Shown one piece after another: positions 1 to 64,000 of a stretch of 64,000 bases of DNA (position 1 is its first letter; each line of letters begins with the position of its first letter). This stretch comes from Corynebacterium camporealensis (GTDB lineage Bacteria; Actinomycetota; Actinomycetes; Mycobacteriales; Mycobacteriaceae). Where the stretch lies: assembly GCF_000980815.1 (NCBI RefSeq), contig NZ_CP011311.1, forward strand, positions 1,503,815 through 1,567,814, written 5' to 3'. The notes beneath the pieces were generated by a model, which saw nothing but the letters and a program-made list of their open reading frames with translations, searched no databases and was not told where the DNA came from. The position numbers and the translations under genes are program-made.

Positions 1-53
1 AAGCCCTGCTCTCCTCACCACAGCGAAGTGGAAAAGAAGAAACAGAGCTTGTG

Positions 54-70
54 AAAAAGCCTAGTTGGCT
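54..70 (-). terminator. weak terminator-like hairpin after rpsO
   Basis: Just past the rpsO stop codon the minus strand reads AGCC-AACTA-GGCT followed by a run of T. The stem is only 4 bp, so it may act as a leaky terminator. In many bacteria pnp follows rpsO, and it would lie off the left edge here. Confidence 0.4.
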
Positions 71-71
71 A

Positions 72-341
72 TTAGCGGCGCAGACCCAGGCGAGCAATCA
101 GATCGCGGTAGCGGTCAACGTTGTTAGCTGCCAGGTACTTCAGCAGGCCACGACGACGACCAACCATCAGCAGCAGACCACGACGGGAGTGGTGATCGTG
201 CTTGTGGGTCTTCAGGTGCTCGGTCAGAGTGTTGATACGGGAGGTCAGCAGTGCAACCTGTGCCTCCGGAGAACCGGTATCGGTCTCGTGCAGGCCGTAC
301 TCCTTGAGGATTTCAGCCTTCTTCTCAGCGCTCAGTGCCAT
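72..341 (-). CDS. rpsO: 30S ribosomal protein S15
   Basis: This is the small-subunit protein S15, a primary binder of the 16S rRNA central domain that helps recruit S6 and S18. The product has 89 residues, the usual family length. It shows the N-terminal helix with [13 protein letters not shown] (about residues 21-33), the [12 protein letters not shown] segment that contacts rRNA, and the basic end RLGLRR. The ATG is preceded by GGAG about 8 nt upstream. The nucleoside hydrolase gene lies upstream on the same strand with a 155-bp gap that contains a perfect 24-bp palindrome. In many bacteria S15 represses its own mRNA through leader structure, but no specific autoregulatory fold was demonstrated here. 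The identification is secure. Confidence 0.98.
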
Positions 342-385
342 GAGATATTGCTCCTATAATGTTTCAGTCCACATAAAATTCCACC

Positions 386-409
386 CGGAACTTCGCTAGC
401 GAAGTTCCG
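386..409. repeat. perfect 24-bp palindrome upstream of rpsO
   Basis: The sequence runs CGGAACTTCGC then TAGCGAAGTTCCG and equals its own reverse complement over 24 bp. It lies between the end of the nucleoside hydrolase gene and the rpsO start, both on the minus strand. There is no clear T-run beyond it apart from a TTTTA, so it could be a weak terminator, an operator for a dimeric regulator, or a leader hairpin for rpsO. The role is not resolved. Confidence 0.6.
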
Positions 410-496
410 CGCCATGCGGTTTTCGCTACTTAGAGCCAAGTTCCACTTGGGTGAGCTGCAACTGCTGTGAACCGCAGTCGACAAGCCAAGGAACAA

Positions 497-1432
497 CTAT
501 AACGTGCGCTGGCCTAACTCGCCAAACAGACCTTCCAGGCGGGCGACGAAGTCCGCAGTGAAACGCTGCGCATCCACGCCAATGGCCACACGGGTCGTTT
601 CCGCTGGTTCTTGAATGCGGTCTGGATCACCAATCAGGCGGCCAGGAGTAGGCTCGCCCGTTTCGACTTTGAGATTGATTGGCAAGCACTCAACCAGGCT
701 GGGGTCAATGGCAACAGCCACAGCTAGTGGGTCGTGCAGGCCGCAACCACCAAGCTGCGGGGACAGCTCAGCATAAGCATCGACGTAGTAATCAGCGATC
801 TCAGCGAAAGTCTTGCCCGATTCAGAACCAGTATCGCGCCACTGCTGGACCTGCTCGCGGGTCAGCACCGTGCGCAGGGTGACATCCAAACCGACGACGG
901 TGACGTCCTGCGCGGTACGCAACAAGAAATCAGTTGCTGCCGGGTCTTGGGAGACATTCGCCTCCGCCCAGGGCGCAACATTGCCGGCCACGGTCAACGC
1001 GCCGCCCATCATGATGATCTTTGCGTTACGGGCGAAGTCGTCGTCGTCACACGCCTTGGCCACGGTGGTGGACGGTCCGGTGGCCACGATGATCGCACCA
1101 TCGCGGGCGGCCTGCTTCATGATCTCCACTGCATCGCCTTGCGCAGGTGGTGCACCGAAGGATACCTCTACCCCACCCAGGCCATTAGCACCGTGGACGA
1201 ATTGGGAGATGTCTTTGACGTGGAAGTCCTCACGCTGCGGTCCGGCATAGACCGGGATGTCCTCAGCACCGAGAAGTTTCAGCAGCGCCGTCGTGTTGGC
1301 TACACCCTGTTCGACCGTGACGTTGCCGTAGGTGCCAGTAACCGCAACCAGCTCAATATCCGGGTGGGCTAAGGCAAAAGCAAGCGCCAGCGCATCATCG
1401 ATGCCGGTATCCAGGTCAAGCAGCATCCGCAT
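497..1432 (-). CDS. iunH: inosine/uridine-preferring nucleoside hydrolase
   Basis: This enzyme hydrolyses the N-glycosidic bond of ribonucleosides to free base and ribose, in nucleoside salvage. The 311-residue product begins with the family signature LDLDTGIDDALALAF, whose Asp cluster binds the catalytic calcium ion. A late GCGLHDPLAVAV segment (about residues 235-246) supplies a His-Asp pair, also expected for the family. Length is normal. The start codon lies 2 nt after the ribF stop, so the gene is translationally close-coupled to ribF, and it ends in TAG. Substrate preference among purine and pyrimidine nucleosides cannot be read from sequence alone. Confidence 0.9.
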   Translation of the reverse strand: MRMLLDLDTGIDDALALAFALAHPDIELVAVTGTYGNVTVEQGVANTTALLKLLGAEDIPVYAGPQREDFHVKDISQFVHGANGLGGVEVSFGAPPAQGDAVEIMKQAARDGAIIVATGPSTTVAKACDDDDFARNAKIIMMGGALTVAGNVAPWAEANVSQDPAATDFLLRTAQDVTVVGLDVTLRTVLTREQVQQWRDTGSESGKTFAEIADYYVDAYAELSPQLGGCGLHDPLAVAVAIDPSLVECLPINLKVETGEPTPGRLIGDPDRIQEPAETTRVAIGVDAQRFTADFVARLEGLFGELGQRTL

Positions 1433-1434
1433 GT

Positions 1435-2471
<1,037 letters not shown>

Positions 2472-3359
2472 ATGACTGTTGCCAACTCTGGACTCGTTGT
2501 CGTTGACAAGCCCGCCGGGATGACCTCCCACGACGTGGTCGGCCGCCTGCGCCGCTACTTCGGCACCCGCAAAGTCGGCCATGCCGGCACGCTCGACCCC
2601 ATGGCCACCGGTGTGCTGGTCGCCGGCATTGAGCGCGGCACCAAGTTCCTAGCCCACATGGTCGCCTCCACCAAGTCTTATTCCGGCACCATCCGCTTAG
2701 GCCAATCCACCACTACCGATGACGCCGAGGGTGAAGTCACCGGTGGTTCCTCGGCAGCATCGCTTGACGATGCCGCCATCACCTCAGCCATCACCGAGCT
2801 CACCGGCGATATCATGCAGCGCCCCGCGGCAGTATCGGCCATCAAAATCGATGGCAAGCGCGCTCACCAGCGCGTCCGCGACGGCGAGAAAGTCGACATT
2901 CCTGCCCGCCCGGTCACCGTCACTCGTTTCGATGTCATCAATGCCGAACGCAACAACGAGTACATCGATTTAGATGTCGAAGTCGACTGCTCATCGGGCA
3001 CTTATATCCGCTCGCTAGCCCGCGACTTGGGCGAAGCACTCGGCGTCGGCGGACACCTGACCCGCCTACGCCGTACCGCAGTCGGCCCTTTCACCCTGGA
3101 TGATGCCCGCACCCTCGACGAACTCGAGGACAACGCGCAACTGTCGCTCAATCTGGACGAAGCACTGATCCGTTCCTATCCCGTCCTCAACGTCACCGAA
3201 GACGAAGGCAAAGCCCTGGCCATGGGCAAATGGCTCGAGCCACGGGGCCTTAAAGGCGTCCACGCCGCCGTCGACCCCGACGGCCAAGCCATCGCACTGA
3301 TTAAGGAAAAGGGCAAGCGCCTCGCCACGGTCTTCGTCGCAAGACCATCCACGTTGTAA
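2472..3359 (+). CDS. truB: tRNA pseudouridine(55) synthase
   Basis: TruB isomerises U55 in the T-loop of nearly all tRNAs. The 295-residue product shows the core motif GHAGTLDPMATGVL, with the catalytic Asp at residue 42. It also shows KSYSGTIRLG, RPAAVSAIKIDGKRAH and CSSGTYIRSLARDLG, which form the RNA-binding cleft. Its C-terminal region (about residues 230-295) resembles the actinobacterial extension. truB is divergent from ribF and convergent with pptT. Its stop codon and that of pptT sit on the two arms of one small hairpin. The start has TAAACT 8 nt upstream and no Shine-Dalgarno sequence, consistent with a leaderless mRNA. Confidence 0.97.
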   Translation: MTVANSGLVVVDKPAGMTSHDVVGRLRRYFGTRKVGHAGTLDPMATGVLVAGIERGTKFLAHMVASTKSYSGTIRLGQSTTTDDAEGEVTGGSSAASLDDAAITSAITELTGDIMQRPAAVSAIKIDGKRAHQRVRDGEKVDIPARPVTVTRFDVINAERNNEYIDLDVEVDCSSGTYIRSLARDLGEALGVGGHLTRLRRTAVGPFTLDDARTLDELEDNAQLSLNLDEALIRSYPVLNVTEDEGKALAMGKWLEPRGLKGVHAAVDPDGQAIALIKEKGKRLATVFVARPSTL

Positions 3360-3372
3360 AGCTCTGCTTTTA
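3357..3372. terminator. hairpin holding both truB and pptT stop codons
   Basis: TAAAGC (3357-3362), TCT, then GCTTTTA (3366-3372) can fold with one bulged T. The truB TAA lies in one arm and the complement of the pptT TAA in the other, so this short convergent junction may act in both directions. Confidence 0.45.
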
Positions 3373-4032
3373 GCGCAACGGAGGGACCACAGTCGAGACC
3401 ATTACAAAGCCGTCCTTGATGGCCCAGTTGCCGCAGATAAACGGCACTGGGGTGGGTCGGGCGAGGATGTAGGAAATTAAGGTGCCGTCTTCGCGCAAGT
3501 CGATTTCTGCTTGGTCGAAGTCCAACCAGCGCCGCGTCATCGGGAACCAGGCTTTGTAGGTGGCTTCCTTGGCGCAGAACAACAGGCGGTCCGGACAGGT
3601 CACGCCGGCTTCGCGGAGCTTTTCCAGCTGGGCAAGCTCGCCAGCGCGGGCGATCATGTTGAGTACGTTTTCCGGCAGTGGTCCTGCTGGTTCGGCATCC
3701 AAGCCCATCGCGCGGACAGCGGTGGTGGGTGCGACGACGGCGGCGCGCAGGCCTTCGGTGTGGGTCATAGAACCGGTAAAGCCTTCGGGCCATAACGGCA
3801 TGCCGCGTTCCCCGCGCAAGATGGGGCCGTCGCCATAAGCACCCAGGTCTTGAAGTGCTTGGTGTGCACACCAGCGGGCATCGCCAAATTCGGCCTTGCG
3901 GGAATCGACTGCCTTAGCGACTAAAGACTGCTCTTCGGCCGAAAGCAGTTCGTAGTTAAACAGGTTGGCGTACTCGGATTGAGTGCGCACGTAGCAAAAA
4001 CGTGCCTCGTTCGGGAAAAGGTCTTTTACCAT
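3370..4032 (-). CDS. pptT: 4'-phosphopantetheinyl transferase (Sfp/PptT type)
   Basis: PptT transfers 4'-phosphopantetheine from CoA to a conserved Ser of carrier proteins. In Corynebacteriales the targets include the type I fatty acid synthase and the mycolate-condensing Pks13. The 220-residue product carries the two family signatures: MGLDAEP (about residues 113-119), whose Asp and Glu bind magnesium, and FCAKEATYKAW (about 151-161), the W/F-x-x-KEAxxK motif. SMTHTEG is also typical of the Sfp subgroup. The ATG overlaps the end of pptH by 7 nt, so the two are translationally coupled. The same pairing exists in Mycobacterium tuberculosis (Rv2794c/Rv2795c), which supports the assignment. Confidence 0.93.
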   Translation of the reverse strand: MVKDLFPNEARFCYVRTQSEYANLFNYELLSAEEQSLVAKAVDSRKAEFGDARWCAHQALQDLGAYGDGPILRGERGMPLWPEGFTGSMTHTEGLRAAVVAPTTAVRAMGLDAEPAGPLPENVLNMIARAGELAQLEKLREAGVTCPDRLLFCAKEATYKAWFPMTRRWLDFDQAEIDLREDGTLISYILARPTPVPFICGNWAIKDGFVMVSTVVPPLR

Positions 4033-4838
4033 GACGTCTCCTCCCCTTCTTCAGTGCGCAACACCGGGTAGGGCCAGACTTGGTGTTCTCGTCCTTCCCA
4101 TTCCCGCGGATAACCCAAGGACACTTCTGTGTGCCGCACGCCGTCGACTTCCATCGAATTAGGCATGTGGAGATGGCCGTAGATGACTTCTTGGGCGTTG
4201 TAACGGGAAGCCCAGGAACGGGTATGGCGGGTACCGCACCACAGTGCGATTTCCGACCAGCGCATGTGGAGTGTGGGCTCTTGAACCAACGGCCAGTGGT
4301 TGATGAGAATCGTCGGGCCGCTAACTCGCGAGAGGCGTTTGATGGAATAAGCCAGGCGGTCCCAGCACCAGGCACGCACGTCGACAAAAGGTGCAATGGC
4401 GTATTCGTCGGTAAGCACGATCTGGCGATCTTGGGCTGCCTCGAGGGCTTGTTCCACGGTGGTGCCCTGCGGACGGAAGCTGTAGTCGTAGAGGGTAAAC
4501 AGCGGCACAATGGTCACTCCCGCAAAGACAGGGAAAGGATCTTCAGGAGTAATAATGCCGCGCTCACGGCAGCCAACGACGAGTTCTTCGTACTTGTCGC
4601 GGCCGCGGTAGCGATCTTGGGAGCGGCTAAACAACTCGTGGTTGCCGGGCACCCAAATAACTTGGGCGTAACGCTCGGCGAGCACGCTTAGGACTTTCAG
4701 GACCAGGCTGGAGCGTTCTGCCACGTCACCGGCGACAATGAGCCAGTCAGCTGGGTCGGGTGGAACCAATTCCGCAATGCGCGGACTATTGGATTTCACT
4801 GCGGCGTGCAAGTCTGAAACCGCCCACAAGGTTGGCAT
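4026..4838 (-). CDS. pptH: metallophosphoesterase, probable 4'-phosphopantetheinyl hydrolase
   Basis: This is a calcineurin-like metallophosphoesterase of 270 residues. The di-metal site motifs are in order: SDLHA (Asp9, His11), VAGDVAERS (about 36-44), PGNHELF (about 65-71), NHWPL (about 178-182) and GHLHMP (about 215-220). Its position immediately upstream of and overlapping pptT matches M. tuberculosis Rv2795c, PptH. That enzyme is reported to remove phosphopantetheine from holo-carrier proteins and so oppose PptT. The function is inferred from that synteny plus the fold. A general phosphodiesterase remains possible. AAAGGAG precedes the ATG. The MATE gene ends 15 bp upstream. Confidence 0.8.
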   Translation of the reverse strand: MPTLWAVSDLHAAVKSNSPRIAELVPPDPADWLIVAGDVAERSSLVLKVLSVLAERYAQVIWVPGNHELFSRSQDRYRGRDKYEELVVGCRERGIITPEDPFPVFAGVTIVPLFTLYDYSFRPQGTTVEQALEAAQDRQIVLTDEYAIAPFVDVRAWCWDRLAYSIKRLSRVSGPTILINHWPLVQEPTLHMRWSEIALWCGTRHTRSWASRYNAQEVIYGHLHMPNSMEVDGVRHTEVSLGYPREWEGREHQVWPYPVLRTEEGEETSW

Positions 4839-4853
4839 GCCAGGCTCCTTTCC

Positions 4854-6146
4854 CTAGTCCTCTACTTCTATCACAGCCCACTTCATGGACCGGAAGCGCA
4901 AGACCACGGCGATAAGACGAAGCAGGATAAAGGCAGCCAATCCACACCAAATACCCACCAAGCCGGCATCGAGGACATAGGCCAGCAGCACGCCTGGCAA
5001 GAAGCCGAAGAGGACTGAGCCAATGGTGATGGTACGCAGGAAGGCGGCATCGCCAGCACCCAGCAGCACGCCATCGAGTGCGAAGACCACGCCACCGGCA
5101 ATGACCATGCCGACCATGATCCACCACGGGACACTCATGGCTTCCAGCACTGCATCCGAGTCAGTGAACAGTCGTGGGATGAGGCTGTTACCCAGAATCG
5201 GAATCAAAGCGAGGATGCCGGCGAAAATCGTGGAGTAACCGGTAATCTTCCAGCCGACCTTGCGGGCTAAATCGGCAGAGCCCTTACCCAGCGCGGCACC
5301 GGTCAGCGTCTGCGCGGCAATAGCAAGTGAATCGAGAACCAAGGTCTGGAAGTTCCACAGCTGCAGCAGCACCTGGTGAGCTGCCAGCGAGGCCGTGCCA
5401 AAGCGTGCGGCCACTGCGGCAGCGGACAAGAAGGCGACCTGGAAGCTAGCAGAGCGCAAGATAAGGTCGCGACCCAGAATTAGCTGGCGGCGGATGATTC
5501 GGAAGTTCACCTGCCAGTCGCCGGTGTGTTCCTTGCGTAGCTGGCGGATAAAAAGTGCCGCGGTAATGCCCATGCCCAGTACGGTCGCAATCGCTGAGCC
5601 TGGCAGGCCCCACCAATACACGAACAAGGGCACGAAAATCGCACCGGGGATGACACCGCACAACGTGAAGTGCAGTGGTGTGCGGGTGTTTTGAACACCA
5701 CGCATCCAGCCGTTACCCGCCATAACGATCAGGGTCAGCGGGATGGCGATAGCTGCGATGCGCAGCCATTGTGCGGCACCGGCCGCGGTGACGGGATCGC
5801 CGGTGAGCCAGTTAGTAAACGTACCGGCGAAGATACACATGATGACGGCAAGGAAGCCACCAACACCAAGTGCGACGTAGGTAGCTTGGACGCCTTCAGC
5901 GACAGCCTTTTCTCTCTTGCCTGCACCAAAGAGACGCGACGAGCGCGCGGTGGTGCCATAAGACAGGAAGGTCAGCTGGGTGGTGACCACCGAGTGGATG
6001 GAGGCGGCTGCACCTAGCGATGCCAGCTCTTGAGCGCCGAGACGACCGACCACGGCGGTATCGAAAAGCAAATAAGCCGGCATGGCCGCCAGCACACCAA
6101 GTGCTGGGAAGGCCAGCCGGAAGACATCACGTGCCCCGACGTTCAT
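4854..6146 (-). CDS. dinF: MATE-family efflux protein (DinF-like)
   Basis: This is an integral membrane antiporter of the multidrug and toxin extrusion family, 430 residues with about 12 hydrophobic segments in two six-helix bundles. Typical features are FPALGVLAAMPAYLLFDTAVVGRLG near the N-terminus (the family's substrate-pore helix 1), and AAHQVLLQLWNF at the start of the second half. The start ATG overlaps the nrnA stop codon by 4 nt (ATGA), indicating translational coupling. In mycobacteria and corynebacteria a dinF-like gene is commonly found downstream of the nrnA/rbfA cluster. The substrate is unknown. The symbol reflects family resemblance only. Confidence 0.85.
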   Translation of the reverse strand: MNVGARDVFRLAFPALGVLAAMPAYLLFDTAVVGRLGAQELASLGAAASIHSVVTTQLTFLSYGTTARSSRLFGAGKREKAVAEGVQATYVALGVGGFLAVIMCIFAGTFTNWLTGDPVTAAGAAQWLRIAAIAIPLTLIVMAGNGWMRGVQNTRTPLHFTLCGVIPGAIFVPLFVYWWGLPGSAIATVLGMGITAALFIRQLRKEHTGDWQVNFRIIRRQLILGRDLILRSASFQVAFLSAAAVAARFGTASLAAHQVLLQLWNFQTLVLDSLAIAAQTLTGAALGKGSADLARKVGWKITGYSTIFAGILALIPILGNSLIPRLFTDSDAVLEAMSVPWWIMVGMVIAGGVVFALDGVLLGAGDAAFLRTITIGSVLFGFLPGVLLAYVLDAGLVGIWCGLAAFILLRLIAVVLRFRSMKWAVIEVED

Positions 6147-7099
6147 CGAACAGCTTCTACCAACTGCTCGACGATTTCCTCCGGGGTGCCCTGCGCGGTG
6201 TAACCTGCGGCAGGCACGTGGCCGCCACCACCCATGGACAGCGCGATTTCCGAGCAGTCAATGGCGGAAGAACGCAGCGAGACTGCCCAGATGCCCGGTG
6301 CTTGTTCTTTAAAGACCACGCCCATATCGGTGCCTTCGAGGGCACGGACGAAGTCAACGAGGGACTCCACAGCAGAATCGGAATGTCCACCGATGATGTC
6401 GAGATGACCGATGAGCACGCCCATGCGGATCTTGCCGGCTTCGACAATCTGCAGTCCAGACAGCACGCGGCCGACCATCTGCAGGTCGTGGGACGTCGTG
6501 GAATCCAGCAGTTGCTCGGCAATCTTCTTGGTATCCAAGCCGTATTGCATCAGGCGCGCGGCGGCATCATGCATGACCGGACGACCCCAGCGGAAGCTAC
6601 CGGTATCGGTCATCAGTCCGGCGTAGAGGCAATGCGCGATCACGCGGTCAATCTGCACCGACATCATGTCGAAGACGTCCATGAGCACCATCGTGGTGGA
6701 CTCAGCGTCTTTATCGACTAAGTTCATCGAGCCAAAGCCCGGGTTGGACGCATGGTGGTCGATGCACAGCAAACGACCTGCCTCGGCAACTTCCTTAAGC
6801 TCACCGGCCAAGAAACCAGTACGGTCAATCGAGCCGCAATCCACCGTCACATAAAGGTCATAGCCTTTGGGCAGTTCGCGCACGAGCGCTACTTCCCCAG
6901 CGGTTGGAATGGACTTGAGGTTGCGGGAGATTTGCCGGTCCTGACCAATGACTGCGCAGACTTCCTTGCCCCGCTGGCGCAGTGCCAAAAGCAGGGATGC
7001 TGCGGAACCAATTGCGTCAGCGTCCGGGCGAAGGTGCGTAATTACGCAAATGCTGCTGGCTTCGCTCAGGGCGTTGACGGCATGCCGATATGCTGCCAC
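6143..7099 (-). CDS. nrnA: DHH-family phosphoesterase NrnA/CnpB-like
   Basis: The 318-residue product is a DHH-DHHA1 phosphoesterase. Relatives degrade oligoribonucleotides of 2-5 nt, 3'-phosphoadenosine 5'-phosphate, and in mycobacteria (CnpB, Rv2837c) c-di-AMP or pApA. Visible motifs are THLRPDADAIGSA (about residues 20-32), VTVDCGS (about 88-94), the DHH motif in CIDHHASN (about 116-123), and the glycine-rich DHHA1 motif GGGGHVPAAG (about 290-299). A GTG start directly abuts the rbfA stop codon, with an AAGGAG supplied by the last rbfA codons. It overlaps the next gene by 4 nt. The substrate range in this organism is inferred. Confidence 0.9.
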   Translation of the reverse strand: MAAYRHAVNALSEASSICVITHLRPDADAIGSAASLLLALRQRGKEVCAVIGQDRQISRNLKSIPTAGEVALVRELPKGYDLYVTVDCGSIDRTGFLAGELKEVAEAGRLLCIDHHASNPGFGSMNLVDKDAESTTMVLMDVFDMMSVQIDRVIAHCLYAGLMTDTGSFRWGRPVMHDAAARLMQYGLDTKKIAEQLLDSTTSHDLQMVGRVLSGLQIVEAGKIRMGVLIGHLDIIGGHSDSAVESLVDFVRALEGTDMGVVFKEQAPGIWAVSLRSSAIDCSEIALSMGGGGHVPAAGYTAQGTPEEIVEQLVEAVR

Positions 7100-7531
7100 T
7101 TATCCCTGCTCCTTGTACGGATCGGCCTCACCAGCCGGCTTCGCGCCTTCCTTTAGCTTTGCTAGTTCTGCATCGCGTGCGCGCGCACGCGCCAGCAGTT
7201 CTTCCATGTGTGCCGATGCCTCAGGCACGGTATCCAGCTCGAAGCTCAGGGTCGGAGTAAAGCGGACCGACAGCTGGTCGCCGACAATCTTGCGCAGCTG
7301 ACCCTTGGCACGGTTGAGCGCTTCAGCAGCCTGGTCGGTATCTGGCTCGGAGTCAATGTCCTTTCCGCGAACGGTGTAGAACACCGTGGCGTCATGCAGG
7401 TCGCCTGTGACTCGGGTGTCGGTGATGGTCACCAACTCCAGGCGGCGATCCTTGACCTCTCGTTCGATCGCGTTCGCCACAATTGCTTGGATGCGCTTGG
7501 CCATACGTGCCGCGCGTGCGTGGTCTGCCAT
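7100..7531 (-). CDS. rbfA: ribosome-binding factor A
   Basis: RbfA is a KH-fold cold-shock factor that binds immature 30S subunits near helix 1 of 16S rRNA during late maturation. The 143-residue product shows the family pattern [32 protein letters not shown] and the helical region before [22 protein letters not shown] charged tail ([20 protein letters not shown]) is common in actinobacteria. AAGGAGG lies about 8 nt before the ATG. infB ends 172 bp upstream, with two hairpins between. The next gene, nrnA, begins on the base after the rbfA stop codon. Confidence 0.96.
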
Positions 7532-7633
7532 CCCGGCTGCCTCCTTGTTTTCTTCATCTGCCCGACATTCGGGTTGAAAGAATGTAGTCCAATTTTAGAC
7601 CAGCACAGAAGTCGGAGAAAACTTGCACACGCG

Positions 7634-7665
7634 AAACCCCGCCAGGGATTTCTCCACTGACGGGG
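7634..7665 (-). terminator. terminator-like hairpin between infB and rbfA
   Basis: On the minus strand CCCCGTCA pairs with TGGCGGGG (8 bp, one G-U) around a 13-nt loop, followed by TTT. The short T-run suggests partial termination, allowing some read-through into rbfA. Confidence 0.5.
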
Positions 7666-7683
7666 TAAACACGTTCTCCTTAC

Positions 7684-7710
7684 CACGTAAAGCGTGAACG
7701 CTTTTACGTG
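7684..7710 (-). other. hairpin containing the infB stop codon
   Basis: The minus strand reads CACGTAAAAGCGT-TC-ACGCTTTACGTG, an 11-12 bp stem with one bulge and a very short loop. The infB TAA (7704-7706) lies in the upstream arm. There is no T-run, so it may protect the 3' end or slow ribosomes rather than terminate. Confidence 0.5.
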
Positions 7711-10535
7711 CGTGGGACCTCGACCTCTTCGTAGGCCTGGATGGTGTCGCCGACCTGGATGTCTGGGTAGGACAGCACCATACCGCACTCGTAACCGGCC
7801 TTGATCTCGGTTGCGTCGTCCTTTTCGTGACGCAGCGATTCGATCTTGGCATCGGAGGTGATGACGTTGCCGTCACGGACCAGGCGAACCTTGCCGTTGC
7901 GCTTGACCGAGCCCTCGGTAACCATGCAACCGGCGATGGTGCCGACTGCGGAGGACTTGAACAGTGCACGGATCTCTGCCACACCGGTGTCGCGCTCTTC
8001 GTAGATTGGCTTGAGCATGCCCTTGAGAGCTGCCTCGATCTCTTCGATAGCGCGGTAGATGATGGTGTAGTAGCGGATGTCGACGCCCTCGGCGTTGGCT
8101 TCCTCAGTTGCCTTGCCCTCAGCGCGAACGTTGAAGGCGATGATGACGGCATCGGAAGCTGCTGCCAGGGAGACGTTGGTCTGGGTAACCGCACCGACGC
8201 CACGGTCGATGATGTTCAGCTCGACCTCGTCGTCGACGTTGATGTCCAGCAACGCATCTTCCAGGGCCTCGACAGAACCAGCGTTGTCGCCCTTGAGGAT
8301 GAGGTTGAGGGTGGAAGTTTCCTTCAGCACCGCATCCAGATCCTCCAGGCTGACGCGCTTGCGTGCCTTGGCCTGCAGAGCAGAACGCTTGCGGGCATCG
8401 CGCTGTGCAGCAATCTGACGTGCCACACGGTCATCTTCGACTACCAGCAGGTTGTCGCCGGCACCCGGGACGCCGTTAAGGCCCTGGACCTGTACCGGAC
8501 GGGACGGACCTGCCTCTTCGACGTCGTCGCCGAACTCATCGAACATGCGACGGACACGACCGTGCGAGTCGCCGACCACGATGGAGTCGCCGACGCGCAG
8601 GGTACCGCGCTGGACGATGACGGTGGCAACCGGGCCACGGCCACGGTCCAGGTGGGCTTCGATGGCCACACCCTGGGCATCCATGTCCGGGTTTGCGGTC
8701 AGCTCCAGTGCAGCATCGGCAGTCAGCACGACAGCCTCGAGCAGCTCGTCGATGTTCTGGTTAGCCTTCGCGGAGATGTCGACGAACATAGTGTCGCCGC
8801 CATACTCTTCCGGAATCAGGCCGTACTCGGTGAGCTGGCCACGGATCTTATCCGGCTGAGCCTCTGGCTTATCGATCTTGTTCACTGCCACGACGACCGG
8901 GATATCGGCTGCCTTGGCGTGGTTGATCGCCTCGACGGTCTGCGGCATGACGCCATCGTCAGCTGCGACGACCAGGATGGCCAAGTCGGTGGACTCAGCA
9001 CCACGGGCACGCATGGCGGTAAAAGCCTCGTGACCCGGGGTATCCAGGAAGGTGATGGCGCGCTCGCCACCGCCGACGTCGACGCGGGTCTGGTATGCGC
9101 CGATGCCCTGGGTGATGCCGCCGGCCTCGCCGACACGCTCGTTGGTCTTACGGATGGAGTCCAACAGGCGGGTCTTACCGTGGTCGACGTGACCCATGAC
9201 GGTCACGACTGGAGGACGGTTTTCGAGGGCTTCCTCGCCACCTTCGTCCTCACCGAACTGCAGGTCGAAGGACTCGAGCAGCTCGCGGTCCTCGTCCTCT
9301 GGGGAGACGACCTCGACCTCGTAGTTGATCTCCGAACCCAGCAGCTGCAGGGTGTCTTCGGAAACAGAGGCGGTAGCGGTAACCATCTCGCCCAGGTTGA
9401 ACAGTGCCTGAACCAGGGAGGCTGGATCTGCACCGATCTTCTCGGCGAAGTCAGCCAGCGAAGCACCACGACGCAGACGCACCTTAGCGCCCTTGCCGTC
9501 AGGCAGGCGTACGCCGCCTACCTCATGCTTCTGCTGCTCTTCAAACTCATGCCTCTTCTGACGCTTCGACTTCTTGCCCTTGCGGGGTGCGCCACCTGGA
9601 CGGCCGAATGCACCAGCGGTACCGCCGCGACGTCCGCCGCGGCCGCCGCGGAAGCCACCTGGGCCGCCTGGACCGCCTGGTCCACGACGTCCGCCACCGC
9701 GGCCGCCGCCACCGCCGCCACCGGAGCCCTTGGAAGGCATCGATGCCGGAGTTGGGTGGGCAGGCATCATTGCTGGGGACGGACGACGACCGCCGCCGCC
9801 ACCCTGGCCACCGCGGTTGCCGCCGCCTTGACGGTTACCGCCCTGGCCACGGTTATCGCCACCGCGACCCTTGCCGCGGTTATCGCCCGGCTTGCCGGAG
9901 CGCTGGCCCTTGGTGCCACCTGGGCGTGGGCCTGGGCGCTCGCCACCACCGGTCGAAAATGGGTTGTTGGCCACACGGCGAGTACCGCCTGGCTTCGGCA
10001 TCGGGCGCGGCATTGCGTTGCCCGGGGTCGGGCGCTCGCCCTGCTTCTTGCCACCTGGCTTCGGGGCATTGGCACCCGGCTTTGCGCCGCCCGGCTTAGG
10101 TGCACCAGCACCTGGCTTCGGGGCGTTAGCGCCTGGCTTAGCGCCACCTGGCTTCGGTGCACCAGCACCCGGCTTCGGGGCGTTAGCACCAGGCTTAGCT
10201 GCGCCTGGCTTCGGTGCACCAGCACCCGGCTTGGCGCCGCCGGACTTCGGTGCGTTTGTCTGTGCACCCGGCTTCGGAGCGGCACCTGGCTTAGGTGCGC
10301 CCGGCTTCGGGGCAGCAGACTTCTTCTTCTGTGCGGACTTATCCTCCGCTGCGGCAGCGTCGTCGCCGCCGTTTTGCGCTTCGTAGTGCGCGCGCATCTT
10401 CTTGACCACCGGTGGTTCGATGGTCGAAGACGCGGTCTTTACAAACTCGCCTTGTTCCTTCAGCGTGGCGAGCAGTTCCTTGCTGGTTACTCCGAGCTGC
10501 TTTGCTAACTCGTGAACACGTAGCTTTCCGGGCAC
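7704..10535 (-). CDS. infB: translation initiation factor IF-2
   Basis: IF-2 is the GTPase that delivers fMet-tRNA to the 30S subunit and promotes 50S joining. The 943-residue product has an N-terminal IF2_N module (residues 1-50). A long low-complexity stretch follows, rich in Lys-Pro-Gly-Ala (about 75-165, with three 19-residue tandem repeats) and then in Gly-Arg (about 190-330). The GTPase core starts near residue 445 with GHVDHGKT, then DTPGHEAF and NKID. Two beta-barrel domains and the C-terminal fMet-tRNA-binding domain complete it. A GTG start has AGAGGAG about 5 nt upstream. The gene follows ylxR after an 88-bp gap containing a large hairpin. Confidence 0.98.
10053..10223 (-). repeat. 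three 57-bp tandem repeats inside infB
   Basis: The DNA encodes three consecutive 19-residue units of the form [19 protein letters not shown] (residues 105-123, 124-142, 143-161 of IF-2; the first has Ala for one Gly). The copies differ at synonymous positions, so the repeat has been kept at protein level. Related shorter Lys-Pro-Gly motifs extend to about 10313. Confidence 0.9.
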
Positions 10536-10554
10536 TTGTCTCCTCTTAATGTTT

Positions 10555-10594
10555 TCTAGAGGCCAAGGCCCGTCAAGCGGCCTTAACCTCTAGA
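10555..10594 (-). promoter_or_regulatory. long hairpin in the ylxR-infB gap
   Basis: TCTAGAGG and AAGGCC pair with GGCCTT and CCTCTAGA around an 8-nt loop, giving a 14-bp stem with a 2-nt internal loop. It lies about 20 nt before the infB start. No T-run follows on either strand, so processing or translational control is more likely than termination. Confidence 0.6.
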
Positions 10595-10623
10595 GCTTGC
10601 GTATGACTTTCATCGCTGATGCT

Positions 10624-10971
10624 TCATCGTTGTGCGCTCATCAGTGTTCGGTCTTCCTTACAATCTCTGGGCCGGGCGGAGTCTTCCGCCATCTGCACCT
10701 GTAGTTCCAGGTACTCACGTACGTGACCTGTGTCCACATCCTTAGACGCGCGTAGTGCGCGTCCGATTGCGCGACGCTGCTGGGCACGCTCCAGCGCATC
10801 AAGGTCTGGCGTGATCCATGCTCCCCTGCCAGGCAGGCGGCGGCGTGGATCCGCTAGAACCCGGCGACGCTGGTCATCTGCTGGATCAATGACGATCCGC
10901 AGTAGTTGCGTGTCGGGATAGCGTTCGCGCGTAGCAATACACGTACGGTAACGGATGGGCTGTTGCGTCAT
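10624..10971 (-). CDS. ylxR: YlxR-family RNA-binding protein
   Basis: This is a small RNA-binding protein of the YlxR (DUF448) family, encoded between nusA and infB as in most Gram-positive bacteria. Firmicute members (RnpM) bind the RNase P RNA. The 115-residue product shows RTCIATRERYP near the N-terminus, where many homologues have a second Cys (RxCxxCR). It also has the family core RRRLPGRGAWITPD (about residues 42-55) and RRAIGRALRA (about 65-74). The tail after about residue 95 is not conserved. The start ATG gives MTQQPIRYRT. The gene ends 88 bp before infB. Confidence 0.88.
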   Translation of the reverse strand: MTQQPIRYRTCIATRERYPDTQLLRIVIDPADDQRRRVLADPRRRLPGRGAWITPDLDALERAQQRRAIGRALRASKDVDTGHVREYLELQVQMAEDSARPRDCKEDRTLMSAQR

Positions 10972-11047
10972 CCATCTCCTTCGTGCTTGCTACGTGTGGG
11001 CCATTGACAAGCTTAGACGAAAAACCCACAGATTTTTAATCAGGCTC

Positions 11048-12067
11048 TTAATCCGCGTCCGAATGGATGTCGATTTTCCAACCGGTCAGACGTGCAGCCA
11101 GACGCGCGTTCTGGCCTTCCTTACCAATCGCCAGCGACAGCTGGTAGTCCGGCACGGTCACGCGTGCGACCTGGGCTTCCGGATCGACGATCTCCACGCG
11201 AACAACCTTGGACGGTGCCAAAGCGTTGCCAACGTACTCAGCCGGGTCGTCCTTGTAGTCAATGATGTCGATCTTCTCGCCACCAAGGCCACGCATGATG
11301 TTGTTCACACGCTGGCCACGCGGACCAATGCAGGCGCCCTTGGCGTTCAGGCCCTTGGCACGGCCGATAACCGCAACCTTGGAGCGGTGACCAGCCTCGC
11401 GGGCAATCGCGACGATTTCTACCGAGCCTTCTTCGACTTCTGGAACTTCCAGCTCAAACAGGCCACGGACCAGTTCCGGGTGGGTACGCGACAGGTTGAC
11501 CTGCACGTGTGCGCCATTGCGGTTCACGCCGACAACATAAGCCTTGATGCGGTCGCCGTGCTCCAGCTTCTCACCTGGAATCTGCTCAGCTGGCAGCAGG
11601 ACTGCGTCTTGCGAATCTAATTCGCTGCCCAGCTGCACGATGACGATGCCGCGCTCGTTGGCACGCACGTCACGCTGAACCACACCAGAGACAACCTGGC
11701 CGGTCAGCTGGGAGTAGGAATCGAAAGCAACCTCGGCTTCGGCCTCGCGGAGTTTGCGCAAAATGGCATCACGTACGGCCCGTGCGCCGGTTCGACCAAA
11801 GTTTTCCGGGGTATCGTCGTATTCCGTCATGACGTCGCCGGATTCTGGGTCCAGCTCGCTGACGATCACGCTGACCTCGCCAGTATCTGGGTCGATGTTC
11901 ACGCGTGACTTCGTCTTCGACACTTCATCTTCTGCCGGGCGCACGCCGTCATTGCGGTAGTCCAGGTAGGAAAACAGCAGGGCGTTGCCGATTGCATCCA
12001 GCAGATCGCGCACTGGCACACCGCGTTGCTTTTCGATGGTGCGTAGTGCCGCTAGGTCGATATTCAC
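11048..12067 (-). CDS. nusA: transcription termination/antitermination protein NusA
   Basis: NusA binds RNA polymerase and nascent RNA, modulating pausing, termination and antitermination. The 339-residue product has the N-terminal polymerase-binding domain (residues 1-125), an S1 domain (about 130-200; [16 protein letters not shown]), and two KH domains ([20 protein letters not shown] near 255 and [20 protein letters not shown] near 315). It lacks the C-terminal acidic repeats of E. coli NusA, as is normal in actinobacteria. The GTG start lies 3 nt after the rimP stop codon, so the genes are co-translated. Confidence 0.98.
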
Positions 12068-12070
12068 TTG

Positions 12071-12631
12071 TTAATCCTCTCGGGGTGCCGAGTTCTCCTC
12101 GGCGTCGACGAATGCTTCTTGCGTGGCTTCCAGCTCCGCGGCTGGAACTTTCGCAAACTCAATTTCTACCACTGCGCGTTGGATGTTTTCCAATCGCTCG
12201 ATACGAGTAACCACCTGCTTTTTCTCAGTAGAAACCAGCACCACAGCAGTCTCATCGTCATTCAGCGCACCCACGCGTCCACGATGGGTCTTGCCGTCTT
12301 CGAACTCATACGCAACCAGGCGGCCACGGTTGCGTCGCCAGTGGCGCGGTGCAGTCAGCGGCAAGTCCACACCCGGGGTGGAAACTTCCAAGGTGTAGCC
12401 GGCACCAAAGTTCAGCTCGCCGGCATCCTCGGCGGCATCGAAGTATTCGGAGATAGCAGTCGACAGCTTCTCCAAATCATCGGAAGTGGGGCGTTCATCC
12501 CCGTCCACCTTGATGATGACCTGGGATTTCTTGCCAGCCTTGGTGGTCTTGATGTGCTCGATATCAAAACCGAACTCTTCCACCTTCGGGGTAAGTAGCT
12601 GCGTCAATTGTTCTGCATCTGGGAAAGCCAT
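12071..12631 (-). CDS. rimP: ribosome maturation factor RimP
   Basis: RimP assists assembly of the 30S subunit. The 186-residue product shows EFGFDIEHIKTTKAG (about 17-31), the VDGDERPTSDDLEKLSTAISEYFD region (about 42-65), and YTLEVSTPGVDLPLT (about 78-92), the family's most conserved stretch. The C-terminal SH3-like domain carries YEFEDGKTHRGRV. It heads the nine-gene minus-strand cluster. The ATG has TAGTCT exactly 7 nt upstream, pointing to a leaderless transcript. The divergent lipoprotein gene begins 37 bp away. Confidence 0.96.
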   Translation of the reverse strand: MAFPDAEQLTQLLTPKVEEFGFDIEHIKTTKAGKKSQVIIKVDGDERPTSDDLEKLSTAISEYFDAAEDAGELNFGAGYTLEVSTPGVDLPLTAPRHWRRNRGRLVAYEFEDGKTHRGRVGALNDDETAVVLVSTEKKQVVTRIERLENIQRAVVEIEFAKVPAAELEATQEAFVDAEENSAPRED

Positions 12632-12668
12632 GCGCCCTAGACTACGCGGTAGTAGTACAGTCTTTTGC
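12632..12668. promoter_or_regulatory. back-to-back leaderless promoters rimP / lipoprotein
   Basis: The 37-bp gap has TAGTCT on the minus strand (12639-12644), 7 nt before the rimP ATG. It has TACAGT on the plus strand (12656-12661), 7 nt before the GTG of the DUF4439 lipoprotein. Neither side has room for a leader with a ribosome-binding site. Confidence 0.6.
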
Positions 12669-13502
12669 GTGAACCACCGACTATCGCTTCTCCCCGCGCT
12701 CGCCGTGCTGCCCGCACTGACTGGCTGCCAGGCCGTCGATTCCGTGGTTACTTACTTCGGCCCCCGCCCGGACGAGACGTTAGAAACTCTGGCGCAGCAA
12801 GCAACTGCCGATGCCGCAACGCTTGACGATGCCGACGCATCCTCCCTGCGCCAAGAACAAGCCGACGCACTTTATGCCGAAATCACCCGCCTGTGCGGTA
12901 CTGAAAACGGCGAAGTCCCGGAGTCTTGCGAAGTCGACCCCAACGACACCTCTGAGGTCACCGGCCAAGACGACCTCGAAGCATCGCTGCGCAGCACCCT
13001 TGATGGCGTCGGTGAAGTCAGCATGGAATCCCGTGCCCTCGTCGTTGACCAGGCCATCGATCTCGCAGCCCGTACCAACCCGGTTCTTCCACCGCTGGAG
13101 CAACTCGGAGAAGACGAAACCACCCAAGCCCGTGAGTTGCTGGAATGGGAATACCGCCAGGTCTACGGCCTTGATGTCGCCCGCGCTTTCGTCGACCCCA
13201 GCCTCGAAAACACCGTCGATGCGCGCATCACCATGCACGAAGAGCGCATCCAACAACTCCAAGAAGTACTCCACGCCGTCGGCGATATCCCCCAGCCCAA
13301 ACCGGCCTACACCAGCGACGAATACGAACTACCGCATGATGCCACCAGCGCCGAGCAGTTCATCAACGACCTTGCCTGGGCCGACACCGTCGAATGGGCA
13401 AACGCCGCCACCACCCACGCCGAATCGCTGCACAGCCGCGACGACTCCACCGCTTGGCGCGACTGGCTCATCATTACTGCTGCCCAATCCCGCGCGGTGT
13501 AA
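12669..13502 (+). CDS. DUF4439 ferritin-like lipoprotein
   Basis: This is a predicted exported lipoprotein of 277 residues. The chosen GTG gives a short basic N-terminus, a hydrophobic core and the lipobox LTGC (Cys about residue 20), then a Gln-Ala-Val stretch. An upstream in-frame start would add a non-conserved tail inside rimP antisense sequence and bury the signal peptide. The C-terminal half (about residues 145-277) is helical, with Glu-rich segments EWEYRQVYGLDVARA and ITMHEERIQQLQEVLHA that resemble the ferritin-like DUF4439 domain encoded near rimP in mycobacteria. No metal ligand set is proven. TACAGT 7 nt upstream of the GTG suggests a leaderless mRNA. The biochemical role is unknown. 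Confidence 0.75.
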   Translation: MNHRLSLLPALAVLPALTGCQAVDSVVTYFGPRPDETLETLAQQATADAATLDDADASSLRQEQADALYAEITRLCGTENGEVPESCEVDPNDTSEVTGQDDLEASLRSTLDGVGEVSMESRALVVDQAIDLAARTNPVLPPLEQLGEDETTQARELLEWEYRQVYGLDVARAFVDPSLENTVDARITMHEERIQQLQEVLHAVGDIPQPKPAYTSDEYELPHDATSAEQFINDLAWADTVEWANAATTHAESLHSRDDSTAWRDWLIITAAQSRAV

Positions 13503-13561
13503 CCACCGCAAGCGGCGCCTACACCACAGAAAGACGAACCACTACACCAAAAATTGCAACT

Positions 13562-13606
13562 GCCTGGATACAAATTGGCAGGCCGCTATACATTTAGTTT
13601 GCTAAA
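13562..13606 (+). promoter_or_regulatory. MMPL promoter with operator-like inverted repeats
   Basis: TATACA (13588-13593) is a good -10, with a weak TGGATA -35 (13565-13570) at 17-bp spacing. Overlapping the expected start of transcription is TTTAG-tttg-CTAAA (13593-13606). A second pair, GCCTG and CAGGC (13562-13566 and 13579-13583), flanks the spacer. This layout is typical of repression by a dimeric, TetR-like regulator, but no such gene lies next to it. Confidence 0.45.
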
Positions 13607-13622
13607 CCGTACAATCGCTTAG

Positions 13623-15644
13623 GTGAGTGCTAAGACAATGCGCGCCTTCCGTTGGTTGGCGCTTTTATTAATTGCCATCGGTATCGGAGTCATGTCCCTG
13701 GGCGGAGTAGACCAACCAGAGTCTGCTACCGCCACTGCCCCAGAAGGGGTGGAGGCAACCGAAGTTGCGAAGTTGCAGGAAAAGATCTCCGAACAAGAAA
13801 ATGACGGCGATCAATCCAGTACCGCCATCGTCTTTTTAACCTCTGACGACGAGCTGGATATCCCTGCCTTAAGTCCCATTGCAGAGCAGCTCGGCGGACC
13901 GCTGATTCCTGCAGAAAGCGGACGCGCCGCCATGGTGCCTGTCTCCATCGAGGCCGGTACCGCTACTGAGAACAACGAAGAAGTTCTCCAGCTCCGCGAT
14001 GACATCGCCGCTGAGCTGCCGGAAGGCGTCGAGTCCCAGGTCACCGGCCCGGCCGCTGTCCGCGCGGACCTCGCTGAAGTCTTCCAGGGCGCTAACTTCC
14101 TGCTGCTGGCCGTTACCGCCGGCATCGTGGCTGTCTTGCTGATTATCACCTACCGTAGCCCCATCCTGTGGCTACTGCCGTTGCTGGTTATCGCGGTTGC
14201 TGACCGTGCAACCAACACAGTATTTACCTACCTGCTCGACGCCATGGACTTTGCCTGGGACGAATCCGTCGCAGGTATTCTCTCCGTGCTGGTCTTCGGT
14301 GCCGGTACCAACTACGCCCTGCTGTTGATTTCGCGTTATCGCGATGAACTCACATTGCACGAAGACCGCTTCGAAGCCATGGCCAAGGCCTGGATTCCAA
14401 CTCTGAAGACGGTTTCCGCCTCTGCAGGCACCGTGATTCTGGGCGTGCTCTGCCTGCTGCTGTCTTCTGTTCCAACCACCCAAGGCCTGGGCGTTGCTGC
14501 TGCCATTGGCGTCTCCATCGCCTGGATTTTTGCACTCTTCGCCCTGCCAGGCGTGCTGGTTCTCTTCGGTCGCTGGATCTTCTGGCCACGCAAGCCGCAG
14601 TACGGCGACAAGCAAAAGGCTAAGGTCTGGGACCGCATCGGTAACGTCGTGAAGTCTCGCCCACGCGTTATCGGTGGCGTTGCCTTCATCAGCCTGCTGG
14701 TATGCTGCATCGGCTACTTCCAGACCTCTACTGGTCTGACCCAGGCTGAACAGTTCATCGATACTCCAGAATCCATTGCTGCTGGTGAAGAACTGGAAGA
14801 AGAATTCCCGGACCAGTCCGCTACCCCGCCGCTGGTGGCAACCCAGGATCCTGAATCGACCACCGCCACCATTGAAGGCATGGGCGCTACCGTGACTGAG
14901 CAAGGCAGCGCGGATGACTGGACCTTAATGCAGGTCTCCGGTGCTGAGTTCGAAGAGCTGCGCGCTGAGTTCCCTGGCGATGACGTACTGGTCGGCGGCC
15001 CGGCTGCGGACTTGGCTGATGGTGAGGAAGCCGCCGCGGACGACCGCATGCTCATCTTCCCGCTGGTGCTGGGCCTTATCTTCCTGGCCCTGATTGTGAT
15101 GCTGCGTTCCCTCGTGGCCCCAATCATCATGGTGGCCTCGGTGCTTCTGACCAACGTCGCAGCTATCGGTCTGGGCTGGTGGGTCTCCCACTACATCCTG
15201 GGCTTCGACAGCTTCGATTCCTCTACCCCGCTGTACGCCTTCGTCTTCCTGGTTGCCCTGGGCGTGGACTACACCATCTTCCTGATTACCCGTGCCCGGG
15301 AGGACGCAAGAGAAGTCGGTACACGCCGCGGCATTCTCACCGCACTGTCGTCAACCGGTGGCGTGATTACCTCTGCCGGCATCGTCCTGGCAGCAGTCTT
15401 CTCTGCCCTGGGCGTGCTCCCGCTGGTGGTTCTGGCGCAGCTGGGTGTCACCGTGTTTATCGGTGTGCTGCTCGATACCCTCATCGTCCGTACCATCCTG
15501 GTACCTTCCGTGGTCCAGGTCATCGGCGAGAAGTTCTGGTGGCCAGCCAACCCATTCAAGGACGGCGAGGCAAAATACCAAGCCAGCTTGAAGGAAAATC
15601 CGGATGCAGAATCCACTGCTACCCCGGTAAAGGCTGACTCATAA
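13623..15644 (+). CDS. MMPL-family RND transporter
   Basis: This is a membrane exporter of the mycobacterial-membrane-protein-large type, driven by proton motive force. Relatives export lipids or drugs. The 673-residue product has an N-terminal helix, an extracytoplasmic loop (about 30-150), a five-to-six-helix bundle (about 155-360), a second loop (about 375-465) and a second bundle (about 470-640). The duplicated core motif is GTNYALLLISRYRDE in the first half and GVDYTIFLITRARE in the second. The first copy has Asn where the second has the proton-relay Asp. The GTG at 13623 is used. The ATG at 13638 is an alternative. A strong terminator follows. The substrate is not predictable. Confidence 0.88.
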   Translation: MSAKTMRAFRWLALLLIAIGIGVMSLGGVDQPESATATAPEGVEATEVAKLQEKISEQENDGDQSSTAIVFLTSDDELDIPALSPIAEQLGGPLIPAESGRAAMVPVSIEAGTATENNEEVLQLRDDIAAELPEGVESQVTGPAAVRADLAEVFQGANFLLLAVTAGIVAVLLIITYRSPILWLLPLLVIAVADRATNTVFTYLLDAMDFAWDESVAGILSVLVFGAGTNYALLLISRYRDELTLHEDRFEAMAKAWIPTLKTVSASAGTVILGVLCLLLSSVPTTQGLGVAAAIGVSIAWIFALFALPGVLVLFGRWIFWPRKPQYGDKQKAKVWDRIGNVVKSRPRVIGGVAFISLLVCCIGYFQTSTGLTQAEQFIDTPESIAAGEELEEEFPDQSATPPLVATQDPESTTATIEGMGATVTEQGSADDWTLMQVSGAEFEELRAEFPGDDVLVGGPAADLADGEEAAADDRMLIFPLVLGLIFLALIVMLRSLVAPIIMVASVLLTNVAAIGLGWWVSHYILGFDSFDSSTPLYAFVFLVALGVDYTIFLITRAREDAREVGTRRGILTALSSTGGVITSAGIVLAAVFSALGVLPLVVLAQLGVTVFIGVLLDTLIVRTILVPSVVQVIGEKFWWPANPFKDGEAKYQASLKENPDAESTATPVKADS

Positions 15645-15670
15645 ACGCCCGAACTTAAAAAGACACTGAC

Positions 15671-15707
15671 TGCGCAGCCCTGCACCAGGGCTGCGCATCT
15701 TTGTTTT
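15671..15707 (+). terminator. rho-independent terminator after MMPL gene
   Basis: TGCGCAGCCCTG pairs perfectly with CAGGGCTGCGCA (12 bp, 3-nt loop), followed by TCTTTGTTTTT. This is a strong intrinsic terminator that separates the exporter from rpf. Confidence 0.9.
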
Positions 15708-15766
15708 TCTGCACATAGCCGCATAACTGACCAGCAGACTTTCAGCGAATTATTCGCATTTATCGA

Positions 15767-15848
15767 TTGCATCGTCCTCGCGACAGCCCCTATGTTGGTT
15801 CGTCATGTGCTCACGACAGCACGAGACCGAGCCACAGCACCGTGGCTC
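15767..15848 (+). promoter_or_regulatory. probable rpf promoter and leader hairpins
   Basis: TTGCAT (15767-15772) and TATGTT (15791-15796), spaced by 18 bp, form a plausible sigma-70-type promoter. This leaves a 5' leader of about 110 nt. The leader contains GTGCT-cacgac-AGCAC (15807-15822) and GAGCCAC-agcacc-GTGGCTC (15829-15848). No match to the c-di-AMP ydaO riboswitch core was seen. Confidence 0.4.
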
Positions 15849-15915
15849 GACAGAGACCACCCAAAGGCCTCTAAGAGAAGTTAGACACGGAATTTAGCTA
15901 GGAGGACACTTTAAG

Positions 15916-16245
15916 ATGCGTTCGAAGAAGTTCTTTACCGTTGCCGCTGCCACCGCCATTGCTGGTGCTGGTCTTGCCGCACCGGTTGCCAGCGCAGCAC
16001 CCGAGTCCGCCTGGGACCAGGTCGCCGCATGTGAGTCCGGTGGCGACTGGCACATCAACACCGGCAATGGCTACCACGGTGGCCTGCAGTTCAACCCACA
16101 GACCTGGGCTGCTCACGGTGGCACCCAGTACGCAGCTACCGCTGACCAAGCAACCAAGGCTCAGCAGATCGAAATCGCCGAAAACGTCCTGGCCAACCAG
16201 GGTGCTGGCGCATGGCCTAACTGCGGCGGCCCAGTCGCAGGCTAA
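15916..16245 (+). CDS. rpf: minimal resuscitation-promoting factor
   Basis: This is a secreted peptidoglycan-cleaving muralytic enzyme that stimulates regrowth of resting cells in actinobacteria. The 109-residue precursor has a Lys-rich N-terminus, a hydrophobic core and an Ala-Ser-Ala cleavage region (about residues 25-28). The rest is a single Rpf domain: SAWDQVAACESGGDW with the expected catalytic Glu40, GGLQFNPQTWAAHGG, and the C-terminal WPNCGGP, whose Cys pairs with Cys39. It lacks the LysM, DUF348/G5 or linker regions seen in larger Rpf proteins, so it is close to the smallest functional form. AGGAGG lies 10 nt before the ATG. Terminators lie on both sides, so it is monocistronic. Confidence 0.95.
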   Translation: MRSKKFFTVAAATAIAGAGLAAPVASAAPESAWDQVAACESGGDWHINTGNGYHGGLQFNPQTWAAHGGTQYAATADQATKAQQIEIAENVLANQGAGAWPNCGGPVAG

Positions 16246-16296
16246 GAAGGCCTCGTAAGCGGACAGCACACGCTGTCTAACCGCTAAACAGAGAAA

Positions 16297-16336
16297 ATGC
16301 AGACCTGCACGAGGCAGGTCTGCATTTGTGTGTTTT
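16297..16336. terminator. bidirectional terminator rpf / DUF998 gene
   Basis: ATGCAGACCTGC pairs perfectly with GCAGGTCTGCAT (12 bp, 5-nt loop). The plus strand follows with TTGTGTGTTTT. The minus strand reads into TTTTC. It can therefore serve rpf and the convergent gene. Confidence 0.85.
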
Positions 16337-16352
16337 AAGCACTGCGCTGTAG

Positions 16353-17102
16353 CTAGTCGTTGCTCTCTTGCTGGGCTTTGGCAGCGGCGATAACGGCATT
16401 GCGTTTGTCGAGTTCTGCTTGGGCGCGCTTGGGATCGGGTTTGCGGTTGCCCTTGGTGTTGAGCAGGGAAACACCCAGTAGCAGTGTCCAGACGGTCTGT
16501 ACGTCGCTGCTCATGCGCTCCCACAGGCCAGGGCGGTCGGTCATGAACAAGAACGCCACAAAGCCAATAGCGACGATGACCATTAGTACCCACGTCAATC
16601 CGCGAGCAGCGCTGTTGAGCATCGGGCGCTGGTTGTCGTTGGTGAGAACATCGCGGGAAGCCAACGCTGCAGAGGCCATAAGAGCAAGGCCCAGCACCAT
16701 GGACACGATTACTGCTCCACCGTGCACGGTGGACTGCACGTTAGCCGGAACGGCCGCGGCAACGCCCATGGAGATAGCCTGCACAATGGCAATGGCGCCG
16801 GTGCGCATGCCGCCACGGGCTTGGTTGTAGCGTTGTGCGGCAATCAGCAGTGCACCCGCAACTGCCAGAATCACAGCAGAAGCGCCGAGGCCTACGTTGA
16901 ACCACAGATGGCCAGGGCTGCAGATGTAGCGGGAGATGAACTGATCGTCGCTAAGAACGCACTCGGTCACGCCAAGGTCGCTGGTGAGGTTTGCAGACAG
17001 CTGATACATGCCGTCCCACTGTGCAATGGCGATGGCTTGGCCGATAAAGGCCAGCAGGGCGCTACAGATAAAGAGGAATCCGGCGGTCTTGCGTTGTGTC
17101 AT
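16353..17102 (-). CDS. DUF998-like membrane protein
   Basis: This is an integral membrane protein of 249 residues with about six hydrophobic segments (about 8-28, 68-88, 100-118, 125-147, 168-186 and a shorter one near 200). It has an externally placed loop containing SANLTSDLGVTEC and CSPGHLWFNVG. That arrangement, SDLG followed by an SP...FN motif, resembles DUF998 proteins. A charged, Ala-Lys-rich cytoplasmic tail (about 215-249) is unusual and helical. The gene is transcribed on its own, just downstream of the proS terminator and convergent with rpf. No function is known. Confidence 0.65.
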   Translation of the reverse strand: MTQRKTAGFLFICSALLAFIGQAIAIAQWDGMYQLSANLTSDLGVTECVLSDDQFISRYICSPGHLWFNVGLGASAVILAVAGALLIAAQRYNQARGGMRTGAIAIVQAISMGVAAAVPANVQSTVHGGAVIVSMVLGLALMASAALASRDVLTNDNQRPMLNSAARGLTWVLMVIVAIGFVAFLFMTDRPGLWERMSSDVQTVWTLLLGVSLLNTKGNRKPDPKRAQAELDKRNAVIAAAKAQQESND

Positions 17103-17122
17103 GACTTGCCTTTCTACGACAT

Positions 17123-17179
17123 AAAAAACCCACCGCTTCCCTGTTCTACCCGCTTTGGGGTGGAAAGGAAGCCGGTGGG
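17123..17179 (-). terminator. rho-independent terminator after proS
   Basis: On the minus strand CCCACCGGCTTCC pairs with GGAAGCGGTGGG (one bulged base), followed by TTTTTT. The loop is long (about 27 nt). Confidence 0.85.
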
Positions 17180-17225
17180 CGTATCGCCTTACGTAAGTAG
17201 GCTCACGAGCTTTAGTCGCGCCAGC

Positions 17226-19007
17226 TTACTTACCTTCGCGGACGAGCTCGAGAAGCTTGTCCACGGCTTGGTCGGCTGGGACCTCGAAGGTTTCGCCGCC
17301 GCGGATGCGCAGTTCGATCTTGCCGTCCTTGAAGGCGCGGCCCAGGATGGCAGCGAATGGCATACCGAGGAGTTCGGCATCCTTGAACTTCACGCCGGGA
17401 GAGACCTTCGGGCGGTCATCGAAAAGTACTTCCAGGCCGGCGTCGTCGAGTTCGTCGACCAGCTTCTTACCGGCTTCCATGGCAGCGGCATCCTTGTTGG
17501 CCACAGCGACGTGCACCTTGAAAGGTGCGACCTCGACTGGCCAGCGCAGGCCCTTGTCGTCGTGACGCTGCTCAGCCAGAACGGCCAGCAAGCGGGTGAC
17601 GCCGATGCCGTAGGAACCCATGGTTGGGACGGCGCGCTTGCCGTTTTCGTCGAGGATCTGCACGTTGAAAGCCTCGGTGTATTTGCGGCCCAGCTGGAAG
17701 ATATGGCCCAGCTCAATACCGCGCTCCAGGGTCAGCGTGCCCTGGCCTTCGGGAGCCGGGTCGCCTTCCTTGATTTCGGCGGCTTCGATGTACTCGTCGA
17801 CTTCAAAGTCGCGGCCAGCCACCAGGTTAGTGACGTGCTGGTTCGGGGCATCAGCGCCGGTGATCCAGGCACTGCCCTTGACCACTCGTGGGTCGGCGTA
17901 GACCTTCACGCCATTAGTGTTCAGTGCCTTCGGGCCAACGTAGCCCTTGACGAGGAAACCGTTGCGCTCGAAGTCTTCGTCGCTAGCCAGCTCAAATTCG
18001 ACTGGCTCCAGGGAGGCTTCCAGACGCTTTTCGTCCAGGGCGCGATCGCCTGGGATGAGCACGGCGGCCAGCTCCCACTCGCGCTCTTCGTCTTCGGCGT
18101 CTGCGACAGGTTGAGCGGTCTTGATCACCATGCACTTCAAGGTGTCAGAAGCCTCGACCTTACGGCCATCGACTTCCATGCCAGCTTCGTTCGCCCACTC
18201 GACCAGGGTGTCAATCGTCGGCGATTCCGGAGTGGAGTGCACCTGTGCTTCCGGCTGGTCCTCAATGGAACGCTCTTCTGGCACCTGGGTCACGACTGCC
18301 TCAACGTTGGCAGCGTAGTCACCGTCGGTGGCGCGCACGAAGGTGTCCTCGCCGACCTCAGAGATAGCCAGGAACTCCTCGGAAGCAGAACCGCCCATCG
18401 CACCAGAGGTGGCCTGGCAAATGGTGTAATCAATGCCCAGACGGTCAAAGATGCGCTGGTACGCCTTGCGGTGGCGGGCATAAGACTCGTCCAGGCCTTC
18501 ATCGGTCATATCGAAGGAGTAAGAATCCTTCATCGTGAACTCACGGCCACGCAGCACACCTGCGCGCGGGCGCTCTTCGTCACGGTACTTAGTCTGAATC
18601 TGGTACAAGGTGACCGGGAAGTCCTTGTAGGAGGAGTACATGTCCTTGACTGCTTGGGTGAACATCTCCTCGTGCGTTGGGCCCAGCAGCATGTCTGCGC
18701 CCTTGCGGTCCTTCAAGCGGAAAAGGTTGTCACCGTATTCCGTCCAGCGATCCGAAGCTTCATAAGGCTCACGTGGCAGCAGTGCCGGGAAGAGCATCTC
18801 CTGGCCGCCAATGGCGTCCATCTCTTCACGGACTACATTTTCGATGTTGCGTACGGTTCGCAGTCCTAGCGGCAACCAGGTGTAAATTCCCGGCGCGGCA
18901 CGGCGCACATAGCCGGCGCGCACCAGAAGCTTGTGGCTGGGGACTTCGGCATCTGCGGGATCCTCACGCAGGGTGCGGAGGAAGAGTTCGGAAAGACGGG
19001 TGATCAT
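17226..19007 (-). CDS. proS: prolyl-tRNA synthetase
   Basis: ProRS charges tRNA-Pro. The 593-residue product is the bacterial class II form. Motif 1 region [15 protein letters not shown] (about 33-47), motif 2 [19 protein letters not shown] (about 138-156) and motif 3 near [15 protein letters not shown] (about 457-471) frame the editing (INS) domain (about 220-400) that clears Ala-tRNA-Pro. The anticodon-binding domain ends the protein. The ATG has TATATT 7 nt upstream and no Shine-Dalgarno sequence, suggesting a leaderless mRNA from a promoter back-to-back with yaaA. A strong terminator follows. Confidence 0.98.
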
Positions 19008-19038
19008 GGTGAAAAATATACCCCGCTAGGCTAGGTCT
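19008..19038. promoter_or_regulatory. back-to-back leaderless promoters proS / yaaA
   Basis: In 31 bp, TATATT (minus, 19015-19020) lies 7 nt before the proS ATG, and TAGGCT (plus, 19027-19032) lies 6 nt before the yaaA ATG. This is the tightest divergent pair in the window. Confidence 0.6.
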
Positions 19039-19794
19039 ATGCTTATTATCCTCCCTCCTTCTGAAACCAAAGCGCACGGCGGGTCCGGTGACCCCCTCGA
19101 TTTGGGGACACTTTCTTTTCCGGAATTGAATGAAATCCGTGCTGAGAATGCAGCTGACCTGCAAGCACTCGATGTCGAGGAAGCACTTGGCGTATTAGGC
19201 ATTTCTGAGAAGCTGCGCGAGGAAGCTGAATCCAATAGGCAGCTGGATACCACCCCTACTCTTCCCGCAATTCACCGCTACACGGGGGTGCTTTACGATG
19301 CCCTCGATGCCTCCACCCTGTCCGATTCGGCCCTGGAACGTCTCGCCATCGGCTCCGCGTTGTTTGGCGTGGTGCGCGCACAGGATCAGATTCCGCACTA
19401 CCGGCTTTCTGGTGGCACCAAGCTGCCGCGTCCCGATGGCAGCACCCCCACCATGAAGGCGCGTTGGGGTAAGTCCATTACTCAGGCACTCGAGAACGTC
19501 GATGAGCTCGTCATCGACTTACGCTCCGGTACGTATCAGCAGCTGGGCCGGCTCAAGACCGCGGTGACCGTCCGTGTCGAAGCCATCCAGCCGGATGGCT
19601 CACGCAAGGTGGTCAGCCACTTCAACAAGTTCTACAAAGGTCAGCTGGCACGTGTGCTCGCACTATCGCCTGCCGACGCCTACTCCATCGAGGATGTTGC
19701 AGCCATCGGCCAAGCAGCCGGCTTTAACATCGAAGAACCCCAGCACGGCAAGCAGGAACTCACGATGGTGGTCGACCCAAACAAGGGCGACTAA
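19039..19794 (+). CDS. yaaA: YaaA-family peroxide stress protein
   Basis: This DUF328/UPF0246 protein's E. coli homologue lowers intracellular iron damage during hydrogen peroxide stress and binds DNA structures. The 251-residue product shows the family start MLIILPPSETK. It also has ALDASTLSDSALERL, LFGVVRAQDQIPHYRLSGG (about 111-129), DLRSGTYQQLG and the C-terminal HFNKFYKGQLARVL. Length matches the family. It is divergent from proS and convergent with the DUF4921 gene. The stop codon lies within a perfect 22-bp palindrome. The role is inferred by homology. Confidence 0.9.
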   Translation: MLIILPPSETKAHGGSGDPLDLGTLSFPELNEIRAENAADLQALDVEEALGVLGISEKLREEAESNRQLDTTPTLPAIHRYTGVLYDALDASTLSDSALERLAIGSALFGVVRAQDQIPHYRLSGGTKLPRPDGSTPTMKARWGKSITQALENVDELVIDLRSGTYQQLGRLKTAVTVRVEAIQPDGSRKVVSHFNKFYKGQLARVLALSPADAYSIEDVAAIGQAAGFNIEEPQHGKQELTMVVDPNKGD

Positions 19795-19808
19795 GCGCGC
19801 TTAGTCGC
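19787..19808. terminator. perfect palindrome spanning the yaaA stop codon
   Basis: GCGACTAAGCG is followed directly by its reverse complement CGCTTAGTCGC. The yaaA TAA (19792-19794) lies within it. There is no T-run, but its position between convergent genes fits a 3'-end structure. Confidence 0.5.
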
Positions 19809-19817
19809 ATACACGTA

Positions 19818-21125
19818 CTAATTGGCTTCCTGGTAGCGCAGACCATTATCCGCAATGCGGCATTTCTCGCCTATACGGATTCCGTCGGCGAGGTGTCCTT
19901 GCTCGCGTTGCTGGATAAGCCCGGCGCGCACACGGTCACGGAGCTGCCAGGGCGAGGTGGTGTTGATGTAAATCTTCGTCCCACCTTCAAACCCCGCCAG
20001 GGTAGAAACGCGCAGCTTGATCATGATGCGCCAGGGCTCCGCGAGCTCTTCACCCTGAGGTTGGTGGTGCCATTCTTCATTGCAGGCCACGCGGTCGCCG
20101 ACGGCAGCATGAATGGCGTGCACGATATCCGAGACCCCACGCAGCGACTGCGGGCTGTGTTCAAAGGGACGACCCGGCTCCACGGCGAAGACCTCGAGTG
20201 TCGGATAGCGATGCCCGAAACCAGCAAACGCGACTGCATAGTCGTTCTCAGCAACCAGTAGGTCGTGTTTGCGGGCGTAGTTGAGCGCCCAGTCGTTGTA
20301 CATGTTGGGATGCTCCGCCAGCAGTGCACGCTCGCGTTCAATGGCTTGGCCCAATTCGTCTACCGCGACGAGCTGTTTGTGCAGATGCTCAAAAGACGCA
20401 CCAGCATCCTTCAACCAGTTCTGGAAAGCAACCACGTAATTCGCTGCAGGCACCGTGGCATAGAGATCCTCCATCGCAGCTACGGTGAGACGAATAAACT
20501 GCTCGTGTTCGTCCACCGTCATCGTGCCCGAAGACTGCAACTGGTCAGTGTGCTGCGCGCCGGGACGGTAGTGCCGACCGCTGATAATCAAGTCGTGCCC
20601 ACCGCCGAAAAAGCCTGCGGCGGCGTCGGCGAGTTGGTCGCTGGGGACATCGTCAAGCCCTGCTGCCTTGCGCTTGGTGTGCACAATGCTGCGGACATGC
20701 TCTATGCCTTCCCGGTCTGCCAAGTAGGCATCCATGCGCTGGGCAATCTGCGGCGAGAGCTGGTGATCGTGGTTGGCCTGCCAGTAGCTAAAAGGCAGGA
20801 TTTCAAAGAGGTTAGACACGCGCCGAAACAGCGGCTCAGTCGCGTCGTACTCGCTAATAGGCAGGTTGCGAAGAATCTCACCGTTATCCAGAATGCGCGC
20901 CTTCTCCGGCGGGGTTTCCCGCTTGCGCTTCGCACAAAACGCACAGCGGGAATGCTTGTCTTCTTCAGTGAGCTCCACCGTGTCCGTCACCGGATGGCTA
21001 AAGGGCCGATTCGCTCTCCCCGGGGAAGTCCAGACCTCCGTGAGTGAAAATGGGTTGAGCTGTTTGACGGTGCCATCGGGAAGCACACGCAGCGGCGCTG
21101 GGGAATCGGTGAGATCAAAACTCAT
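19818..21125 (-). CDS. DUF4921 protein, GalT/HIT-fold relative
   Basis: This 435-residue protein resembles galactose-1-phosphate uridylyltransferase-type nucleotidyltransferases of the HIT superfamily. It has an N-terminal Cys pair in SRCAFCAKRKRETPP (about 59-73), a typical zinc-site position in GalT. Near residue 245 is EHLHKQLVAV, an HxHxQ motif in the place of the GalT catalytic His-Pro-His. Actinobacterial proteins of this kind are classed as DUF4921. Nucleotidyl transfer or hydrolysis is inferred. The substrate is unknown. The ATG has TAGGCT 7 nt upstream (leaderless). It is divergent from phzF-selO across a short region with an operator-like inverted repeat. Confidence 0.75.
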   Translation of the reverse strand: MSFDLTDSPAPLRVLPDGTVKQLNPFSLTEVWTSPGRANRPFSHPVTDTVELTEEDKHSRCAFCAKRKRETPPEKARILDNGEILRNLPISEYDATEPLFRRVSNLFEILPFSYWQANHDHQLSPQIAQRMDAYLADREGIEHVRSIVHTKRKAAGLDDVPSDQLADAAAGFFGGGHDLIISGRHYRPGAQHTDQLQSSGTMTVDEHEQFIRLTVAAMEDLYATVPAANYVVAFQNWLKDAGASFEHLHKQLVAVDELGQAIERERALLAEHPNMYNDWALNYARKHDLLVAENDYAVAFAGFGHRYPTLEVFAVEPGRPFEHSPQSLRGVSDIVHAIHAAVGDRVACNEEWHHQPQGEELAEPWRIMIKLRVSTLAGFEGGTKIYINTTSPWQLRDRVRAGLIQQREQGHLADGIRIGEKCRIADNGLRYQEAN

Positions 21126-21207
21126 GTTCTTTAGCCTAACCCTTCCCCCGACAGCCCCTGCGGTAGTACTGTAGTACTACTGCGTGCTTCTACTACAGTG
21201 GGCGGAT
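21126..21207. promoter_or_regulatory. divergent control region DUF4921 / phzF-selO
   Basis: The minus-strand TAGGCT (21133-21138) sits 7 nt from the DUF4921 ATG. The plus-strand TACAGT (21194-21199) sits 8 nt from the phzF ATG. Between them GTAGTAC-TGTA-GTACTAC (21163-21180) is a perfect inverted repeat placed over the phzF -35 region. It also contains two direct TAGTAC copies. It looks like the operator of a dimeric regulator acting on one or both genes. Confidence 0.55.
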
Positions 21208-22005
21208 ATGTCCCATCCCTTTTTCGAAGTAGATGTCTTTGCCACCACTGCATTTTCCGGCAATCCGCTCGCTGTCATCGCCAATGCGGATGATTTAAGC
21301 ACTGAGCAAATGCAGTCTATTGCGGCGTGGACTAATTTCTCTGAAACCACGTTCCTGCTGAAACCAACGAACCCGCAAGCGGATTACCGGGTGCGTATTT
21401 TTACCCCGCAGGAAGAATTCGACTTCGCCGGGCACCCCACCTTGGGCACCGCCCGGGTCTTTAAGGAACTCCACGGCACCGAAGGCACTGTGGTCCAGGA
21501 GTGCAACGTCGGACTGGTCACCGTGCGCGAGGAAGGCGGGGTGTTCTCCTTTGCCACTCCTGCCCTGCGCAAGTCCGGCCCGCTATCTGCTGCTGAGCTG
21601 CAGGACTCTTGTTCTTTCTTAGGCGTCGATAAAGATGCCGTCGTCGATGCCGCTTGGGTGGACAACGGTCCTGGCTGGCGCTTGGTGCAGCTTGCCGATG
21701 CCGCCAGCGTCCGCAATCTGCAGCCCACCGGCACTCCCGCGCTCAAGGTTGGTGTTGTGGGCATGGAGGGCGATAGCTACGAAGTCCGTGCTTTTACTCC
21801 CCGCTTCGAAGACCCCGTCACCGGTTCCTTTAATGGCGGTGCCGCGGAATTCATGCGCGCTAAAGGTGCTGTGCCAGCTTCCTATATCGCCTACCAAGGT
21901 TCCCAAGTCGGGCGTAATGGCGAAGTCCACATCCACGACGACGGCGAGGACATCTGGGTTGGTGGCCACGTCAACATCCTGGTGGAAGGCAGCCTCAACC
22001 TATGA
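21208..22005 (+). CDS. PhzF-family isomerase/epimerase-like protein
   Basis: The PhzF fold is a pseudo-dimer related to diaminopimelate epimerase. Members isomerise small acids by proton transfer. The 265-residue product begins PFFEVDVFATTAFSGNPLAV, the family's N-terminal signature. It also has WTNFSETTFLL with the catalytic Glu of the SET motif (about residue 46), RIFTPQEEFDFAGHPTLGTA (about 64-83) and DPVTGSFNGGAAEF in the second half. The ATG at 21208 was chosen over an in-frame GTG 24 nt upstream, because the homologous region starts here and TACAGT lies 8 nt before it. The stop overlaps the selO start by 4 nt. The substrate is unknown. Confidence 0.88.
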   Translation: MSHPFFEVDVFATTAFSGNPLAVIANADDLSTEQMQSIAAWTNFSETTFLLKPTNPQADYRVRIFTPQEEFDFAGHPTLGTARVFKELHGTEGTVVQECNVGLVTVREEGGVFSFATPALRKSGPLSAAELQDSCSFLGVDKDAVVDAAWVDNGPGWRLVQLADAASVRNLQPTGTPALKVGVVGMEGDSYEVRAFTPRFEDPVTGSFNGGAAEFMRAKGAVPASYIAYQGSQVGRNGEVHIHDDGEDIWVGGHVNILVEGSLNL

Positions 22006-23336
22006 TTTCCCACGAGTTCGACAAGCGCTTACCCCAGCTGTGCGCCCGTGCGGAAGGCGAAGCACAACCCCATCCGCAGCTGGTCCAACTCAACGAAGAA
22101 CTGGCTACAGAACTCGGCCTGGATCCGGACTGGCTGCGCAGCGACGACGGCATCAACTTCCTACTCGGCCGCAGCGATGAACCCGCGCATGCGCTAGCCT
22201 ATGCCGGCTTCCAATTCGGCCAATACAACCCACAGATGGGCGATGGCCGCGCACTCCTACTCGGGGAAGTCGAAGCCAACGGGCAGCTGTGGGACTTGCA
22301 ATCCAAAGGTACCGGGCTCACCCCTTATTCCCGCTGGGGGTCCGATGGCCGCGGCACACTGCGTTCCATGCTGCGCGAGTGCCTCTTCTCCGAATCCCTC
22401 CACGCTTTAGGTATCCCCACTACTCGTTCCCTGGCAGTCATTTCTACCGGCCGCATCATCCAACGTCAGTACCAAGAAGAAGCCGGCGTAGTCGTGCGCG
22501 TGGCGGCTAGCCACCTGCGCGTCGGCACGCTACACCTAGCCGCACAGACCGGCGATGTCGCGTCCGTGGTGCGCTGGGCCATAGAGCGCCACTACCCTGA
22601 CCTCGACCCACTGGACTACCAGGGCTTCTACCGCGCACTGCTGCAGCGCCAAGCTTCCACTGTGGCCGCGTGGCAAGCCACCGGCTTTATCCACGGGGTG
22701 ATGAACACCGACAACACCACCTTGTCCGGACAGACCATCGACTTTGGCCCGTGTGCGTTCATGGAAAGCTATAGCCCGGATACCTGCTTTTCCAGCATCG
22801 ATACTCATAGTCGCTACCGCTTTGGCAACCAGCCGGATATCCTCGCCTGGAACCTAGTTCGTGCCGCAGAATCCATGCTGCCGCTTTTCGATGACAACCC
22901 CAACTCAGCCATCGAATTCGCCCAGGACTGCATCAATGACTACCCGCACACCTTCGATGCCGCTTACCGCAAGATGCTGAAAGAGCGCCTCGGCATCGAC
23001 GAGAAACTCGCCCCGGCTTACCGCCACGCGATGGAAACCCACGCACCCGATATCACCCACGCCCATCTCGCACTAAGAGATGCTGCACAAGGAGATCGCA
23101 GTGCTATCGATAAGCTCATGCCCAATGAGCCCTTCGTTGAGCAGTTCCTGGATTCCAATCCAGAAGTCCCGCACGTGCCACGCGTTATCCCGCGCCCCCG
23201 GAACGTCGAAGCCGCACTGCTGGACTTAGAGGAATACGAGCGTTTCCTCCACGCAGTTACCCACCCTTATGATGCGTGCCCTGAGTATGAGGAGCCCGGC
23301 AACCTCGATGATTATCTCACCTACTGCGGTACCTAA
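22002..23336 (+). CDS. selO: SelO/YdiU-family protein adenylyltransferase
   Basis: SelO is a pseudokinase that binds ATP upside-down and transfers AMP to protein Ser, Thr or Tyr. In E. coli it responds to oxidative stress and modifies redox proteins. The 444-residue product shows the conserved stretches GFQFGQYNPQMGDGRA (about 67-82), LQSKGTGLTPYSRWGSDGRG (about 98-117, the ATP-phosphate-binding region), HGVMNTDN (about 228-235), IDFGPCAFM and SRYRFGNQPDILAWNL. Bacterial homologues are often about 480 residues, so this one is slightly short but has an intact core. ATGA overlap with phzF indicates translational coupling. A terminator shared with mqo follows. Targets here are unknown. Confidence 0.92.
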   Translation: MISHEFDKRLPQLCARAEGEAQPHPQLVQLNEELATELGLDPDWLRSDDGINFLLGRSDEPAHALAYAGFQFGQYNPQMGDGRALLLGEVEANGQLWDLQSKGTGLTPYSRWGSDGRGTLRSMLRECLFSESLHALGIPTTRSLAVISTGRIIQRQYQEEAGVVVRVAASHLRVGTLHLAAQTGDVASVVRWAIERHYPDLDPLDYQGFYRALLQRQASTVAAWQATGFIHGVMNTDNTTLSGQTIDFGPCAFMESYSPDTCFSSIDTHSRYRFGNQPDILAWNLVRAAESMLPLFDDNPNSAIEFAQDCINDYPHTFDAAYRKMLKERLGIDEKLAPAYRHAMETHAPDITHAHLALRDAAQGDRSAIDKLMPNEPFVEQFLDSNPEVPHVPRVIPRPRNVEAALLDLEEYERFLHAVTHPYDACPEYEEPGNLDDYLTYCGT

Positions 23337-23366
23337 CACCGCCAGCAGGTACACCCAGGTACAACA

Positions 23367-23405
23367 AAGCCCGCCAGACAATGGATACCTGGCGGGCCTT
23401 GCTTT
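23367..23405. terminator. bidirectional terminator selO / mqo
   Basis: GCCCGCCAG pairs with CTGGCGGGC (9 bp, 11-nt loop). The plus strand continues CTTGCTTT and the minus strand TTTGTTG. Confidence 0.75.
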
Positions 23406-23428
23406 AGCTAACGCGATTCGCGCGAAGC

Positions 23429-23452
23429 GTGAACTGCACAGTGGCAGTTCAC
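23429..23452 (-). other. hairpin abutting the mqo stop codon
   Basis: GTGAACTGC-acagtg-GCAGTTCAC is a perfect 9-bp stem ending on the base next to the mqo stop codon. It lacks a T-run. The true terminator lies about 30 bp further on. Confidence 0.55.
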
Positions 23453-24964
23453 TTAGAACTGCCGCGGCTCGTCGAGCTTGAGGGTCTTCTGGGTGTACTC
23501 CCACATCTCGTCGTAGAGCTTCTGGTCCTTGGCCAGCTTGATGCCGTAGGACGGAACCAATTCCTGGATCTTCTCGCTCCACTGGATCATGTGCTCGCCG
23601 AAGCAACGCTCCAGCAGCTCCAGCATGACCGCCGGGGTGATCGAAGCACCCGGGGATGCGCCCAGCAGGCCGGCGATGGTGCCGTCCTGGTTGTTGACCA
23701 GGGTGGTGCCGAACTCGAGGGTGCCGAACTGCGGCGGGCCAGCAGGCTTGATGACCTGTACGCGCTGACCAGCGATGACGGTCTCCCAGTCATCCTCGTT
23801 AGCGGAAGGCACGTAGTCGCGCAGAGCCTCGACGCGGTCGGAGAAGGACTTGCGGACCTCGTCGACCAGGTACTTGGTCAGGCCGAACTCCTGTACGGCA
23901 ACGCCCAGGTAGGACGGAACGTTGTGCGGGCGGATGGACTTGAACAGGTCCAGGTAGGAACCCTTCTTCAGGAACTTCGGGCTCCAGCCACCGTACGGGC
24001 CGAACAGCAGGCCGCGCTCGCCGTCGATAACGCGGGTATCCAGGTGCGGCACGGACATTGGCGGTGCACCCACGGAAGCCTTGCCGTAGACCTTGGCGTG
24101 GTGCTGGTCGATGAGATCCTGGTTCTTGGCGCGCAGCCACAGACCAGAAACCGGGAAGCCAGCGTAACCTGCGACCTCGCGGACGCCCGCCTTGCGCAGC
24201 AGGTCCAGGGCGTAGCCGCCAGCACCGACGAAGACGAACTTAGCCTTAACAACGGTGATGTCGCCGGTGTGCAGGTTCTTGGTGTAGACCTTCCAACCAT
24301 CGCCCACGCGCTTGAGGTCGATGACCTCGTGGCCGTAGCGGATCTCGGTACCGGAAGCCTTGGCAGCGGTGAGGAACTGCTTGGTCAGGGCGCCGAAGTT
24401 GACGTCGGTACCGCGCTCGGTCCAGGAGATAGCAACCTTGTTGCGCTTGAAGTCGCGGCCTTCTGCCATCAGCGGCAGCTTCTCAGCGAAGACGTCATCG
24501 TCGGTGGAGATTTCCATCTCCGGAAACAGGTGGTTGTCCTTCAGCGCGTCGAAGCGACGCTGCAGGTAGTCCACCTGGATTTCACCCTGAGCGAAGGAGA
24601 CGTGCGGAACCGGGTTAATGAATTCCTTCGGATCGGTCAGGATGCCGTTGTTGAGCTGGTGGGACCAGAACTGGCGGGACTTCTGGAACTTCTCGTTAAC
24701 GCCCAGAGCCTTGGTGATATCAATTCGGCCGTTCCTCTCCGGGGTGTAGTTCAACTCGCACAGTGCGGAGTGGCCGGTACCTGCATTGTTCCAGGGAGAG
24801 GAGGATTCCATGGCCGGGCCATCGAGACGCTCGAAGATCATCTGGGTCCAGCTAGGCTCGAGTTCACGCAGCATAGCGCCCAGGGTGGCGCTCATGATGC
24901 CGGCACCGATAAGTGCTACATCGACCTCATCTACAACCTGTGCTGTTTTCTTCGCGGAGAACAC
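23453..24964 (-). CDS. mqo: malate:quinone oxidoreductase
   Basis: Mqo is a peripheral membrane FAD enzyme that oxidises L-malate to oxaloacetate and passes electrons to menaquinone. It serves as the main malate dehydrogenating step of the TCA cycle in corynebacteria. The 503-residue product has the dinucleotide-binding LIGAGIMSATLGAMLREL near the N-terminus (about 18-35), LDGPAMESSSPWNNAGTGHS (about 48-67), VFVGAGGYALDLLRKAG (about 227-243) and LLGASPGASITPAVMLEL near the C-terminus. A GTG start giving MFSAKK has GAGG 10 nt upstream. It is transcribed alone, divergent from the alpha/beta hydrolase across 269 bp. Confidence 0.98.
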   Translation of the reverse strand: MFSAKKTAQVVDEVDVALIGAGIMSATLGAMLRELEPSWTQMIFERLDGPAMESSSPWNNAGTGHSALCELNYTPERNGRIDITKALGVNEKFQKSRQFWSHQLNNGILTDPKEFINPVPHVSFAQGEIQVDYLQRRFDALKDNHLFPEMEISTDDDVFAEKLPLMAEGRDFKRNKVAISWTERGTDVNFGALTKQFLTAAKASGTEIRYGHEVIDLKRVGDGWKVYTKNLHTGDITVVKAKFVFVGAGGYALDLLRKAGVREVAGYAGFPVSGLWLRAKNQDLIDQHHAKVYGKASVGAPPMSVPHLDTRVIDGERGLLFGPYGGWSPKFLKKGSYLDLFKSIRPHNVPSYLGVAVQEFGLTKYLVDEVRKSFSDRVEALRDYVPSANEDDWETVIAGQRVQVIKPAGPPQFGTLEFGTTLVNNQDGTIAGLLGASPGASITPAVMLELLERCFGEHMIQWSEKIQELVPSYGIKLAKDQKLYDEMWEYTQKTLKLDEPRQF

Positions 24965-25220
24965 TTAACTATTACCTCTTCACTTGGATTCACTGTTTTC
25001 GCGGATTGCTTCCCAACTCTCCTGCACACTACTGGCGGAAGCAACCCGTTAACGCCGTCAGGCCCCGCCATTCCAGCGAGGCTTGCCACGCATTGCCCAA
25101 TCAGTTTACGCCGTGCGCACTCATTTGGGGACCACTACCCCACTTCCTCCCCTAATTGGGTCATAGCCTCCCGCTTGCCAGCACACAGAATCTTCTTAGC
25201 CACACCCCAGGGAAATTGCC

Positions 25221-25233
25221 TAGAGTCGAGGTT
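25221..25233 (+). promoter_or_regulatory. leaderless promoter of the alpha/beta hydrolase
   Basis: TAGAGT (25221-25226) lies exactly 7 nt before the ATG, matching the TANNNT plus 7-nt pattern of leaderless actinobacterial transcripts. The rest of the 269-bp gap to mqo shows no other feature I can support. Confidence 0.5.
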
Positions 25234-26235
25234 ATGAATTCTGCTGAAGCAACGTGGACCCCCGATATATTAGGCCCCGATTTCCAAGCCCAATCCTTAA
25301 ATTTAGGCCCCGACCCTGACGGCGAAAGCGACGTATTGGCAACGCTGGTGCGCTACCAGCCTGACGATGCCGCCCCGGCCGATAACTCCCGCCCCGCCGT
25401 GCTGTGGGTGCATGGCATGACTGACTATTTCTTCCACCGCCATGTGGCTGAGCACTTCTACAACAACGGCTACGACTTCTATGCCATTGACTTGCGCAAG
25501 TGCGGCCGTTCCCGCCAAGGCGATCAGACCTGGCACTACGTCTCCGACGTCGAGTTCTACTTCGACGACCTCGATGCCGCCACCGCCGCTATCCCCAACG
25601 ATCAAATCGTCCCGATCGCACACTCCACCGGCGGCCTTATTGTCCCGCTGTGGCTGGACTACCTGCGCCGTACCAACGCCCCTGCCAACAAGCGCGTACC
25701 GACTGCCATCCTCAACAGCCCCTGGCTGGACATGATGTCGATTCCCGAACCAGTCATGAAGGCTGCCAACCCCATCCTAAAGTGGGCCGGCAAAATCCTG
25801 CCTGGCATCCGCTTCCCCGGCGGCAACCTCACCGCCTTTGGCGAGTCCATCCACTCCACTGAGCACGGCGAGTGGGACTACGACCTCAAGCTCAAGCCCA
25901 TGGGCGGCCACCCGAAGTACTTAGGCTGGCTGCGCGCTATCCTCATCGGCTTTGACACCGTCCACACTGGCAAAATCAACGTCGGCCGACCACTGCTCAC
26001 CCTCTGCTCAGCGCACTCCCACCTGGGCAAGCCCTACTCCCCGGAATCAGATACCGCCGATACCGTCATCGACGTACACCAAACCCAACGCCAAGCACCC
26101 AAGCTTGGCGACGACATCACCATCTGCCCCATCCTCGGCGGCCGCCACGACCTCTTCCTCTCCCTCAAACCCGCCCGCGACGAAGCCTTCCGCCTCGCTG
26201 ATCAATGGCTCGAAGACCACGCGCCAGCGCGCTAA
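25234..26235 (+). CDS. alpha/beta hydrolase (S33-like)
   Basis: This is a serine hydrolase of the alpha/beta-hydrolase fold, 333 residues from the chosen ATG. WVHGMTDYFFHR (about 61-72) forms the oxyanion region. IAHSTGGLIVPLW (about 128-140) contains the nucleophile Ser of the GHSxGG-type elbow, with Ala in place of the first Gly. GGRHDLFLS near residue 305 supplies the likely catalytic Asp or His region. The family includes monoacylglycerol lipases and serine aminopeptidases. Substrate is unknown. A longer in-frame start (25156) would add a 26-residue tail and destroy the leaderless promoter spacing. mtr follows 82 bp downstream. Confidence 0.82.
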   Translation: MNSAEATWTPDILGPDFQAQSLNLGPDPDGESDVLATLVRYQPDDAAPADNSRPAVLWVHGMTDYFFHRHVAEHFYNNGYDFYAIDLRKCGRSRQGDQTWHYVSDVEFYFDDLDAATAAIPNDQIVPIAHSTGGLIVPLWLDYLRRTNAPANKRVPTAILNSPWLDMMSIPEPVMKAANPILKWAGKILPGIRFPGGNLTAFGESIHSTEHGEWDYDLKLKPMGGHPKYLGWLRAILIGFDTVHTGKINVGRPLLTLCSAHSHLGKPYSPESDTADTVIDVHQTQRQAPKLGDDITICPILGGRHDLFLSLKPARDEAFRLADQWLEDHAPAR

Positions 26236-26247
26236 ACGCGCCGGCGC
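26221..26247 (+). other. hairpin with the hydrolase stop codon in its loop
   Basis: GCGCCAGCGCG (26221-26231) pairs with CGCGCCGGCGC (26237-26247) with one mismatch. The 5-nt loop CTAAA contains the TAA stop. No T-run follows, and mtr lies downstream on the same strand. Confidence 0.5.
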
Positions 26248-26317
26248 ATAAACGCACCGAGACACCACTAAAACGGCACAAAGCCGCAGCGCACAAAACC
26301 TAGAAAGGCATATATCT

Positions 26318-27709
26318 ATGTCAGATAACACCCCTCAGGTCGACGAGCACTACGACCTCATCATCATTGGCACCGGTTCCGGCAACTCCATTCCCTCCCC
26401 GGACTTTGACGACAAAAAGATCGCCATCGTGGAAAAGGGCCGCTTCGGTGGCACCTGCCTGAATGTCGGCTGCATTCCGACCAAGATGTACGTCTACGCC
26501 GCCGACGTTGCCCTGGCTGCTCGCGAGGCCGGTCGCCTAGGGCTGGACGCACAAGTCAACAGCGTCGACTGGGACTCGATTGTCGAGCGCGTCTTCCACA
26601 ACCGCATCGACCAGATCGCCGACGGTGGCGAGGCCTACCGCCGCGGCGACGAAACCCCAAACATTACTGTCTACGACCAGCACGCCCGCTTTATCGCACC
26701 GAAGACGCTGCAGATCGGCGACAGTGTTATCTCCGGCGAAGAAATCGTCATTGCCACCGGCTCCCGCCCACAGGTCCCGGAAGTCTTCAGCAACTCCGGC
26801 GTGCGCTTCTACACCAACGAAGACGTCATGCGCATGGATACCCAGCCGAAGAAGCTCATCGTCGTCGGCGGTGGCTTTATCGCCATGGAGTTCGCCCACG
26901 TCTTTGATGGCTTGGGAACTGAGGTCACCATCGTTCACCGCCGCGAGCAGCTCCTGCGCTTCCTTGACAAGGACGTTTCCGACCGCTTTACCGAACTAGC
27001 CAAAAAGCGCTTCCCCTTCGTCCAAGGTTCCACCGAGTCGGTGGAACAGACTGAAAGCGGAGGCGTCCGCCTCCACCTCGATAGCGGCGAAACCGTCGAA
27101 GCCGACGCCGTCCTCGTTGCCACCGGCCGCATCCCCAACGGCGACCAGATGGACCTCGACAAAGCTGGCGTGGAGATGCGCGAGGACGGCCGCGTGAAAG
27201 TCGACGAGTACGGCCACACCACCGCGGAAGGCGTCTGGGCACTCGGCGATGTCAGCTCGCCTTACATGCTCAAGCACGTTGCCAACGCCGAAACCCGTGC
27301 CGTACAGCACAACCTGCTGCACCCAGAGGACCTGCGCAGCATGCCGCTTGACAATGTCCCTTCGGCGATCTTTACCCACCCACAAATCGCCACTATTGGA
27401 TTGTCTGAACAACAAGCCCTCGACGCCGGTTTTGACATCACAGTAAAAATTCAGAATTACGGCGATGTCGCCTACGGCTGGGCGATGGAAGACACCACTG
27501 GCTTCGCCAAACTCGTCGCCGATAAGAAAACCGGCAAGCTTCTAGGTGCCCACATCATCGGCCCCGACGCCGCCACGGTCATCCATCCGCTGATTACAGC
27601 GATGTCTTATTCCCTGGACATGAGGGATTTTGCTCAACAACAATATTGGATCCATCCGGCGCTGCCAGAGTTGATCGAAAACGCCGTTTTGGGCCTGGAA
27701 TGGGATTAA
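26318..27709 (+). CDS. mtr: mycothione reductase
   Basis: Mtr is a flavoprotein disulfide reductase that uses NADPH to reduce mycothiol disulfide, the actinobacterial counterpart of glutathione reductase. The 463-residue product shows the FAD-binding DLIIIGTGSGNS (about 13-24) and the redox-active pair in GGTCLNVGCIPTKMY (about 46-60). It also shows an NADPH-binding motif IVVGGGFIAMEFAHV (about 187-201), a second FAD contact GVWALGDVSSPYMLKHVA (about 307-324), and the C-terminal interface YWIHPALPELIENAV carrying the catalytic His. AGAAAGG precedes the ATG. It is probably expressed alone or with the preceding hydrolase. The mycothiol context fits Corynebacteriales. Confidence 0.96.
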   Translation: MSDNTPQVDEHYDLIIIGTGSGNSIPSPDFDDKKIAIVEKGRFGGTCLNVGCIPTKMYVYAADVALAAREAGRLGLDAQVNSVDWDSIVERVFHNRIDQIADGGEAYRRGDETPNITVYDQHARFIAPKTLQIGDSVISGEEIVIATGSRPQVPEVFSNSGVRFYTNEDVMRMDTQPKKLIVVGGGFIAMEFAHVFDGLGTEVTIVHRREQLLRFLDKDVSDRFTELAKKRFPFVQGSTESVEQTESGGVRLHLDSGETVEADAVLVATGRIPNGDQMDLDKAGVEMREDGRVKVDEYGHTTAEGVWALGDVSSPYMLKHVANAETRAVQHNLLHPEDLRSMPLDNVPSAIFTHPQIATIGLSEQQALDAGFDITVKIQNYGDVAYGWAMEDTTGFAKLVADKKTGKLLGAHIIGPDAATVIHPLITAMSYSLDMRDFAQQQYWIHPALPELIENAVLGLEWD

Positions 27710-28049
27710 ATTCGACCGTTACGTGACAAACATCACAGGTTAGTCACACCAGTCACACGACAGTGTGTTGTGCCTAATAAACAGGTCGTTTTGCCTTTTA
27801 AGAAAATCTGACAAACACCTCGATCCAGGGGTATGTGCAGGCCATATTGCGCAAATCCCAAGATATCGGGGTGCATTGTCAGGATATCTTTACGAACTTG
27901 AGTACACACACCGGTACAAGCCAACTCCCGGCGGCCGTGTGCTGCGGAAGTTCCTAAGACTCACAGGCTTTCTGAGGGCCTTAAGGAAGTTCCCTTTGCC
28001 AGGTATCTCTCTCGAGACACTCACATACGATTACCAAAGGACTTTTGAC
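27710..28049 (+). other. 340-bp upstream region of the small exported-protein pair
   Basis: No gene is supported here, although the frame of the downstream gene stays open. It holds a GlxR-like site (27722-27737), CACAC-gaca-GTGTG (27754-27767), and two copies of GGAAGTTCC (27946-27954 and 27985-27993) whose flanks (CTAAG and CTTAAG) make a larger inverted repeat. Such a long regulated leader suggests tight or strong control of the exported proteins. Confidence 0.6.
27722..27737. promoter_or_regulatory. candidate GlxR (CRP-type) binding site
   Basis: Read on the minus strand, TGTGATGTTTGTCACG resembles the corynebacterial GlxR consensus TGTGANNTANNTCACA. The half-sites TGTGA and TCAC are spaced correctly, with one end base differing and T-T in place of the central TA. 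Confidence 0.4.
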
Positions 28050-28427
28050 ATGCGTATTCGCAATGCAGCCATCGTCGGCGCAACCGCTCTTGCAGTTGCT
28101 TTCGGCGGCACCACCGTTGCTACCGCTCAGGCCGAGCAGCCGGACTTCTCAGCTCCGAACCAGCCAACTGATGATCCAGCCAAGAAGGACGGCGGCACCC
28201 TGTCTTCCAAGATTGGTGCTCAGCTCGGCGCTGGCGAGGCTGCTAACGGCCAGGCCATCTTCGGCTCCTCCAAGACTGAGAAGGACGGCCAGGACACCTT
28301 CGCTGGCCAGCCGGCTTGGGCTAAGGTTCTCTACGCTCTGACCATCGGTGGCGGCCTGGGCGCTGTTGTCGGCGGCGTTATCGGCCCGGTCTACAACTTC
28401 ATCGTTCACGGCCCGCTGTCCAACTAA
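28050..28427 (+). CDS. small exported protein, unknown family
   Basis: The 125-residue product has a clear signal peptide (residues 1 to about 29, with AVAFGGTTVATAQA before the mature start). A hydrophilic middle (about 30-80, with GGTLSSKIGAQ) follows, and then a C-terminal hydrophobic segment YALTIGGGLGAVVGGVIGPV (about 95-114) before the end. Codon use is strongly biased (GCT, GGC, CTG, TCC, AAC), as in very abundant proteins. AAAGGA lies 8 nt before the ATG. A second, related gene follows 39 bp downstream. I do not recognise the family. A cell-envelope protein is likely from the signal peptide, and an outer-membrane (mycomembrane) protein is speculation. Confidence 0.75.
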   Translation: MRIRNAAIVGATALAVAFGGTTVATAQAEQPDFSAPNQPTDDPAKKDGGTLSSKIGAQLGAGEAANGQAIFGSSKTEKDGQDTFAGQPAWAKVLYALTIGGGLGAVVGGVIGPVYNFIVHGPLSN

Positions 28428-28442
28428 TCACCAGCTACTGGC

Positions 28443-28459
28443 TACTTTTCAGAAAAGTA
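28443..28459 (+). other. short inverted repeat between the two exported-protein genes
   Basis: TACTTTTC-a-GAAAAGTA occupies the place where a ribosome-binding site for the second gene would be expected, 8 nt before its ATG. No AGGAGG-like sequence is present, so folding could limit translation of the second gene. Confidence 0.45.
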
Positions 28460-28466
28460 AAACATC

Positions 28467-28868
28467 ATGCGTAACTTCCGCACTGCAGCAGTAGCTGCTT
28501 CCACCGCTGTCGCCGTTGCTTTCGGTGGCGCTGCCGCCGCTTCCGCTGAGGATGCTCCGGTCAAGGAGGAGAACCTGTCCTCCAACCTGTCCTCCGCTTT
28601 CGATAACTACAAGTAGCTGGACGGCGAATTCGAAACCCTGTCCTCCAAGTGGGGCGCAGCTACCGAGGCTGACCGCTAGGTCATCGGCGGCAACCTGCTC
28701 GGTGAGCGCACCCATGACGAGAGCAACCCGCTGTGGTCCAAGATCTGGCGCGATGGCACCTACGCTCTGCTGGGCACCGCTGCAGCTGGCGCTGTGATCG
28801 CTGCTTACAACTACGCTGTCTACACCGGCATCGTTCCGCAGCACATCCTGGACCCGATTTTCCGCTAA
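28467..28868 (+). pseudogene. second small exported protein, interrupted by two TAG codons
   Basis: Read straight through, this frame encodes 133 residues paralogous to the preceding gene: signal peptide with AVAFGGAAAASA, then ETLSSKWGA, then LWSKIW and a hydrophobic YALLGTAAAGAVIAAYNYAV segment near the C-terminus. Codons 50 (28614-28616) and 71 (28677-28679) are TAG. The second aligns with a CAG-encoded Gln in the neighbour (ANGQAIFG against ADR*VIGG), so a single C-to-T change explains it. Apart from these, frame, codon bias and terminal TAA are preserved. Either it is a very recent pseudogene, or the ambers are read through. TAG is used as a normal stop elsewhere in the window. Confidence 0.75.
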
Positions 28869-28905
28869 GGAAAACTAGGCTCTAAGTCTTTTTGCGAAGA
28901 CGCTC

Positions 28906-28943
28906 AAGCCGGTTGCTTCCCACTGGGAGGCAACCGGCTTTTT
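28906..28943 (+). terminator. rho-independent terminator after the exported-protein pair
   Basis: AAGCCGGTTGC pairs with GCAACCGGCTT (11 bp, with extra pairing in the loop) followed by TTT. Retention of this strong terminator fits an expressed two-gene unit. Confidence 0.9.
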
Positions 28944-28951
28944 GGTGCGTT

Positions 28952-28982
28952 AAAAGGGAGGGCACCAGTGCGGTGCCCTCCC
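28952..28982 (-). terminator. rho-independent terminator after map
   Basis: GGGAGGGCACC pairs perfectly with GGTGCCCTCCC (11 bp, 5-nt loop). On the minus strand TTTTAACG follows. Confidence 0.85.
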
Positions 28983-29020
28983 TTCATCTATCTGGTGCGC
29001 GTGTAATTGCGCGCTCCGCT

Positions 29021-29896
29021 TTACTGCTCGTCTGGCAGGGTGAGGATCTCGTTGCCGTCGTTGGTGATGACGATGGTGTGCTCGAACTGGGCGGTGAACT
29101 TGCCGTCGGTGTTTTGGACGGTCCAGTCGTCGTCCCAGATTTCGTAATCGAGGGAGCCGAGGTTGATCATCGGCTCGATGGTGAGAGTCATGCCAGGTTC
29201 CAGAACGTTGCGGTAGGTCGTGGAATCGTAGTGCAGGACGACCAAGCCGTTGTGGAAGGTGGGACCAACACCATGGCCGGTGAAGTCGCGGACGACGTTG
29301 TAGCCAAAGCGGTTGGCATAAGACTCAATCACGCGGCCGATGACGTTGATTTCGCGGCCGGGCTTGGCGGCCTTGATGCCGCGCATAGTTGCTTCCTTGG
29401 TGCGCTCCACCAGCAGGCGGTGTTCTTCGGAGACGTTGCCGGCTAAGAAGGTGGCATTCGTATCACCGTGGACGCCGTTTTTGTAGGCGGTAACGTCAAT
29501 GTTGACGATGTCTCCGTCCTCAATGACGGTGGTATCCGGGATGCCGTGGCAGATAATCTCGTTCAGCGAGATACAGCAGGACTTTGGATACCCCATGTAG
29601 CCCAGGGTGGATGGGTAAGCGCCGTGGTCGAGCATGTACTCGTGTGCAATGGCGTCGATCTCATCGGTGGTCTTGCCGGGCTCCACAGCGGCACCGGCGG
29701 CCTGCAGGGCGTTGGCTGCGATGCGGGAGGACTCACGCATGGCCTCAATAACTTCAGGGGTCTGCACGAAGGGCTCGCCTTGAGCTTCCTTCACGCTGTC
29801 CTTCCACGCGTATTCCGGGCGCGGGATGGAGTTAGGAACCTTGCGGATCGGAGTTGGCTTACCTGGTTGAAGTTTTCCTCGATTGCTCATGTTCAA
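29021..29896 (-). CDS. map: methionine aminopeptidase, type I
   Basis: MetAP removes the initiator Met from nascent proteins with small second residues. The 291-residue product has an N-terminal extension (residues 1-50, [16 protein letters not shown]) as in actinobacterial type Ic enzymes. The di-metal ligands are in [16 protein letters not shown] (two Asp, about 155-170), [10 protein letters not shown] (His, about 218-227), TIEPMI (Glu) and [10 protein letters not shown] (Glu, about 268-277). The TTG at 29896 is preferred because GGGAGG lies about 9 nt before it. An ATG two codons downstream has unsuitable spacing. The penicillin-binding protein gene lies 21 bp upstream. A strong terminator follows. 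Confidence 0.96.
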
Positions 29897-29917
29897 CCAT
29901 GGTAGTCCTCCCCTAAT

Positions 29918-31777
29918 TTATTCCTCTGCTAGGGGCGCAGCACCGTCTTCCGGTGATGGTTCAGCGCGGTGTTCATCGAGCTTTTGGAAGAAGCTATCGG
30001 TAATGGCGACCGAAACTTCCGAGCCACCACCCAGGACCACCAGGGTGGCAAAGGCAATGTCATCGTCGCGGAAGCCAGTAAACCAGGCGTGCGAGCCTTC
30101 GTTAATTTCGGCCTCACCGGTCTTGCCGTAGATTTCACCACCGGCCTGCATGCCCGCAGCGGTACCGGAGGTGACCACCTGGCGCATCATGCCGCGGAGG
30201 TTGTCGAGTACGTGTGGTGGCAGTGGTTCGACGTCTTCTGAGACTTCGGTTTCTTCCGTCGAGACCAGCTGCGGCACTGGAGTCTTGCCGTTGGCCACGG
30301 TGGCAGACACCAGCGCCATGCCAAACGGGCTCGCCAGGTCCAGGCCCTGACCGTAGCCGGCTTCGGTCTTTTCCAGTGGGGTTTCGCCTTCTGGAATCTG
30401 GCCAGTAATCGTGGATAAGCCCGGGATTTCGTAGTCGAGTCCTAAGCCAAAATGCTTTCCGATGTCCTTGAGCTCACCCTGGTCCAAATTCACCGACATG
30501 TCCGCAAAGGTGGTGTTACAGGATTGAGCAAAAGCCTGATTCAACGGCACTGAGCCCAGTGAAAAACCGTTGTAGTTAGTCACGGTGCGGCCATAGATAT
30601 CCATGGTGCCCGGGCATGGCACGATGGAATCACCATTGAGCCCTTGCCTATCCACACCAGCAGCAGCAGTAATGATCTTAAATACCGAGCCCGGCGGATA
30701 CTGGCCTTGTAGGGCCACATCGCCGTTCTTGTCGGCTTCCTCGGTTTGTGCAACGGCGAGGATTTCCCCGGTCGACGGGCGAATCGCCACCAGCATGGCT
30801 TCGGAGTCAGCGCGCTGGTTGACTGCCTCTTGTGCGGCGCGCTGCACGTCGTAGTCCAGGCCGACGCGGATGGCTGGTGCGGCGGATGGCTCGCTGCGCT
30901 CTACGTCAGACAGTGCCGCGCCATTTTGGTTGACCACGGAGACCGACCAGCCAGAGGCGCCATCGATGTCATCGAAGACCAGGGAGCGCACGCGCGACAA
31001 GATATCCGGTGCCAGGCCCTTGTCGCGGGTGATCAACGCTGGTTCTTCATTCAGGCGAACGTTCTGCAGACCGTTGAGGGTGTTCTTTAATGGCTTGGCT
31101 TGCTGCTCATTCAGCATGGTGACCGAGTAGCTGCCCTCGGCCTTCTCGAGGGAATCGGCAAGCTCGCCGCGGTCGATATCCGGCAAGGAGTCGTCCTGGC
31201 TGCGTGCGGAGTTCAGCGCAGCGGTAATCTCCCCTGCCGTAGCACGCGGGTCGCCCATGTTGTCGGTATCGACCACCAAGCGGTACTGCAGCCCTGGCGA
31301 CATCAGCTCCACACCATCGGAGGAAACCACGCTAGCCTTCTTAGCCTCAATAGCGCGCAGCTCCAGGTGCTGGTGTGCGCCAAGGTCTGGGTGCAGCAAG
31401 CTTGGCTGCCAGCGCACGGTCCACTCTTCCCCGCCGAGCTGACTGAGCGTCATGGATGCGTCATAGGTCAGCTCACGCTCGCGTGGTAAGTCCCAGGAGA
31501 CGGTGTAGTGTGCCGTGGCCAGTGAATCATCCTGTTGGACGTCCTGGAGTTCGAAGTCGACGCCTTCGGCCTGCAGGCCCGCATAGGTTGCGTCATAGAT
31601 GCGCGTGGCATCGGCAGCGTCATCGACAAGCTCGCCAAACGCATCGGTGTCTTGGGTCTCCATTGCTTCGATGAAGTCCTCGACGACCGGCTCGGCGGAA
31701 ACTGGTTTGGGCGTGCAGGCAACTGCTGTAGACAGCGTTAAAGGAAGAGTGCACAGCACAGCAACCAGTTTCTTCAT
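29918..31777 (-). CDS. lipoprotein penicillin-binding protein (transpeptidase with MecA_N domain)
   Basis: This is a class B-like peptidoglycan transpeptidase anchored as a lipoprotein. The 619-residue precursor starts at the ATG giving MKKLVAVLC and has the lipobox TAVAC (Cys about residue 21). An NTF2-like MecA_N domain (about 28-140), a dimerisation region (about 145-300) and the transpeptidase domain follow. The last has SVFK (SxxK), SCN (SxN) and KTG motifs in order. M. tuberculosis Rv2864c is a similar protein in the same neighbourhood. TAATAT lies 8 nt before the ATG, suggesting a leaderless mRNA. A longer frame upstream would destroy the lipobox layout. map follows 21 bp downstream. 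Confidence 0.9.
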   Translation of the reverse strand: MKKLVAVLCTLPLTLSTAVACTPKPVSAEPVVEDFIEAMETQDTDAFGELVDDAADATRIYDATYAGLQAEGVDFELQDVQQDDSLATAHYTVSWDLPRERELTYDASMTLSQLGGEEWTVRWQPSLLHPDLGAHQHLELRAIEAKKASVVSSDGVELMSPGLQYRLVVDTDNMGDPRATAGEITAALNSARSQDDSLPDIDRGELADSLEKAEGSYSVTMLNEQQAKPLKNTLNGLQNVRLNEEPALITRDKGLAPDILSRVRSLVFDDIDGASGWSVSVVNQNGAALSDVERSEPSAAPAIRVGLDYDVQRAAQEAVNQRADSEAMLVAIRPSTGEILAVAQTEEADKNGDVALQGQYPPGSVFKIITAAAGVDRQGLNGDSIVPCPGTMDIYGRTVTNYNGFSLGSVPLNQAFAQSCNTTFADMSVNLDQGELKDIGKHFGLGLDYEIPGLSTITGQIPEGETPLEKTEAGYGQGLDLASPFGMALVSATVANGKTPVPQLVSTEETEVSEDVEPLPPHVLDNLRGMMRQVVTSGTAAGMQAGGEIYGKTGEAEINEGSHAWFTGFRDDDIAFATLVVLGGGSEVSVAITDSFFQKLDEHRAEPSPEDGAAPLAEE

Positions 31778-31791
31778 GACCAAAAATATTA
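31778..31791 (-). promoter_or_regulatory. leaderless promoter of the penicillin-binding protein gene
   Basis: A near-perfect minus-strand -10 TAATAT (31786-31791) lies 8 nt before the ATG. Confidence 0.5.
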
Positions 31792-31807
31792 GCAGGCCAG
31801 CAGGCAT

Positions 31808-31851
31808 AATTAAGCGCCCCACACGGAGTGTCATACCTCCATGCAGGGCGC
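31808..31851 (-). terminator. terminator-like hairpin after ispG
   Basis: GCGCCC and CATGGAG pair with CTCCGTG and GGGCGC in a long stem with one small internal loop, followed on the minus strand by TTAATT. It separates ispG from the penicillin-binding protein gene. Confidence 0.6.
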
Positions 31852-31913
31852 TCAAGTGCAGTGACTAGACCGTCGTCCTCACCGCTGTGTTAGTGCTAGC
31901 CGCTGTGTTTGGG

Positions 31914-33074
31914 CTACTGAGTCACGCGAACTTCCGCCTTAGCACCTTCGACGGCCTCGAGGCCTTGTTCGTCGGCGATGCGGGTTGCTTCCTCAATCAG
32001 CGTTTCCACAATCTTGGACTCAGGCACGGTCTTGATGACCTCACCCTTGACGAAGATCTGGCCCTTACCGTTACCGGATGCCACACCGAGGTCGGCATCG
32101 CGAGCCTCGCCCGGGCCGTTGACAACGCAGCCCATGACGGCCACACGCAGTGGGAACTCCATGCCCTCCAGGCCAGCGGTGACCTCTTCGGCCAGCTTGT
32201 AGACGTCCACCTGTGCACGGCCACAGGACGGGCAGGAGACGATCTCCAGCTTGCGTGGGCGCAGGTTCATCGCCTGCAGAATCTGGTCGCCGACCTTGAC
32301 CTCTTCGACCGGGTCAGCAGACAGGGACACGCGAATGGTATCGCCAATGCCCTCTGCCAGCAGTGCGCCGAAAGCAACGGAAGACTTGATGGTGCCCATG
32401 AACTTCGGGCCCGCCTCAGTCACACCGAGGTGCAACGGGTAGTCAGTCTTTTCAGCCAGCTGGCGGTAAGCCTCGACCATGAGGACCGGGTCAGAGTGCT
32501 TCACGGAGATAGCAATGTCGCCATAGCCATGCTCCTCGAACAGACCTGCTTCCCAGATAGCGGACTCCACCAGTGCTTCCGGGGTAGCCTTGCCGTACTT
32601 TTCCAGCAGGCGCTTATCCAGCGAACCGCCGTTGACACCAATACGGATCGGGATGCCCGCATCGCCGGCAGCCTTCGCCACTTCCTTGACGCGGCCGTCG
32701 AACTCCTTGATGTTGCCCGGATTCACACGAACCGCAGCGCAACCAGCATCAATCGCCTGGAAGATGTACTTCGGCTGGAAGTGAATATCCGCAATAACCG
32801 GAATCGGCGACTTCTTCGCAATCGCCGGGAGTGCCTCAGCATCGATAGGCTTCGGGCAGGCCACGCGCACGATGTCGCAGCCACTAGCGGTCAGCTGGGC
32901 AATCTGCTGCAGCGTGGCATTCACATCGTGGGTTTTGGTCGTGGTCATCGACTGCACAGAGATCGGATGATCCGAGCCCACACCTACTGGTCCGACGAAG
33001 AGCTGTCGCGTCTTCCGGCGCGGCGCCAACGTGGGTGGTGGGCCATCTGGAATTCCAAGACCAATAGTCGACAT
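31914..33074 (-). CDS. ispG: (E)-4-hydroxy-3-methylbut-2-enyl diphosphate synthase
   Basis: IspG (GcpE) is the [4Fe-4S] enzyme of the methylerythritol phosphate pathway that converts MEcPP to HMBPP. The 386-residue product has the TIM-barrel start [18 protein letters not shown] (about 34-51) and ADIHFQPKY. The cluster ligands are in [11 protein letters not shown] (about 278-288) and [10 protein letters not shown] (about 320-329). GCAAGGAG precedes the ATG. It lies in the conserved actinobacterial run dxr-rip1-ispG, so two steps of isoprenoid synthesis flank a membrane protease. Confidence 0.98.
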
Positions 33075-33177
33075 GAACGCTCCTTGCTTGCATCAAGACT
33101 GCATGGGGATGTACGGCACTACTTTAGCACTGCAGAAGTTCTACGCTTTGTCCCCGCCGCGTTCCGAGGTTGGCTGG

Positions 33178-34386
33178 CTAACCAAACAATCTAATCGGGT
33201 TAACCACATCGGCAATGATGATGACCACGCCCAGTGTCAGCAGCAGTGCTGCGATGGCATAGGTGATCGGAATCAGGCGTGTGTAGTCGGCAGGACCTGC
33301 AGGTTTCTTGCCCATCAGGCGGCGGATGAAGTCGCGGATCTTTTCGTAGATGATCACTGCGATGTGACCGCCATCAAAAGGTGGCAGAGGGATGAGATTG
33401 AACAACGCAAGGAAGAAGTTCAGCGTCGCCAGCATCATAAAGAACGTCGCCCACAGGTTGCGCTCGACCAACTCGCCACCAACACGGGAGGCACCGACGA
33501 CCGACATTGGGCCGTTGACGTCGCGCTCTTGGCCAAAGATGGAGGCGACGACCCCTGGAATCTTGGAGGGGAATTCCTTAATGCCTTGCACCGTGGCATC
33601 GAGCATGAACCAGGAGTACTCCCAGGTCGCCGGGAAAGCACTGACAAAGTCATGCTTTTCGACGATATCCAGCACCTGATTGGTCAAACCAATCGAACCG
33701 GCATCCACCAGCTCACCCTGGGGGTTAAGGCGCTTGACGGTATCTAAGTGCACGGTGAACTCGCGCTGCTGACCATCGCGCTCCACGCCGAGCTCGACGG
33801 TTTCACCCGGGCGGGCGATGACCTCATCTCGTAGCTGGGTGAAGTCCTCAATCGGCTCGTTGTCCAGCGAGAGAATAATGTCGCCGACTTCAACACCGGC
33901 AGCTCCTGCCGGGCCTTCACCGACGCAGGATTCCAGGGTCTGGTCCGGGCGCTGGTCCGCCGAACAGGTCACCTCGCCTACGCGCGGGCGCACATCCGCA
34001 TTCGGGTCGGGCAAACCAGAGCTCATTGCGACGAGCAGCAAGATAATAAAGCCCAGCAGCAGGTTGACTGCCACACCGGCGGCCAGCACGATAATGCGCT
34101 GCCACCAGGGCTTTTCATACATCACATGGGGGCGTTCTTCTTCTGTGACGAACTCATCTTGTGGGGTCATGCCCGCGATGTCACAAAAGCCACCGACCGG
34201 CAAAGCGGCAAGGCCGTATTCGGTATGCCCGCGCTGAAAAGACGCCACACGTGGGCCGAAGCCAATGTAGTAGCGGCGCACGCGCATGCCAAAGGAACGA
34301 GCTGCCACCATGTGCCCTGCTTCGTGCAGGGCCACGGTAATGCCGATCCCCAAGGCAAAAAGGATAATGCCCAGGAGGTTTGCCAT
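33178..34386 (-). CDS. rip1: site-2 intramembrane zinc metalloprotease (RseP/Rip1)
   Basis: This membrane protease cleaves anti-sigma factors and other membrane substrates within the bilayer. Mycobacterial Rip1 controls several sigma-factor pathways. The 402-residue product has VALHEAGHMVAA in the first helix (His21, Glu22, His25). A PDZ domain (about 130-220) contains DIILSLDNEPI. NLIPLPPFDGGHIAV near residue 340 supplies the third zinc ligand Asp. Four hydrophobic segments are visible. The gene lies 13 bp after dxr, as in mycobacteria, and is followed by ispG after 103 bp. The symbol follows the mycobacterial usage. Confidence 0.93.
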   Translation of the reverse strand: MANLLGIILFALGIGITVALHEAGHMVAARSFGMRVRRYYIGFGPRVASFQRGHTEYGLAALPVGGFCDIAGMTPQDEFVTEEERPHVMYEKPWWQRIIVLAAGVAVNLLLGFIILLLVAMSSGLPDPNADVRPRVGEVTCSADQRPDQTLESCVGEGPAGAAGVEVGDIILSLDNEPIEDFTQLRDEVIARPGETVELGVERDGQQREFTVHLDTVKRLNPQGELVDAGSIGLTNQVLDIVEKHDFVSAFPATWEYSWFMLDATVQGIKEFPSKIPGVVASIFGQERDVNGPMSVVGASRVGGELVERNLWATFFMMLATLNFFLALFNLIPLPPFDGGHIAVIIYEKIRDFIRRLMGKKPAGPADYTRLIPITYAIAALLLTLGVVIIIADVVNPIRLFG

Positions 34387-34399
34387 CGAAACGAACTTT

Positions 34400-35566
34400 C
34401 TAGTTTGCCAGGGTATCCACCAGCGCGTTCGCGCGGCGGCGTGCCTCGCTTTCTACTGCGAGAACATCGTCGACGGTTGAGGGTACACCAGCAAACTGGG
34501 AGGAAGCACCCAGTACTTGGCCAACCACATCGACGATTTCTGGGAAGTGGATACGACCTGCCAAAAAGGCCACGGCAGCCTCCTCATTCGCGGCGTTGTA
34601 GACCGCACCCGCACTACCCCCTGCTGCTGCAGCGTCGCGTGCCAGCTGCACTGCCGGGAAGGCCTTATCATCCAGCGGCTCAAACTCCCAGGTGTGTGCT
34701 TGTCTAAAGTCCAGCGCCGGCTGCGCCTTCGGCACGCGATGCGGCCAATCCAGCGCCAGGGAAATCGGCAGCTTCATCGACGGCGGCGAGGCTTGCGCAA
34801 TAGTGCAGCCATCGACAAACGTGGCCATGGAGTGAATGACCGACTGCGGGTGCACGGTGACATCGATACGCTCCGGCGACAGGTCAAAGAGCAAGCTGGC
34901 CTCGATCAGCTCCAAGCCCTTATTAATCAGCGTCGCGGAATTCAGGGTGTTCATCTGCCCCATCGACCACGTCGGATGCTGCGCTGCCTGCTCCGGGGTG
35001 ACATCCCACATCTGCTCACGCGTCTGCCCGCGGAAAGGACCACCCGAGGCAGTCAGCACCAGCTTGTCCAGTTCCTCGCGCGTGCCACCCCACAGGCACT
35101 GCGCCATCGCCGAGTGCTCCGAATCCACCGGCACCAGCTGGCCAGGTTGTGCCTTATCCATCACGATGGCACCACCGGCAACCAGGGACTCCTTATTGGC
35201 CAGCGCCAGGGTGCGTCCACCCTCCAGTGCTGCCAGCGTCGACTGCAGACCCAACGAACCCACCAAGGCGTTAAGCACCGTGTCGCACTCGACGTCCTTG
35301 GTCAGCTCCGCTGCGGCCTGCTTTCCGCTGCGCACCGTGCCACCTAAGGCCTCAGATACTTCCTTGGCCGCTGTGGGATCGGCCACGGCAACGTGGTCAA
35401 ACGAAAGGTTGAGCTCACGCGCTTGTTTCACGATGGCCTGCGGATCCGACCCACCAGCCGCAATGCCTACCACTGCAAACTTGTCCGGGTTGTCAGCGAT
35501 GACCTCCAGGGCCTGAGTGCCAATCGAACCGGTTGAACCGAGAATAAGTACACGCTTGATATTCAC
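34400..35566 (-). CDS. dxr: 1-deoxy-D-xylulose 5-phosphate reductoisomerase
   Basis: Dxr converts DXP to MEP using NADPH, the committed step of non-mevalonate isoprenoid synthesis. The 388-residue product begins with the NADPH motif [17 protein letters not shown]. It shows [12 protein letters not shown] (about 123-134), [13 protein letters not shown] with the metal ligand Glu (about 147-159), TASGGPFRG (about 171-179), and [18 protein letters not shown] (about 205-222) with the metal ligand and substrate residues. The start is GTG. TAGGCT lies exactly 7 nt upstream, so the mRNA is probably leaderless. rip1 follows after 13 bp. Confidence 0.98.
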
Positions 35567-35579
35567 CCGACCCAGCCTA
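35567..35579 (-). promoter_or_regulatory. leaderless promoter of dxr
   Basis: TAGGCT (35574-35579, minus strand) lies 7 nt before the GTG start. The same hexamer serves yaaA and the DUF4921 gene. Confidence 0.5.
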
Positions 35580-35745
35580 GTCGGTACGGAATTAAGTCGT
35601 ATAGAAGAATCCGGGGGTATTTAATCGCGACGGGCAGGCAAATGATTTAGAATGTCATACAGATAAATGGCATTTTCGTATGCTCTACCACCCCAGGACA
35701 CTGGGTGATTGACCAAGAGCATGCGGCATTAGCGAAGGAGAGCAC

Positions 35746-36201
35746 GTGTCTGCCCACAAGTCGGAACCGCAGGTGTACAACGGAGTATCCACCGACGACG
35801 TCCCATCCGCAGCTTTTGGTTGGTCCGCACTGAGCCGTGGCGGCATCCAGGTTGCTGGCTGGGTAAGCGTTTTCATCCTGCTGGCCTACAACTTTGGTAA
35901 CCACAATGGCCATGTGGAGACCATCTGGCTGATCGCCCTGGCAGTGGTCCTGGCCCTGGGCCTGCTGATCCACGGTTTCCAGCCGAAGCTGAGCCAGGTT
36001 CGCACCGTGACCTCCCACAACCAGCCGGAAGGCCACGTGGAGCCGGACTGGATCTACCTGCAGAAGACTTCCACTGGTGCTTACGCCGAGCTTAACGATG
36101 CTGAGCTGCGCGCCCTGAACATCGAACCTTCCCGCGTTGCTCACCTGCGCGGCGAGGGTGCTGCTCAGCCGGTTTCTGAGTCTCCGCGCCACGCTCTCTA
36201 A
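35746..36201 (+). CDS. DUF2631 membrane protein
   Basis: This 151-residue protein has two adjacent hydrophobic helices (about 37-50 and 57-75) forming a hairpin across the membrane. A short N-terminal cytoplasmic part contains QVYNGVSTDDVPSAAFGW, typical of DUF2631 proteins found beside dxr in actinobacteria. The C-terminal half (about 80-151) is hydrophilic, longer than in many family members. The GTG start has GAAGGAG about 6 nt upstream. It is a single-gene unit with its own terminator. No function is known. Confidence 0.75.
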   Translation: MSAHKSEPQVYNGVSTDDVPSAAFGWSALSRGGIQVAGWVSVFILLAYNFGNHNGHVETIWLIALAVVLALGLLIHGFQPKLSQVRTVTSHNQPEGHVEPDWIYLQKTSTGAYAELNDAELRALNIEPSRVAHLRGEGAAQPVSESPRHAL

Positions 36202-36218
36202 GAGCTTTTAGCTTCCCC

Positions 36219-36255
36219 AATGCCTGGTCCTTGTGACCGGGCATTGTTGTGTTTT
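36219..36255 (+). terminator. rho-independent terminator after DUF2631 gene
   Basis: AATGCCTGGTC pairs with GACCGGGCATT (11 positions, one T-G pair), with a 5-nt loop, followed by GTTGTGTTTT. Confidence 0.85.
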
Positions 36256-36268
36256 GCGCGCCGAAGCT

Positions 36269-37855
36269 TTAGGACACCCAGGTCTTGACCTTGTCGTAAA
36301 TCTCCGGCATGCGCTTATCTACGCGTTCGATGCTGACCACGATGGTAATCGCGTAGATAACGGCCGGGACTGCGACAGCAACTGCTGCACCGGCAAAGAG
36401 TCCGACGGTGCTGGAACCAGCGAAGAGAATCATCATGATGCCGCCAGGAACCGCGGGCAACCAGCCAAACAGAATCGCGATGATGCTCGTCATCAGTGCT
36501 GCCGAAGAATAGCCAGCCTTGTCCGACCACGGGTTCGTACCTGGTCGCGACATCGGGTAAGGGTTAAACGTCGTTAACGCCAAAGCGAAGGCAGCACCAG
36601 AGGCCAGCACGCCATAGCTGGCCAACCAGACTGCGAACGCGACTTGCTTGTCGTTAGCCATGACCACGATGCCGATGCCCATCACCGACACCGCAATCAC
36701 TGGCAGCAGCAGCTGCGCGGCATGACGAGCCAGCAAGAACACGTGTGGTTTCACCGGCGCAGACATCTTCAGCCACAGCGAAGGTCCGTCGTAGCCAAAG
36801 TCATTCGACGCAGCAATGCCACCCAGCACACCCAGCATCACGATGCCCAAGTAAGCCGAGAACATCATGTCGCCCTCCGACTGCCAGAGCATGAACACCA
36901 TCAGGATGGGGAACATCGCCACCGTGGCCAGAAACCGTCCATCGCGGAAGAAATACAGCAACGACCGTCGAAACTCCAGCGCCGCGGGACCATAAATCCC
37001 CTTCGGCACACGCAGGGCCTTCGCCCCGTTGTTGCGTTCCTTCTTCTCCTTAGACTGCACGGCAACAGGGTTCATCCATTGCTTGACGATGCTGCGCTGC
37101 CATCCCCAGGCCAACCCCACCACCGTGGCCACTGCGATAAGCAGCTGCGCCACCGCAGCAAAGTACGCACCATTAGCCAGTGACATCGCCCAGCCCACGC
37201 ACGCGCCAACCGGAGTCCACGCCAGTACGGTGCCGATGCTGTCGAGCGGAACACCGAGGTCTTCCAGACGCGGAAGCTGAATGACTGCGATGATCAGCAA
37301 GAACACACCGACGGTTGTTAGCGCCATCTTGGTTTCTTTGCGCATCGAATCAGAGTTCGCGCCCAGCTGCGTGACGAGTTCACCCGCGATAATCGTGGTC
37401 ACAAAGGCCAGCACCATCGCGGGAATGAAGGCAAGAATCGCTAGAGGAATGCCACTGCTGACCAGCTGCAGGCTCGCAACCACGGTGTAGATAACCGTGG
37501 TCACAGCAGACAGCCACACGCGGGTGCTAAATAACGATGCCAGCGCTAAGCCCCCGCGTAGTTCTTTAAACTCCAGCGGTAATGCGCTGAGATCTTTGAC
37601 GCGCAGCTGGTTCTCACCCGCGGGCATGACCAACCCGACCATGACGTAGGCAACCAAGCCCAGCGCTACCGGCACAGTAATGGATTGGTAGTGCCCGCCA
37701 TTAAAGGACAAGTCCAGCCACACCAGCGAGCACAACGACAGCAGACCCAAAAGCGCGTATATGCCAATCAAGATGGTGGAAGCCAGCATGGCTTTGTTCT
37801 CAGAGAACATGCGCTTCCACAACACCTTGTGGAGTTGAAACAGCGTCTTAGCCAC
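36269..37855 (-). CDS. ABC exporter permease subunit
   Basis: This is a membrane permease of 528 residues with about 12 hydrophobic segments, in the style of ABC-2 exporters. The best start is a GTG with GGGGAGG about 6 nt upstream, giving VAKTLFQLHKVLWKRMF. It overlaps the end of the ATPase gene by 8 nt, which shows translational coupling. Upstream in-frame starts would run deep into the ATPase gene. Two large membrane halves are separated by a charged loop (about 265-285, KEKKERNNGAKAL). Substrate cannot be inferred. The pair resembles many uncharacterised actinobacterial export systems. Confidence 0.8.
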   Translation of the reverse strand: MAKTLFQLHKVLWKRMFSENKAMLASTILIGIYALLGLLSLCSLVWLDLSFNGGHYQSITVPVALGLVAYVMVGLVMPAGENQLRVKDLSALPLEFKELRGGLALASLFSTRVWLSAVTTVIYTVVASLQLVSSGIPLAILAFIPAMVLAFVTTIIAGELVTQLGANSDSMRKETKMALTTVGVFLLIIAVIQLPRLEDLGVPLDSIGTVLAWTPVGACVGWAMSLANGAYFAAVAQLLIAVATVVGLAWGWQRSIVKQWMNPVAVQSKEKKERNNGAKALRVPKGIYGPAALEFRRSLLYFFRDGRFLATVAMFPILMVFMLWQSEGDMMFSAYLGIVMLGVLGGIAASNDFGYDGPSLWLKMSAPVKPHVFLLARHAAQLLLPVIAVSVMGIGIVVMANDKQVAFAVWLASYGVLASGAAFALALTTFNPYPMSRPGTNPWSDKAGYSSAALMTSIIAILFGWLPAVPGGIMMILFAGSSTVGLFAGAAVAVAVPAVIYAITIVVSIERVDKRMPEIYDKVKTWVS

Positions 37856-38702
37856 GGTGCTCCTCCCCTTCCTGTTCCCCGGCGATGCGCGGGTCTTCTG
37901 CACCGCGCTTCGCGCCTAGCCAGCCGAAGGAGCCTTCTTGTAAGTCGCCCCCGCCGACGGTCTCAATAAAGACGTCGGTAAGGCTGCGGCCCTGGCGTAC
38001 CTCGTCGACGTGGCCGGCACGCACGGCGTGGCCTTCGGTAATGAGTGCGACGTGGTCGCACAGGCCCTCGACGAGCTGCATGACGTGGGAAGACAAGATC
38101 ACCGTGCCGCCGCGCCTGGCGAAGGTGCGCAGCAGTTGCTGAATCAGCTCACCGCTGACTGGGTCAACGGCCTCCAAGGGCTCATCCAGTACCAGCACGT
38201 CCGGGTCGTGCAGCAGCGCACCGGCCAGCAAAATCTTTTTGGTCATGCCGGCGGAGTAGTCGCTAATCCGCTTGTCGGGGACTTGGTTGAGGTCAAGTGC
38301 ATCGAGAAGCTCACGTGTGCGCTGCTCTACCTCGACTGGATCCAGTTTGCGCAGCGCACCTAAGTAGTAGAGGTATTCCGCACCAGTCAGGCGGTCGAAG
38401 ACTGGCGCGCCATCCATGAGCAGCCCCATCGCGCGTTTGGCGGGGATAGGGTCTTCCCACACGTTGTGCCCGCCGACAAAGGCCACGCCCGCATCAGGGC
38501 GCTGCAGACCACAAGCCATGGTCAGCATCGTGGTCTTACCTGCACCATTCGGGCCCACAATGCCAAAAATGGCTCCCTTGGGCACGTCCAGGTGTAAATC
38601 CTGAACGGCCATCTGGGAGCCAAACCTTTTCGACAATCCGCGCACCGCCATGGCTTGAGTACGCGAATCGCTGGTGACATTCTGTGGCTGCTGTGCATTC
38701 AT
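37848..38702 (-). CDS. ABC transporter ATP-binding protein
   Basis: This is the nucleotide-binding subunit of an exporter, 284 residues. Walker A is GPNGAGKTT (about 54-62), the signature is DYSAGMTKK (about 146-154, an SGGQ variant) and Walker B is VLVLDEPLEAVDP (about 167-179). SSHVMQLVEGLCDH carries the switch His. The ATG at 38702 was chosen over an upstream in-frame start because it lies just before the conserved region and has TAAGTT exactly 7 nt upstream (leaderless pattern). A C-terminal charged tail (about 265-284) is not conserved. It is co-translated with the permease gene. Confidence 0.9.
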   Translation of the reverse strand: MNAQQPQNVTSDSRTQAMAVRGLSKRFGSQMAVQDLHLDVPKGAIFGIVGPNGAGKTTMLTMACGLQRPDAGVAFVGGHNVWEDPIPAKRAMGLLMDGAPVFDRLTGAEYLYYLGALRKLDPVEVEQRTRELLDALDLNQVPDKRISDYSAGMTKKILLAGALLHDPDVLVLDEPLEAVDPVSGELIQQLLRTFARRGGTVILSSHVMQLVEGLCDHVALITEGHAVRAGHVDEVRQGRSLTDVFIETVGGGDLQEGSFGWLGAKRGAEDPRIAGEQEGEEHRG

Positions 38703-38715
38703 GCACCATAACTTA
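38703..38715 (-). promoter_or_regulatory. leaderless promoter of the ABC exporter
   Basis: The minus strand has TAAGTT (38710-38715) 7 nt before the ATPase ATG. rlmN ends 50 bp upstream, so an independent promoter is plausible. Confidence 0.45.
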
Positions 38716-38751
38716 CATGATGCACTTTGCAGCCGCAGCCTTGGGGAATGG

Positions 38752-39864
38752 TTACGCGGACTGGCCTTCCAGCTCATCAGCAGCCAGCTGGCCACAGGCC
38801 GCGGCAATCTCATCGCCCTTGGTATCGCGCACCGTACACGGCACGCCCTGGGCCTGCACGCGACGAACGAACTCGTCTTGGCGATCCTTCGGTGCCGCAT
38901 CCCACTCCGAACCCGGGGTCGGGTTCAGCGGAATAACGTTGACGTGCACCTTCGAGCCCAGTGCCGCGTGCAGCTTCCTACCGAGCATGTCCGCGCGGAA
39001 GTCCTGGTCGTTCTTATCGCGAATCAGCGCGTACTCAATGGAGACGCGGCGACCAGAAGAATCGGCGTAGTAGCGCGCAGCATCGAGGACCTCTTCCACC
39101 GGCCATCGGTTGTTGACCGGCACGAGGTTATCGCGCAGCTCATCATCTGGGGTGTGCAGGGAGACGGCGAGGGTGCAGGAGAGGTCTTCATCGGCAAGCT
39201 TGCGGATAGCTGGTGCCAAACCAACCGTGGAGATGGTCACGTTGCGCTGGGACAGGCCAAAGCCTTCGCCGTCCTGGCCGACAATCTGGCGCACGGCCTG
39301 GACCACGCGCTTGTAGTTGGCCAGCGGCTCGCCCATGCCCATAAACACCACATTGGTCAGACGGGAGCCTTCAGCTTCCATCTCCGCGGCGGCGTTGCGG
39401 AATTGCTCGACGATTTCCGCCGTCGACAGGTTGCGGTCCAGTCCACCCTGGCCAGTAGCGCAAAAAGGACAGGCCATACCGCAGCCGGCCTGGGAAGAAA
39501 TACACAGCGTTGCTCGTCCCGGGTAGCGCATGAGCACCGATTCGAGCAGGGTGCCATCGTGCAGGCGCCACAGAGACTTGGTGGTCTCCCCATCATCAGT
39601 GGAGGTGTGACGCAGCGGCTGCATCAACGTTGGGAAGAGTGCTTCTTGCACTGCCTCCCGCTTGCCCGCCGGGATGTCAGTCATCTTCTCGACATCCGCG
39701 GTGTAGTGCTCGTAGTAGTGCTTGGCTAGCTGCTTGGCCCGAAACTTCGGCAGGCCAATCTCAGCCAGCTTGTCGATGCGCTCATCTACAGACAAATCCG
39801 CAAAATGCTTCGGCGGGAGTCCGCGGCGCGGTGCAGAGAAATTCAGTTTAATTGGTTCAGCCAT
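38752..39864 (-). CDS. rlmN: 23S rRNA (A2503-C2) / tRNA methyltransferase
   Basis: RlmN is a radical-SAM enzyme that methylates A2503 of 23S rRNA and A37 of some tRNAs. The 370-residue product has [15 protein letters not shown] with the CxxxCxxC cluster motif (about 124-138). It also has [12 protein letters not shown] (about 171-182), [14 protein letters not shown], and [14 protein letters not shown] followed by a C-terminal [14 protein letters not shown], whose Cys is the resolving residue. The ATG at 39864 begins the conserved part. A GTG further upstream is possible but unsupported. It is divergent from the LapA-domain gene. Confidence 0.96.
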
Positions 39865-39957
39865 GGTTTCGCCTATTTTTCCACCTTCAGCCACCTTTCC
39901 CCAATTCCTAGTCGGTTCAAGTGGCACAAACGACGATATTCGCGATTAAATGGGGAT

Positions 39958-40386
39958 ATGACTGAGCCCAATAATACAGCCCGCAACAATTCCAACGAGC
40001 TGCCTGACTTCGAGCCCACGGAGACCACCGCTCCGGAACCAGCGCCAGAGACTGCACCGGAGCCTACCCGCACGCCTGACGATGCCCCGGACTACACCAC
40101 CCCGACTACCTTCCCGGAGTCCAACAACAAGGGCACCCAGGACAAAGGCCGCACCCTGGCAGCCAGCACCTGGGCCGGGCTGATTATTGGCTTCCTGCTG
40201 CTTATCTTGCTCATTGTGTTCATCATGCAGAACCAGCAGCAGGTTCCGATTAATTTCCTCGGCTGGTCCGGCACCTTCCCCGCCGGTATCGCTTACCTGA
40301 TCTGCACCATCTTCGGCGCGCTCATCATGGCGCTGGTCGGTGGCTGGCGCATGTTTGAGCTGCGCCGCCAAGCGCGTAAAAAATAG
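39958..40386 (+). CDS. LapA-domain (DUF1049) membrane protein
   Basis: This 142-residue protein has a disordered N-terminus rich in Pro, Thr and Glu (about 1-60; ETTAPEPAPETAPEPTRTP). Two transmembrane helices follow: AGLIIGFLLLILLIVFIM (about 71-88) and AYLICTIFGALIMALVGGW (about 107-125). The intervening QNQQQVPINFLGWSG is typical of the LapA/DUF1049 domain, and a basic tail (RRQARKK) follows. E. coli LapA assists lipopolysaccharide-related assembly, but the corynebacterial role is unknown. The stop codon sits inside a perfect 12-bp hairpin that includes a T-run. Confidence 0.82.
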   Translation: MTEPNNTARNNSNELPDFEPTETTAPEPAPETAPEPTRTPDDAPDYTTPTTFPESNNKGTQDKGRTLAASTWAGLIIGFLLLILLIVFIMQNQQQVPINFLGWSGTFPAGIAYLICTIFGALIMALVGGWRMFELRRQARKK

Positions 40387-40399
40387 GATTTTTTACGCG
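40373..40399 (+). terminator. hairpin spanning the stop codon of the LapA gene
   Basis: CGCGTAAAAAAT pairs perfectly with ATTTTTTACGCG around a 3-nt loop AGG. The TAG stop (40384-40386) lies at the top of the stem. The descending arm contains six T, so the structure can terminate transcription at the coding end. Confidence 0.65.
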
Positions 40400-40449
40400 G
40401 GTTAGGTTAGGCTTCCGCCCTCCCCTGTTCGGTTAAGGCGTCAGGTCTG

Positions 40450-40474
40450 CGTTCGGCTACTTGTTAGCCGAACG
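40450..40474 (-). other. hairpin spanning the cdsA stop codon
   Basis: CGTTCGGCTA-cttgt-TAGCCGAACG forms a perfect 10-bp stem. The cdsA TAA (complement at 40464-40466) lies at the loop edge. No T-run follows on the minus strand. Confidence 0.55.
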
Positions 40475-41354
40475 TGCCGAGGAAGCTAAACGCCACCCAG
40501 GTGACCATCGCCGAGGGCAGCATGCCATCGAGGCGATCCATGAGGCCGCCGTGGCCAGGCAGGATGTTCGACATGTCTTTAATGCCGAGCTCGCGCTTGA
40601 ACTGGGATTCCACCAGGTCGCCGAGGGTGGCACAGAAGACGAAGATTAAGCCCATGAGTGCGCCAACCCAAGCATCGTGATGCAGTAGCAGCTTCACCGA
40701 CAGTGCACCGGTGACAACGCCAAAGAGGATAGAGCCGCCGAAGCCTTCCCAGGACTTCTTGGGGCTGACAGCTGGTGCCATGGGGTGCGAGCCGAACATG
40801 ACGCCGAAGACGTAGCCGCCGACATCGGAAGCAACCACGCACAGCATAAACGTAATGATCGATGCGGTGCCGGAGGCAAAAGGAGTCGTCGTCAGCGACA
40901 ACATCGCGGCAAAAGAACCGAACAGTGGCACCCAGGTCAGCACGAAGATGCCAACCGACATATCGCGCAGATAGTTAATCGGTGGGCGGTGGCGGCCGTT
41001 GTGGAATAACCGGCCGAACATTAACACCAGCACTGCGGTGACATAGACCGCGACCAGGCCGGGTGCGCCGAAAGGCCAAGACACCCAGACCATCGCTTGG
41101 CCGAGAATAATCAGCAGCGTGCGCGGGACGTAGTAGGAGTGCTCGCGCAGGCGGGTGAGCACTTCCCACATGCCCACGCCAATGGCGGTGGCAACCACGA
41201 GGTACCACGCCGGCACACCAATCCAGATCGCCAGAACGACGATGGCACCCAGCCCCACGCCGACGCCGATGGCAGCAGGCAAGTTACGACCGGCAGAGTT
41301 TTTCGGCCGTGGCAAACGATGGCTGCTGCGCAATCGACTGCTAGGTTCGCTCAC
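40464..41354 (-). CDS. cdsA: phosphatidate cytidylyltransferase
   Basis: CdsA makes CDP-diacylglycerol, the precursor of phosphatidylinositol, PIMs and cardiolipin. The 296-residue product has a basic N-terminus, about eight transmembrane helices and the family signature SQFKRELGIKDMSNILPGHG (about 249-268). GGLMDRLDG follows it, with the catalytic Asp residues. The first part (about 1-20) is Arg/Ser-rich and poorly conserved. It is last in the conserved rpsB-tsf-pyrH-frr-cdsA order, 89 bp after frr. Its stop codon is within a hairpin. Confidence 0.96.
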   Translation of the reverse strand: MSEPSSRLRSSHRLPRPKNSAGRNLPAAIGVGVGLGAIVVLAIWIGVPAWYLVVATAIGVGMWEVLTRLREHSYYVPRTLLIILGQAMVWVSWPFGAPGLVAVYVTAVLVLMFGRLFHNGRHRPPINYLRDMSVGIFVLTWVPLFGSFAAMLSLTTTPFASGTASIITFMLCVVASDVGGYVFGVMFGSHPMAPAVSPKKSWEGFGGSILFGVVTGALSVKLLLHHDAWVGALMGLIFVFCATLGDLVESQFKRELGIKDMSNILPGHGGLMDRLDGMLPSAMVTWVAFSFLGTFG

Positions 41355-41443
41355 TGGTATTCCTTCTTATGCGGCTATAGCGTGCGGGGGCTGGGCTAGA
41401 AAAGTGCCGCCGGCCTAAGGCGCGGCGGCTACTGTGTGGAAGT

Positions 41444-42001
41444 TTAAACCTCCATCAATTCGTTTTCTTTGTTTTCGACCAGTTCATCAACCTGGTCGAT
41501 GTAGCCGGAGGTAATCTTTTCCATTTCCTTCTCGGCTGCGATGACCTCGTCCTCACCGGCGTCGCCATCTTTTTGCAGCTTCTTCAGCTGCTCCATGGCC
41601 TTGCGGCGGATGTTGCGGATAGCAATCTTTCCGTCCTCGCCCTTGGACTTGGCCAGCTTGACCATTTCCTTACGACGTTCCTCGGTCAGCTGCGGCACGG
41701 TCACGCGCAGCACCTGACCATCGTTAGTCGGGTTAACGCCCAGGTCCGAGTTACGGATAGCATTTTCGATCTCGTGGATCATGGACTGCTCATAAGGCTT
41801 AATCAGCAGCATGCGCGGTTCCGGAACCGAGACGGTAGCCATCTGAGTAATCGGAGTCGGAACACCGTAGTATTCAGCAACCAAGCCGTTGAACATCGAA
41901 GGGTTGGCGCGGCCGGTGCGGATGGTGACCAGCTGCTCGCGGGTGTGCTCTACGGAAGCGGTCATGTGCTCTTCGGCGTCGAGCTGAATCTCGTCGATCA
42001 T
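41444..42001 (-). CDS. frr: ribosome recycling factor
   Basis: RRF splits post-termination ribosomes together with EF-G. The 185-residue product is full length. [21 protein letters not shown] (about 27-47) is the conserved start of the helical domain, and [24 protein letters not shown] sequence (about 109-127, with RNIRRKAME) forms the third helix. GGGAGAA precedes the ATG. The gene is 56 bp after pyrH, in the typical translation/lipid block. Confidence 0.97.
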
Positions 42002-42057
42002 GCGGGTTAATTCTCCCTAAGTTTGTGGGTGTAACTGTGTTGAATCTAGCAGGTTAT

Positions 42058-42798
42058 CTAGTCAGCTTGTGAGGACTGAACCAGCGTGCCGATTTGTTCG
42101 CCCGCCACAGCGCGTGCAATGTTGCCCTCGGTCAACAGGTTGAAGACCAGAATTGGCATGTCGTTGTCCATGCACAGGCTGAAAGCGGTGGCATCGGCGA
42201 CCTTGAGGCCCTTTTCGATGACCTCGCGGGGCGTGATTTCATCGAAAAGCTCCGCGTCCGGGTTGGTGCGCGGGTCATCGGAGTACACGCCATCGACGCC
42301 CTTGGCCAAGAAGAGCACCTCTGCACCGATTTCCAGCGCGCGCTGTGCGGCGGTGGTGTCAGTGGAGAAGTACGGCATGCCCATGCCTGCGCCGAAGATG
42401 ACCACGCGGCCCTTTTCCAGGTGGCGGTCAGCGCGCAGCGGCAGGTAAGGCTCGGCAATCTGAGCCATGTTGATAGAAGTCTGCACGCGGCAGTCGATGC
42501 CCTGCTGCTTGAGGAAGTCCTGCAGCGCCAGGGAGTTCATCACGGTGCCCAGCATGCCCATGTAGTCCGAACGGGCGCGGTCCATGCCACGCTGAGACAG
42601 CTCAGCACCGCGGAAGAAGTTACCGCCGCCAATAACCACGGCGACTTCGGTGCCAGTGGAGGCAACTTCAGCGATCTGGCGGGCGACATTTTCCACCACA
42701 TCCGGGTCGATGCCGACCTTGCCGCCGCCGAACATTTCACCGCCTAGCTTAAGCATTACTCGCTTGTATCCGGTTCGCTTGCTCTCGGCAGTAGTCAC
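42058..42798 (-). CDS. pyrH: UMP kinase
   Basis: PyrH phosphorylates UMP to UDP and is subject to GTP activation and UTP inhibition in many bacteria. The 246-residue product shows [13 protein letters not shown] (about 13-25), [14 protein letters not shown] (about 54-67), [19 protein letters not shown] (about 78-96) and [17 protein letters not shown] (about 169-185), all characteristic of the amino-acid kinase fold. The start is GTG. It is 157 bp downstream of tsf, separated by a terminator-like hairpin, which suggests either its own promoter or read-through. Confidence 0.97.
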
Positions 42799-42896
42799 GC
42801 CCTCATCGTCTCCTTAACGCGTCGTGTAGGTCCGTTCCATCTTACCCACAACTAAGGCGTTGACTCACATCCGCGAGGACCTGCTAAAACGCCGAC

Positions 42897-42936
42897 ACCC
42901 CCACGGTCAGAAAGTGCATTCTGACGACGTGGGGGT
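42897..42936 (-). terminator. hairpin between tsf and pyrH
   Basis: ACCCCCACG pairs with CGTGGGGGT (9 bp), with an inner TCAGAA/TTCTGA stem. Read on the minus strand it is followed, after a few bases, by TTTT. It probably terminates or attenuates tsf transcription. Confidence 0.65.
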
Positions 42937-42955
42937 GAAGGTTAAAAGGTGGGGT

Positions 42956-43768
42956 TTAAGCGCCGACCTCGTAGCGGACGAAGCCCTTGATGGTGGTGCC
43001 AGCCTCTTCTGCGACCTGCTTGACGGTCTTCTTGGAGTCAGACAGGGAAGCCTGCTCCAGCAGAACAATGGACTTGAAGAAGCCGTTCAGGCGGCCTTCC
43101 ACGATCTTCGGCAGTGCAGCCTCCGGCTTGCCCTCCTCGCGGGTGGTAGCCTCAGCGATTTCGCGCTCCTTCTCGACAACCTCAGCCGGAACCTCATCGC
43201 GGGTGAGGTACTCAGCCTTCATCGCAGCAATCTGCATTGCGGCAGCGTGTGCGCCTTCTGCGTTGCCCTCGTAGGAGACCAGAACGCCCACTGCCGGCGG
43301 CAGGTCAGCGGAACGCTGGTGCAGGTAAACCTCAACGTTGTCGCCTTCGATGGTGACTGCACGGCGTGCCTGCAGCTTCTCACCGGTCTTAGCGGACTCT
43401 TCCGCAACGACCTCAGAAACCGGCTTGCCGTCCAGCTCCAGAGCGTTGAGCTCTTCGCCGGAGTTGACCTTTGCCTCGCCTGCAGCTTCAGCAATCTTGG
43501 CTGCGAAGGACTTGAAAGCGTCGTTCTTAGCAACGAAGTCGGTCTCGCAGTTGATCTCGACCATGGTGTTGCCGGAGACAGCAACCAGGCCCTCGGTAGC
43601 CTCACGCTCAGCGCGCTTGGAGACGTTCTTAGCGCCCTTGATGCGCAGGATCTCAACAGCCTTGTCGTAGTCGCCGTTGGCCTCTTCCAGGGCCTTCTTG
43701 CAATCGAGCATGCCGGAGCCGGTAGATTCGCGCAGTGCCTTAACGTCTGCAGCAGTGTAGTTCGCCAT
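42956..43768 (-). CDS. tsf: elongation factor Ts
   Basis: EF-Ts is the nucleotide-exchange factor for EF-Tu. The 270-residue product starts [20 protein letters not shown] and has the invariant [12 protein letters not shown] (about 22-33). It also has [12 protein letters not shown] (about 78-89), the segment that inserts next to the EF-Tu nucleotide. The ATG at 43768 is preferred over an upstream in-frame codon because the family begins exactly there. AAGGAGG lies about 12 nt before it. It is 221 bp after rpsB, with two hairpins between. Confidence 0.97.
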
Positions 43769-43884
43769 AGTTGGGGCGATCCTCCTTGGGTTCAAACAGT
43801 ATTCGTTGAAATAGCGTAGCCGACGAGCACTTATCGTGCCCGTTGCGGGGTGGATGTATTTTCAGCCCCGCCCAGCCTACGTGA

Positions 43885-43971
43885 AAACCAAGCCCCCGTC
43901 GTCGTGTATCCACGAGCGCGGGGGCTAATAGTTTAAAGTCACACTCTGTTTCCTGCTAGAGCAGGAAACAG
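43885..43971 (-). terminator. two hairpins between rpsB and tsf
   Basis: CTGTTTCCTGC-taga-GCAGGAAACAG (43946-43971) is a perfect 11-bp stem next to the rpsB stop codon. AGCCCCCG pairs with CGGGGGCT (43891-43926), with inner CGTG/CACG pairing, followed on the minus strand by TTGGTTTTC. The second looks like a (possibly partial) terminator. Confidence 0.7.
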
Positions 43972-43989
43972 CCAGAATGTTGTGACTAT

Positions 43990-44796
43990 TTACTCTGCGG
44001 ATTCAGCGGATGCCGGATCGGATGCAGCGGCTGCTTCCTTAGCATCGCGTGCGTCCTTCTCAGCAGAATCGCCGGCAGCTTCCTTAGCTGCGGCCAGCTG
44101 GCGCTCCTCGCGAGCCTTCTTGCCCTCGTCCACTGCGGAGGCAACGATGCCGGTCAGCAGCTTGGTGGAGCGGATAGCGTCGTCGTTGCCCGGGATCGGG
44201 AAGTCGACCTCGTCCGGATCGCAGTTGGTGTCCAGGATGGCAACAACCGGGATGTTGAGCTTGTGAGCTTCCTTGACCGCGATGTGCTCCTTGTTGGTGT
44301 CAACGATCCACAGTGCGGACGGAGCCTTGGTCATATCGGAGATGCCGCCGAGAACGCGCTCCAGCTTGGTGCGCTCGCGGTTGAGCATCAGAACTTCCTT
44401 CTTGGTACGGCCCTTGTAGCCGTCCTCTGCGGCATCCATTGCCTGCAGTTCCTTCATGCGCTTCAGGCGCTTGGAAACGGTCTGGAAGTTGGTCAGCATG
44501 CCACCGAGCCAGCGGTGGTTAACGTACGGCATACCAACGCGCTCGGCCTCTTCAGCAACGGCTTCCTGAGCCTGCTTCTTGGTGCCGACGAACAGGATGG
44601 TGCCGCCGTGTGCAACGGTTTCCTTGACAAACTCGTATGCCTCATCGATGTAGGTCAGAGTCTGCTGCAGGTCGATGATGTAGATGCCGTTACGGTCGGT
44701 GAAGATGAAACGACGCATCTTCGGATTCCAGCGACGGGTCTGGTGGCCAAAGTGCACACCAGCGTCGAGGAGCTCGCGCATGGTTACAACTGCCAT
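43990..44796 (-). CDS. rpsB: 30S ribosomal protein S2
   Basis: S2 binds late to the 30S head-body hinge. The 268-residue product begins [20 protein letters not shown], the universal S2 start, and contains [20 protein letters not shown] (about 25-44), [16 protein letters not shown] and [20 protein letters not shown]. Its C-terminal tail (about 225-268) is Ala/Glu/Ser-rich and actinobacterial in style. The ATG at 44796 was chosen from this homology. Upstream in-frame sequence is leader. A terminator-like hairpin lies about 50 nt upstream of the start. Confidence 0.97.
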
Positions 44797-45171
44797 GATT
44801 CGCTCGCTTTCTGTTTTCGAATTTAGGTTTTGAACAAAGAAAATGTGCGGTGTTTTATTCCGCACCCTAGCAACGAAGGCCCAGGCCAACACCCCAATTA
44901 CTATGGGGACCACGTCGGCGCGGACTGTCGCAACCTTAAAAAGCAGGAAGCAACTTCTTCGTCGCGCGTAGTCAGCGCATCTGAAACCCAGACACACTGC
45001 TGCGCTAAATAATAGCGTTGCGCTGGCATGTTTTCAAAACTAAGACACGCTTGACGATGCCCCACCTCACCGGCGTCACTTCCACCTCACCTGTCCCAGC
45101 GCGCGGGAGTTATCCACAGGCTGAGCAATTGACCCTTCCGCTTGACCTGTGGGGCCCGAAACATAGCAGGT
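44797..45171. other. 375-bp divergent gap rpsB / M23 peptidase
   Basis: This region has no supported gene. It includes the rpsB leader hairpin (44845-44865), a perfect DnaA-box sequence TTATCCACA (45110-45118), and a possible -35 TTGACC (45142-45147) before the M23 gene. Its -10 is weak (TAGCAG). The remaining sequence shows no motif I recognise. Confidence 0.5.
44845..44865 (-). promoter_or_regulatory. terminator-like hairpin in the rpsB leader
   Basis: On the minus strand GTGCGG-aataaaaca-CCGCAC is followed immediately by ATTTTC, about 50 nt before the rpsB ATG. A small stem plus T-rich tail in the 5' leader fits attenuation or autoregulation of the S2 operon. Confidence 0.45.
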
Positions 45172-45678
45172 ATGAAACCTTTAACTCATTTTCGTCCCCT
45201 GTCCCTACTCATTGCTCTTCCTTTAGCCGCGGCTTTAAGCGCAGGCCTGCACGAGGCCGATGCGTATGTCGATCCCACCAGTGGCGAGCCGCTCCCCAAC
45301 CGGGTCTTACGCGGCTTTGACCCACCGGAGCAGAAATGGCTCGCCGGCCACCGCGGCGTCGACCTGGACTTAAACGTCGGCGAGGAAGTTCTTGCCGCCG
45401 GTTCCGGTGTCATCGCTTTCGCCGGCAGCGTGGCCGGCACACCAACCATTTCCATTGATCATCCCGACGGCATCCGCACCACCTACCAACCCGTCCACGC
45501 GCGCGTAAGTCGCGGCGACATGGTCTTCGAAGGCGACGTGATTGGCACGCTTGGCCATCCCTTCGACGGCTACCCCGGCCTGCACTGGGGCGCCCGGGTG
45601 GACAAAGATGACTACATCGATCCGCTCGAGCTTCTCGATGCCCCCATCATCCGCCTCAAACCCTTAGACGCCGCCTAA
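45172..45678 (+). CDS. M23-family (LytM-like) secreted peptidase
   Basis: This is a predicted exported endopeptidase-like protein acting on peptidoglycan or acting as an amidase activator. The 168-residue precursor has a signal peptide (about 1-30, SLLIALPLAAALSAG) and one LytM domain. The zinc ligands are in GHRGVDLDL (His and Asp, about 59-67) and in GLHWGARVD (about 141-149). The first His of the usual HxH is Gly here. Because the other ligands remain, activity is possible but not certain. The ATG at 45172 gives a good signal peptide. Its stop codon overlaps that of convergent xerC by 3 nt. Confidence 0.85.
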   Translation: MKPLTHFRPLSLLIALPLAAALSAGLHEADAYVDPTSGEPLPNRVLRGFDPPEQKWLAGHRGVDLDLNVGEEVLAAGSGVIAFAGSVAGTPTISIDHPDGIRTTYQPVHARVSRGDMVFEGDVIGTLGHPFDGYPGLHWGARVDKDDYIDPLELLDAPIIRLKPLDAA

Positions 45679-46574
45679 GCCCGCGGGTGCGCCTGACTGT
45701 AGACATCTTTGAGCCTTTGCGCCGAGACGTGCGTATAAATCTGCGTGGTCTGCAGTGAGGAGTGTCCCAGTACTTCTTGCACCACGCGCAGGTCCGCCCC
45801 GCCTTCCAGTAGGTGTGTCGCCGCGCTGTGACGCAGACCGTGCGGGCTTAATCCCGGCGCGCCGGTGACTTGTGCTGCCTTCTCCACAATCCTGCGCACC
45901 TGACGCGGGTCAATGCGCGCGCCTCGCTTGCCGACGAACAACGCCTGCTCATCCTTCGCCATCTCCGGACGTGCCTTGTCAATCCATTCGGCAAGCGCGT
46001 CTGCGGCAGCCTGCCCAAAAGGCACCACGCGCTGCTTATTACCCTTACCGGTCACCCGTGCCGTGCGGCGCTGCAGGTCCACGTCCACCACGTTGAGGCC
46101 GACGAGCTCTGCTACGCGCATACCCGTGGCATAGAGCAGCTCCAGCATCGCCGAGTCACGCAGGAACTCCTCTTCGCTTTCCGATGCCGCATTCCCCATC
46201 AGCTCGCCAGCATCCTTTTCACTCAACACCGTCGGCAGGTGCTGGCCGACCTTCGGACTGCTTAGCCGCGCTGCCACATCTTTGTCCAGGTAGCCTTCGC
46301 GGCACGCCCACGTCGAAAACGCCCGCGCCGCCGCAGTACGCCGAGCCAGCGTCGCCCGCGACTTGCCTTCATCGACAGCCTTGCCCAACCACGCGCGCAG
46401 TGCGCTCAAGTCAAACTCCGCAAACGTGGCAATCTCGCCTGCCAGATTCTTTAAATCCGAGGTATATCCCTTCACCGTGGCAGGCGAACGCCCCAGCACC
46501 TGGAGTTGGTACTCGGCGAAGTCCGCAATGGCTTCAGCCAGCTGTCCAGATACTGGGGCGTTGTTCGGGGTCAT
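45675..46574 (-). CDS. xerC: tyrosine recombinase XerC
   Basis: XerC works with XerD at dif to resolve chromosome dimers. The 299-residue product has an N-terminal SAM-like core-binding domain (about 10-95). The catalytic domain has Arg in YATGMRVAEL (about 150-159), the HxxR motif in SPHGLRHSAATHLLE (about 244-258), His in GHSSLQTTQ and the nucleophile Tyr in IYTH (about 280-283). The ATG has TAAACT 8 nt upstream and no ribosome-binding site (leaderless pattern). It lies 25 bp after dprA. XerC and XerD are hard to separate by motif, and the dprA neighbourhood supports XerC. Confidence 0.9.
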   Translation of the reverse strand: MTPNNAPVSGQLAEAIADFAEYQLQVLGRSPATVKGYTSDLKNLAGEIATFAEFDLSALRAWLGKAVDEGKSRATLARRTAAARAFSTWACREGYLDKDVAARLSSPKVGQHLPTVLSEKDAGELMGNAASESEEEFLRDSAMLELLYATGMRVAELVGLNVVDVDLQRRTARVTGKGNKQRVVPFGQAAADALAEWIDKARPEMAKDEQALFVGKRGARIDPRQVRRIVEKAAQVTGAPGLSPHGLRHSAATHLLEGGADLRVVQEVLGHSSLQTTQIYTHVSAQRLKDVYSQAHPRA

Positions 46575-46588
46575 GCCCCGTTAGTTTA
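46575..46588 (-). promoter_or_regulatory. leaderless promoter of xerC
   Basis: TAAACT (46583-46588, minus strand) lies 8 nt before the xerC ATG, inside the 25-bp gap after dprA, so xerC can be transcribed apart from the dprA group. Confidence 0.4.
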
Positions 46589-46599
46589 CTCGTGTCACA

Positions 46600-47787
46600 T
46601 TACTCGTCGATAGCGCGTTGCCAGACCCTCCCCTGCCTCGTCACAATCCCCTGCTTTTCCAACGCCACCAGAATGTGAATGCACAGCGGCAGCCGCATAC
46701 CCGCATCCCGGGCAATCTCTTCCGCACTCACCCCACACTCCGCATGCGTGGGTGGTGTGGCATCAAAAATCCGCAGTTCATTCCGCGACAGTCGCTGCGA
46801 GGTGCTCGCGCTAAACTCCAGCTCGTATTGCCCGCCCGGATCCACCGTGCCGACCTTGCTCATCAGCGCGCGTGCCTCCTCCCCGGAGGTCACCAACTGC
46901 GCGCGCCCATCCTGGATGCGCAGATGACAGCCCAACGACCCAGTGGTCGTCACCGGGCCCGGTACAGCCATCGTCACCCGACCGAATGCTTCTGCCCAAT
47001 TCATCGTGTTCAGTGCGCCCGAGCGGAATGCTGCTTCCACCACGACCGTGCCAGCAGTTAGCGCCGCGGTGAGACGATTACGCGATAAGAAACGATGCCG
47101 CTGCGGCGTTGTGCCGGGAGGAAATTCCGCCACAATTGCGCCTGCCTGGGCAATCTCGTCGAACATTTTCTCGTTGCGCGCCGGGTAGACATAGTCGATG
47201 CCACAGGAGTTAATCGCCACGGTTTGCCCGCCGGCCTCCATCGCCATCTCGTGAGCTGCCGAATCCACACCCAACGCACCACCAGAGACCACCGTCCAGT
47301 GGTTCTGCGCAAAATCAGCAGCAAACATACGCGTGGCCTCCCTGCCATAGCGCGTAATCGCCCGCGTGCCCACCACCGCGACGGACTGCGCCACCAGCCC
47401 TCTCAAGTCCCCACCGCGTACCCACAACGCATGCGGTGGGACGGCTTGGGAGCCGAAGGTCGACGGCGCATCAACACCGCCATGCCCAAAGAAGCCAAAG
47501 CTGCGGGAGAACTCCTCGGCAGGCCACTCAGGCGACTCCGGCGTAATCAACCGCGCGCCGACCTTTTCGGCTGAGGCGATGTCTTCATCCTGACGCAACC
47601 AATCCCGGCGCGCCGCGGTCTCCTCCCGTAGCGCACCAATCCAGTCAGCCTGGTGGTAAATGCCGTGCGCAATCTCATCGACCGGGTACTCCTCCAACAG
47701 CGCGTGCAGGGTATGCGAGGGCCCTTCAATCACTCGATTGAGATACACCCACGCATGCAGCGGCGTGGTTAGTTTCAGCTCACTCAT
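46600..47787 (-). CDS. dprA: DNA-processing protein DprA
   Basis: DprA binds single-stranded DNA and loads RecA during natural transformation. It is also widespread in non-competent bacteria. The 395-residue product has the Rossmann-like core with VAVVGTRAITRYG (about 137-149), VVSGGALGVDSAAHEMA (about 164-180), CGIDYVYPARN (about 194-204) and SRNRLTAALTAGTVVVEA (about 233-250). The C-terminal domain (about 320-395) is winged-helix-like. The start overlaps the yifB stop by 4 nt. It forms a conserved unit with yifB and yraN, as in other actinobacteria. Confidence 0.95.
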   Translation of the reverse strand: MSELKLTTPLHAWVYLNRVIEGPSHTLHALLEEYPVDEIAHGIYHQADWIGALREETAARRDWLRQDEDIASAEKVGARLITPESPEWPAEEFSRSFGFFGHGGVDAPSTFGSQAVPPHALWVRGGDLRGLVAQSVAVVGTRAITRYGREATRMFAADFAQNHWTVVSGGALGVDSAAHEMAMEAGGQTVAINSCGIDYVYPARNEKMFDEIAQAGAIVAEFPPGTTPQRHRFLSRNRLTAALTAGTVVVEAAFRSGALNTMNWAEAFGRVTMAVPGPVTTTGSLGCHLRIQDGRAQLVTSGEEARALMSKVGTVDPGGQYELEFSASTSQRLSRNELRIFDATPPTHAECGVSAEEIARDAGMRLPLCIHILVALEKQGIVTRQGRVWQRAIDE

Positions 47788-49370
47788 GCCGCCAGCCTTT
47801 CCAGCCCCGCGCCACCGCGCAGCTCCAGCGCCTGGCCGACGTGCTCCAGGTCAGGCTGCTCTGCTCCCGCTAGGTCCGCCAGGGTCCACGCCATGCGCAG
47901 CACGCGGTCCACCCCTCGTTGACTCAACTCACCTTGGGCAAGGTATGCACCCAACATGAGCATGGAATCTTCCGATGCCGGACGATGCCTCCTTAAATAC
48001 GCACCCGAGACCTCCCCATTGTGGCTGGCCTCCAGACCTGCTTTCGCCCAGCGTTCCTGCGCGCGCTCACGGGCTACTTGCACACGCTGGGCAATCGCGA
48101 TGGAAGGCTCTTCGTCTGCTGCGTGCAAGGCAGCCGATTGGCCTTTGAGCTCCACAATCATGTCCAAGCGATCGCGTAGCGGACCAGACAGATTCGACAG
48201 ATAGTTCTGCCGCGCAGTCGCCTTGCACCGGCACTGGCTAGGGTCTTCGGCAGCACACCGACACGGGTTCGCTGCCATCACCAGCTGGAAACGCGCCGGG
48301 TAAGCAACCTCCCGGCGCGCCCGGGCCAAGCGCACCTGGCCTTCCTCCAGTGGTGCGCGCAAGCCATCCAGGATAGTGGCTGGCACTTCGGAGACCTCGT
48401 CGAGAAACAGCACACCGTGATGGGCCAGGCTTACTGCCCCAGGGCGCGGATTGCCGGAACCGCCACCAAGCAGTGCCGCCCTGGTGACCGAAGCGTGCGG
48501 GGCAATAAACGGTGCTTGGTCGACCACCTGTCCAGGTTTGCCCGCAATGGAGTGAATCGCGGTCGCCTCGACGGACTTGTCAGTATCCAACGTGGGCAAA
48601 ATCGACGGCAAGCGCGCAGCAATCATCGACTTGCCACTGCCCGGCGGGCCAATCATCAGCAGATGATGCCCACCTGCCGCAGCCACCTCGGCGGCCCACT
48701 TCGCGTGGTGCTGGCCTGCGATATCGGCAAAATCCAAGTCACTGCGCTGGGTGGGCAACGCCGTCGGTGCGCTCACACTACTGACAGGCGGTAGCTTGCG
48801 ATGCCCACACGCCCACGCAAACGCATCCTGCAGCGTCGGTGCCACCAGCACCCGCATGTCGGAGACCAGCGTGGCCTCCTGTGCATTGCCCGGCGGGATG
48901 ACAATCGTGTCGTAGCCTGCAGCGCGTGCTGTCAGCAGCGCAGGGATAATGCCAGCGACCGGTTTGACGCTGCCATCGAGGCCTAATTCGCCGAGGACGA
49001 GGGCATCGGAAAGCTGTGCGCAGGGATGCTCGCCTTGGAAAGTATCGAAACCCCCGCCCACCGGGGACAACAAGCCCTTCTCCCGGGCCAACCCCGCACA
49101 CAGAACCGCCAGCGCCATGGGCAGGTCGAAATGCGAGCCAGACTTCGGCAGGGAGGCCGGCGACATCGAGACCACAATCTTGGTCTTCGGCCAAGCCAGC
49201 TGCGAATTGGCCACCGCGGTGCGGATGCGGTCGCGGGATTCCGAAATCGCGGTATCCGCAAGCCCCACTACTTGGATACCGGGCAGGCCCGCGCCGACGT
49301 AAGCCTCAACCGCTACCGGGTGCGCTATCACGCCTTCTAAAGCCACAGTGTGGCATTTACCCAGCGCCAT
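47784..49370 (-). CDS. yifB: YifB/ComM-family AAA+ ATPase (Mg-chelatase-like)
   Basis: Members (ComM) are hexameric helicases that promote branch migration in recombination. The 528-residue product has an N-terminal ChlI-like domain (about 1-180; VGLADTAISESRDRIR), Walker A GPPGSGKSMIAARL (about 235-248) and Walker B GVLFLDEVSEV (about 319-329). A Cys-rich insertion NPCRCAAEDPSQCRC (about 367-381) follows, as in many homologues. The ATG at 49370 overlaps the end of yraN by 14 nt and gives the conserved MALGKCHT start. The longer in-frame start is unsupported. The next gene, dprA, overlaps by 4 nt. Confidence 0.94.
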   Translation of the reverse strand: MALGKCHTVALEGVIAHPVAVEAYVGAGLPGIQVVGLADTAISESRDRIRTAVANSQLAWPKTKIVVSMSPASLPKSGSHFDLPMALAVLCAGLAREKGLLSPVGGGFDTFQGEHPCAQLSDALVLGELGLDGSVKPVAGIIPALLTARAAGYDTIVIPPGNAQEATLVSDMRVLVAPTLQDAFAWACGHRKLPPVSSVSAPTALPTQRSDLDFADIAGQHHAKWAAEVAAAGGHHLLMIGPPGSGKSMIAARLPSILPTLDTDKSVEATAIHSIAGKPGQVVDQAPFIAPHASVTRAALLGGGSGNPRPGAVSLAHHGVLFLDEVSEVPATILDGLRAPLEEGQVRLARARREVAYPARFQLVMAANPCRCAAEDPSQCRCKATARQNYLSNLSGPLRDRLDMIVELKGQSAALHAADEEPSIAIAQRVQVARERAQERWAKAGLEASHNGEVSGAYLRRHRPASEDSMLMLGAYLAQGELSQRGVDRVLRMAWTLADLAGAEQPDLEHVGQALELRGGAGLERLAA

Positions 49371-49728
49371 TGCCCACCCCCGGGAAATACTCCACGTCAA
49401 AGCCCTGGCCATTAACCACCAGGGCAATCACGTCAAAGCGCACCGTGGATAACGGCTTACCGTTCAGCCACTGTGCTGCCGCCTTGCGCATCCGTTTCAG
49501 CTTCCGCGGGGTGACTGCCTCTGCCACCCCAAAGGCCGCTGTCGAGCGGGTTTTGACCTCGACGAACGCAATCATGCCGTCAGGTTCTTTGACAATCAGG
49601 TCTAATTCGCCACAGGCGTAATGAACGTTGGCCGCCACGATCGTGGCACCACGCTCGCGGAAATACTGCGCGGCAAAGGCTTCTCCCCTTTTGCCTAAAG
49701 CAGTGCGTTTTCGAGTCCGGGTAATCAC
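49357..49728 (-). CDS. yraN: UPF0102 YraN-family predicted endonuclease
   Basis: The 123-residue product belongs to the UPF0102 family with a PD-(D/E)XK nuclease-like fold. The conserved segments are LGKRGEAFAAQYFRERGA (about 11-28), CGELDLIVKEPDG (about 40-52) and IAFVEVKTRS (about 54-63). The Asp and the ExK residues form the expected active site. It is usually encoded next to rnhB or dprA-yifB, as here. Biochemical activity is inferred. Confidence 0.9.
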   Translation of the reverse strand: MITRTRKRTALGKRGEAFAAQYFRERGATIVAANVHYACGELDLIVKEPDGMIAFVEVKTRSTAAFGVAEAVTPRKLKRMRKAAAQWLNGKPLSTVRFDVIALVVNGQGFDVEYFPGVGNGAG

Positions 49729-49812
49729 TAAAAATTCTCCGTATCAGCTAGAAGATGTACACATGCACCTTCCAGCCCACCGGAGTTACACACGCTGCAA
49801 CAGGGAAGAAAA

Positions 49813-49877
49813 ACACAGCGCCCTAGCTGTGGAAGAAAACGGCACGTTTGAGCGCTTTTTATCCACAACTAGGGCGC
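49813..49877 (-). terminator. large-loop terminator with an embedded DnaA-box sequence
   Basis: The outer stem GCGCCCTAG/CTAGGGCGC plus TGTGGA/TCCACA (16 positions, one mismatch) encloses a 28-nt loop that contains its own AAACG-gca-CGTTT stem. On the minus strand TGTGTTTTTC follows, fitting a terminator for the rnhB-DUF2469 unit. TTATCCACA, a perfect DnaA box, occupies 49859-49867 within the structure. Confidence 0.65.
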
Positions 49878-49933
49878 GGGCACGCTGGCCCTTTAAGTGC
49901 GACGGGAACCATAAGATTCCCCAGATTCACCGG

Positions 49934-50239
49934 CTAGTCCGGCATGACGAACTCTGGCTTGTCCAACTCTTCGATGTTGACGTCTTTGTACGTAATCACG
50001 CGCACGTAGCGAACGAAACGGGCGGAACGGTACATATCCCACACCCACGCATCGGACATGCGCACCTCGTAGTAGACGTCCGAACCCGTCGTATGCGGGA
50101 TGAGTTCGACCGCATTAGCCAGGTAGAAACGACGCTCGGTTTCTACCACATAAGAAAACTGGCTGACGACATCCCGGTACTCGCGGTATAAAGACAGCTC
50201 GACTTCTGCCTCGTAGTTATCGAGTTCCTCAGCGCTCAC
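49934..50239 (-). CDS. DUF2469 protein
   Basis: This small acidic protein of 101 residues is highly conserved in actinobacteria next to rnhB and yraN (M. tuberculosis Rv2901c). The sequence shows the family stretches LSLYREYRDVVSQFSYVVE (about 15-33), TERRFYLANAVEL and DAWVWDMYRSARFV. The GTG at 50239 was preferred because GGGAGG lies 6 nt before it and homologues begin there. An upstream in-frame start would add 12 basic residues. No function is known. Confidence 0.88.
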   Translation of the reverse strand: MSAEELDNYEAEVELSLYREYRDVVSQFSYVVETERRFYLANAVELIPHTTGSDVYYEVRMSDAWVWDMYRSARFVRYVRVITYKDVNIEELDKPEFVMPD

Positions 50240-50304
50240 GGCGGCCTCCCAACGATGTCGATTTTTACTCGCCACAGCTTAACCCGCCGCGAGCCCAAAT
50301 CCGG

Positions 50305-50946
50305 CTAGGCGCGCGCGAGAAACACCGCATGGGCACGCGCCACATTGGCATAACTGTGCCGATGCACCGGGCTCGCGCCCAGCTTTTCGATGCCCTCCTG
50401 GTGCACCTTGGTCCCATAACCCTTATGACCCGCCAACCCGTAGCCGGGGTATTGCTGGTCGAGTTCCTCCATCAGGTGGTCCCGGGATACTTTGGCCAGC
50501 ACGCTTGCTGCGGCAATGCACCGCGCGGCAGCATCCCCGCCAATCATGGGCAGTTGCGGGCAGGTCAGGCCGGGGATGAAGAGGGCATCGGAAAGCACGT
50601 AGCGTGGACGGTGCTCCAGCTGGGCCACTGCCCTACGCATGCCGGAAGTATTGGCGCGCTGGATGCCAAACTTATCGATGTCCGCAGGCCCCACATGCAC
50701 GATGGACCACGCAAGCGCGCGGTCCATAATGATGGGGAAAAGTTGCTCCCTGCGCGCCGGGGAGAGCTTCTTGGAATCCGTAAGCTTGTCGAGCTCCGGA
50801 ATGATGCGGTCGGGCAGAATGCACGCAGCCATCGTGATAGGCCCCGCACACGCCCCGCGGCCGGCCTCATCCACCCCTGCCACCGGACCTAAGCCCGCCT
50901 TCGACAAGGCGACTTCATAGGTGCGAAGTTGCTTTAAGCGTCGCAC
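50305..50946 (-). CDS. rnhB: ribonuclease HII
   Basis: RNase HII cleaves RNA in RNA/DNA hybrids and removes misincorporated ribonucleotides. The 213-residue product has the catalytic GVDEAGRGACAGP (about 24-36), LTDSKKLSPARRE (about 55-67), and a later Asp in YVLSDALFIPG (about 115-125). SVLAKVSRDHLMEELD (about 147-162) follows. The GTG start directly abuts the stop codon of the upstream lepB copy. It belongs to the conserved rplS-lepB-rnhB gene order. Confidence 0.96.
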   Translation of the reverse strand: MRRLKQLRTYEVALSKAGLGPVAGVDEAGRGACAGPITMAACILPDRIIPELDKLTDSKKLSPARREQLFPIIMDRALAWSIVHVGPADIDKFGIQRANTSGMRRAVAQLEHRPRYVLSDALFIPGLTCPQLPMIGGDAAARCIAAASVLAKVSRDHLMEELDQQYPGYGLAGHKGYGTKVHQEGIEKLGASPVHRHSYANVARAHAVFLARA

Positions 50947-51666
50947 TTAAAGCTCCACGTGCTCAACCGACCCGATGCGGCTTAATGGCAACACGACGGC
51001 CTCGACCTTGCCGCGCACGTTGTCGACTGGCACGGTGCCCTGCAAGACGTCGCCGATATGCCCGCGGGAGTCAACGGAGTTGGTGCGGTTATCGCCCATC
51101 ATCCACAAGTGATCGGCCGGGACCTGGATGGGCCCGAAATACTCGCCACCGCAGGCATCGGACCCGGTTTCCGGATCCACAGGGACTTCCGCGGGGGTCT
51201 GGATGAAGTCCTGGTTGGTGGGCTGGCCATCGACCATCACCGCCGGGTCACCGGGCTGGCAGGACACCGTCTGCCCACCGGTGGCAATGACGCGCTTGAC
51301 CAGAATGTTTTCGCCGTTCGGGTACAGCCCCACCGCGGAGGCTAGGTTTTGCACCCCGCGCGCTACGACGTTGTCAGAGCGCGGCACCTCAAAGCCGGTG
51401 TTCCAGGCGTCCGGGCCTTCGAAGACGACGACATCGCCAGGTGCAGGCTCAGCGAAGTAGTAGCTAAGCTTTTGCACCGCGATGCGGTCATTGCTACAGC
51501 CTTGACACCCGTGCAACGTGGGCTCCATCGAACCGGACGGGATGATATACATCCGCCCCACGATGGCCTGAAACGCCACCAACAGGACAAAGCCAATCAG
51601 CACTGGCCACAGAAAGTCCCGGGTGCGCAGCCGCGGTTCGGGATTAGCCTTGGATGTCGGGGTCAT
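50947..51666 (-). CDS. lepB: signal peptidase I, copy 1
   Basis: This enzyme cleaves signal peptides of exported proteins with a Ser/Lys dyad. The 239-residue product has one N-terminal membrane anchor (about 19-38), the nucleophile Ser46 in PSGSMEPTLHGCQGCSND, the general-base Lys in LVKRVIATGGQTV (about 122-134) and GDNRTNSVDSR (about 195-205). The Cys-x-x-Cys motif after the active Ser is typical of actinobacteria. The ATG lies within the end of the second copy, overlapping by 23 nt. The protein is clearly paralogous to the adjacent one (about 60 percent identical by eye), so a tandem duplication occurred. Confidence 0.93.
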   Translation of the reverse strand: MTPTSKANPEPRLRTRDFLWPVLIGFVLLVAFQAIVGRMYIIPSGSMEPTLHGCQGCSNDRIAVQKLSYYFAEPAPGDVVVFEGPDAWNTGFEVPRSDNVVARGVQNLASAVGLYPNGENILVKRVIATGGQTVSCQPGDPAVMVDGQPTNQDFIQTPAEVPVDPETGSDACGGEYFGPIQVPADHLWMMGDNRTNSVDSRGHIGDVLQGTVPVDNVRGKVEAVVLPLSRIGSVEHVEL

Positions 51667-52420
51667 CAATACCGCCGATACGCCCGAACGGGAAGAAGAC
51701 GAACATCACCTTGCCGCGCACGTTCTCCACCGGGATGGTGCCCTGGTAGGCATCGTCGATGTGGTAGCGCGAATCGGCCGACGCGGTGCGGTTATCGCCC
51801 ATCATCCACAGGTGGTCTTCCGGCACGGTGATCGGGCCGAAGTACTGGCCACCGCATTCCTCAGACCCCGTAGACGGGTCGACCGGGTAGGTCGCCGGCT
51901 GCTGGATGTAAGACTGGTCGATCGGCTTGCCGTCCACCATCACTGCCGGGTCGCCTGCCTGGCAGGACACGGTCTGACCACCGGTAGCAATCACACGCTT
52001 GACCAAGGTGTTCTCGTCCGGCGGAGCCAGCGAGACAAAGCTCAACACGTCCTGGATGGTGTGCAGCACCGGGTTATCCGAGCGCGGCGAGGTATACATC
52101 ATGTTCCAGTCTTCGGTGCCTTCGAAGACGATGACATCGCCAGGCTCCGGGTCCGAGCCGTAGTAGCTAATCTTCTCAGTGAAGATGCGGTCGTTGGTAC
52201 AGCCCTCACAACCGTGCAGCGTCGGCTCCATCGACCCGGACGGGATGACGTATTGCCTGCCGATGAAGTTCTGGAACAACCCGACGACCACCAACACCGC
52301 AACGATGACCAGCAGGGTTTCCAGCAGCCAGTGCATCTGCTTCTTCTCGCCCTGCTCGGCATCGTCAGCCTTGCGGGCGTGTCCTTTTTCTGGTTGCGCG
52401 GCGGCGTTGTCATAAGTCAC
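51644..52420 (-). CDS. lepB2: signal peptidase I, copy 2
   Basis: This is the second type I signal peptidase in tandem, 258 residues. A charged cytoplasmic N-terminus (about 1-28, KGHARKADDAEQGEKK) precedes the anchor helix. The catalytic motifs are VIPSGSMEPTLHGCEGCTND, LVKRVIATGGQTVSC and LWMMGDNRTASADSR, all intact. It differs from copy 1 in the N-terminal tail and in the middle segment after VVFEG/IVFEG. Both copies should be active, possibly with different substrate preference. It is 113 bp after rplS, with a terminator between. The symbol is descriptive. Confidence 0.9.
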   Translation of the reverse strand: MTYDNAAAQPEKGHARKADDAEQGEKKQMHWLLETLLVIVAVLVVVGLFQNFIGRQYVIPSGSMEPTLHGCEGCTNDRIFTEKISYYGSDPEPGDVIVFEGTEDWNMMYTSPRSDNPVLHTIQDVLSFVSLAPPDENTLVKRVIATGGQTVSCQAGDPAVMVDGKPIDQSYIQQPATYPVDPSTGSEECGGQYFGPITVPEDHLWMMGDNRTASADSRYHIDDAYQGTIPVENVRGKVMFVFFPFGRIGGIDDPDIQG

Positions 52421-52487
52421 GCGCTAAATCCTAGCAACCGCGCCCCCTATCGCTACTATCGCCGCCCGGCATGCCAACAAAACGGCG

Positions 52488-52518
52488 AAATCCCCGCCAC
52501 CACAGCTGGTGACGGGGA
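52488..52518 (-). terminator. rho-independent terminator after rplS
   Basis: Minus strand TCCCCGTCACC-agctgt-GGTGGCGGGGA has an 11-position stem (one T-G pair) followed by TTTCGCCGTTTT. Confidence 0.75.
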
Positions 52519-52533
52519 CCAAGGCGCAATCGC

Positions 52534-52878
52534 TTAGCGACGCTCCTTAATACGAGCCTTCTTACCACGCAGGTCGCGCAGGTAGTACAGCTTCGCGCGG
52601 CGTACGCGGCCACGGCGGGAGACCTTGATGGTATCGATGTTCGGGGAGTGAACCGGGAAGGTACGCTCCACACCGATGCCGAAGGAGACCTTGCGGACGG
52701 TGAAGGTCTCGCGGATGCCGGAACCCTGGCGGCGGATGCACACGCCCTTGAACAGCTGTGTACGCTCGGTGTTGCCCTCGATGACCTTGACGTCTACGTC
52801 GAGGGTGTCGCCCGGGCGGAAGGACGGGATGTCATCGCGCAGCTGTGCTGCATCGACCTTGTCAAGAATGTTGCTCAT
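52534..52878 (-). CDS. rplS: 50S ribosomal protein L19
   Basis: L19 lies at the 30S-50S interface. The 114-residue product has [20 protein letters not shown] (about 16-35), [20 protein letters not shown] (about 41-60) and [21 protein letters not shown] (about 79-98). Length is usual. AAAAGGAA precedes the ATG. A terminator follows before the signal peptidase genes, and tex lies upstream on the same strand. Confidence 0.98.
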
Positions 52879-52995
52879 AGCAGTTTCCTTTTCAGTTTAA
52901 GACAGAGGACCCTAGCGGCCATGCGGCCTAACCGGTTCGTGCCTGTTACATAGAACGATGTTCCATCATTCCACACCTTCTACCCTGGGCACAAA

Positions 52996-55269
52996 CTAGG
53001 CCAGACCAGCCTTCTTCAGCGCGTCGGCCATGGAGCCTTGCTTTGCGATGCCTCGTTGTCCGCCCTTCTCCTTCTTCCGCGGGGCGCGGCGCTTTTCCTT
53101 GTTTTTCCGATGAGCCCGGTCCTGCCCGGGCTCATCGTCGAGGCGCAGCGACAATCCGATGCGCTGGCGCTCGACATCGACATCCATGACTTTGACCTTG
53201 ACCACTTCGCCAGAGCGCACGACCTCGTGCGGGTCGGAGACGTACTTGTGGCTCATGGCCGAGACGTGCACCAGGCCGTCCTGGTGGACTCCGACGTCGA
53301 CGAAGGCGCCGAAGGCCGCGACGTTGGTGACCGTGCCCTCCAAAATCATGCCAGGGGTCAAGTCGGATACCTTGTTCACACCTTCTTTGAAGGTGGCGGT
53401 CTTAAACTCCGGGCGCGGGTCGCGGCCGGGCTTGTCCAGCTCGGCGATGATATCGACCACGGTCGGCTCACCGAAGGTGTCATCAGCAAAATCAGCCGGG
53501 CGCAGCTTCTGCAGCACACGGGTGTTGCCGATGAGCTCCTTAACGCTCAAGCCCGTGGAATCAGCAATGCGCGCGACCACCGGGTAGGCCTCCGGGTGGA
53601 CTGCCGAGGCGTCCAACGGATCGGAACCGGCGTTGATGCGCAGGAAGCCTGCGGATTGCTCGAAAGCCTTCGGTCCCAGACGTGGAACCTTCTTGAGCTC
53701 CTTGCGGGAGTGAAAGCTGCCGTGTTCGTCGCGGTAGGCCACGATGTTGCCGGCAATGGTGGCGTTGACGCCGGCGACGCGCTCGAGCAGGGGTGCCGAG
53801 GCAGTATTCAGATCCACGCCGACACCGTTGACGGCGTCTTCCACGACACCGTCCAGGGTACGAGCCAGCGCAGACTGGTTAACGTCGTGCTGGTACTGGC
53901 CGACACCGATCGCCTTCGGGTCGATCTTGACCAATTCGGCCAGCGGGTCCTGCAGGCGACGCGCAATCGAGACCGCACCGCGCAGGGAAACATCCATATC
54001 CGGGAATTCCTCTTCGGCCAGCGGGGATGCCGAGTACACCGACGCACCCGATTCCGAGACCACCACCGGCGTCGGGCGCTTCCCGCCCGCCTTGACAATC
54101 CAGTCCGCGACTTCGCCGGCAAGTTTTTCCGACTCGCGCGAGGCCGTACCGTTGCCCACCGCAATCAGATCGATCGAATACTGCGCTGCCAGCGTGGAGA
54201 GCTTCTCGACAGCCTGCGACCACCGGTTCTGCGGCTGGTGCGGATACACAATCGCGGTATCGAGCACCTTGCCGGTCGGATCGATAACCGCGCACTTCAC
54301 GCCATTGCGATAGCCCGGGTCCAGACCCAAGGTGGCGCGCTGGCCTGCAGGTGCTGCCAGCAGCACGTCGCGCAGGTTCTTCGCGAAGACCTGCAATGCG
54401 CCCTCTTCGGCGATTTCTTTGAGGCGCATGCGGGTATCCAGTCCGGAGGAGACATAGAGTTTGGTGCGCCAGCCCCAGCGCACGGCATCGGAAAGCCATG
54501 CCGAGCGGTCCGTGGCCAGGTCGAAGCGACGGGCAATCAGGTCCTGGTACTCCGCGTCCTCACCGGCATCGAGGTGGAGCTGCAGTACGCCTTCGCTCTC
54601 ACCGCGCAGCAGCGCCAGGATGCGGTGCGAGGGCAGGGAGGCAAAAGGCTCGGAGAAATCAAAGTAGTCCTTGTACTTCGCGCCTTCGTTTTCCTTGCCG
54701 GCAACCACGCCAGCGCGCATGGTGCCCTCGTTAAACATCTTCTCGCGCACCTGGCCCACCAGGTCTGCATCCAGTGCAAAGCGGTCAATGAGAATCGCGC
54801 GGGCGCCCTCCAGTGCCTTCTTGGCTTCAGGGAATCCTTCACTCAGGTACTCCCCTGCCAGCGCCTCCGGGTCCGCGGCAGGGTCGTCGATAAGCGCGTC
54901 AGTCAGCGGCTCCAGGCCCGCCTCGCGTGCGGTATCCGCCTTGGTCTTGCGGCGCTTCTTATACGGCAGGCAGAGGTCTTCGAGGCGTGCTTTGGTCTCG
55001 CAGGCTTCGATGCGGGCGCGGAGTGCATCGTCAAGCTTGCCCTGCTCCTCGATGGCCGCCAACACCGTCTGCTTGCGCTCCTCCAGCTCGCGCAGGTAGG
55101 TGGCGCGCTCTTCAATCTGGCGCAGCTGGGTATCATCCAGCCCACCCGTTGCTTCCTTGCGATAACGGGCAATAAACGGCACCGTATTACCCTGCTCAAG
55201 CAGGTCCAACGCCGCCTGGACGCCCGACTGGGGCAGGTTCAGTTCAGCAGCGATCGTCGAAGCGATCAT
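52996..55269 (-). CDS. tex: Tex-family RNA-binding transcriptional accessory protein
   Basis: Tex is a Spt6-like nucleic-acid-binding protein. The 757-residue product has the N-terminal helical region (LNLPQSGVQAALDLLEQGNTVPF-type start, about 8-30; NTVPFIARYRKEATGGLDD). A YqgF-like domain follows (about 320-450; TLGLDPGYRNGVKCAVID), then helix-hairpin-helix motifs (about 500-560) and an S1 domain (about 635-705; VTNVAAFGAFVDVG, LVHVSAMSHK). It ends in a basic tail rich in Lys and Arg. The ATG at 55269 has AGAAGG about 6 nt upstream. A TTG two codons earlier is unlikely. It is flanked by rplS and trmD. Confidence 0.94.
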   Translation of the reverse strand: MIASTIAAELNLPQSGVQAALDLLEQGNTVPFIARYRKEATGGLDDTQLRQIEERATYLRELEERKQTVLAAIEEQGKLDDALRARIEACETKARLEDLCLPYKKRRKTKADTAREAGLEPLTDALIDDPAADPEALAGEYLSEGFPEAKKALEGARAILIDRFALDADLVGQVREKMFNEGTMRAGVVAGKENEGAKYKDYFDFSEPFASLPSHRILALLRGESEGVLQLHLDAGEDAEYQDLIARRFDLATDRSAWLSDAVRWGWRTKLYVSSGLDTRMRLKEIAEEGALQVFAKNLRDVLLAAPAGQRATLGLDPGYRNGVKCAVIDPTGKVLDTAIVYPHQPQNRWSQAVEKLSTLAAQYSIDLIAVGNGTASRESEKLAGEVADWIVKAGGKRPTPVVVSESGASVYSASPLAEEEFPDMDVSLRGAVSIARRLQDPLAELVKIDPKAIGVGQYQHDVNQSALARTLDGVVEDAVNGVGVDLNTASAPLLERVAGVNATIAGNIVAYRDEHGSFHSRKELKKVPRLGPKAFEQSAGFLRINAGSDPLDASAVHPEAYPVVARIADSTGLSVKELIGNTRVLQKLRPADFADDTFGEPTVVDIIAELDKPGRDPRPEFKTATFKEGVNKVSDLTPGMILEGTVTNVAAFGAFVDVGVHQDGLVHVSAMSHKYVSDPHEVVRSGEVVKVKVMDVDVERQRIGLSLRLDDEPGQDRAHRKNKEKRRAPRKKEKGGQRGIAKQGSMADALKKAGLA

Positions 55270-55333
55270 GCACAACCTTCTTCCGGTAGGTTCGATTTTC
55301 TAACTCACCAAACCTACCGCACGAATTGCCGGG

Positions 55334-56176
55334 CTAGTCGCGCAGGCTGTCCAGGAACGCGCGGTCAGCCTTGCTCAGCTCGACGTCGTCGAGCAGTTCG
55401 GGACGGTGCTGCCAGGTACGCAGCAGGGATTGCTCGCGACGCCAGCGGTCCACCTTGGCGTGATTGCCCGAGGTCAACACCTCCGGGACCTCCAGCCCGC
55501 GCCACTGACGCGGTTTGGTGTAGCTCGGGCCTTCCAGCAGGCCGTCGGAGAAGGAATCCTCCTCGTGCGAGCGCTGATTGCCCAGCACGCCGGGGACGAG
55601 GCGCACGACGGCCTCGGCGATCACGAGCGTGGCGACCTCGCCACCGATAAGCACGTAATCGCCAATGGAGACCTCGCGCACGCGGTAGCGCTTCTCGGCG
55701 TCCTCGACCACGCGCTGGTCAATGCCCTCATAACGCCCGCACGCAAACACGATGTGCTGCTCCGCCGACCACGCCTGTGCATCGGCCTGGGTAAAAGGCT
55801 TTCCCGCAGGAGTCGGCACGATGAGCAATGGCTTATCGATGCCTTCTTCTCCCCCACCATATCCTTGCGGGGTCACCCCTGCCACATCGTCGCGACGCGG
55901 CTTGTTCAGGTGCGGTAAGGAACTTTCCAGGTCGGGGGTGGAAGTGCTGCCGGTGGCAACATCGTCAAGCGCAGGGCCCCAGACCTCAGGCTTCATGACC
56001 ATGCCGGGCCCGCCGCCAAAGGGAGTGTCATCGACGGATTTGTGCCGGTCGGTGGCCCACTGGCGCAGGTCGTGTACGCCGACGGCGAGCTTGCCCTGTT
56101 CGATGGCCTTGCCTAACAGCGCGTGGCGCAGCGGGTCGAGGTACTCGGGGAAAATGGTGATGACATCGAGTCTCAC
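55334..56176 (-). CDS. trmD: tRNA (guanine(37)-N1)-methyltransferase
   Basis: TrmD methylates G37 next to the anticodon and prevents +1 frameshifting. The 280-residue product begins RLDVITIFPEYLDPLRHALL and has DDTPFGGGPGMVMKPE (about 50-65). The trefoil-knot region includes FACGRYEGIDQRV (about 149-161) and SIGDYVLIGGEVATLVIAE (about 175-193). It carries an insertion of about 40 residues between 73 and 115, which accounts for the extra length over the E. coli enzyme and is Gly/Ser/Asp-rich. The GTG start overlaps the rimM stop by 4 nt (GTGA). Confidence 0.96.
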   Translation of the reverse strand: MRLDVITIFPEYLDPLRHALLGKAIEQGKLAVGVHDLRQWATDRHKSVDDTPFGGGPGMVMKPEVWGPALDDVATGSTSTPDLESSLPHLNKPRRDDVAGVTPQGYGGGEEGIDKPLLIVPTPAGKPFTQADAQAWSAEQHIVFACGRYEGIDQRVVEDAEKRYRVREVSIGDYVLIGGEVATLVIAEAVVRLVPGVLGNQRSHEEDSFSDGLLEGPSYTKPRQWRGLEVPEVLTSGNHAKVDRWRREQSLLRTWQHRPELLDDVELSKADRAFLDSLRD

Positions 56177-56673
56177 AGGTCCAGTAGTCCTTCCGGCGGA
56201 TCCATCGTGAGCGTGCCGGCCTCCAGGTCGACCTCGGGCACGATTTCTTCCACGAACGGCACCAGGGCCTCCTTGCCGCTATCTAAGCGAACTTCCAACA
56301 AGGATTGGGTGGGGCCGTGAGTGATGCCGGTGATGGTGCCGACGACGGAGCCATCGATAAGCGCGTGCAAACCTTCCAGCTCATGGTCGTAGAAGCCCTC
56401 ATCGTCGTCGTGGTCTAACGGTGGGGCGAAGAACTTGGTACCGCGCAGGCTATCAGCGGCGGTACGGTCCGGGATTTCTTCAAAACGCACCAGCAGGCGG
56501 CCCTTGTGCGGGCGGGCGGCAGTAATGGTGAGCTGGTGCTCCTTGCCGGCCTGCTGGCCTGTGAGCACCTCACCGACTGCGAAACGCACCTCTGGCTCAT
56601 CCGTGGTCGGTTCGATGACCACTTCGCCTTTAATACCGTGGGATTTGATAACCCGCCCAATGTGTAAATCCAT
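56173..56673 (-). CDS. rimM: ribosome maturation factor RimM
   Basis: RimM assists maturation of the 30S head and binds S19. The 166-residue product has the N-terminal beta-barrel (about 1-80; HIGRVIKSHGIKGEVVIEP and RPHKGRLLVRFEEIPDRTAA) and a C-terminal PRC-barrel (about 95-166; EGFYDHELEGLHA, EALVPFVEEIVPEVDLEA). The ATG at 56673 begins the conserved part. The longer in-frame start adds unconserved sequence. It is co-translated with trmD (4-nt overlap) and lies 91 bp after rpsP. Confidence 0.95.
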   Translation of the reverse strand: MDLHIGRVIKSHGIKGEVVIEPTTDEPEVRFAVGEVLTGQQAGKEHQLTITAARPHKGRLLVRFEEIPDRTAADSLRGTKFFAPPLDHDDDEGFYDHELEGLHALIDGSVVGTITGITHGPTQSLLEVRLDSGKEALVPFVEEIVPEVDLEAGTLTMDPPEGLLDL

Positions 56674-56764
56674 GCCCCATAGAATAACCAGGCGGGTGAT
56701 AAAACGGCGAAAGCTCGCCCCTGCCATGATGGGCAGTGCGAGCTTTATTGGTACGCGCGAGGAA

Positions 56765-57256
56765 TTACTCGGCGGACTCTTCAGCCTTCTCCTCAGCGTC
56801 AGCCTCGGCCTCAGCAGCGGCAGCAGCCTCTGCTTCTTCCTTAGCCTTCTTGGCCTCAGCTTCTTCCTTGGCCTTCTGCTTCTTCTGGGTAATAGCCTCG
56901 ATGGACGGGCCCTCGTTGGCCTCAGCCAGAGCAGCGTTGAACAGGTCCAGCTTGGACGGCTTCTCCTCGGCCACCTTCAGGGTGCCCTCAGCGCCCGGCA
57001 GGCCCTTGTGCTTCTGCCAGTCGCCAGTGACCTTCAGCAGTGCGAGAACCGGCTCGGTCGGCTGTGCGCCAACGCCCAGCCAGTACTGTGCGCGCTCGGA
57101 ATCGATCTGGATGAGGGATGGCTCCTGCTTCGGCTGGTAGATGCCGATGTTCTCGATGACGCGGCCTGCACGACGGGTGCGGGCATCAGCGATGACAACG
57201 CGGTACTCAGCGTTACGGATCTTACCCATACGCTGCAGCTTGATCTTAACGGCCAT
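56765..57256 (-). CDS. rpsP: 30S ribosomal protein S16
   Basis: S16 is an early assembly protein of the small subunit. The first 85 residues are canonical ([50 protein letters not shown]). The remaining part to residue 163 is an Ala/Glu/Lys-rich extension ([20 protein letters not shown]), seen in other corynebacteria and probably disordered or helical. AAAAGGAG lies about 7 nt before the ATG. It heads the rpsP-rimM-trmD run. Confidence 0.97.
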
Positions 57257-57518
57257 GATTGGCTCCTTTTCTAGTCACTGGGCAGTTCTTATGACACGCG
57301 CCTTATCGTGCGGCGCGCCGGTTCAACCCTTGGATTTAGCCTGCGTGTGACGTACCGGCCGACCGTAGTCGGTGGCGGTGTTACGCAGATTAAGTTGTAC
57401 TGTTAGACGCACTATGTGCGAATAACCCCCAAAATCTTAGCGGTTGGGGTGGAAAAAGAGAAATTGGGCACCTTGTCGGCGTCGCCTTTAGGAATACCAG
57501 TTGGTTGCGGAGTAACCT
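57257..57518. other. divergent gap rpsP / acyltransferase
   Basis: This region has no supported gene. It contains CCGAC-cgta-GTCGG (57359-57372) and a perfect short palindrome CGCAC-tat-GTGCG (57408-57420), either of which could be a regulator site or leader structure. Promoter hexamers could not be assigned with confidence. Confidence 0.4.
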
Positions 57519-57578
57519 ATGAGTCGCTTTTCGTTCAATCCGGCCCTCGCCAGCGTTGTGAAAGACGTATATGACTAA
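57519..57578 (+). CDS. 19-codon upstream micro-ORF
   Basis: ATG AGT CGC begins a 19-residue reading frame, MSRFSFNPALASVVKDVYD, with GGAG about 6-8 nt upstream, better than the ribosome-binding site of the following gene. Its last codon and TAA stop overlap the ATG of the acyltransferase by 8 nt. It is too short for homology detection. If translated, it would most likely act by translational coupling. Confidence 0.4.
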   Translation: MSRFSFNPALASVVKDVYD

Positions 57579-59835
57579 AGAATCTCCCCGAAATTTTCGT
57601 TACCGTTATGACCTCGACGGTCTCCGCGGCATCGCTATCGGACTTGTGGTCATCTACCACGTCTTCGTCGGCCGCGTCTCCGGCGGCGTGGACGTCTTCC
57701 TGCTGCTTTCTGGCTATTTCTTCTTAGGCTCGCAGCTGCGTTATGCGGGCAAACCTAATGCGTCGCTGAATCCTTGGTGGCCCATTTGGCGTACTTTACG
57801 ACGCCTCGTCCCCGCCCTGGTCCTCACCGTCGGCGTGACCTATCTGCTGGTGCGTTTTATTACCCCGCAGCAGATGCGCGATGAGTTCACCAGCCAAATC
57901 ACTGCCTCATTGTTGTACTTCCAGAACTGGGAGTTAGCGTCGCAGGATGCGGATTACGCGGCGGCATCGGCAAGCACCTCGCCTTTGCAGCACCTGTGGT
58001 CGATGTCGGTGCAGGGCCAGTTCTACCTGGCGGCCATCGTGTTTGCCTTGATTTTGGCTGCGGTGATGCGCCTGCGCCCGTCCACGCCGAAGATGGCAGC
58101 GCGACGCTTTCCGACGGTCCACCAGATCGCCGGACCGATTTTGATCGTGGTGACCATTGCGTCGTTTATTTATGCTTCGCGCTTTGGTCTGTACGGCACT
58201 CCGGATAACTACTACTCCACCTTCTCTCGTGCGTGGGAGTTGACCTTAGGCGCGGTCCTGGCGATTTATGGTGCCAAGCTGGTACTACCTTCCCGCCTGG
58301 CCGATGTCGCTACCGGCTTTGGTATGCTGTGCCTGATTTTTACCGGCGCACTGATTGCTGATTCCACCGCCTACCCGGGCCCGCTGTCCCTACTGCCGCT
58401 GGGTGGCGCCGTACTGATTATTCTGGGCGGCGGTGGCCGAATTTCGAAGGCGATGGCCTCCAAGCAGGCCCGCTGGCTGGGTGATATCGCCTACCCGCTG
58501 TACCTGTGGCACTGGCCACTGCTCATTGTCTCTACCGTGGCGCTCGAGATGGAACAGCCCACCTGGTGGTTGGGCATCATCATTGTGCTGGTCTCACTGG
58601 TGCTGGCGGACTTGACGCACCGGTTCATCGAAAAGCCTTTGCGCCAGCACCGCAAGCGCCCGCTTGCCGATGACCTGCCGGTCAACCGCGCGCTGTCTTC
58701 CATGCGCCAGCCAGCCGGTGCCTTCCGTGCTGCCGGTGGTGTGCTGGTGGGTATCTGCGTGATTGCGGTGCTAGCGATTCAGCCGCTGCGCGCGAACCAG
58801 GTGACCTCGGCAGAGGGCCAGAACCTGGATCCGCAGCAGTACCCTGGCGTGATGGCTTTTGTCGACGACCTCGAGGCGCCTGAGGGCATGGAGGTCAAAC
58901 CGGATCCGATTCTGGTTGGTGGCATCATGCCGCCGGTGGCCACCCAGCACTGTTTCGTGGCTGAAGGCCTGCCTGCTGACTTCATCCCCGAGCTGGATAA
59001 GGACGGCAATCCGTGTATCTTCGGCGACCCGGATGCAGAGAAGACCGTCTATCTGGTTGGTGGCTCGCACGCGGAACAGTGGGCGTCGCCGCTGGATAAG
59101 TTGGGCAAGGAAATGGGCTTTAAGCTCGTGCCGATGCTGCGTCAGGCCTGCCCGATTGAGCTGGGCCCGGAAGCAACCGTCACCCCGGAGTGCGCCGAGT
59201 GGGGTCAGCTGGTCACCGACCGCATCGTCGAAGAAAAGCCGGATTTGGTGGTGTCGAATACCACCCGTCCGCAGGGTGCCTTTGGCCATGGCCCGGACCT
59301 GGTGCCGGCTGGCTATGTGGCCTTCTGGGACGTACTGGCCGAAAATGATATTCCGTTTATGGGCTTCCGCGATAATCCGTGGGGCTTTGACGGCGAAGGT
59401 GCACCGGTCGAATTCGACGAGTGCTACATCGGTACCGAGGATGCCGTCGGTTGTGGCATGCGTGCCGAGCAGGTCTACGAACCTGTCGACCCAGGTTCGG
59501 TGATGCTGGCGAACTACGAAAACATGCTCGCTATCGATACCGCGCCGTGGTTCTGCAACGCTGAAGGCGAGTGCCCGGTCGTGATTGGCAACATCATGGC
59601 GTACCGCGATATGCACCACATCTCGAATGCGTTGGCTGATTCCGCCAAGCCTTTGATTGCTGATGCCATGCGTCCCTTCCTCGAGGGCGAGCGCGTCCAG
59701 CAACAAATGCCTGCGCTTCCCGATGAAGCCCCGCTGCCCACCTCCGAACCTGCCGCCCCACCAGTGGTCGAGGAGGCCCCGGAAGTCGGCAACCCGGTGC
59801 CGTATCCGGGCGTGGCGGCCGGTACTGCGGTATAA
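57571..59835 (+). CDS. membrane acyltransferase with C-terminal SGNH domain
   Basis: This 754-residue protein has an N-terminal acyltransferase-3 domain (about 1-370), with DLDGLRGIAIGLVVIYHVF and its conserved Arg and His, FLLLSGYFF, and about ten membrane helices. One more helix near 390-410 leads to an extracytoplasmic SGNH-type domain (about 480-700) with VYLVGGSHAEQWASPL (block I, Gly-Gly-Ser-His) and RDMHHISNALA carrying the catalytic Asp and His. Such OafA/OatA-like proteins O-acetylate cell-wall polysaccharide or other surface glycans. A Pro/Ala-rich tail follows. The ribosome-binding site is weak (GAAAG), and an upstream micro-ORF overlaps the start. Confidence 0.88.
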   Translation: MTKESPRNFRYRYDLDGLRGIAIGLVVIYHVFVGRVSGGVDVFLLLSGYFFLGSQLRYAGKPNASLNPWWPIWRTLRRLVPALVLTVGVTYLLVRFITPQQMRDEFTSQITASLLYFQNWELASQDADYAAASASTSPLQHLWSMSVQGQFYLAAIVFALILAAVMRLRPSTPKMAARRFPTVHQIAGPILIVVTIASFIYASRFGLYGTPDNYYSTFSRAWELTLGAVLAIYGAKLVLPSRLADVATGFGMLCLIFTGALIADSTAYPGPLSLLPLGGAVLIILGGGGRISKAMASKQARWLGDIAYPLYLWHWPLLIVSTVALEMEQPTWWLGIIIVLVSLVLADLTHRFIEKPLRQHRKRPLADDLPVNRALSSMRQPAGAFRAAGGVLVGICVIAVLAIQPLRANQVTSAEGQNLDPQQYPGVMAFVDDLEAPEGMEVKPDPILVGGIMPPVATQHCFVAEGLPADFIPELDKDGNPCIFGDPDAEKTVYLVGGSHAEQWASPLDKLGKEMGFKLVPMLRQACPIELGPEATVTPECAEWGQLVTDRIVEEKPDLVVSNTTRPQGAFGHGPDLVPAGYVAFWDVLAENDIPFMGFRDNPWGFDGEGAPVEFDECYIGTEDAVGCGMRAEQVYEPVDPGSVMLANYENMLAIDTAPWFCNAEGECPVVIGNIMAYRDMHHISNALADSAKPLIADAMRPFLEGERVQQQMPALPDEAPLPTSEPAAPPVVEEAPEVGNPVPYPGVAAGTAV

Positions 59836-59937
59836 AACCCCATCCCCTTTTAGACTGAAGTTTTGGGCGATCGGTTCCGAAAATTTCGAAAATGGGGACA
59901 ATCTCACTTTTGCTTGATAACCAGGGGTTTTGTCCTT

Positions 59938-59950
59938 TAACTTGGGTGGC
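59938..59950 (+). promoter_or_regulatory. leaderless promoter of the HNH gene
   Basis: TAACTT (59938-59943) lies 7 nt before the ATG. A GGGTGG just before the start could alternatively serve as a ribosome-binding site. Confidence 0.4.
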
Positions 59951-61042
59951 ATGACCACCGAAGAAGACGCACTGAGCGTATACCGCCAGCCCGGGTTGAC
60001 TCTGCTCCAGCACTCGCTGGAGCGCCCGGGCGCGCTCGCGCGTGGGTTGGACATGACCTACCAGGAAGTCTCTGCCTGGAAGCACGCCGCCCGCATCTAC
60101 TTCGGCCCGACCCGCTTTACTAGTAAGCAAAAAGAAGCCGTCCGCTTGGCTGACGGCTACTCGATTTCCCGTCTGCTGCGCATTGAGCGCTTTGCCAAGC
60201 GCGTTGAGGATGAATCAGAACGCTGGCGCTTCCGTCTCGATGCCCTGGCGTTTGATGGTACTGCGGACGAGCTGTGCCGCTACCTCAAGTCCGAGACGGA
60301 AGAGAAATCCATCCCACCGGTGGAGCCCAAACGTGGCACGAACGTGATTCAGCACAGTGAGAACACCTGGAGTTTCACGATGCGTGATGAACCAGCGCGC
60401 ATCGCACAGCTGCTGAAGTCACTGGGCGTGACGGGTTCTGAGGAACGCCTGGACAAAATCTGGTCAATGCTTTCTGACGGCGGTCAGCTGGCCGAGCCTG
60501 CCTATCGCAGCGTTATTGCTATTGGGCTGGATGACTTTATGAAGGTCATTGGCGGCCAGGGTGATGACGTGGTGCTGGGCTGTTCGGATGGTACCACCAT
60601 GACCGGCGCCGAATACTTGGCGCACCTTCTGGCAGGCCGGATAGGCCAAGACATGTTTGCAGGGCTCTACCACCCGTGTGAGGGCCCGGTGAACCTGTAC
60701 GAGTGCCGTGCGGCGAGCTTCAAGCAGCGCATCCTGGCTATCTCGGAGCAGTTGGCCTGTGCGTGGGATAACTGCCCGACTCCGTCGGATCACTGCGAGG
60801 TTCACCACATCGTGGGCCACAAGATGGGTGGTCAGACCAAGCCGACGAACCTGACGATGTTGTGTAAGTACCACAACGGAGTGATAGGCAGTACCGACCC
60901 CACTGACATGCACGGCCCGCGGCCCAAACGCGGATATGTGCGACGGGATGATGGTCGGGTGGTCTACCAGCCACCGGGTAAGGAACCGCCCAGAACCAAC
61001 CCGCGCCCCGCGGCGAAGTTGGGCGCGATGGCGTTAGTGTAA
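59951..61042 (+). CDS. HNH endonuclease-domain protein (DUF222-like)
   Basis: The 363-residue product has a helical N-terminal part (about 1-130, EDALSVYRQPGLTLLQ and KQKEAVRLADGYSISRLLRI). A middle domain follows (about 140-250), then a C-terminal HNH nuclease with CAWDNCPTPSDHCEVHHIVG (Cys pair plus His-His), followed by TKPTNLTMLCKYHN. Corynebacteria and mycobacteria carry many proteins of this layout, whose role is unsettled. Nicking activity, a link to mobile elements and a role in stress have all been proposed. No transposon ends or neighbours of a mobile element are seen. It ends at a bidirectional terminator. Confidence 0.85.
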   Translation: MTTEEDALSVYRQPGLTLLQHSLERPGALARGLDMTYQEVSAWKHAARIYFGPTRFTSKQKEAVRLADGYSISRLLRIERFAKRVEDESERWRFRLDALAFDGTADELCRYLKSETEEKSIPPVEPKRGTNVIQHSENTWSFTMRDEPARIAQLLKSLGVTGSEERLDKIWSMLSDGGQLAEPAYRSVIAIGLDDFMKVIGGQGDDVVLGCSDGTTMTGAEYLAHLLAGRIGQDMFAGLYHPCEGPVNLYECRAASFKQRILAISEQLACAWDNCPTPSDHCEVHHIVGHKMGGQTKPTNLTMLCKYHNGVIGSTDPTDMHGPRPKRGYVRRDDGRVVYQPPGKEPPRTNPRPAAKLGAMALV

Positions 61043-61056
61043 ACTCCCAAAACCCC

Positions 61057-61097
61057 GAGTAGCCGGCCTGTTGGCCGGCTACTCGTCGTGGGTTTTT
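61057..61097. terminator. bidirectional terminator HNH gene / ffh
   Basis: GAGTAGCCGGCC pairs perfectly with GGCCGGCTACTC (12 bp, 4-nt loop). The plus strand continues to TTTTT at 61093-61097, and the minus strand to GGGGTTTTGGG. Confidence 0.85.
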
Positions 61098-62742
61098 ACT
61101 TCTTACCCTTACCGAAGTTCAGGTTATCCAGGTCGATGTTCTCCATACCCGGAGGCATCTTCATGCCGCCTGGCATGCCCGGCATTCCGCCGCCACCGCC
61201 CATTTGCTGCTGCATCTTCTGTAGATCTTCCATGGATGGCATACCGCCTGGCATCCCCGGCATGCCTCCTGGCATACCTGGCATGCCGCCGCCGGGCATT
61301 TGTGGTCCGCGGTTACCGCCGCGGCCCTTGCCCTTCTTGCGCTTGCCGTTTTTGCCCTTGCGACCTTTAGGCTTCTTCTTGGTCGCCTTGCGGCCACCAC
61401 CCATGCCGAATTGGCCGGCCATCTTGGACATCATCTTCTTGGCTTCGTTGAAGCGCTCGATGAGCTGGTTGACATCGGAGACGGTGACGCCGGAGCCGTT
61501 GGCGATGCGCTTGCGTCGGGAAGCATTGAGAATCTTCGGGTTCTCGCGCTCCGCAGGGGTCATACCGCGGATAATGGCCTGGATGCGGTCGAGCTGCTTT
61601 TCGTCGACCATGGCGGCCATGTCGTTCATCTGCTTGCCGCCGGGCATCATCTTCAGAAGGTTGCCGATAGGACCCATCTTGCGGATCATCAGCATCTGAT
61701 CCAAGAAGTCATTCAGGGTCATCTCGCCCGAAGAAATCTTGGTGGCAGCAGCCTGGGCCTTTTCCTGATCTAAGGTGGCCTCGGCCTGCTCGATGAGCGA
61801 GAGCATATCGCCCATGCCGAGGATGCGGCTGGCCATGCGCTCTGGGTGGAAAACATCGAAGTCTTCGAGCTTCTCGCCAGAGGAGGCGTACATGATCGGC
61901 TTGCCGGTGACCTCACGGATGGACAGCGCGGCGCCACCGCGGGCATCGCCATCCAGCTTGGTCAGGACGACGCCGGTGAAGTCGACGCCATCGCGGAAGG
62001 CCTCGGCGGTCTGGACGGCGTCCTGGCCGATCATGGAGTCGATGACGAAGAAGACCTCGTCCGGGTTGACCGCATCGCGAATGTTGCGCGCCTGGGTCAT
62101 CAGGGTCTCGTCAATACCGAGGCGACCTGCGGTATCGATAATGACCACGTCGTGCTGGCTGCGCTTGGCTTCCTCGATACCCTGCTGGGCCACCGCCACC
62201 GGGTCACCATGCGAGGTGCCCATCTCGTGCTCGTGGGAATCCAGCGAGGTGCCCGGGTCTGGGGCAAACGTGGTGACGTCGGCACGCTTGCCGACGATTT
62301 CCAGCTGCTGCACCGCACCTGGACGCTGCAGGTCACAGGCGACCAGCATTGGGGTATGGCCCTGCTTGGCGAGGTGCTTGGCCAGCTTGCCGGCCAGGGT
62401 GGTCTTACCGGCACCTTGCAGACCAGCCAGCATGATGACGGTCGGCGGGTTCTTGGCCAGGTTGATTCGGCGGGTTTCGCCACCGAGGATGTCGATGAGC
62501 TCCTCGTTGACGATCTTGATAACCTGCTGGGCCGGGTTCAACGCCTCAGAAACTTCAGCGCCGGCCGCCCGCTGCTTGATGCGCTTGATAAAGCCGCGCA
62601 CCACGGTCAGCGAGACGTCGGCTTCGAGCAGGGCCAGGCGGATTTCACGCGCGGTGGCGTTAATGTCGGCTTCGGTCAGCTTGCCTTTTCCGCGCAAGCC
62701 AGACAGGGCGGATTGCAGGCGGTCTGATAGAGACTCAAACAC
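61096..62742 (-). CDS. ffh: signal recognition particle protein Ffh
   Basis: Ffh is the SRP54 GTPase that binds 4.5S RNA and signal sequences for co-translational targeting. The 548-residue product has an N domain (about 1-90), a GTPase domain with GLQGAGKTTLAGKLA (about 107-121), DTAGRLG (about 200-206) and TKLDGDARGG (about 257-266), and the M domain (about 300-435). A Met/Gly/Pro-rich tail follows (about 465-548, repeats of MPGMPGG). It is longer than E. coli Ffh because of this tail, common in actinobacteria. The start is GTG with GGGGAG about 10 nt upstream. glnD ends 50 bp upstream. Confidence 0.97.
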   Translation of the reverse strand: MFESLSDRLQSALSGLRGKGKLTEADINATAREIRLALLEADVSLTVVRGFIKRIKQRAAGAEVSEALNPAQQVIKIVNEELIDILGGETRRINLAKNPPTVIMLAGLQGAGKTTLAGKLAKHLAKQGHTPMLVACDLQRPGAVQQLEIVGKRADVTTFAPDPGTSLDSHEHEMGTSHGDPVAVAQQGIEEAKRSQHDVVIIDTAGRLGIDETLMTQARNIRDAVNPDEVFFVIDSMIGQDAVQTAEAFRDGVDFTGVVLTKLDGDARGGAALSIREVTGKPIMYASSGEKLEDFDVFHPERMASRILGMGDMLSLIEQAEATLDQEKAQAAATKISSGEMTLNDFLDQMLMIRKMGPIGNLLKMMPGGKQMNDMAAMVDEKQLDRIQAIIRGMTPAERENPKILNASRRKRIANGSGVTVSDVNQLIERFNEAKKMMSKMAGQFGMGGGRKATKKKPKGRKGKNGKRKKGKGRGGNRGPQMPGGGMPGMPGGMPGMPGGMPSMEDLQKMQQQMGGGGGMPGMPGGMKMPPGMENIDLDNLNFGKGKK

Positions 62743-62792
62743 TACTTCGTCGCTCCCCTTGGATTAGATAAGTTAAGTTCAACTATCTCAGC

Positions 62793-64000
62793 CTAGTCGT
62801 TGACTAGTGCTGCGGTCACATTTCCGACCACTGCGGCGCGGTTTATCGGCCCGCGCAGTTGGATATGAACGATCATCGTCGCGCCCATGATTTCGTGGCT
62901 CATCCAGTCCATCTCCGGCAGTGCGGCAATCAGGTGGCCGAGTGCGCCGATGCGTTCGACGGTGCGCACGACCAGGATGCCTCCGTGCTGAAATTCCGCG
63001 GTGGTCGGTTCCGAGGAAATCTCGGGCAACCTCGAGTACGTGCCGGACTTAAAGGATTGGATGAAACGGGCTTCGTCGGCGGCATCGGCAAGCGTTTGCT
63101 GCACGGTGCGGATGTCGAATTCGGCGGCGAAGCCACCGTCGTCGCCGCGGACCATGCGCGAGCGCACCACGGTCCAGCCCAGGGCGGCAATCAGGGCAAG
63201 GACGGGCCCGGCCTCAGCTTGGCTGTTTCCACGCCACAGCACGCTAAGTTGGTCTTCTTCCCAGTCCACGCGCAGGCCTACCCCATCGATATCGCGCGGG
63301 ACACCGACGACGGGTCGCAGGACGGGGCCTGGCTGCAAGGCTTCCAGGGCGCGGCTGGTCATGATTTCCACGGCAGAAGCCAGGCGGGTGGTCCAGACAC
63401 CAGGCCCGGTGGATTCGGCATCGGAGCGGGCCAAGACGGCCAACAGGTTGATAATCAGTGGGTCGTAGTGGGCGGCATCAAGAAGCGCTTCGCGGGCTTC
63501 GTCGCTGCGCGGGTCCATGCGCGCGGCCAGGCGGGCAAGCGTGGTGTGCTCGGCAACGATGGTTTGTACGCGCGAGCGGTCGGCGACATCGAAACGCATG
63601 CGCGCGGCTTGGCGGGTGACTAGCTCGGCGCCGACCTGTTCGTGCGGGCGGTTGTAGCCCTTGCCGATGTCGTGGAAAAGCGCGGCAAGCAGCAGCAGGT
63701 CGGGGCGGGCAACGGTGGTGCGCTGCTGGGCGCAGCTAGCGACGGTGGCAATGGTGTGGGAGTCGACCGAATGAATGTGGGTGCGCTCGCGCGGGAGCAG
63801 GCCGCGGATGTGTGCCCAGTCGGGTACGAGTTTTTCCCACAGCCCGTACTGGTCGAGCTGGCGGATAAGACGCGGGGTGTCCTCGGGCGAGGAGATGGCG
63901 GCGTAGAAGTCATCGACGGCGGCCTTGGGCCAGCGCTCGGGTGGGTCGGGCAGTTGTTGGAGCTGCTCCCAGGTCACCGGTGCGATGGGACGACCGGTAC
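62793..64000 (-). CDS. glnD: PII uridylyl/adenylyltransferase GlnD, C-terminal part
   Basis: GlnD senses nitrogen status and modifies the PII protein GlnK. In corynebacteria it adenylylates GlnK and follows amtB-glnK. The window holds the last 402 codons. The frame stays open through the right edge, so the gene is partial. Visible are LPRERTHIHSVDSHT (about 60 residues from the edge), the HD-domain motif LAALFHDIGKGYN, and two C-terminal ACT domains: LSVLWRGNSQAEAGPVLAL and GGILVVRTVERIGALGHLI. The nucleotidyltransferase domain is outside the window. Confidence 0.9.
   Translation of the reverse strand, partial: TGRPIAPVTWEQLQQLPDPPERWPKAAVDDFYAAISSPEDTPRLIRQLDQYGLWEKLVPDWAHIRGLLPRERTHIHSVDSHTIATVASCAQQRTTVARPDLLLLAALFHDIGKGYNRPHEQVGAELVTRQAARMRFDVADRSRVQTIVAEHTTLARLAARMDPRSDEAREALLDAAHYDPLIINLLAVLARSDAESTGPGVWTTRLASAVEIMTSRALEALQPGPVLRPVVGVPRDIDGVGLRVDWEEDQLSVLWRGNSQAEAGPVLALIAALGWTVVRSRMVRGDDGGFAAEFDIRTVQQTLADAADEARFIQSFKSGTYSRLPEISSEPTTAEFQHGGILVVRTVERIGALGHLIAALPEMDWMSHEIMGATMIVHIQLRGPINRAAVVGNVTAALVND

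What the first reader, a model, noticed from the sequence alone, without database searches (positions are those of the whole stretch)
28467..28868. Two in-frame amber codons in an otherwise intact, highly codon-biased exported-protein gene
Seen: codons 50 and 71 are TAG while the rest of the 133-codon frame keeps signal peptide, codon bias, C-terminal hydrophobic helix and final TAA. Codon 71 aligns with a CAG Gln in the adjacent paralogue (ANGQAIFG versus ADR*VIGG), so one C-to-T change explains it. Two independent CAG-to-TAG events without frameshifts or other decay are unusual. Explanations: very recent inactivation, amber suppression or read-through in this strain, deliberate base editing, or a sequence error. 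TAG ends normal genes here (nucleoside hydrolase, MATE gene, xerC, LapA gene), so reassignment is unlikely.
Basis: partly seen in the sequence, partly recalled or inferred. Interest (0 to 1): 0.75.

Follow-up and report, generated by a model that had tools for sequence, protein, structure and literature searches.

The report
Freshly silenced gene for exported protein
In the type strain of a sheep-milk bacterium, a gene for a small exported protein carries two stop signals and should make only a stub; another isolate of the species appears to have a copy cut short at a different place, while close copies in other public sequence data are whole, so this looks like recent loss of the gene rather than a special way of reading the code.

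Summary
In detail: the 133-codon frame at 28467-28868 has TAG at codons 50 and 71 and is otherwise intact. Genome length and tRNA count match Corynebacterium camporealensis DSM 44610, sequenced by Illumina at about 113-fold. The gene is the second of a pair of small exported-protein genes between mtr and map.

Read-through or reassignment is not supported: 51 of 51 tRNA genes found have ordinary anticodons, RF1 is intact, and TAG ends 11 of 42 homology-supported window genes. A second C. camporealensis protein record seems truncated at a different codon. Six near alleles (86-95% identical) are full length, and the window's only residues absent from all six are the two ambers.

Best reading: a recent strain-level null allele of a highly expressed envelope protein, probably one of several independent losses. 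Selection, for instance by phage, is plausible but untested.

The parts
28467..28868 (+). g2: 133-codon frame plus TAA, broken by two in-frame TAG codons; predicted product is a 49-residue stub
   Evidence: profile match of intact relatives with '2 TAG' inside
28614..28616 (+). codon 50, TAG (first premature stop)
28677..28679 (+). codon 71, TAG (second premature stop)
28467..28547 (+). signal-peptide-like first 27 codons (A-S-A before the apparent cleavage site)
   Evidence: seen by eye; no signal-peptide program was run
28572..28595 (+). perfect 12-base tandem repeat (two units, four residues each); the second isolate's protein lacks one unit
28602..28730 (+). central stretch (aa 46-88) that holds 15 of 19 columns variable among five intact 133-aa alleles, and both ambers
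28731..28826 (+). codons for the C-terminal hydrophobic helix (aa 89-120 in the low-confidence model of the intact relative P0001), lost by the truncation
   Evidence: mean pLDDT 61
28050..28427 (+). g1: intact paralogue, 125 aa, first gene of the pair
28907..28944 (+). palindrome followed by a T run downstream of g2, possible terminator
   Evidence: seen by eye; the consensus scan does not list it

Best explanation
g2 is a recent, strain-level null allele (a fresh pseudogene) of the second member of a conserved pair of small exported, probably envelope-anchored proteins. Translation should stop at codon 50 and give a 49-residue stub without the central segment and the C-terminal helix; the second amber lies in a gene already dead. 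Shown: the two stops, no suppressor tRNA found, intact RF1, full-length near alleles, and a shortened protein recorded for a second isolate. Inferred: that the protein sits in the mycomembrane, that loss recurs within the species, and that loss was favoured by selection (phage escape, life in the udder or in culture) rather than drift.
For: 51 of 51 tRNA genes found have ordinary anticodons, none CUA. RF1 over its cut-off, no stop inside. TAG ends 11 of 42 homology-supported window genes. Six near alleles, P0001-P0006, 86-95% identical, all full length; the window's only residues absent from all six are the ambers. P0241, named C. camporealensis, is 56 aa with a sense codon at position 50 and ends after the residue aligned to Ser60: a different truncation. 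P0242 is the 49-aa stub. Codon bias intact on both sides of the stops. Older losses of g2 in two other lineages, G035/G220 and G074/G240. Illumina at about 113-fold.
Against: Two nonsense changes and no other private residue is an odd outcome of plain decay. The DNA behind P0241 was not seen, so a contig end or annotation limit is not excluded. No expression or protein data for this strain. No other genome of the species is held as DNA.
Confidence: 0.85

Rival explanations
1. Amber read-through or suppression: the two TAG codons are translated at some level and a full-length protein is made.
For: The frame is otherwise undamaged and codon-biased; both ambers fall on columns where intact alleles vary, P 0.024; in-frame stops under purifying selection have been reported in bacteria (PMC7918605, abstract and first part of Results).
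Against: No CUA anticodon among 51 of 51 tRNA genes; RF1 intact; TAG is an ordinary terminal stop; RNA around the ambers folds no better than shuffles, z 0.31; none of the six near alleles has a stop at these codons and the second isolate ends elsewhere.
Confidence: 0.05
2. Sequencing or assembly error in the reference genome.
For: Only one genome of the species could be read as DNA here.
Against: MiSeq 2x250 at about 113-fold; two separate substitutions without indels; the 49-aa stub is recorded on two contigs, though the second may be a copy of the same record; no comparable stops in 264.5 kb of the genome.
Confidence: 0.04
3. The short product is functional: truncation turns an anchored envelope protein into a small secreted peptide, and this form is kept in some strains.
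For: The signal peptide and strong codon bias remain, and both short records of the species keep the N-terminal part unchanged apart from one repeat unit.
Against: The two stubs end at different places, no short form was seen among the six near alleles, and undamaged N-terminal sequence is also what recent loss predicts.
Confidence: 0.05

Closest known systems
[quoted passage not shown] 2021, PMC7918605; abstract and first part of Results read)
   Different: Here two ambers in one short gene and, apparently, another truncation in a second isolate; no conserved stop position that would speak for read-through.
C. glutamicum gene pair between mtr and map (cg2195 and its neighbour by recall; G178 locus L173)
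   Same: Same gene order mqo, hydrolase, mtr, two small exported genes, map, pbp; cg2195 is called a putative membrane protein with a strong promoter (PMC6303301, passage).
   Different: Both genes are open in G178; sequence identity to g1 is only 30-36%.
Small helical mycomembrane proteins ProtX and PorA/PorH, needed for infection by phage Cog (PMC9671496, outline and passages)
   Same: Small proteins; ProtX is predicted to be alpha-helical and PorA/PorH are encoded side by side; loss gives phage resistance there, which is the kind of pressure proposed here.
   Different: Other loci (cgp_2875, cgp_3008-3009); the tags 2195 and 2196 do not occur in that paper's main text (its supplements were not seen); the g2 profile matched two places in G178, of which the one listed lies in the mtr-map interval.

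Membership tests
Recent pseudogene / null allele | frame interrupted so that the full protein cannot be made by the standard code | tested here: met
   two in-frame TAG, no suppressor tRNA among 51 of 51, RF1 intact
Recent pseudogene / null allele | intact alleles in close relatives | tested here: met
Recent pseudogene / null allele | little further decay | tested here: met
   no private missense against six alleles; codon bias kept
Recent pseudogene / null allele | no full-length product in the cell | not testable with these tools
   no proteomic or ribosome data at hand
Stop-codon reassignment or natural amber suppression | tRNA that reads UAG | tested here: not met
   51 of 51 tRNA genes typed, none CUA
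Stop-codon reassignment or natural amber suppression | TAG rare or absent as terminal stop, or RF1 lost | tested here: not met
   TAG ends 11 of 42 window genes; RF1 intact
Programmed read-through | stop kept at the same place in relatives, or a structured element beside it | tested here: not met
   six near alleles have sense codons there, the second isolate ends elsewhere, fold z 0.31
Phage receptor of the ProtX/PorA kind | loss gives phage resistance or less adsorption | not testable with these tools
   no assay; locus tags 2195 and 2196 not in the main text of PMC9671496

The most novel reading that the evidence does not exclude
In C. camporealensis, g2 is a hypervariable surface protein under diversifying pressure, most likely from phages or host immunity, and null alleles that cut off the C-terminal helix arise again and again in isolates. 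The double amber is then a footprint of repeated, favoured inactivation combined with recombination among alleles, not of slow decay. Removing g2 would change phage adsorption or immune recognition.
Probability: 0.3. Interest if true: 0.6.

Novelty: new member of a known kind. Interest (0 to 1): 0.36.

Why it matters
If the related C. glutamicum gene is a guide (strong promoter; top transcript; the link between those gene names is recalled), the pair belongs to one of the most strongly transcribed loci in the genus, yet I found no stated function in the papers searched. Null alleles in isolates beside intact, centrally variable alleles would show that the second protein is dispensable in some settings and point to what acts on it. 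The case is also a caution: two in-frame ambers in a codon-biased frame look like a code oddity but are better explained by recent strain-level loss.

Tried and rejected
Suppressor tRNA and stop reassignment: rejected. Structured read-through element: the RNA around the ambers folds no better than shuffles, and the two Rfam matches in 27600-29100 were far below their cut-offs. Known domain families: no Pfam or NCBIfam match over cut-off for six proteins, namely g1, two pieces of g2 and three intact relatives. Solved structures: none for g2; for g1 only PS2 at E 0.14 over the N-terminal part, not taken as homology. Structure models: mean pLDDT 58 and 61, too low for a fold search, so none was run. 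Plasmid records: no match.

Genome control for other nonsense codons: the first try mixed in antisense shadow frames, filtered by bit score, discarded g2 itself and are not relied on. One search, which uses codon usage, recovers both g2 ambers, and only those pass 0.5 on both flanks. It looked at 364 kb of the genome (15 stretches of 20 kb and the window), not all of it; its 280 intervals may include some shadow frames, and 0.5 was chosen after seeing the scores. The stop count used 42 of the 47 intervals; I dropped five as shadow or doubtful frames. The codon-adaptation reference was the wrong pair of genes; one search replaces it with two genes taken as tsf and rpsB by recall.

Stops listed as '1 TAA' in G117, G172, G175, G176, G178 and G234 are terminal stops. 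Literature searches for the gene pair and for phage receptors gave promoter and transcript notes on cg2195 and NCgl1929 but no functional study of the pair; most hits were unrelated. In the CL31 phage paper (PMC8002715) only passages were seen. A cited paper on phage BFK20 receptors is not held and was not seen.

Full report
What is there. The frame at 28467-28868 reads 133 codons and a TAA, with TAG at codons 50 (28614-28616) and 71 (28677-28679). In this strain it should yield a 49-residue stub: a signal peptide (apparent cleavage after residue 27, by eye) and about 22 residues. After codon 50 the only in-frame ATG, GTG or TTG is at codon 110, leaving 24 residues. An intact paralogue, g1, lies just upstream (28050-28427). 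A palindrome with a T run follows g2 (by eye; the scan does not list it).

Where it comes from. The genome is one contig of 2,451,810 bases with 51 tRNA genes. [quoted passage not shown] A sequence error at two separate positions is therefore unlikely.

The family. A DNA search of 242 genus genomes (own genome included) found matches in 72; the best over the whole gene outside the own genome was 72% identical, so no second genome of the species is held. A protein profile matched 149 of 242 (not all rows are listed, and it also picks up g1-type genes). In G178 (3,309,401 bases, the length of C. glutamicum ATCC 13032 by recall) the order mqo, hydrolase, mtr, two small exported genes, map, pbp is the same, with one further open frame before map. 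Papers call cg2195 a putative membrane protein with a strong promoter (PMC6303301, passage) and NCgl1929 the highest transcript of C. glutamicum in one data set (PMC7268698, passage); that these two names are one gene, and the counterpart of this pair, is recalled and not shown by a call. Codon adaptation agrees with high expression: g1 0.74 and g2 0.75, 0.90 and 0.81 in its three parts, against 0.40-0.72 for seven neighbours. No Pfam or NCBIfam family reached its cut-off.

Is the code read differently? No sign of it. 51 of 51 tRNA genes found were typed and none has CUA. RF1 is over its cut-off with no stop inside. Of 42 homology-supported window genes, 28 end in TAA, 11 in TAG and 3 in TGA (five further intervals were dropped). 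The RNA around the ambers folds no better than shuffles (z 0.31).

Close relatives. With X at the two stops, the protein search gave 180 proteins (120 listed); the nearest are P0001-P0005 (133 aa, 94-95% identical) and P0006 (134 aa, 86%), all full length. These six clusters stand for 23 member sequences; four list a source code (lgn or ena), two list none, and none is named, so they may come from this species or a close sister.

A second truncated allele. A search with the first 70 residues, X at codon 50, returned two proteins: P0242, the 49-aa stub, recorded on two contigs of which the longest is 2,451,810 bases, and P0241, 56 aa, 'hypothetical protein [Corynebacterium camporealensis]', on a 236,528-base contig. 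P0241 has Gln at position 50, lacks one four-residue unit of a perfect 12-base tandem repeat (28572-28595), is otherwise identical, and ends after the residue that aligns to Ser60. So two isolates of the species seem to carry different truncations. The DNA behind P0241 was not available: a contig end is not excluded. Short open frames may also be under-called in databases, so the ratio of short to full alleles says little.

Pattern of change. Of 133 columns, 19 vary among the five 133-aa intact alleles, 15 of them in aa 46-88 (P 8.7e-6, stretch chosen after seeing the data), and both ambers fall on variable columns (P 0.024). The window's only residues absent from all six intact alleles are the two ambers; the six themselves have 2 to 12 private residues each. 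Nonsense makes up 29 of 875 nonsynonymous single-base steps, so 2 of 2 has P about 0.001; this assumes equal rates for all base changes and that the six alleles represent the source population. As a contrast, g1 of this strain has four private residues against four near alleles, all missense. The g1 alleles also differ by gaps in their central part, so variability is not special to g2.

Elsewhere in the genus. G035 and G220 share a g2 with a stop and a frameshift beside a g1 that is open. G074 and G240 share decay of both genes. Other stops listed proved terminal. These are at least two older losses.

Is the whole strain odd? In 364 kb of the genome (15 stretches of 20 kb and the window), 280 homology intervals covering 264.5 kb in coding-like frames gave only two stops with coding scores of 0.5 or more on both sides: the two g2 ambers. 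Earlier versions of this test failed to recover g2 and are not relied on.

Mechanism. Most likely the second protein of the pair has been lost in this strain recently; the first stop removes the central segment and the C-terminal helix (helix from a low-confidence model), and the second is carried in a dead gene. The lack of other private changes, together with a different truncation in another isolate, favours selection for loss over drift, but does not prove it. Small mycomembrane proteins of C. glutamicum (ProtX, PorA) are needed for infection by phage Cog (PMC9671496, outline and passages), so phage escape is a reasonable cause; nothing here tests it, and that paper's main text does not name tags 2195 or 2196.

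Verdict. A real and well-described observation; an ordinary kind of event (a fresh null allele) in an interesting gene. The read-through reading is not supported.

Noticed in passing
28050-28427: g1 of this strain has residues at aa 9, 41, 78 and 100 found in none of its four nearest alleles, at 9, 78 and 100 where those four agree: perhaps relaxed constraint after loss of g2.
   Followed up: partly
28050-28427 (profile A4): Weak match of the g1 profile to the N-terminal part of the S-layer protein PS2 (9hpn_A, E 0.14), probably signal-peptide likeness only.
   Followed up: no
28572-28595: Perfect 12-base tandem repeat in g2; the second isolate's protein P0241 lacks one unit, as slipped-strand loss would give.
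   Followed up: partly
L169, L170 (G074, G240); L171, L172 (G035, G220): Decayed copies of the pair in other lineages: both genes broken in G074/G240, only g2 broken in G035/G220.
   Followed up: partly
L018, L006, L009, L012, L017: Some relatives have a second g1-g2-like pair just downstream, so the locus grows by tandem duplication.
   Followed up: no
G000:C1:1387111-1387302 and 824173-824328: Two more places in the own genome match the family profiles over the N-terminal part only.
   Followed up: no
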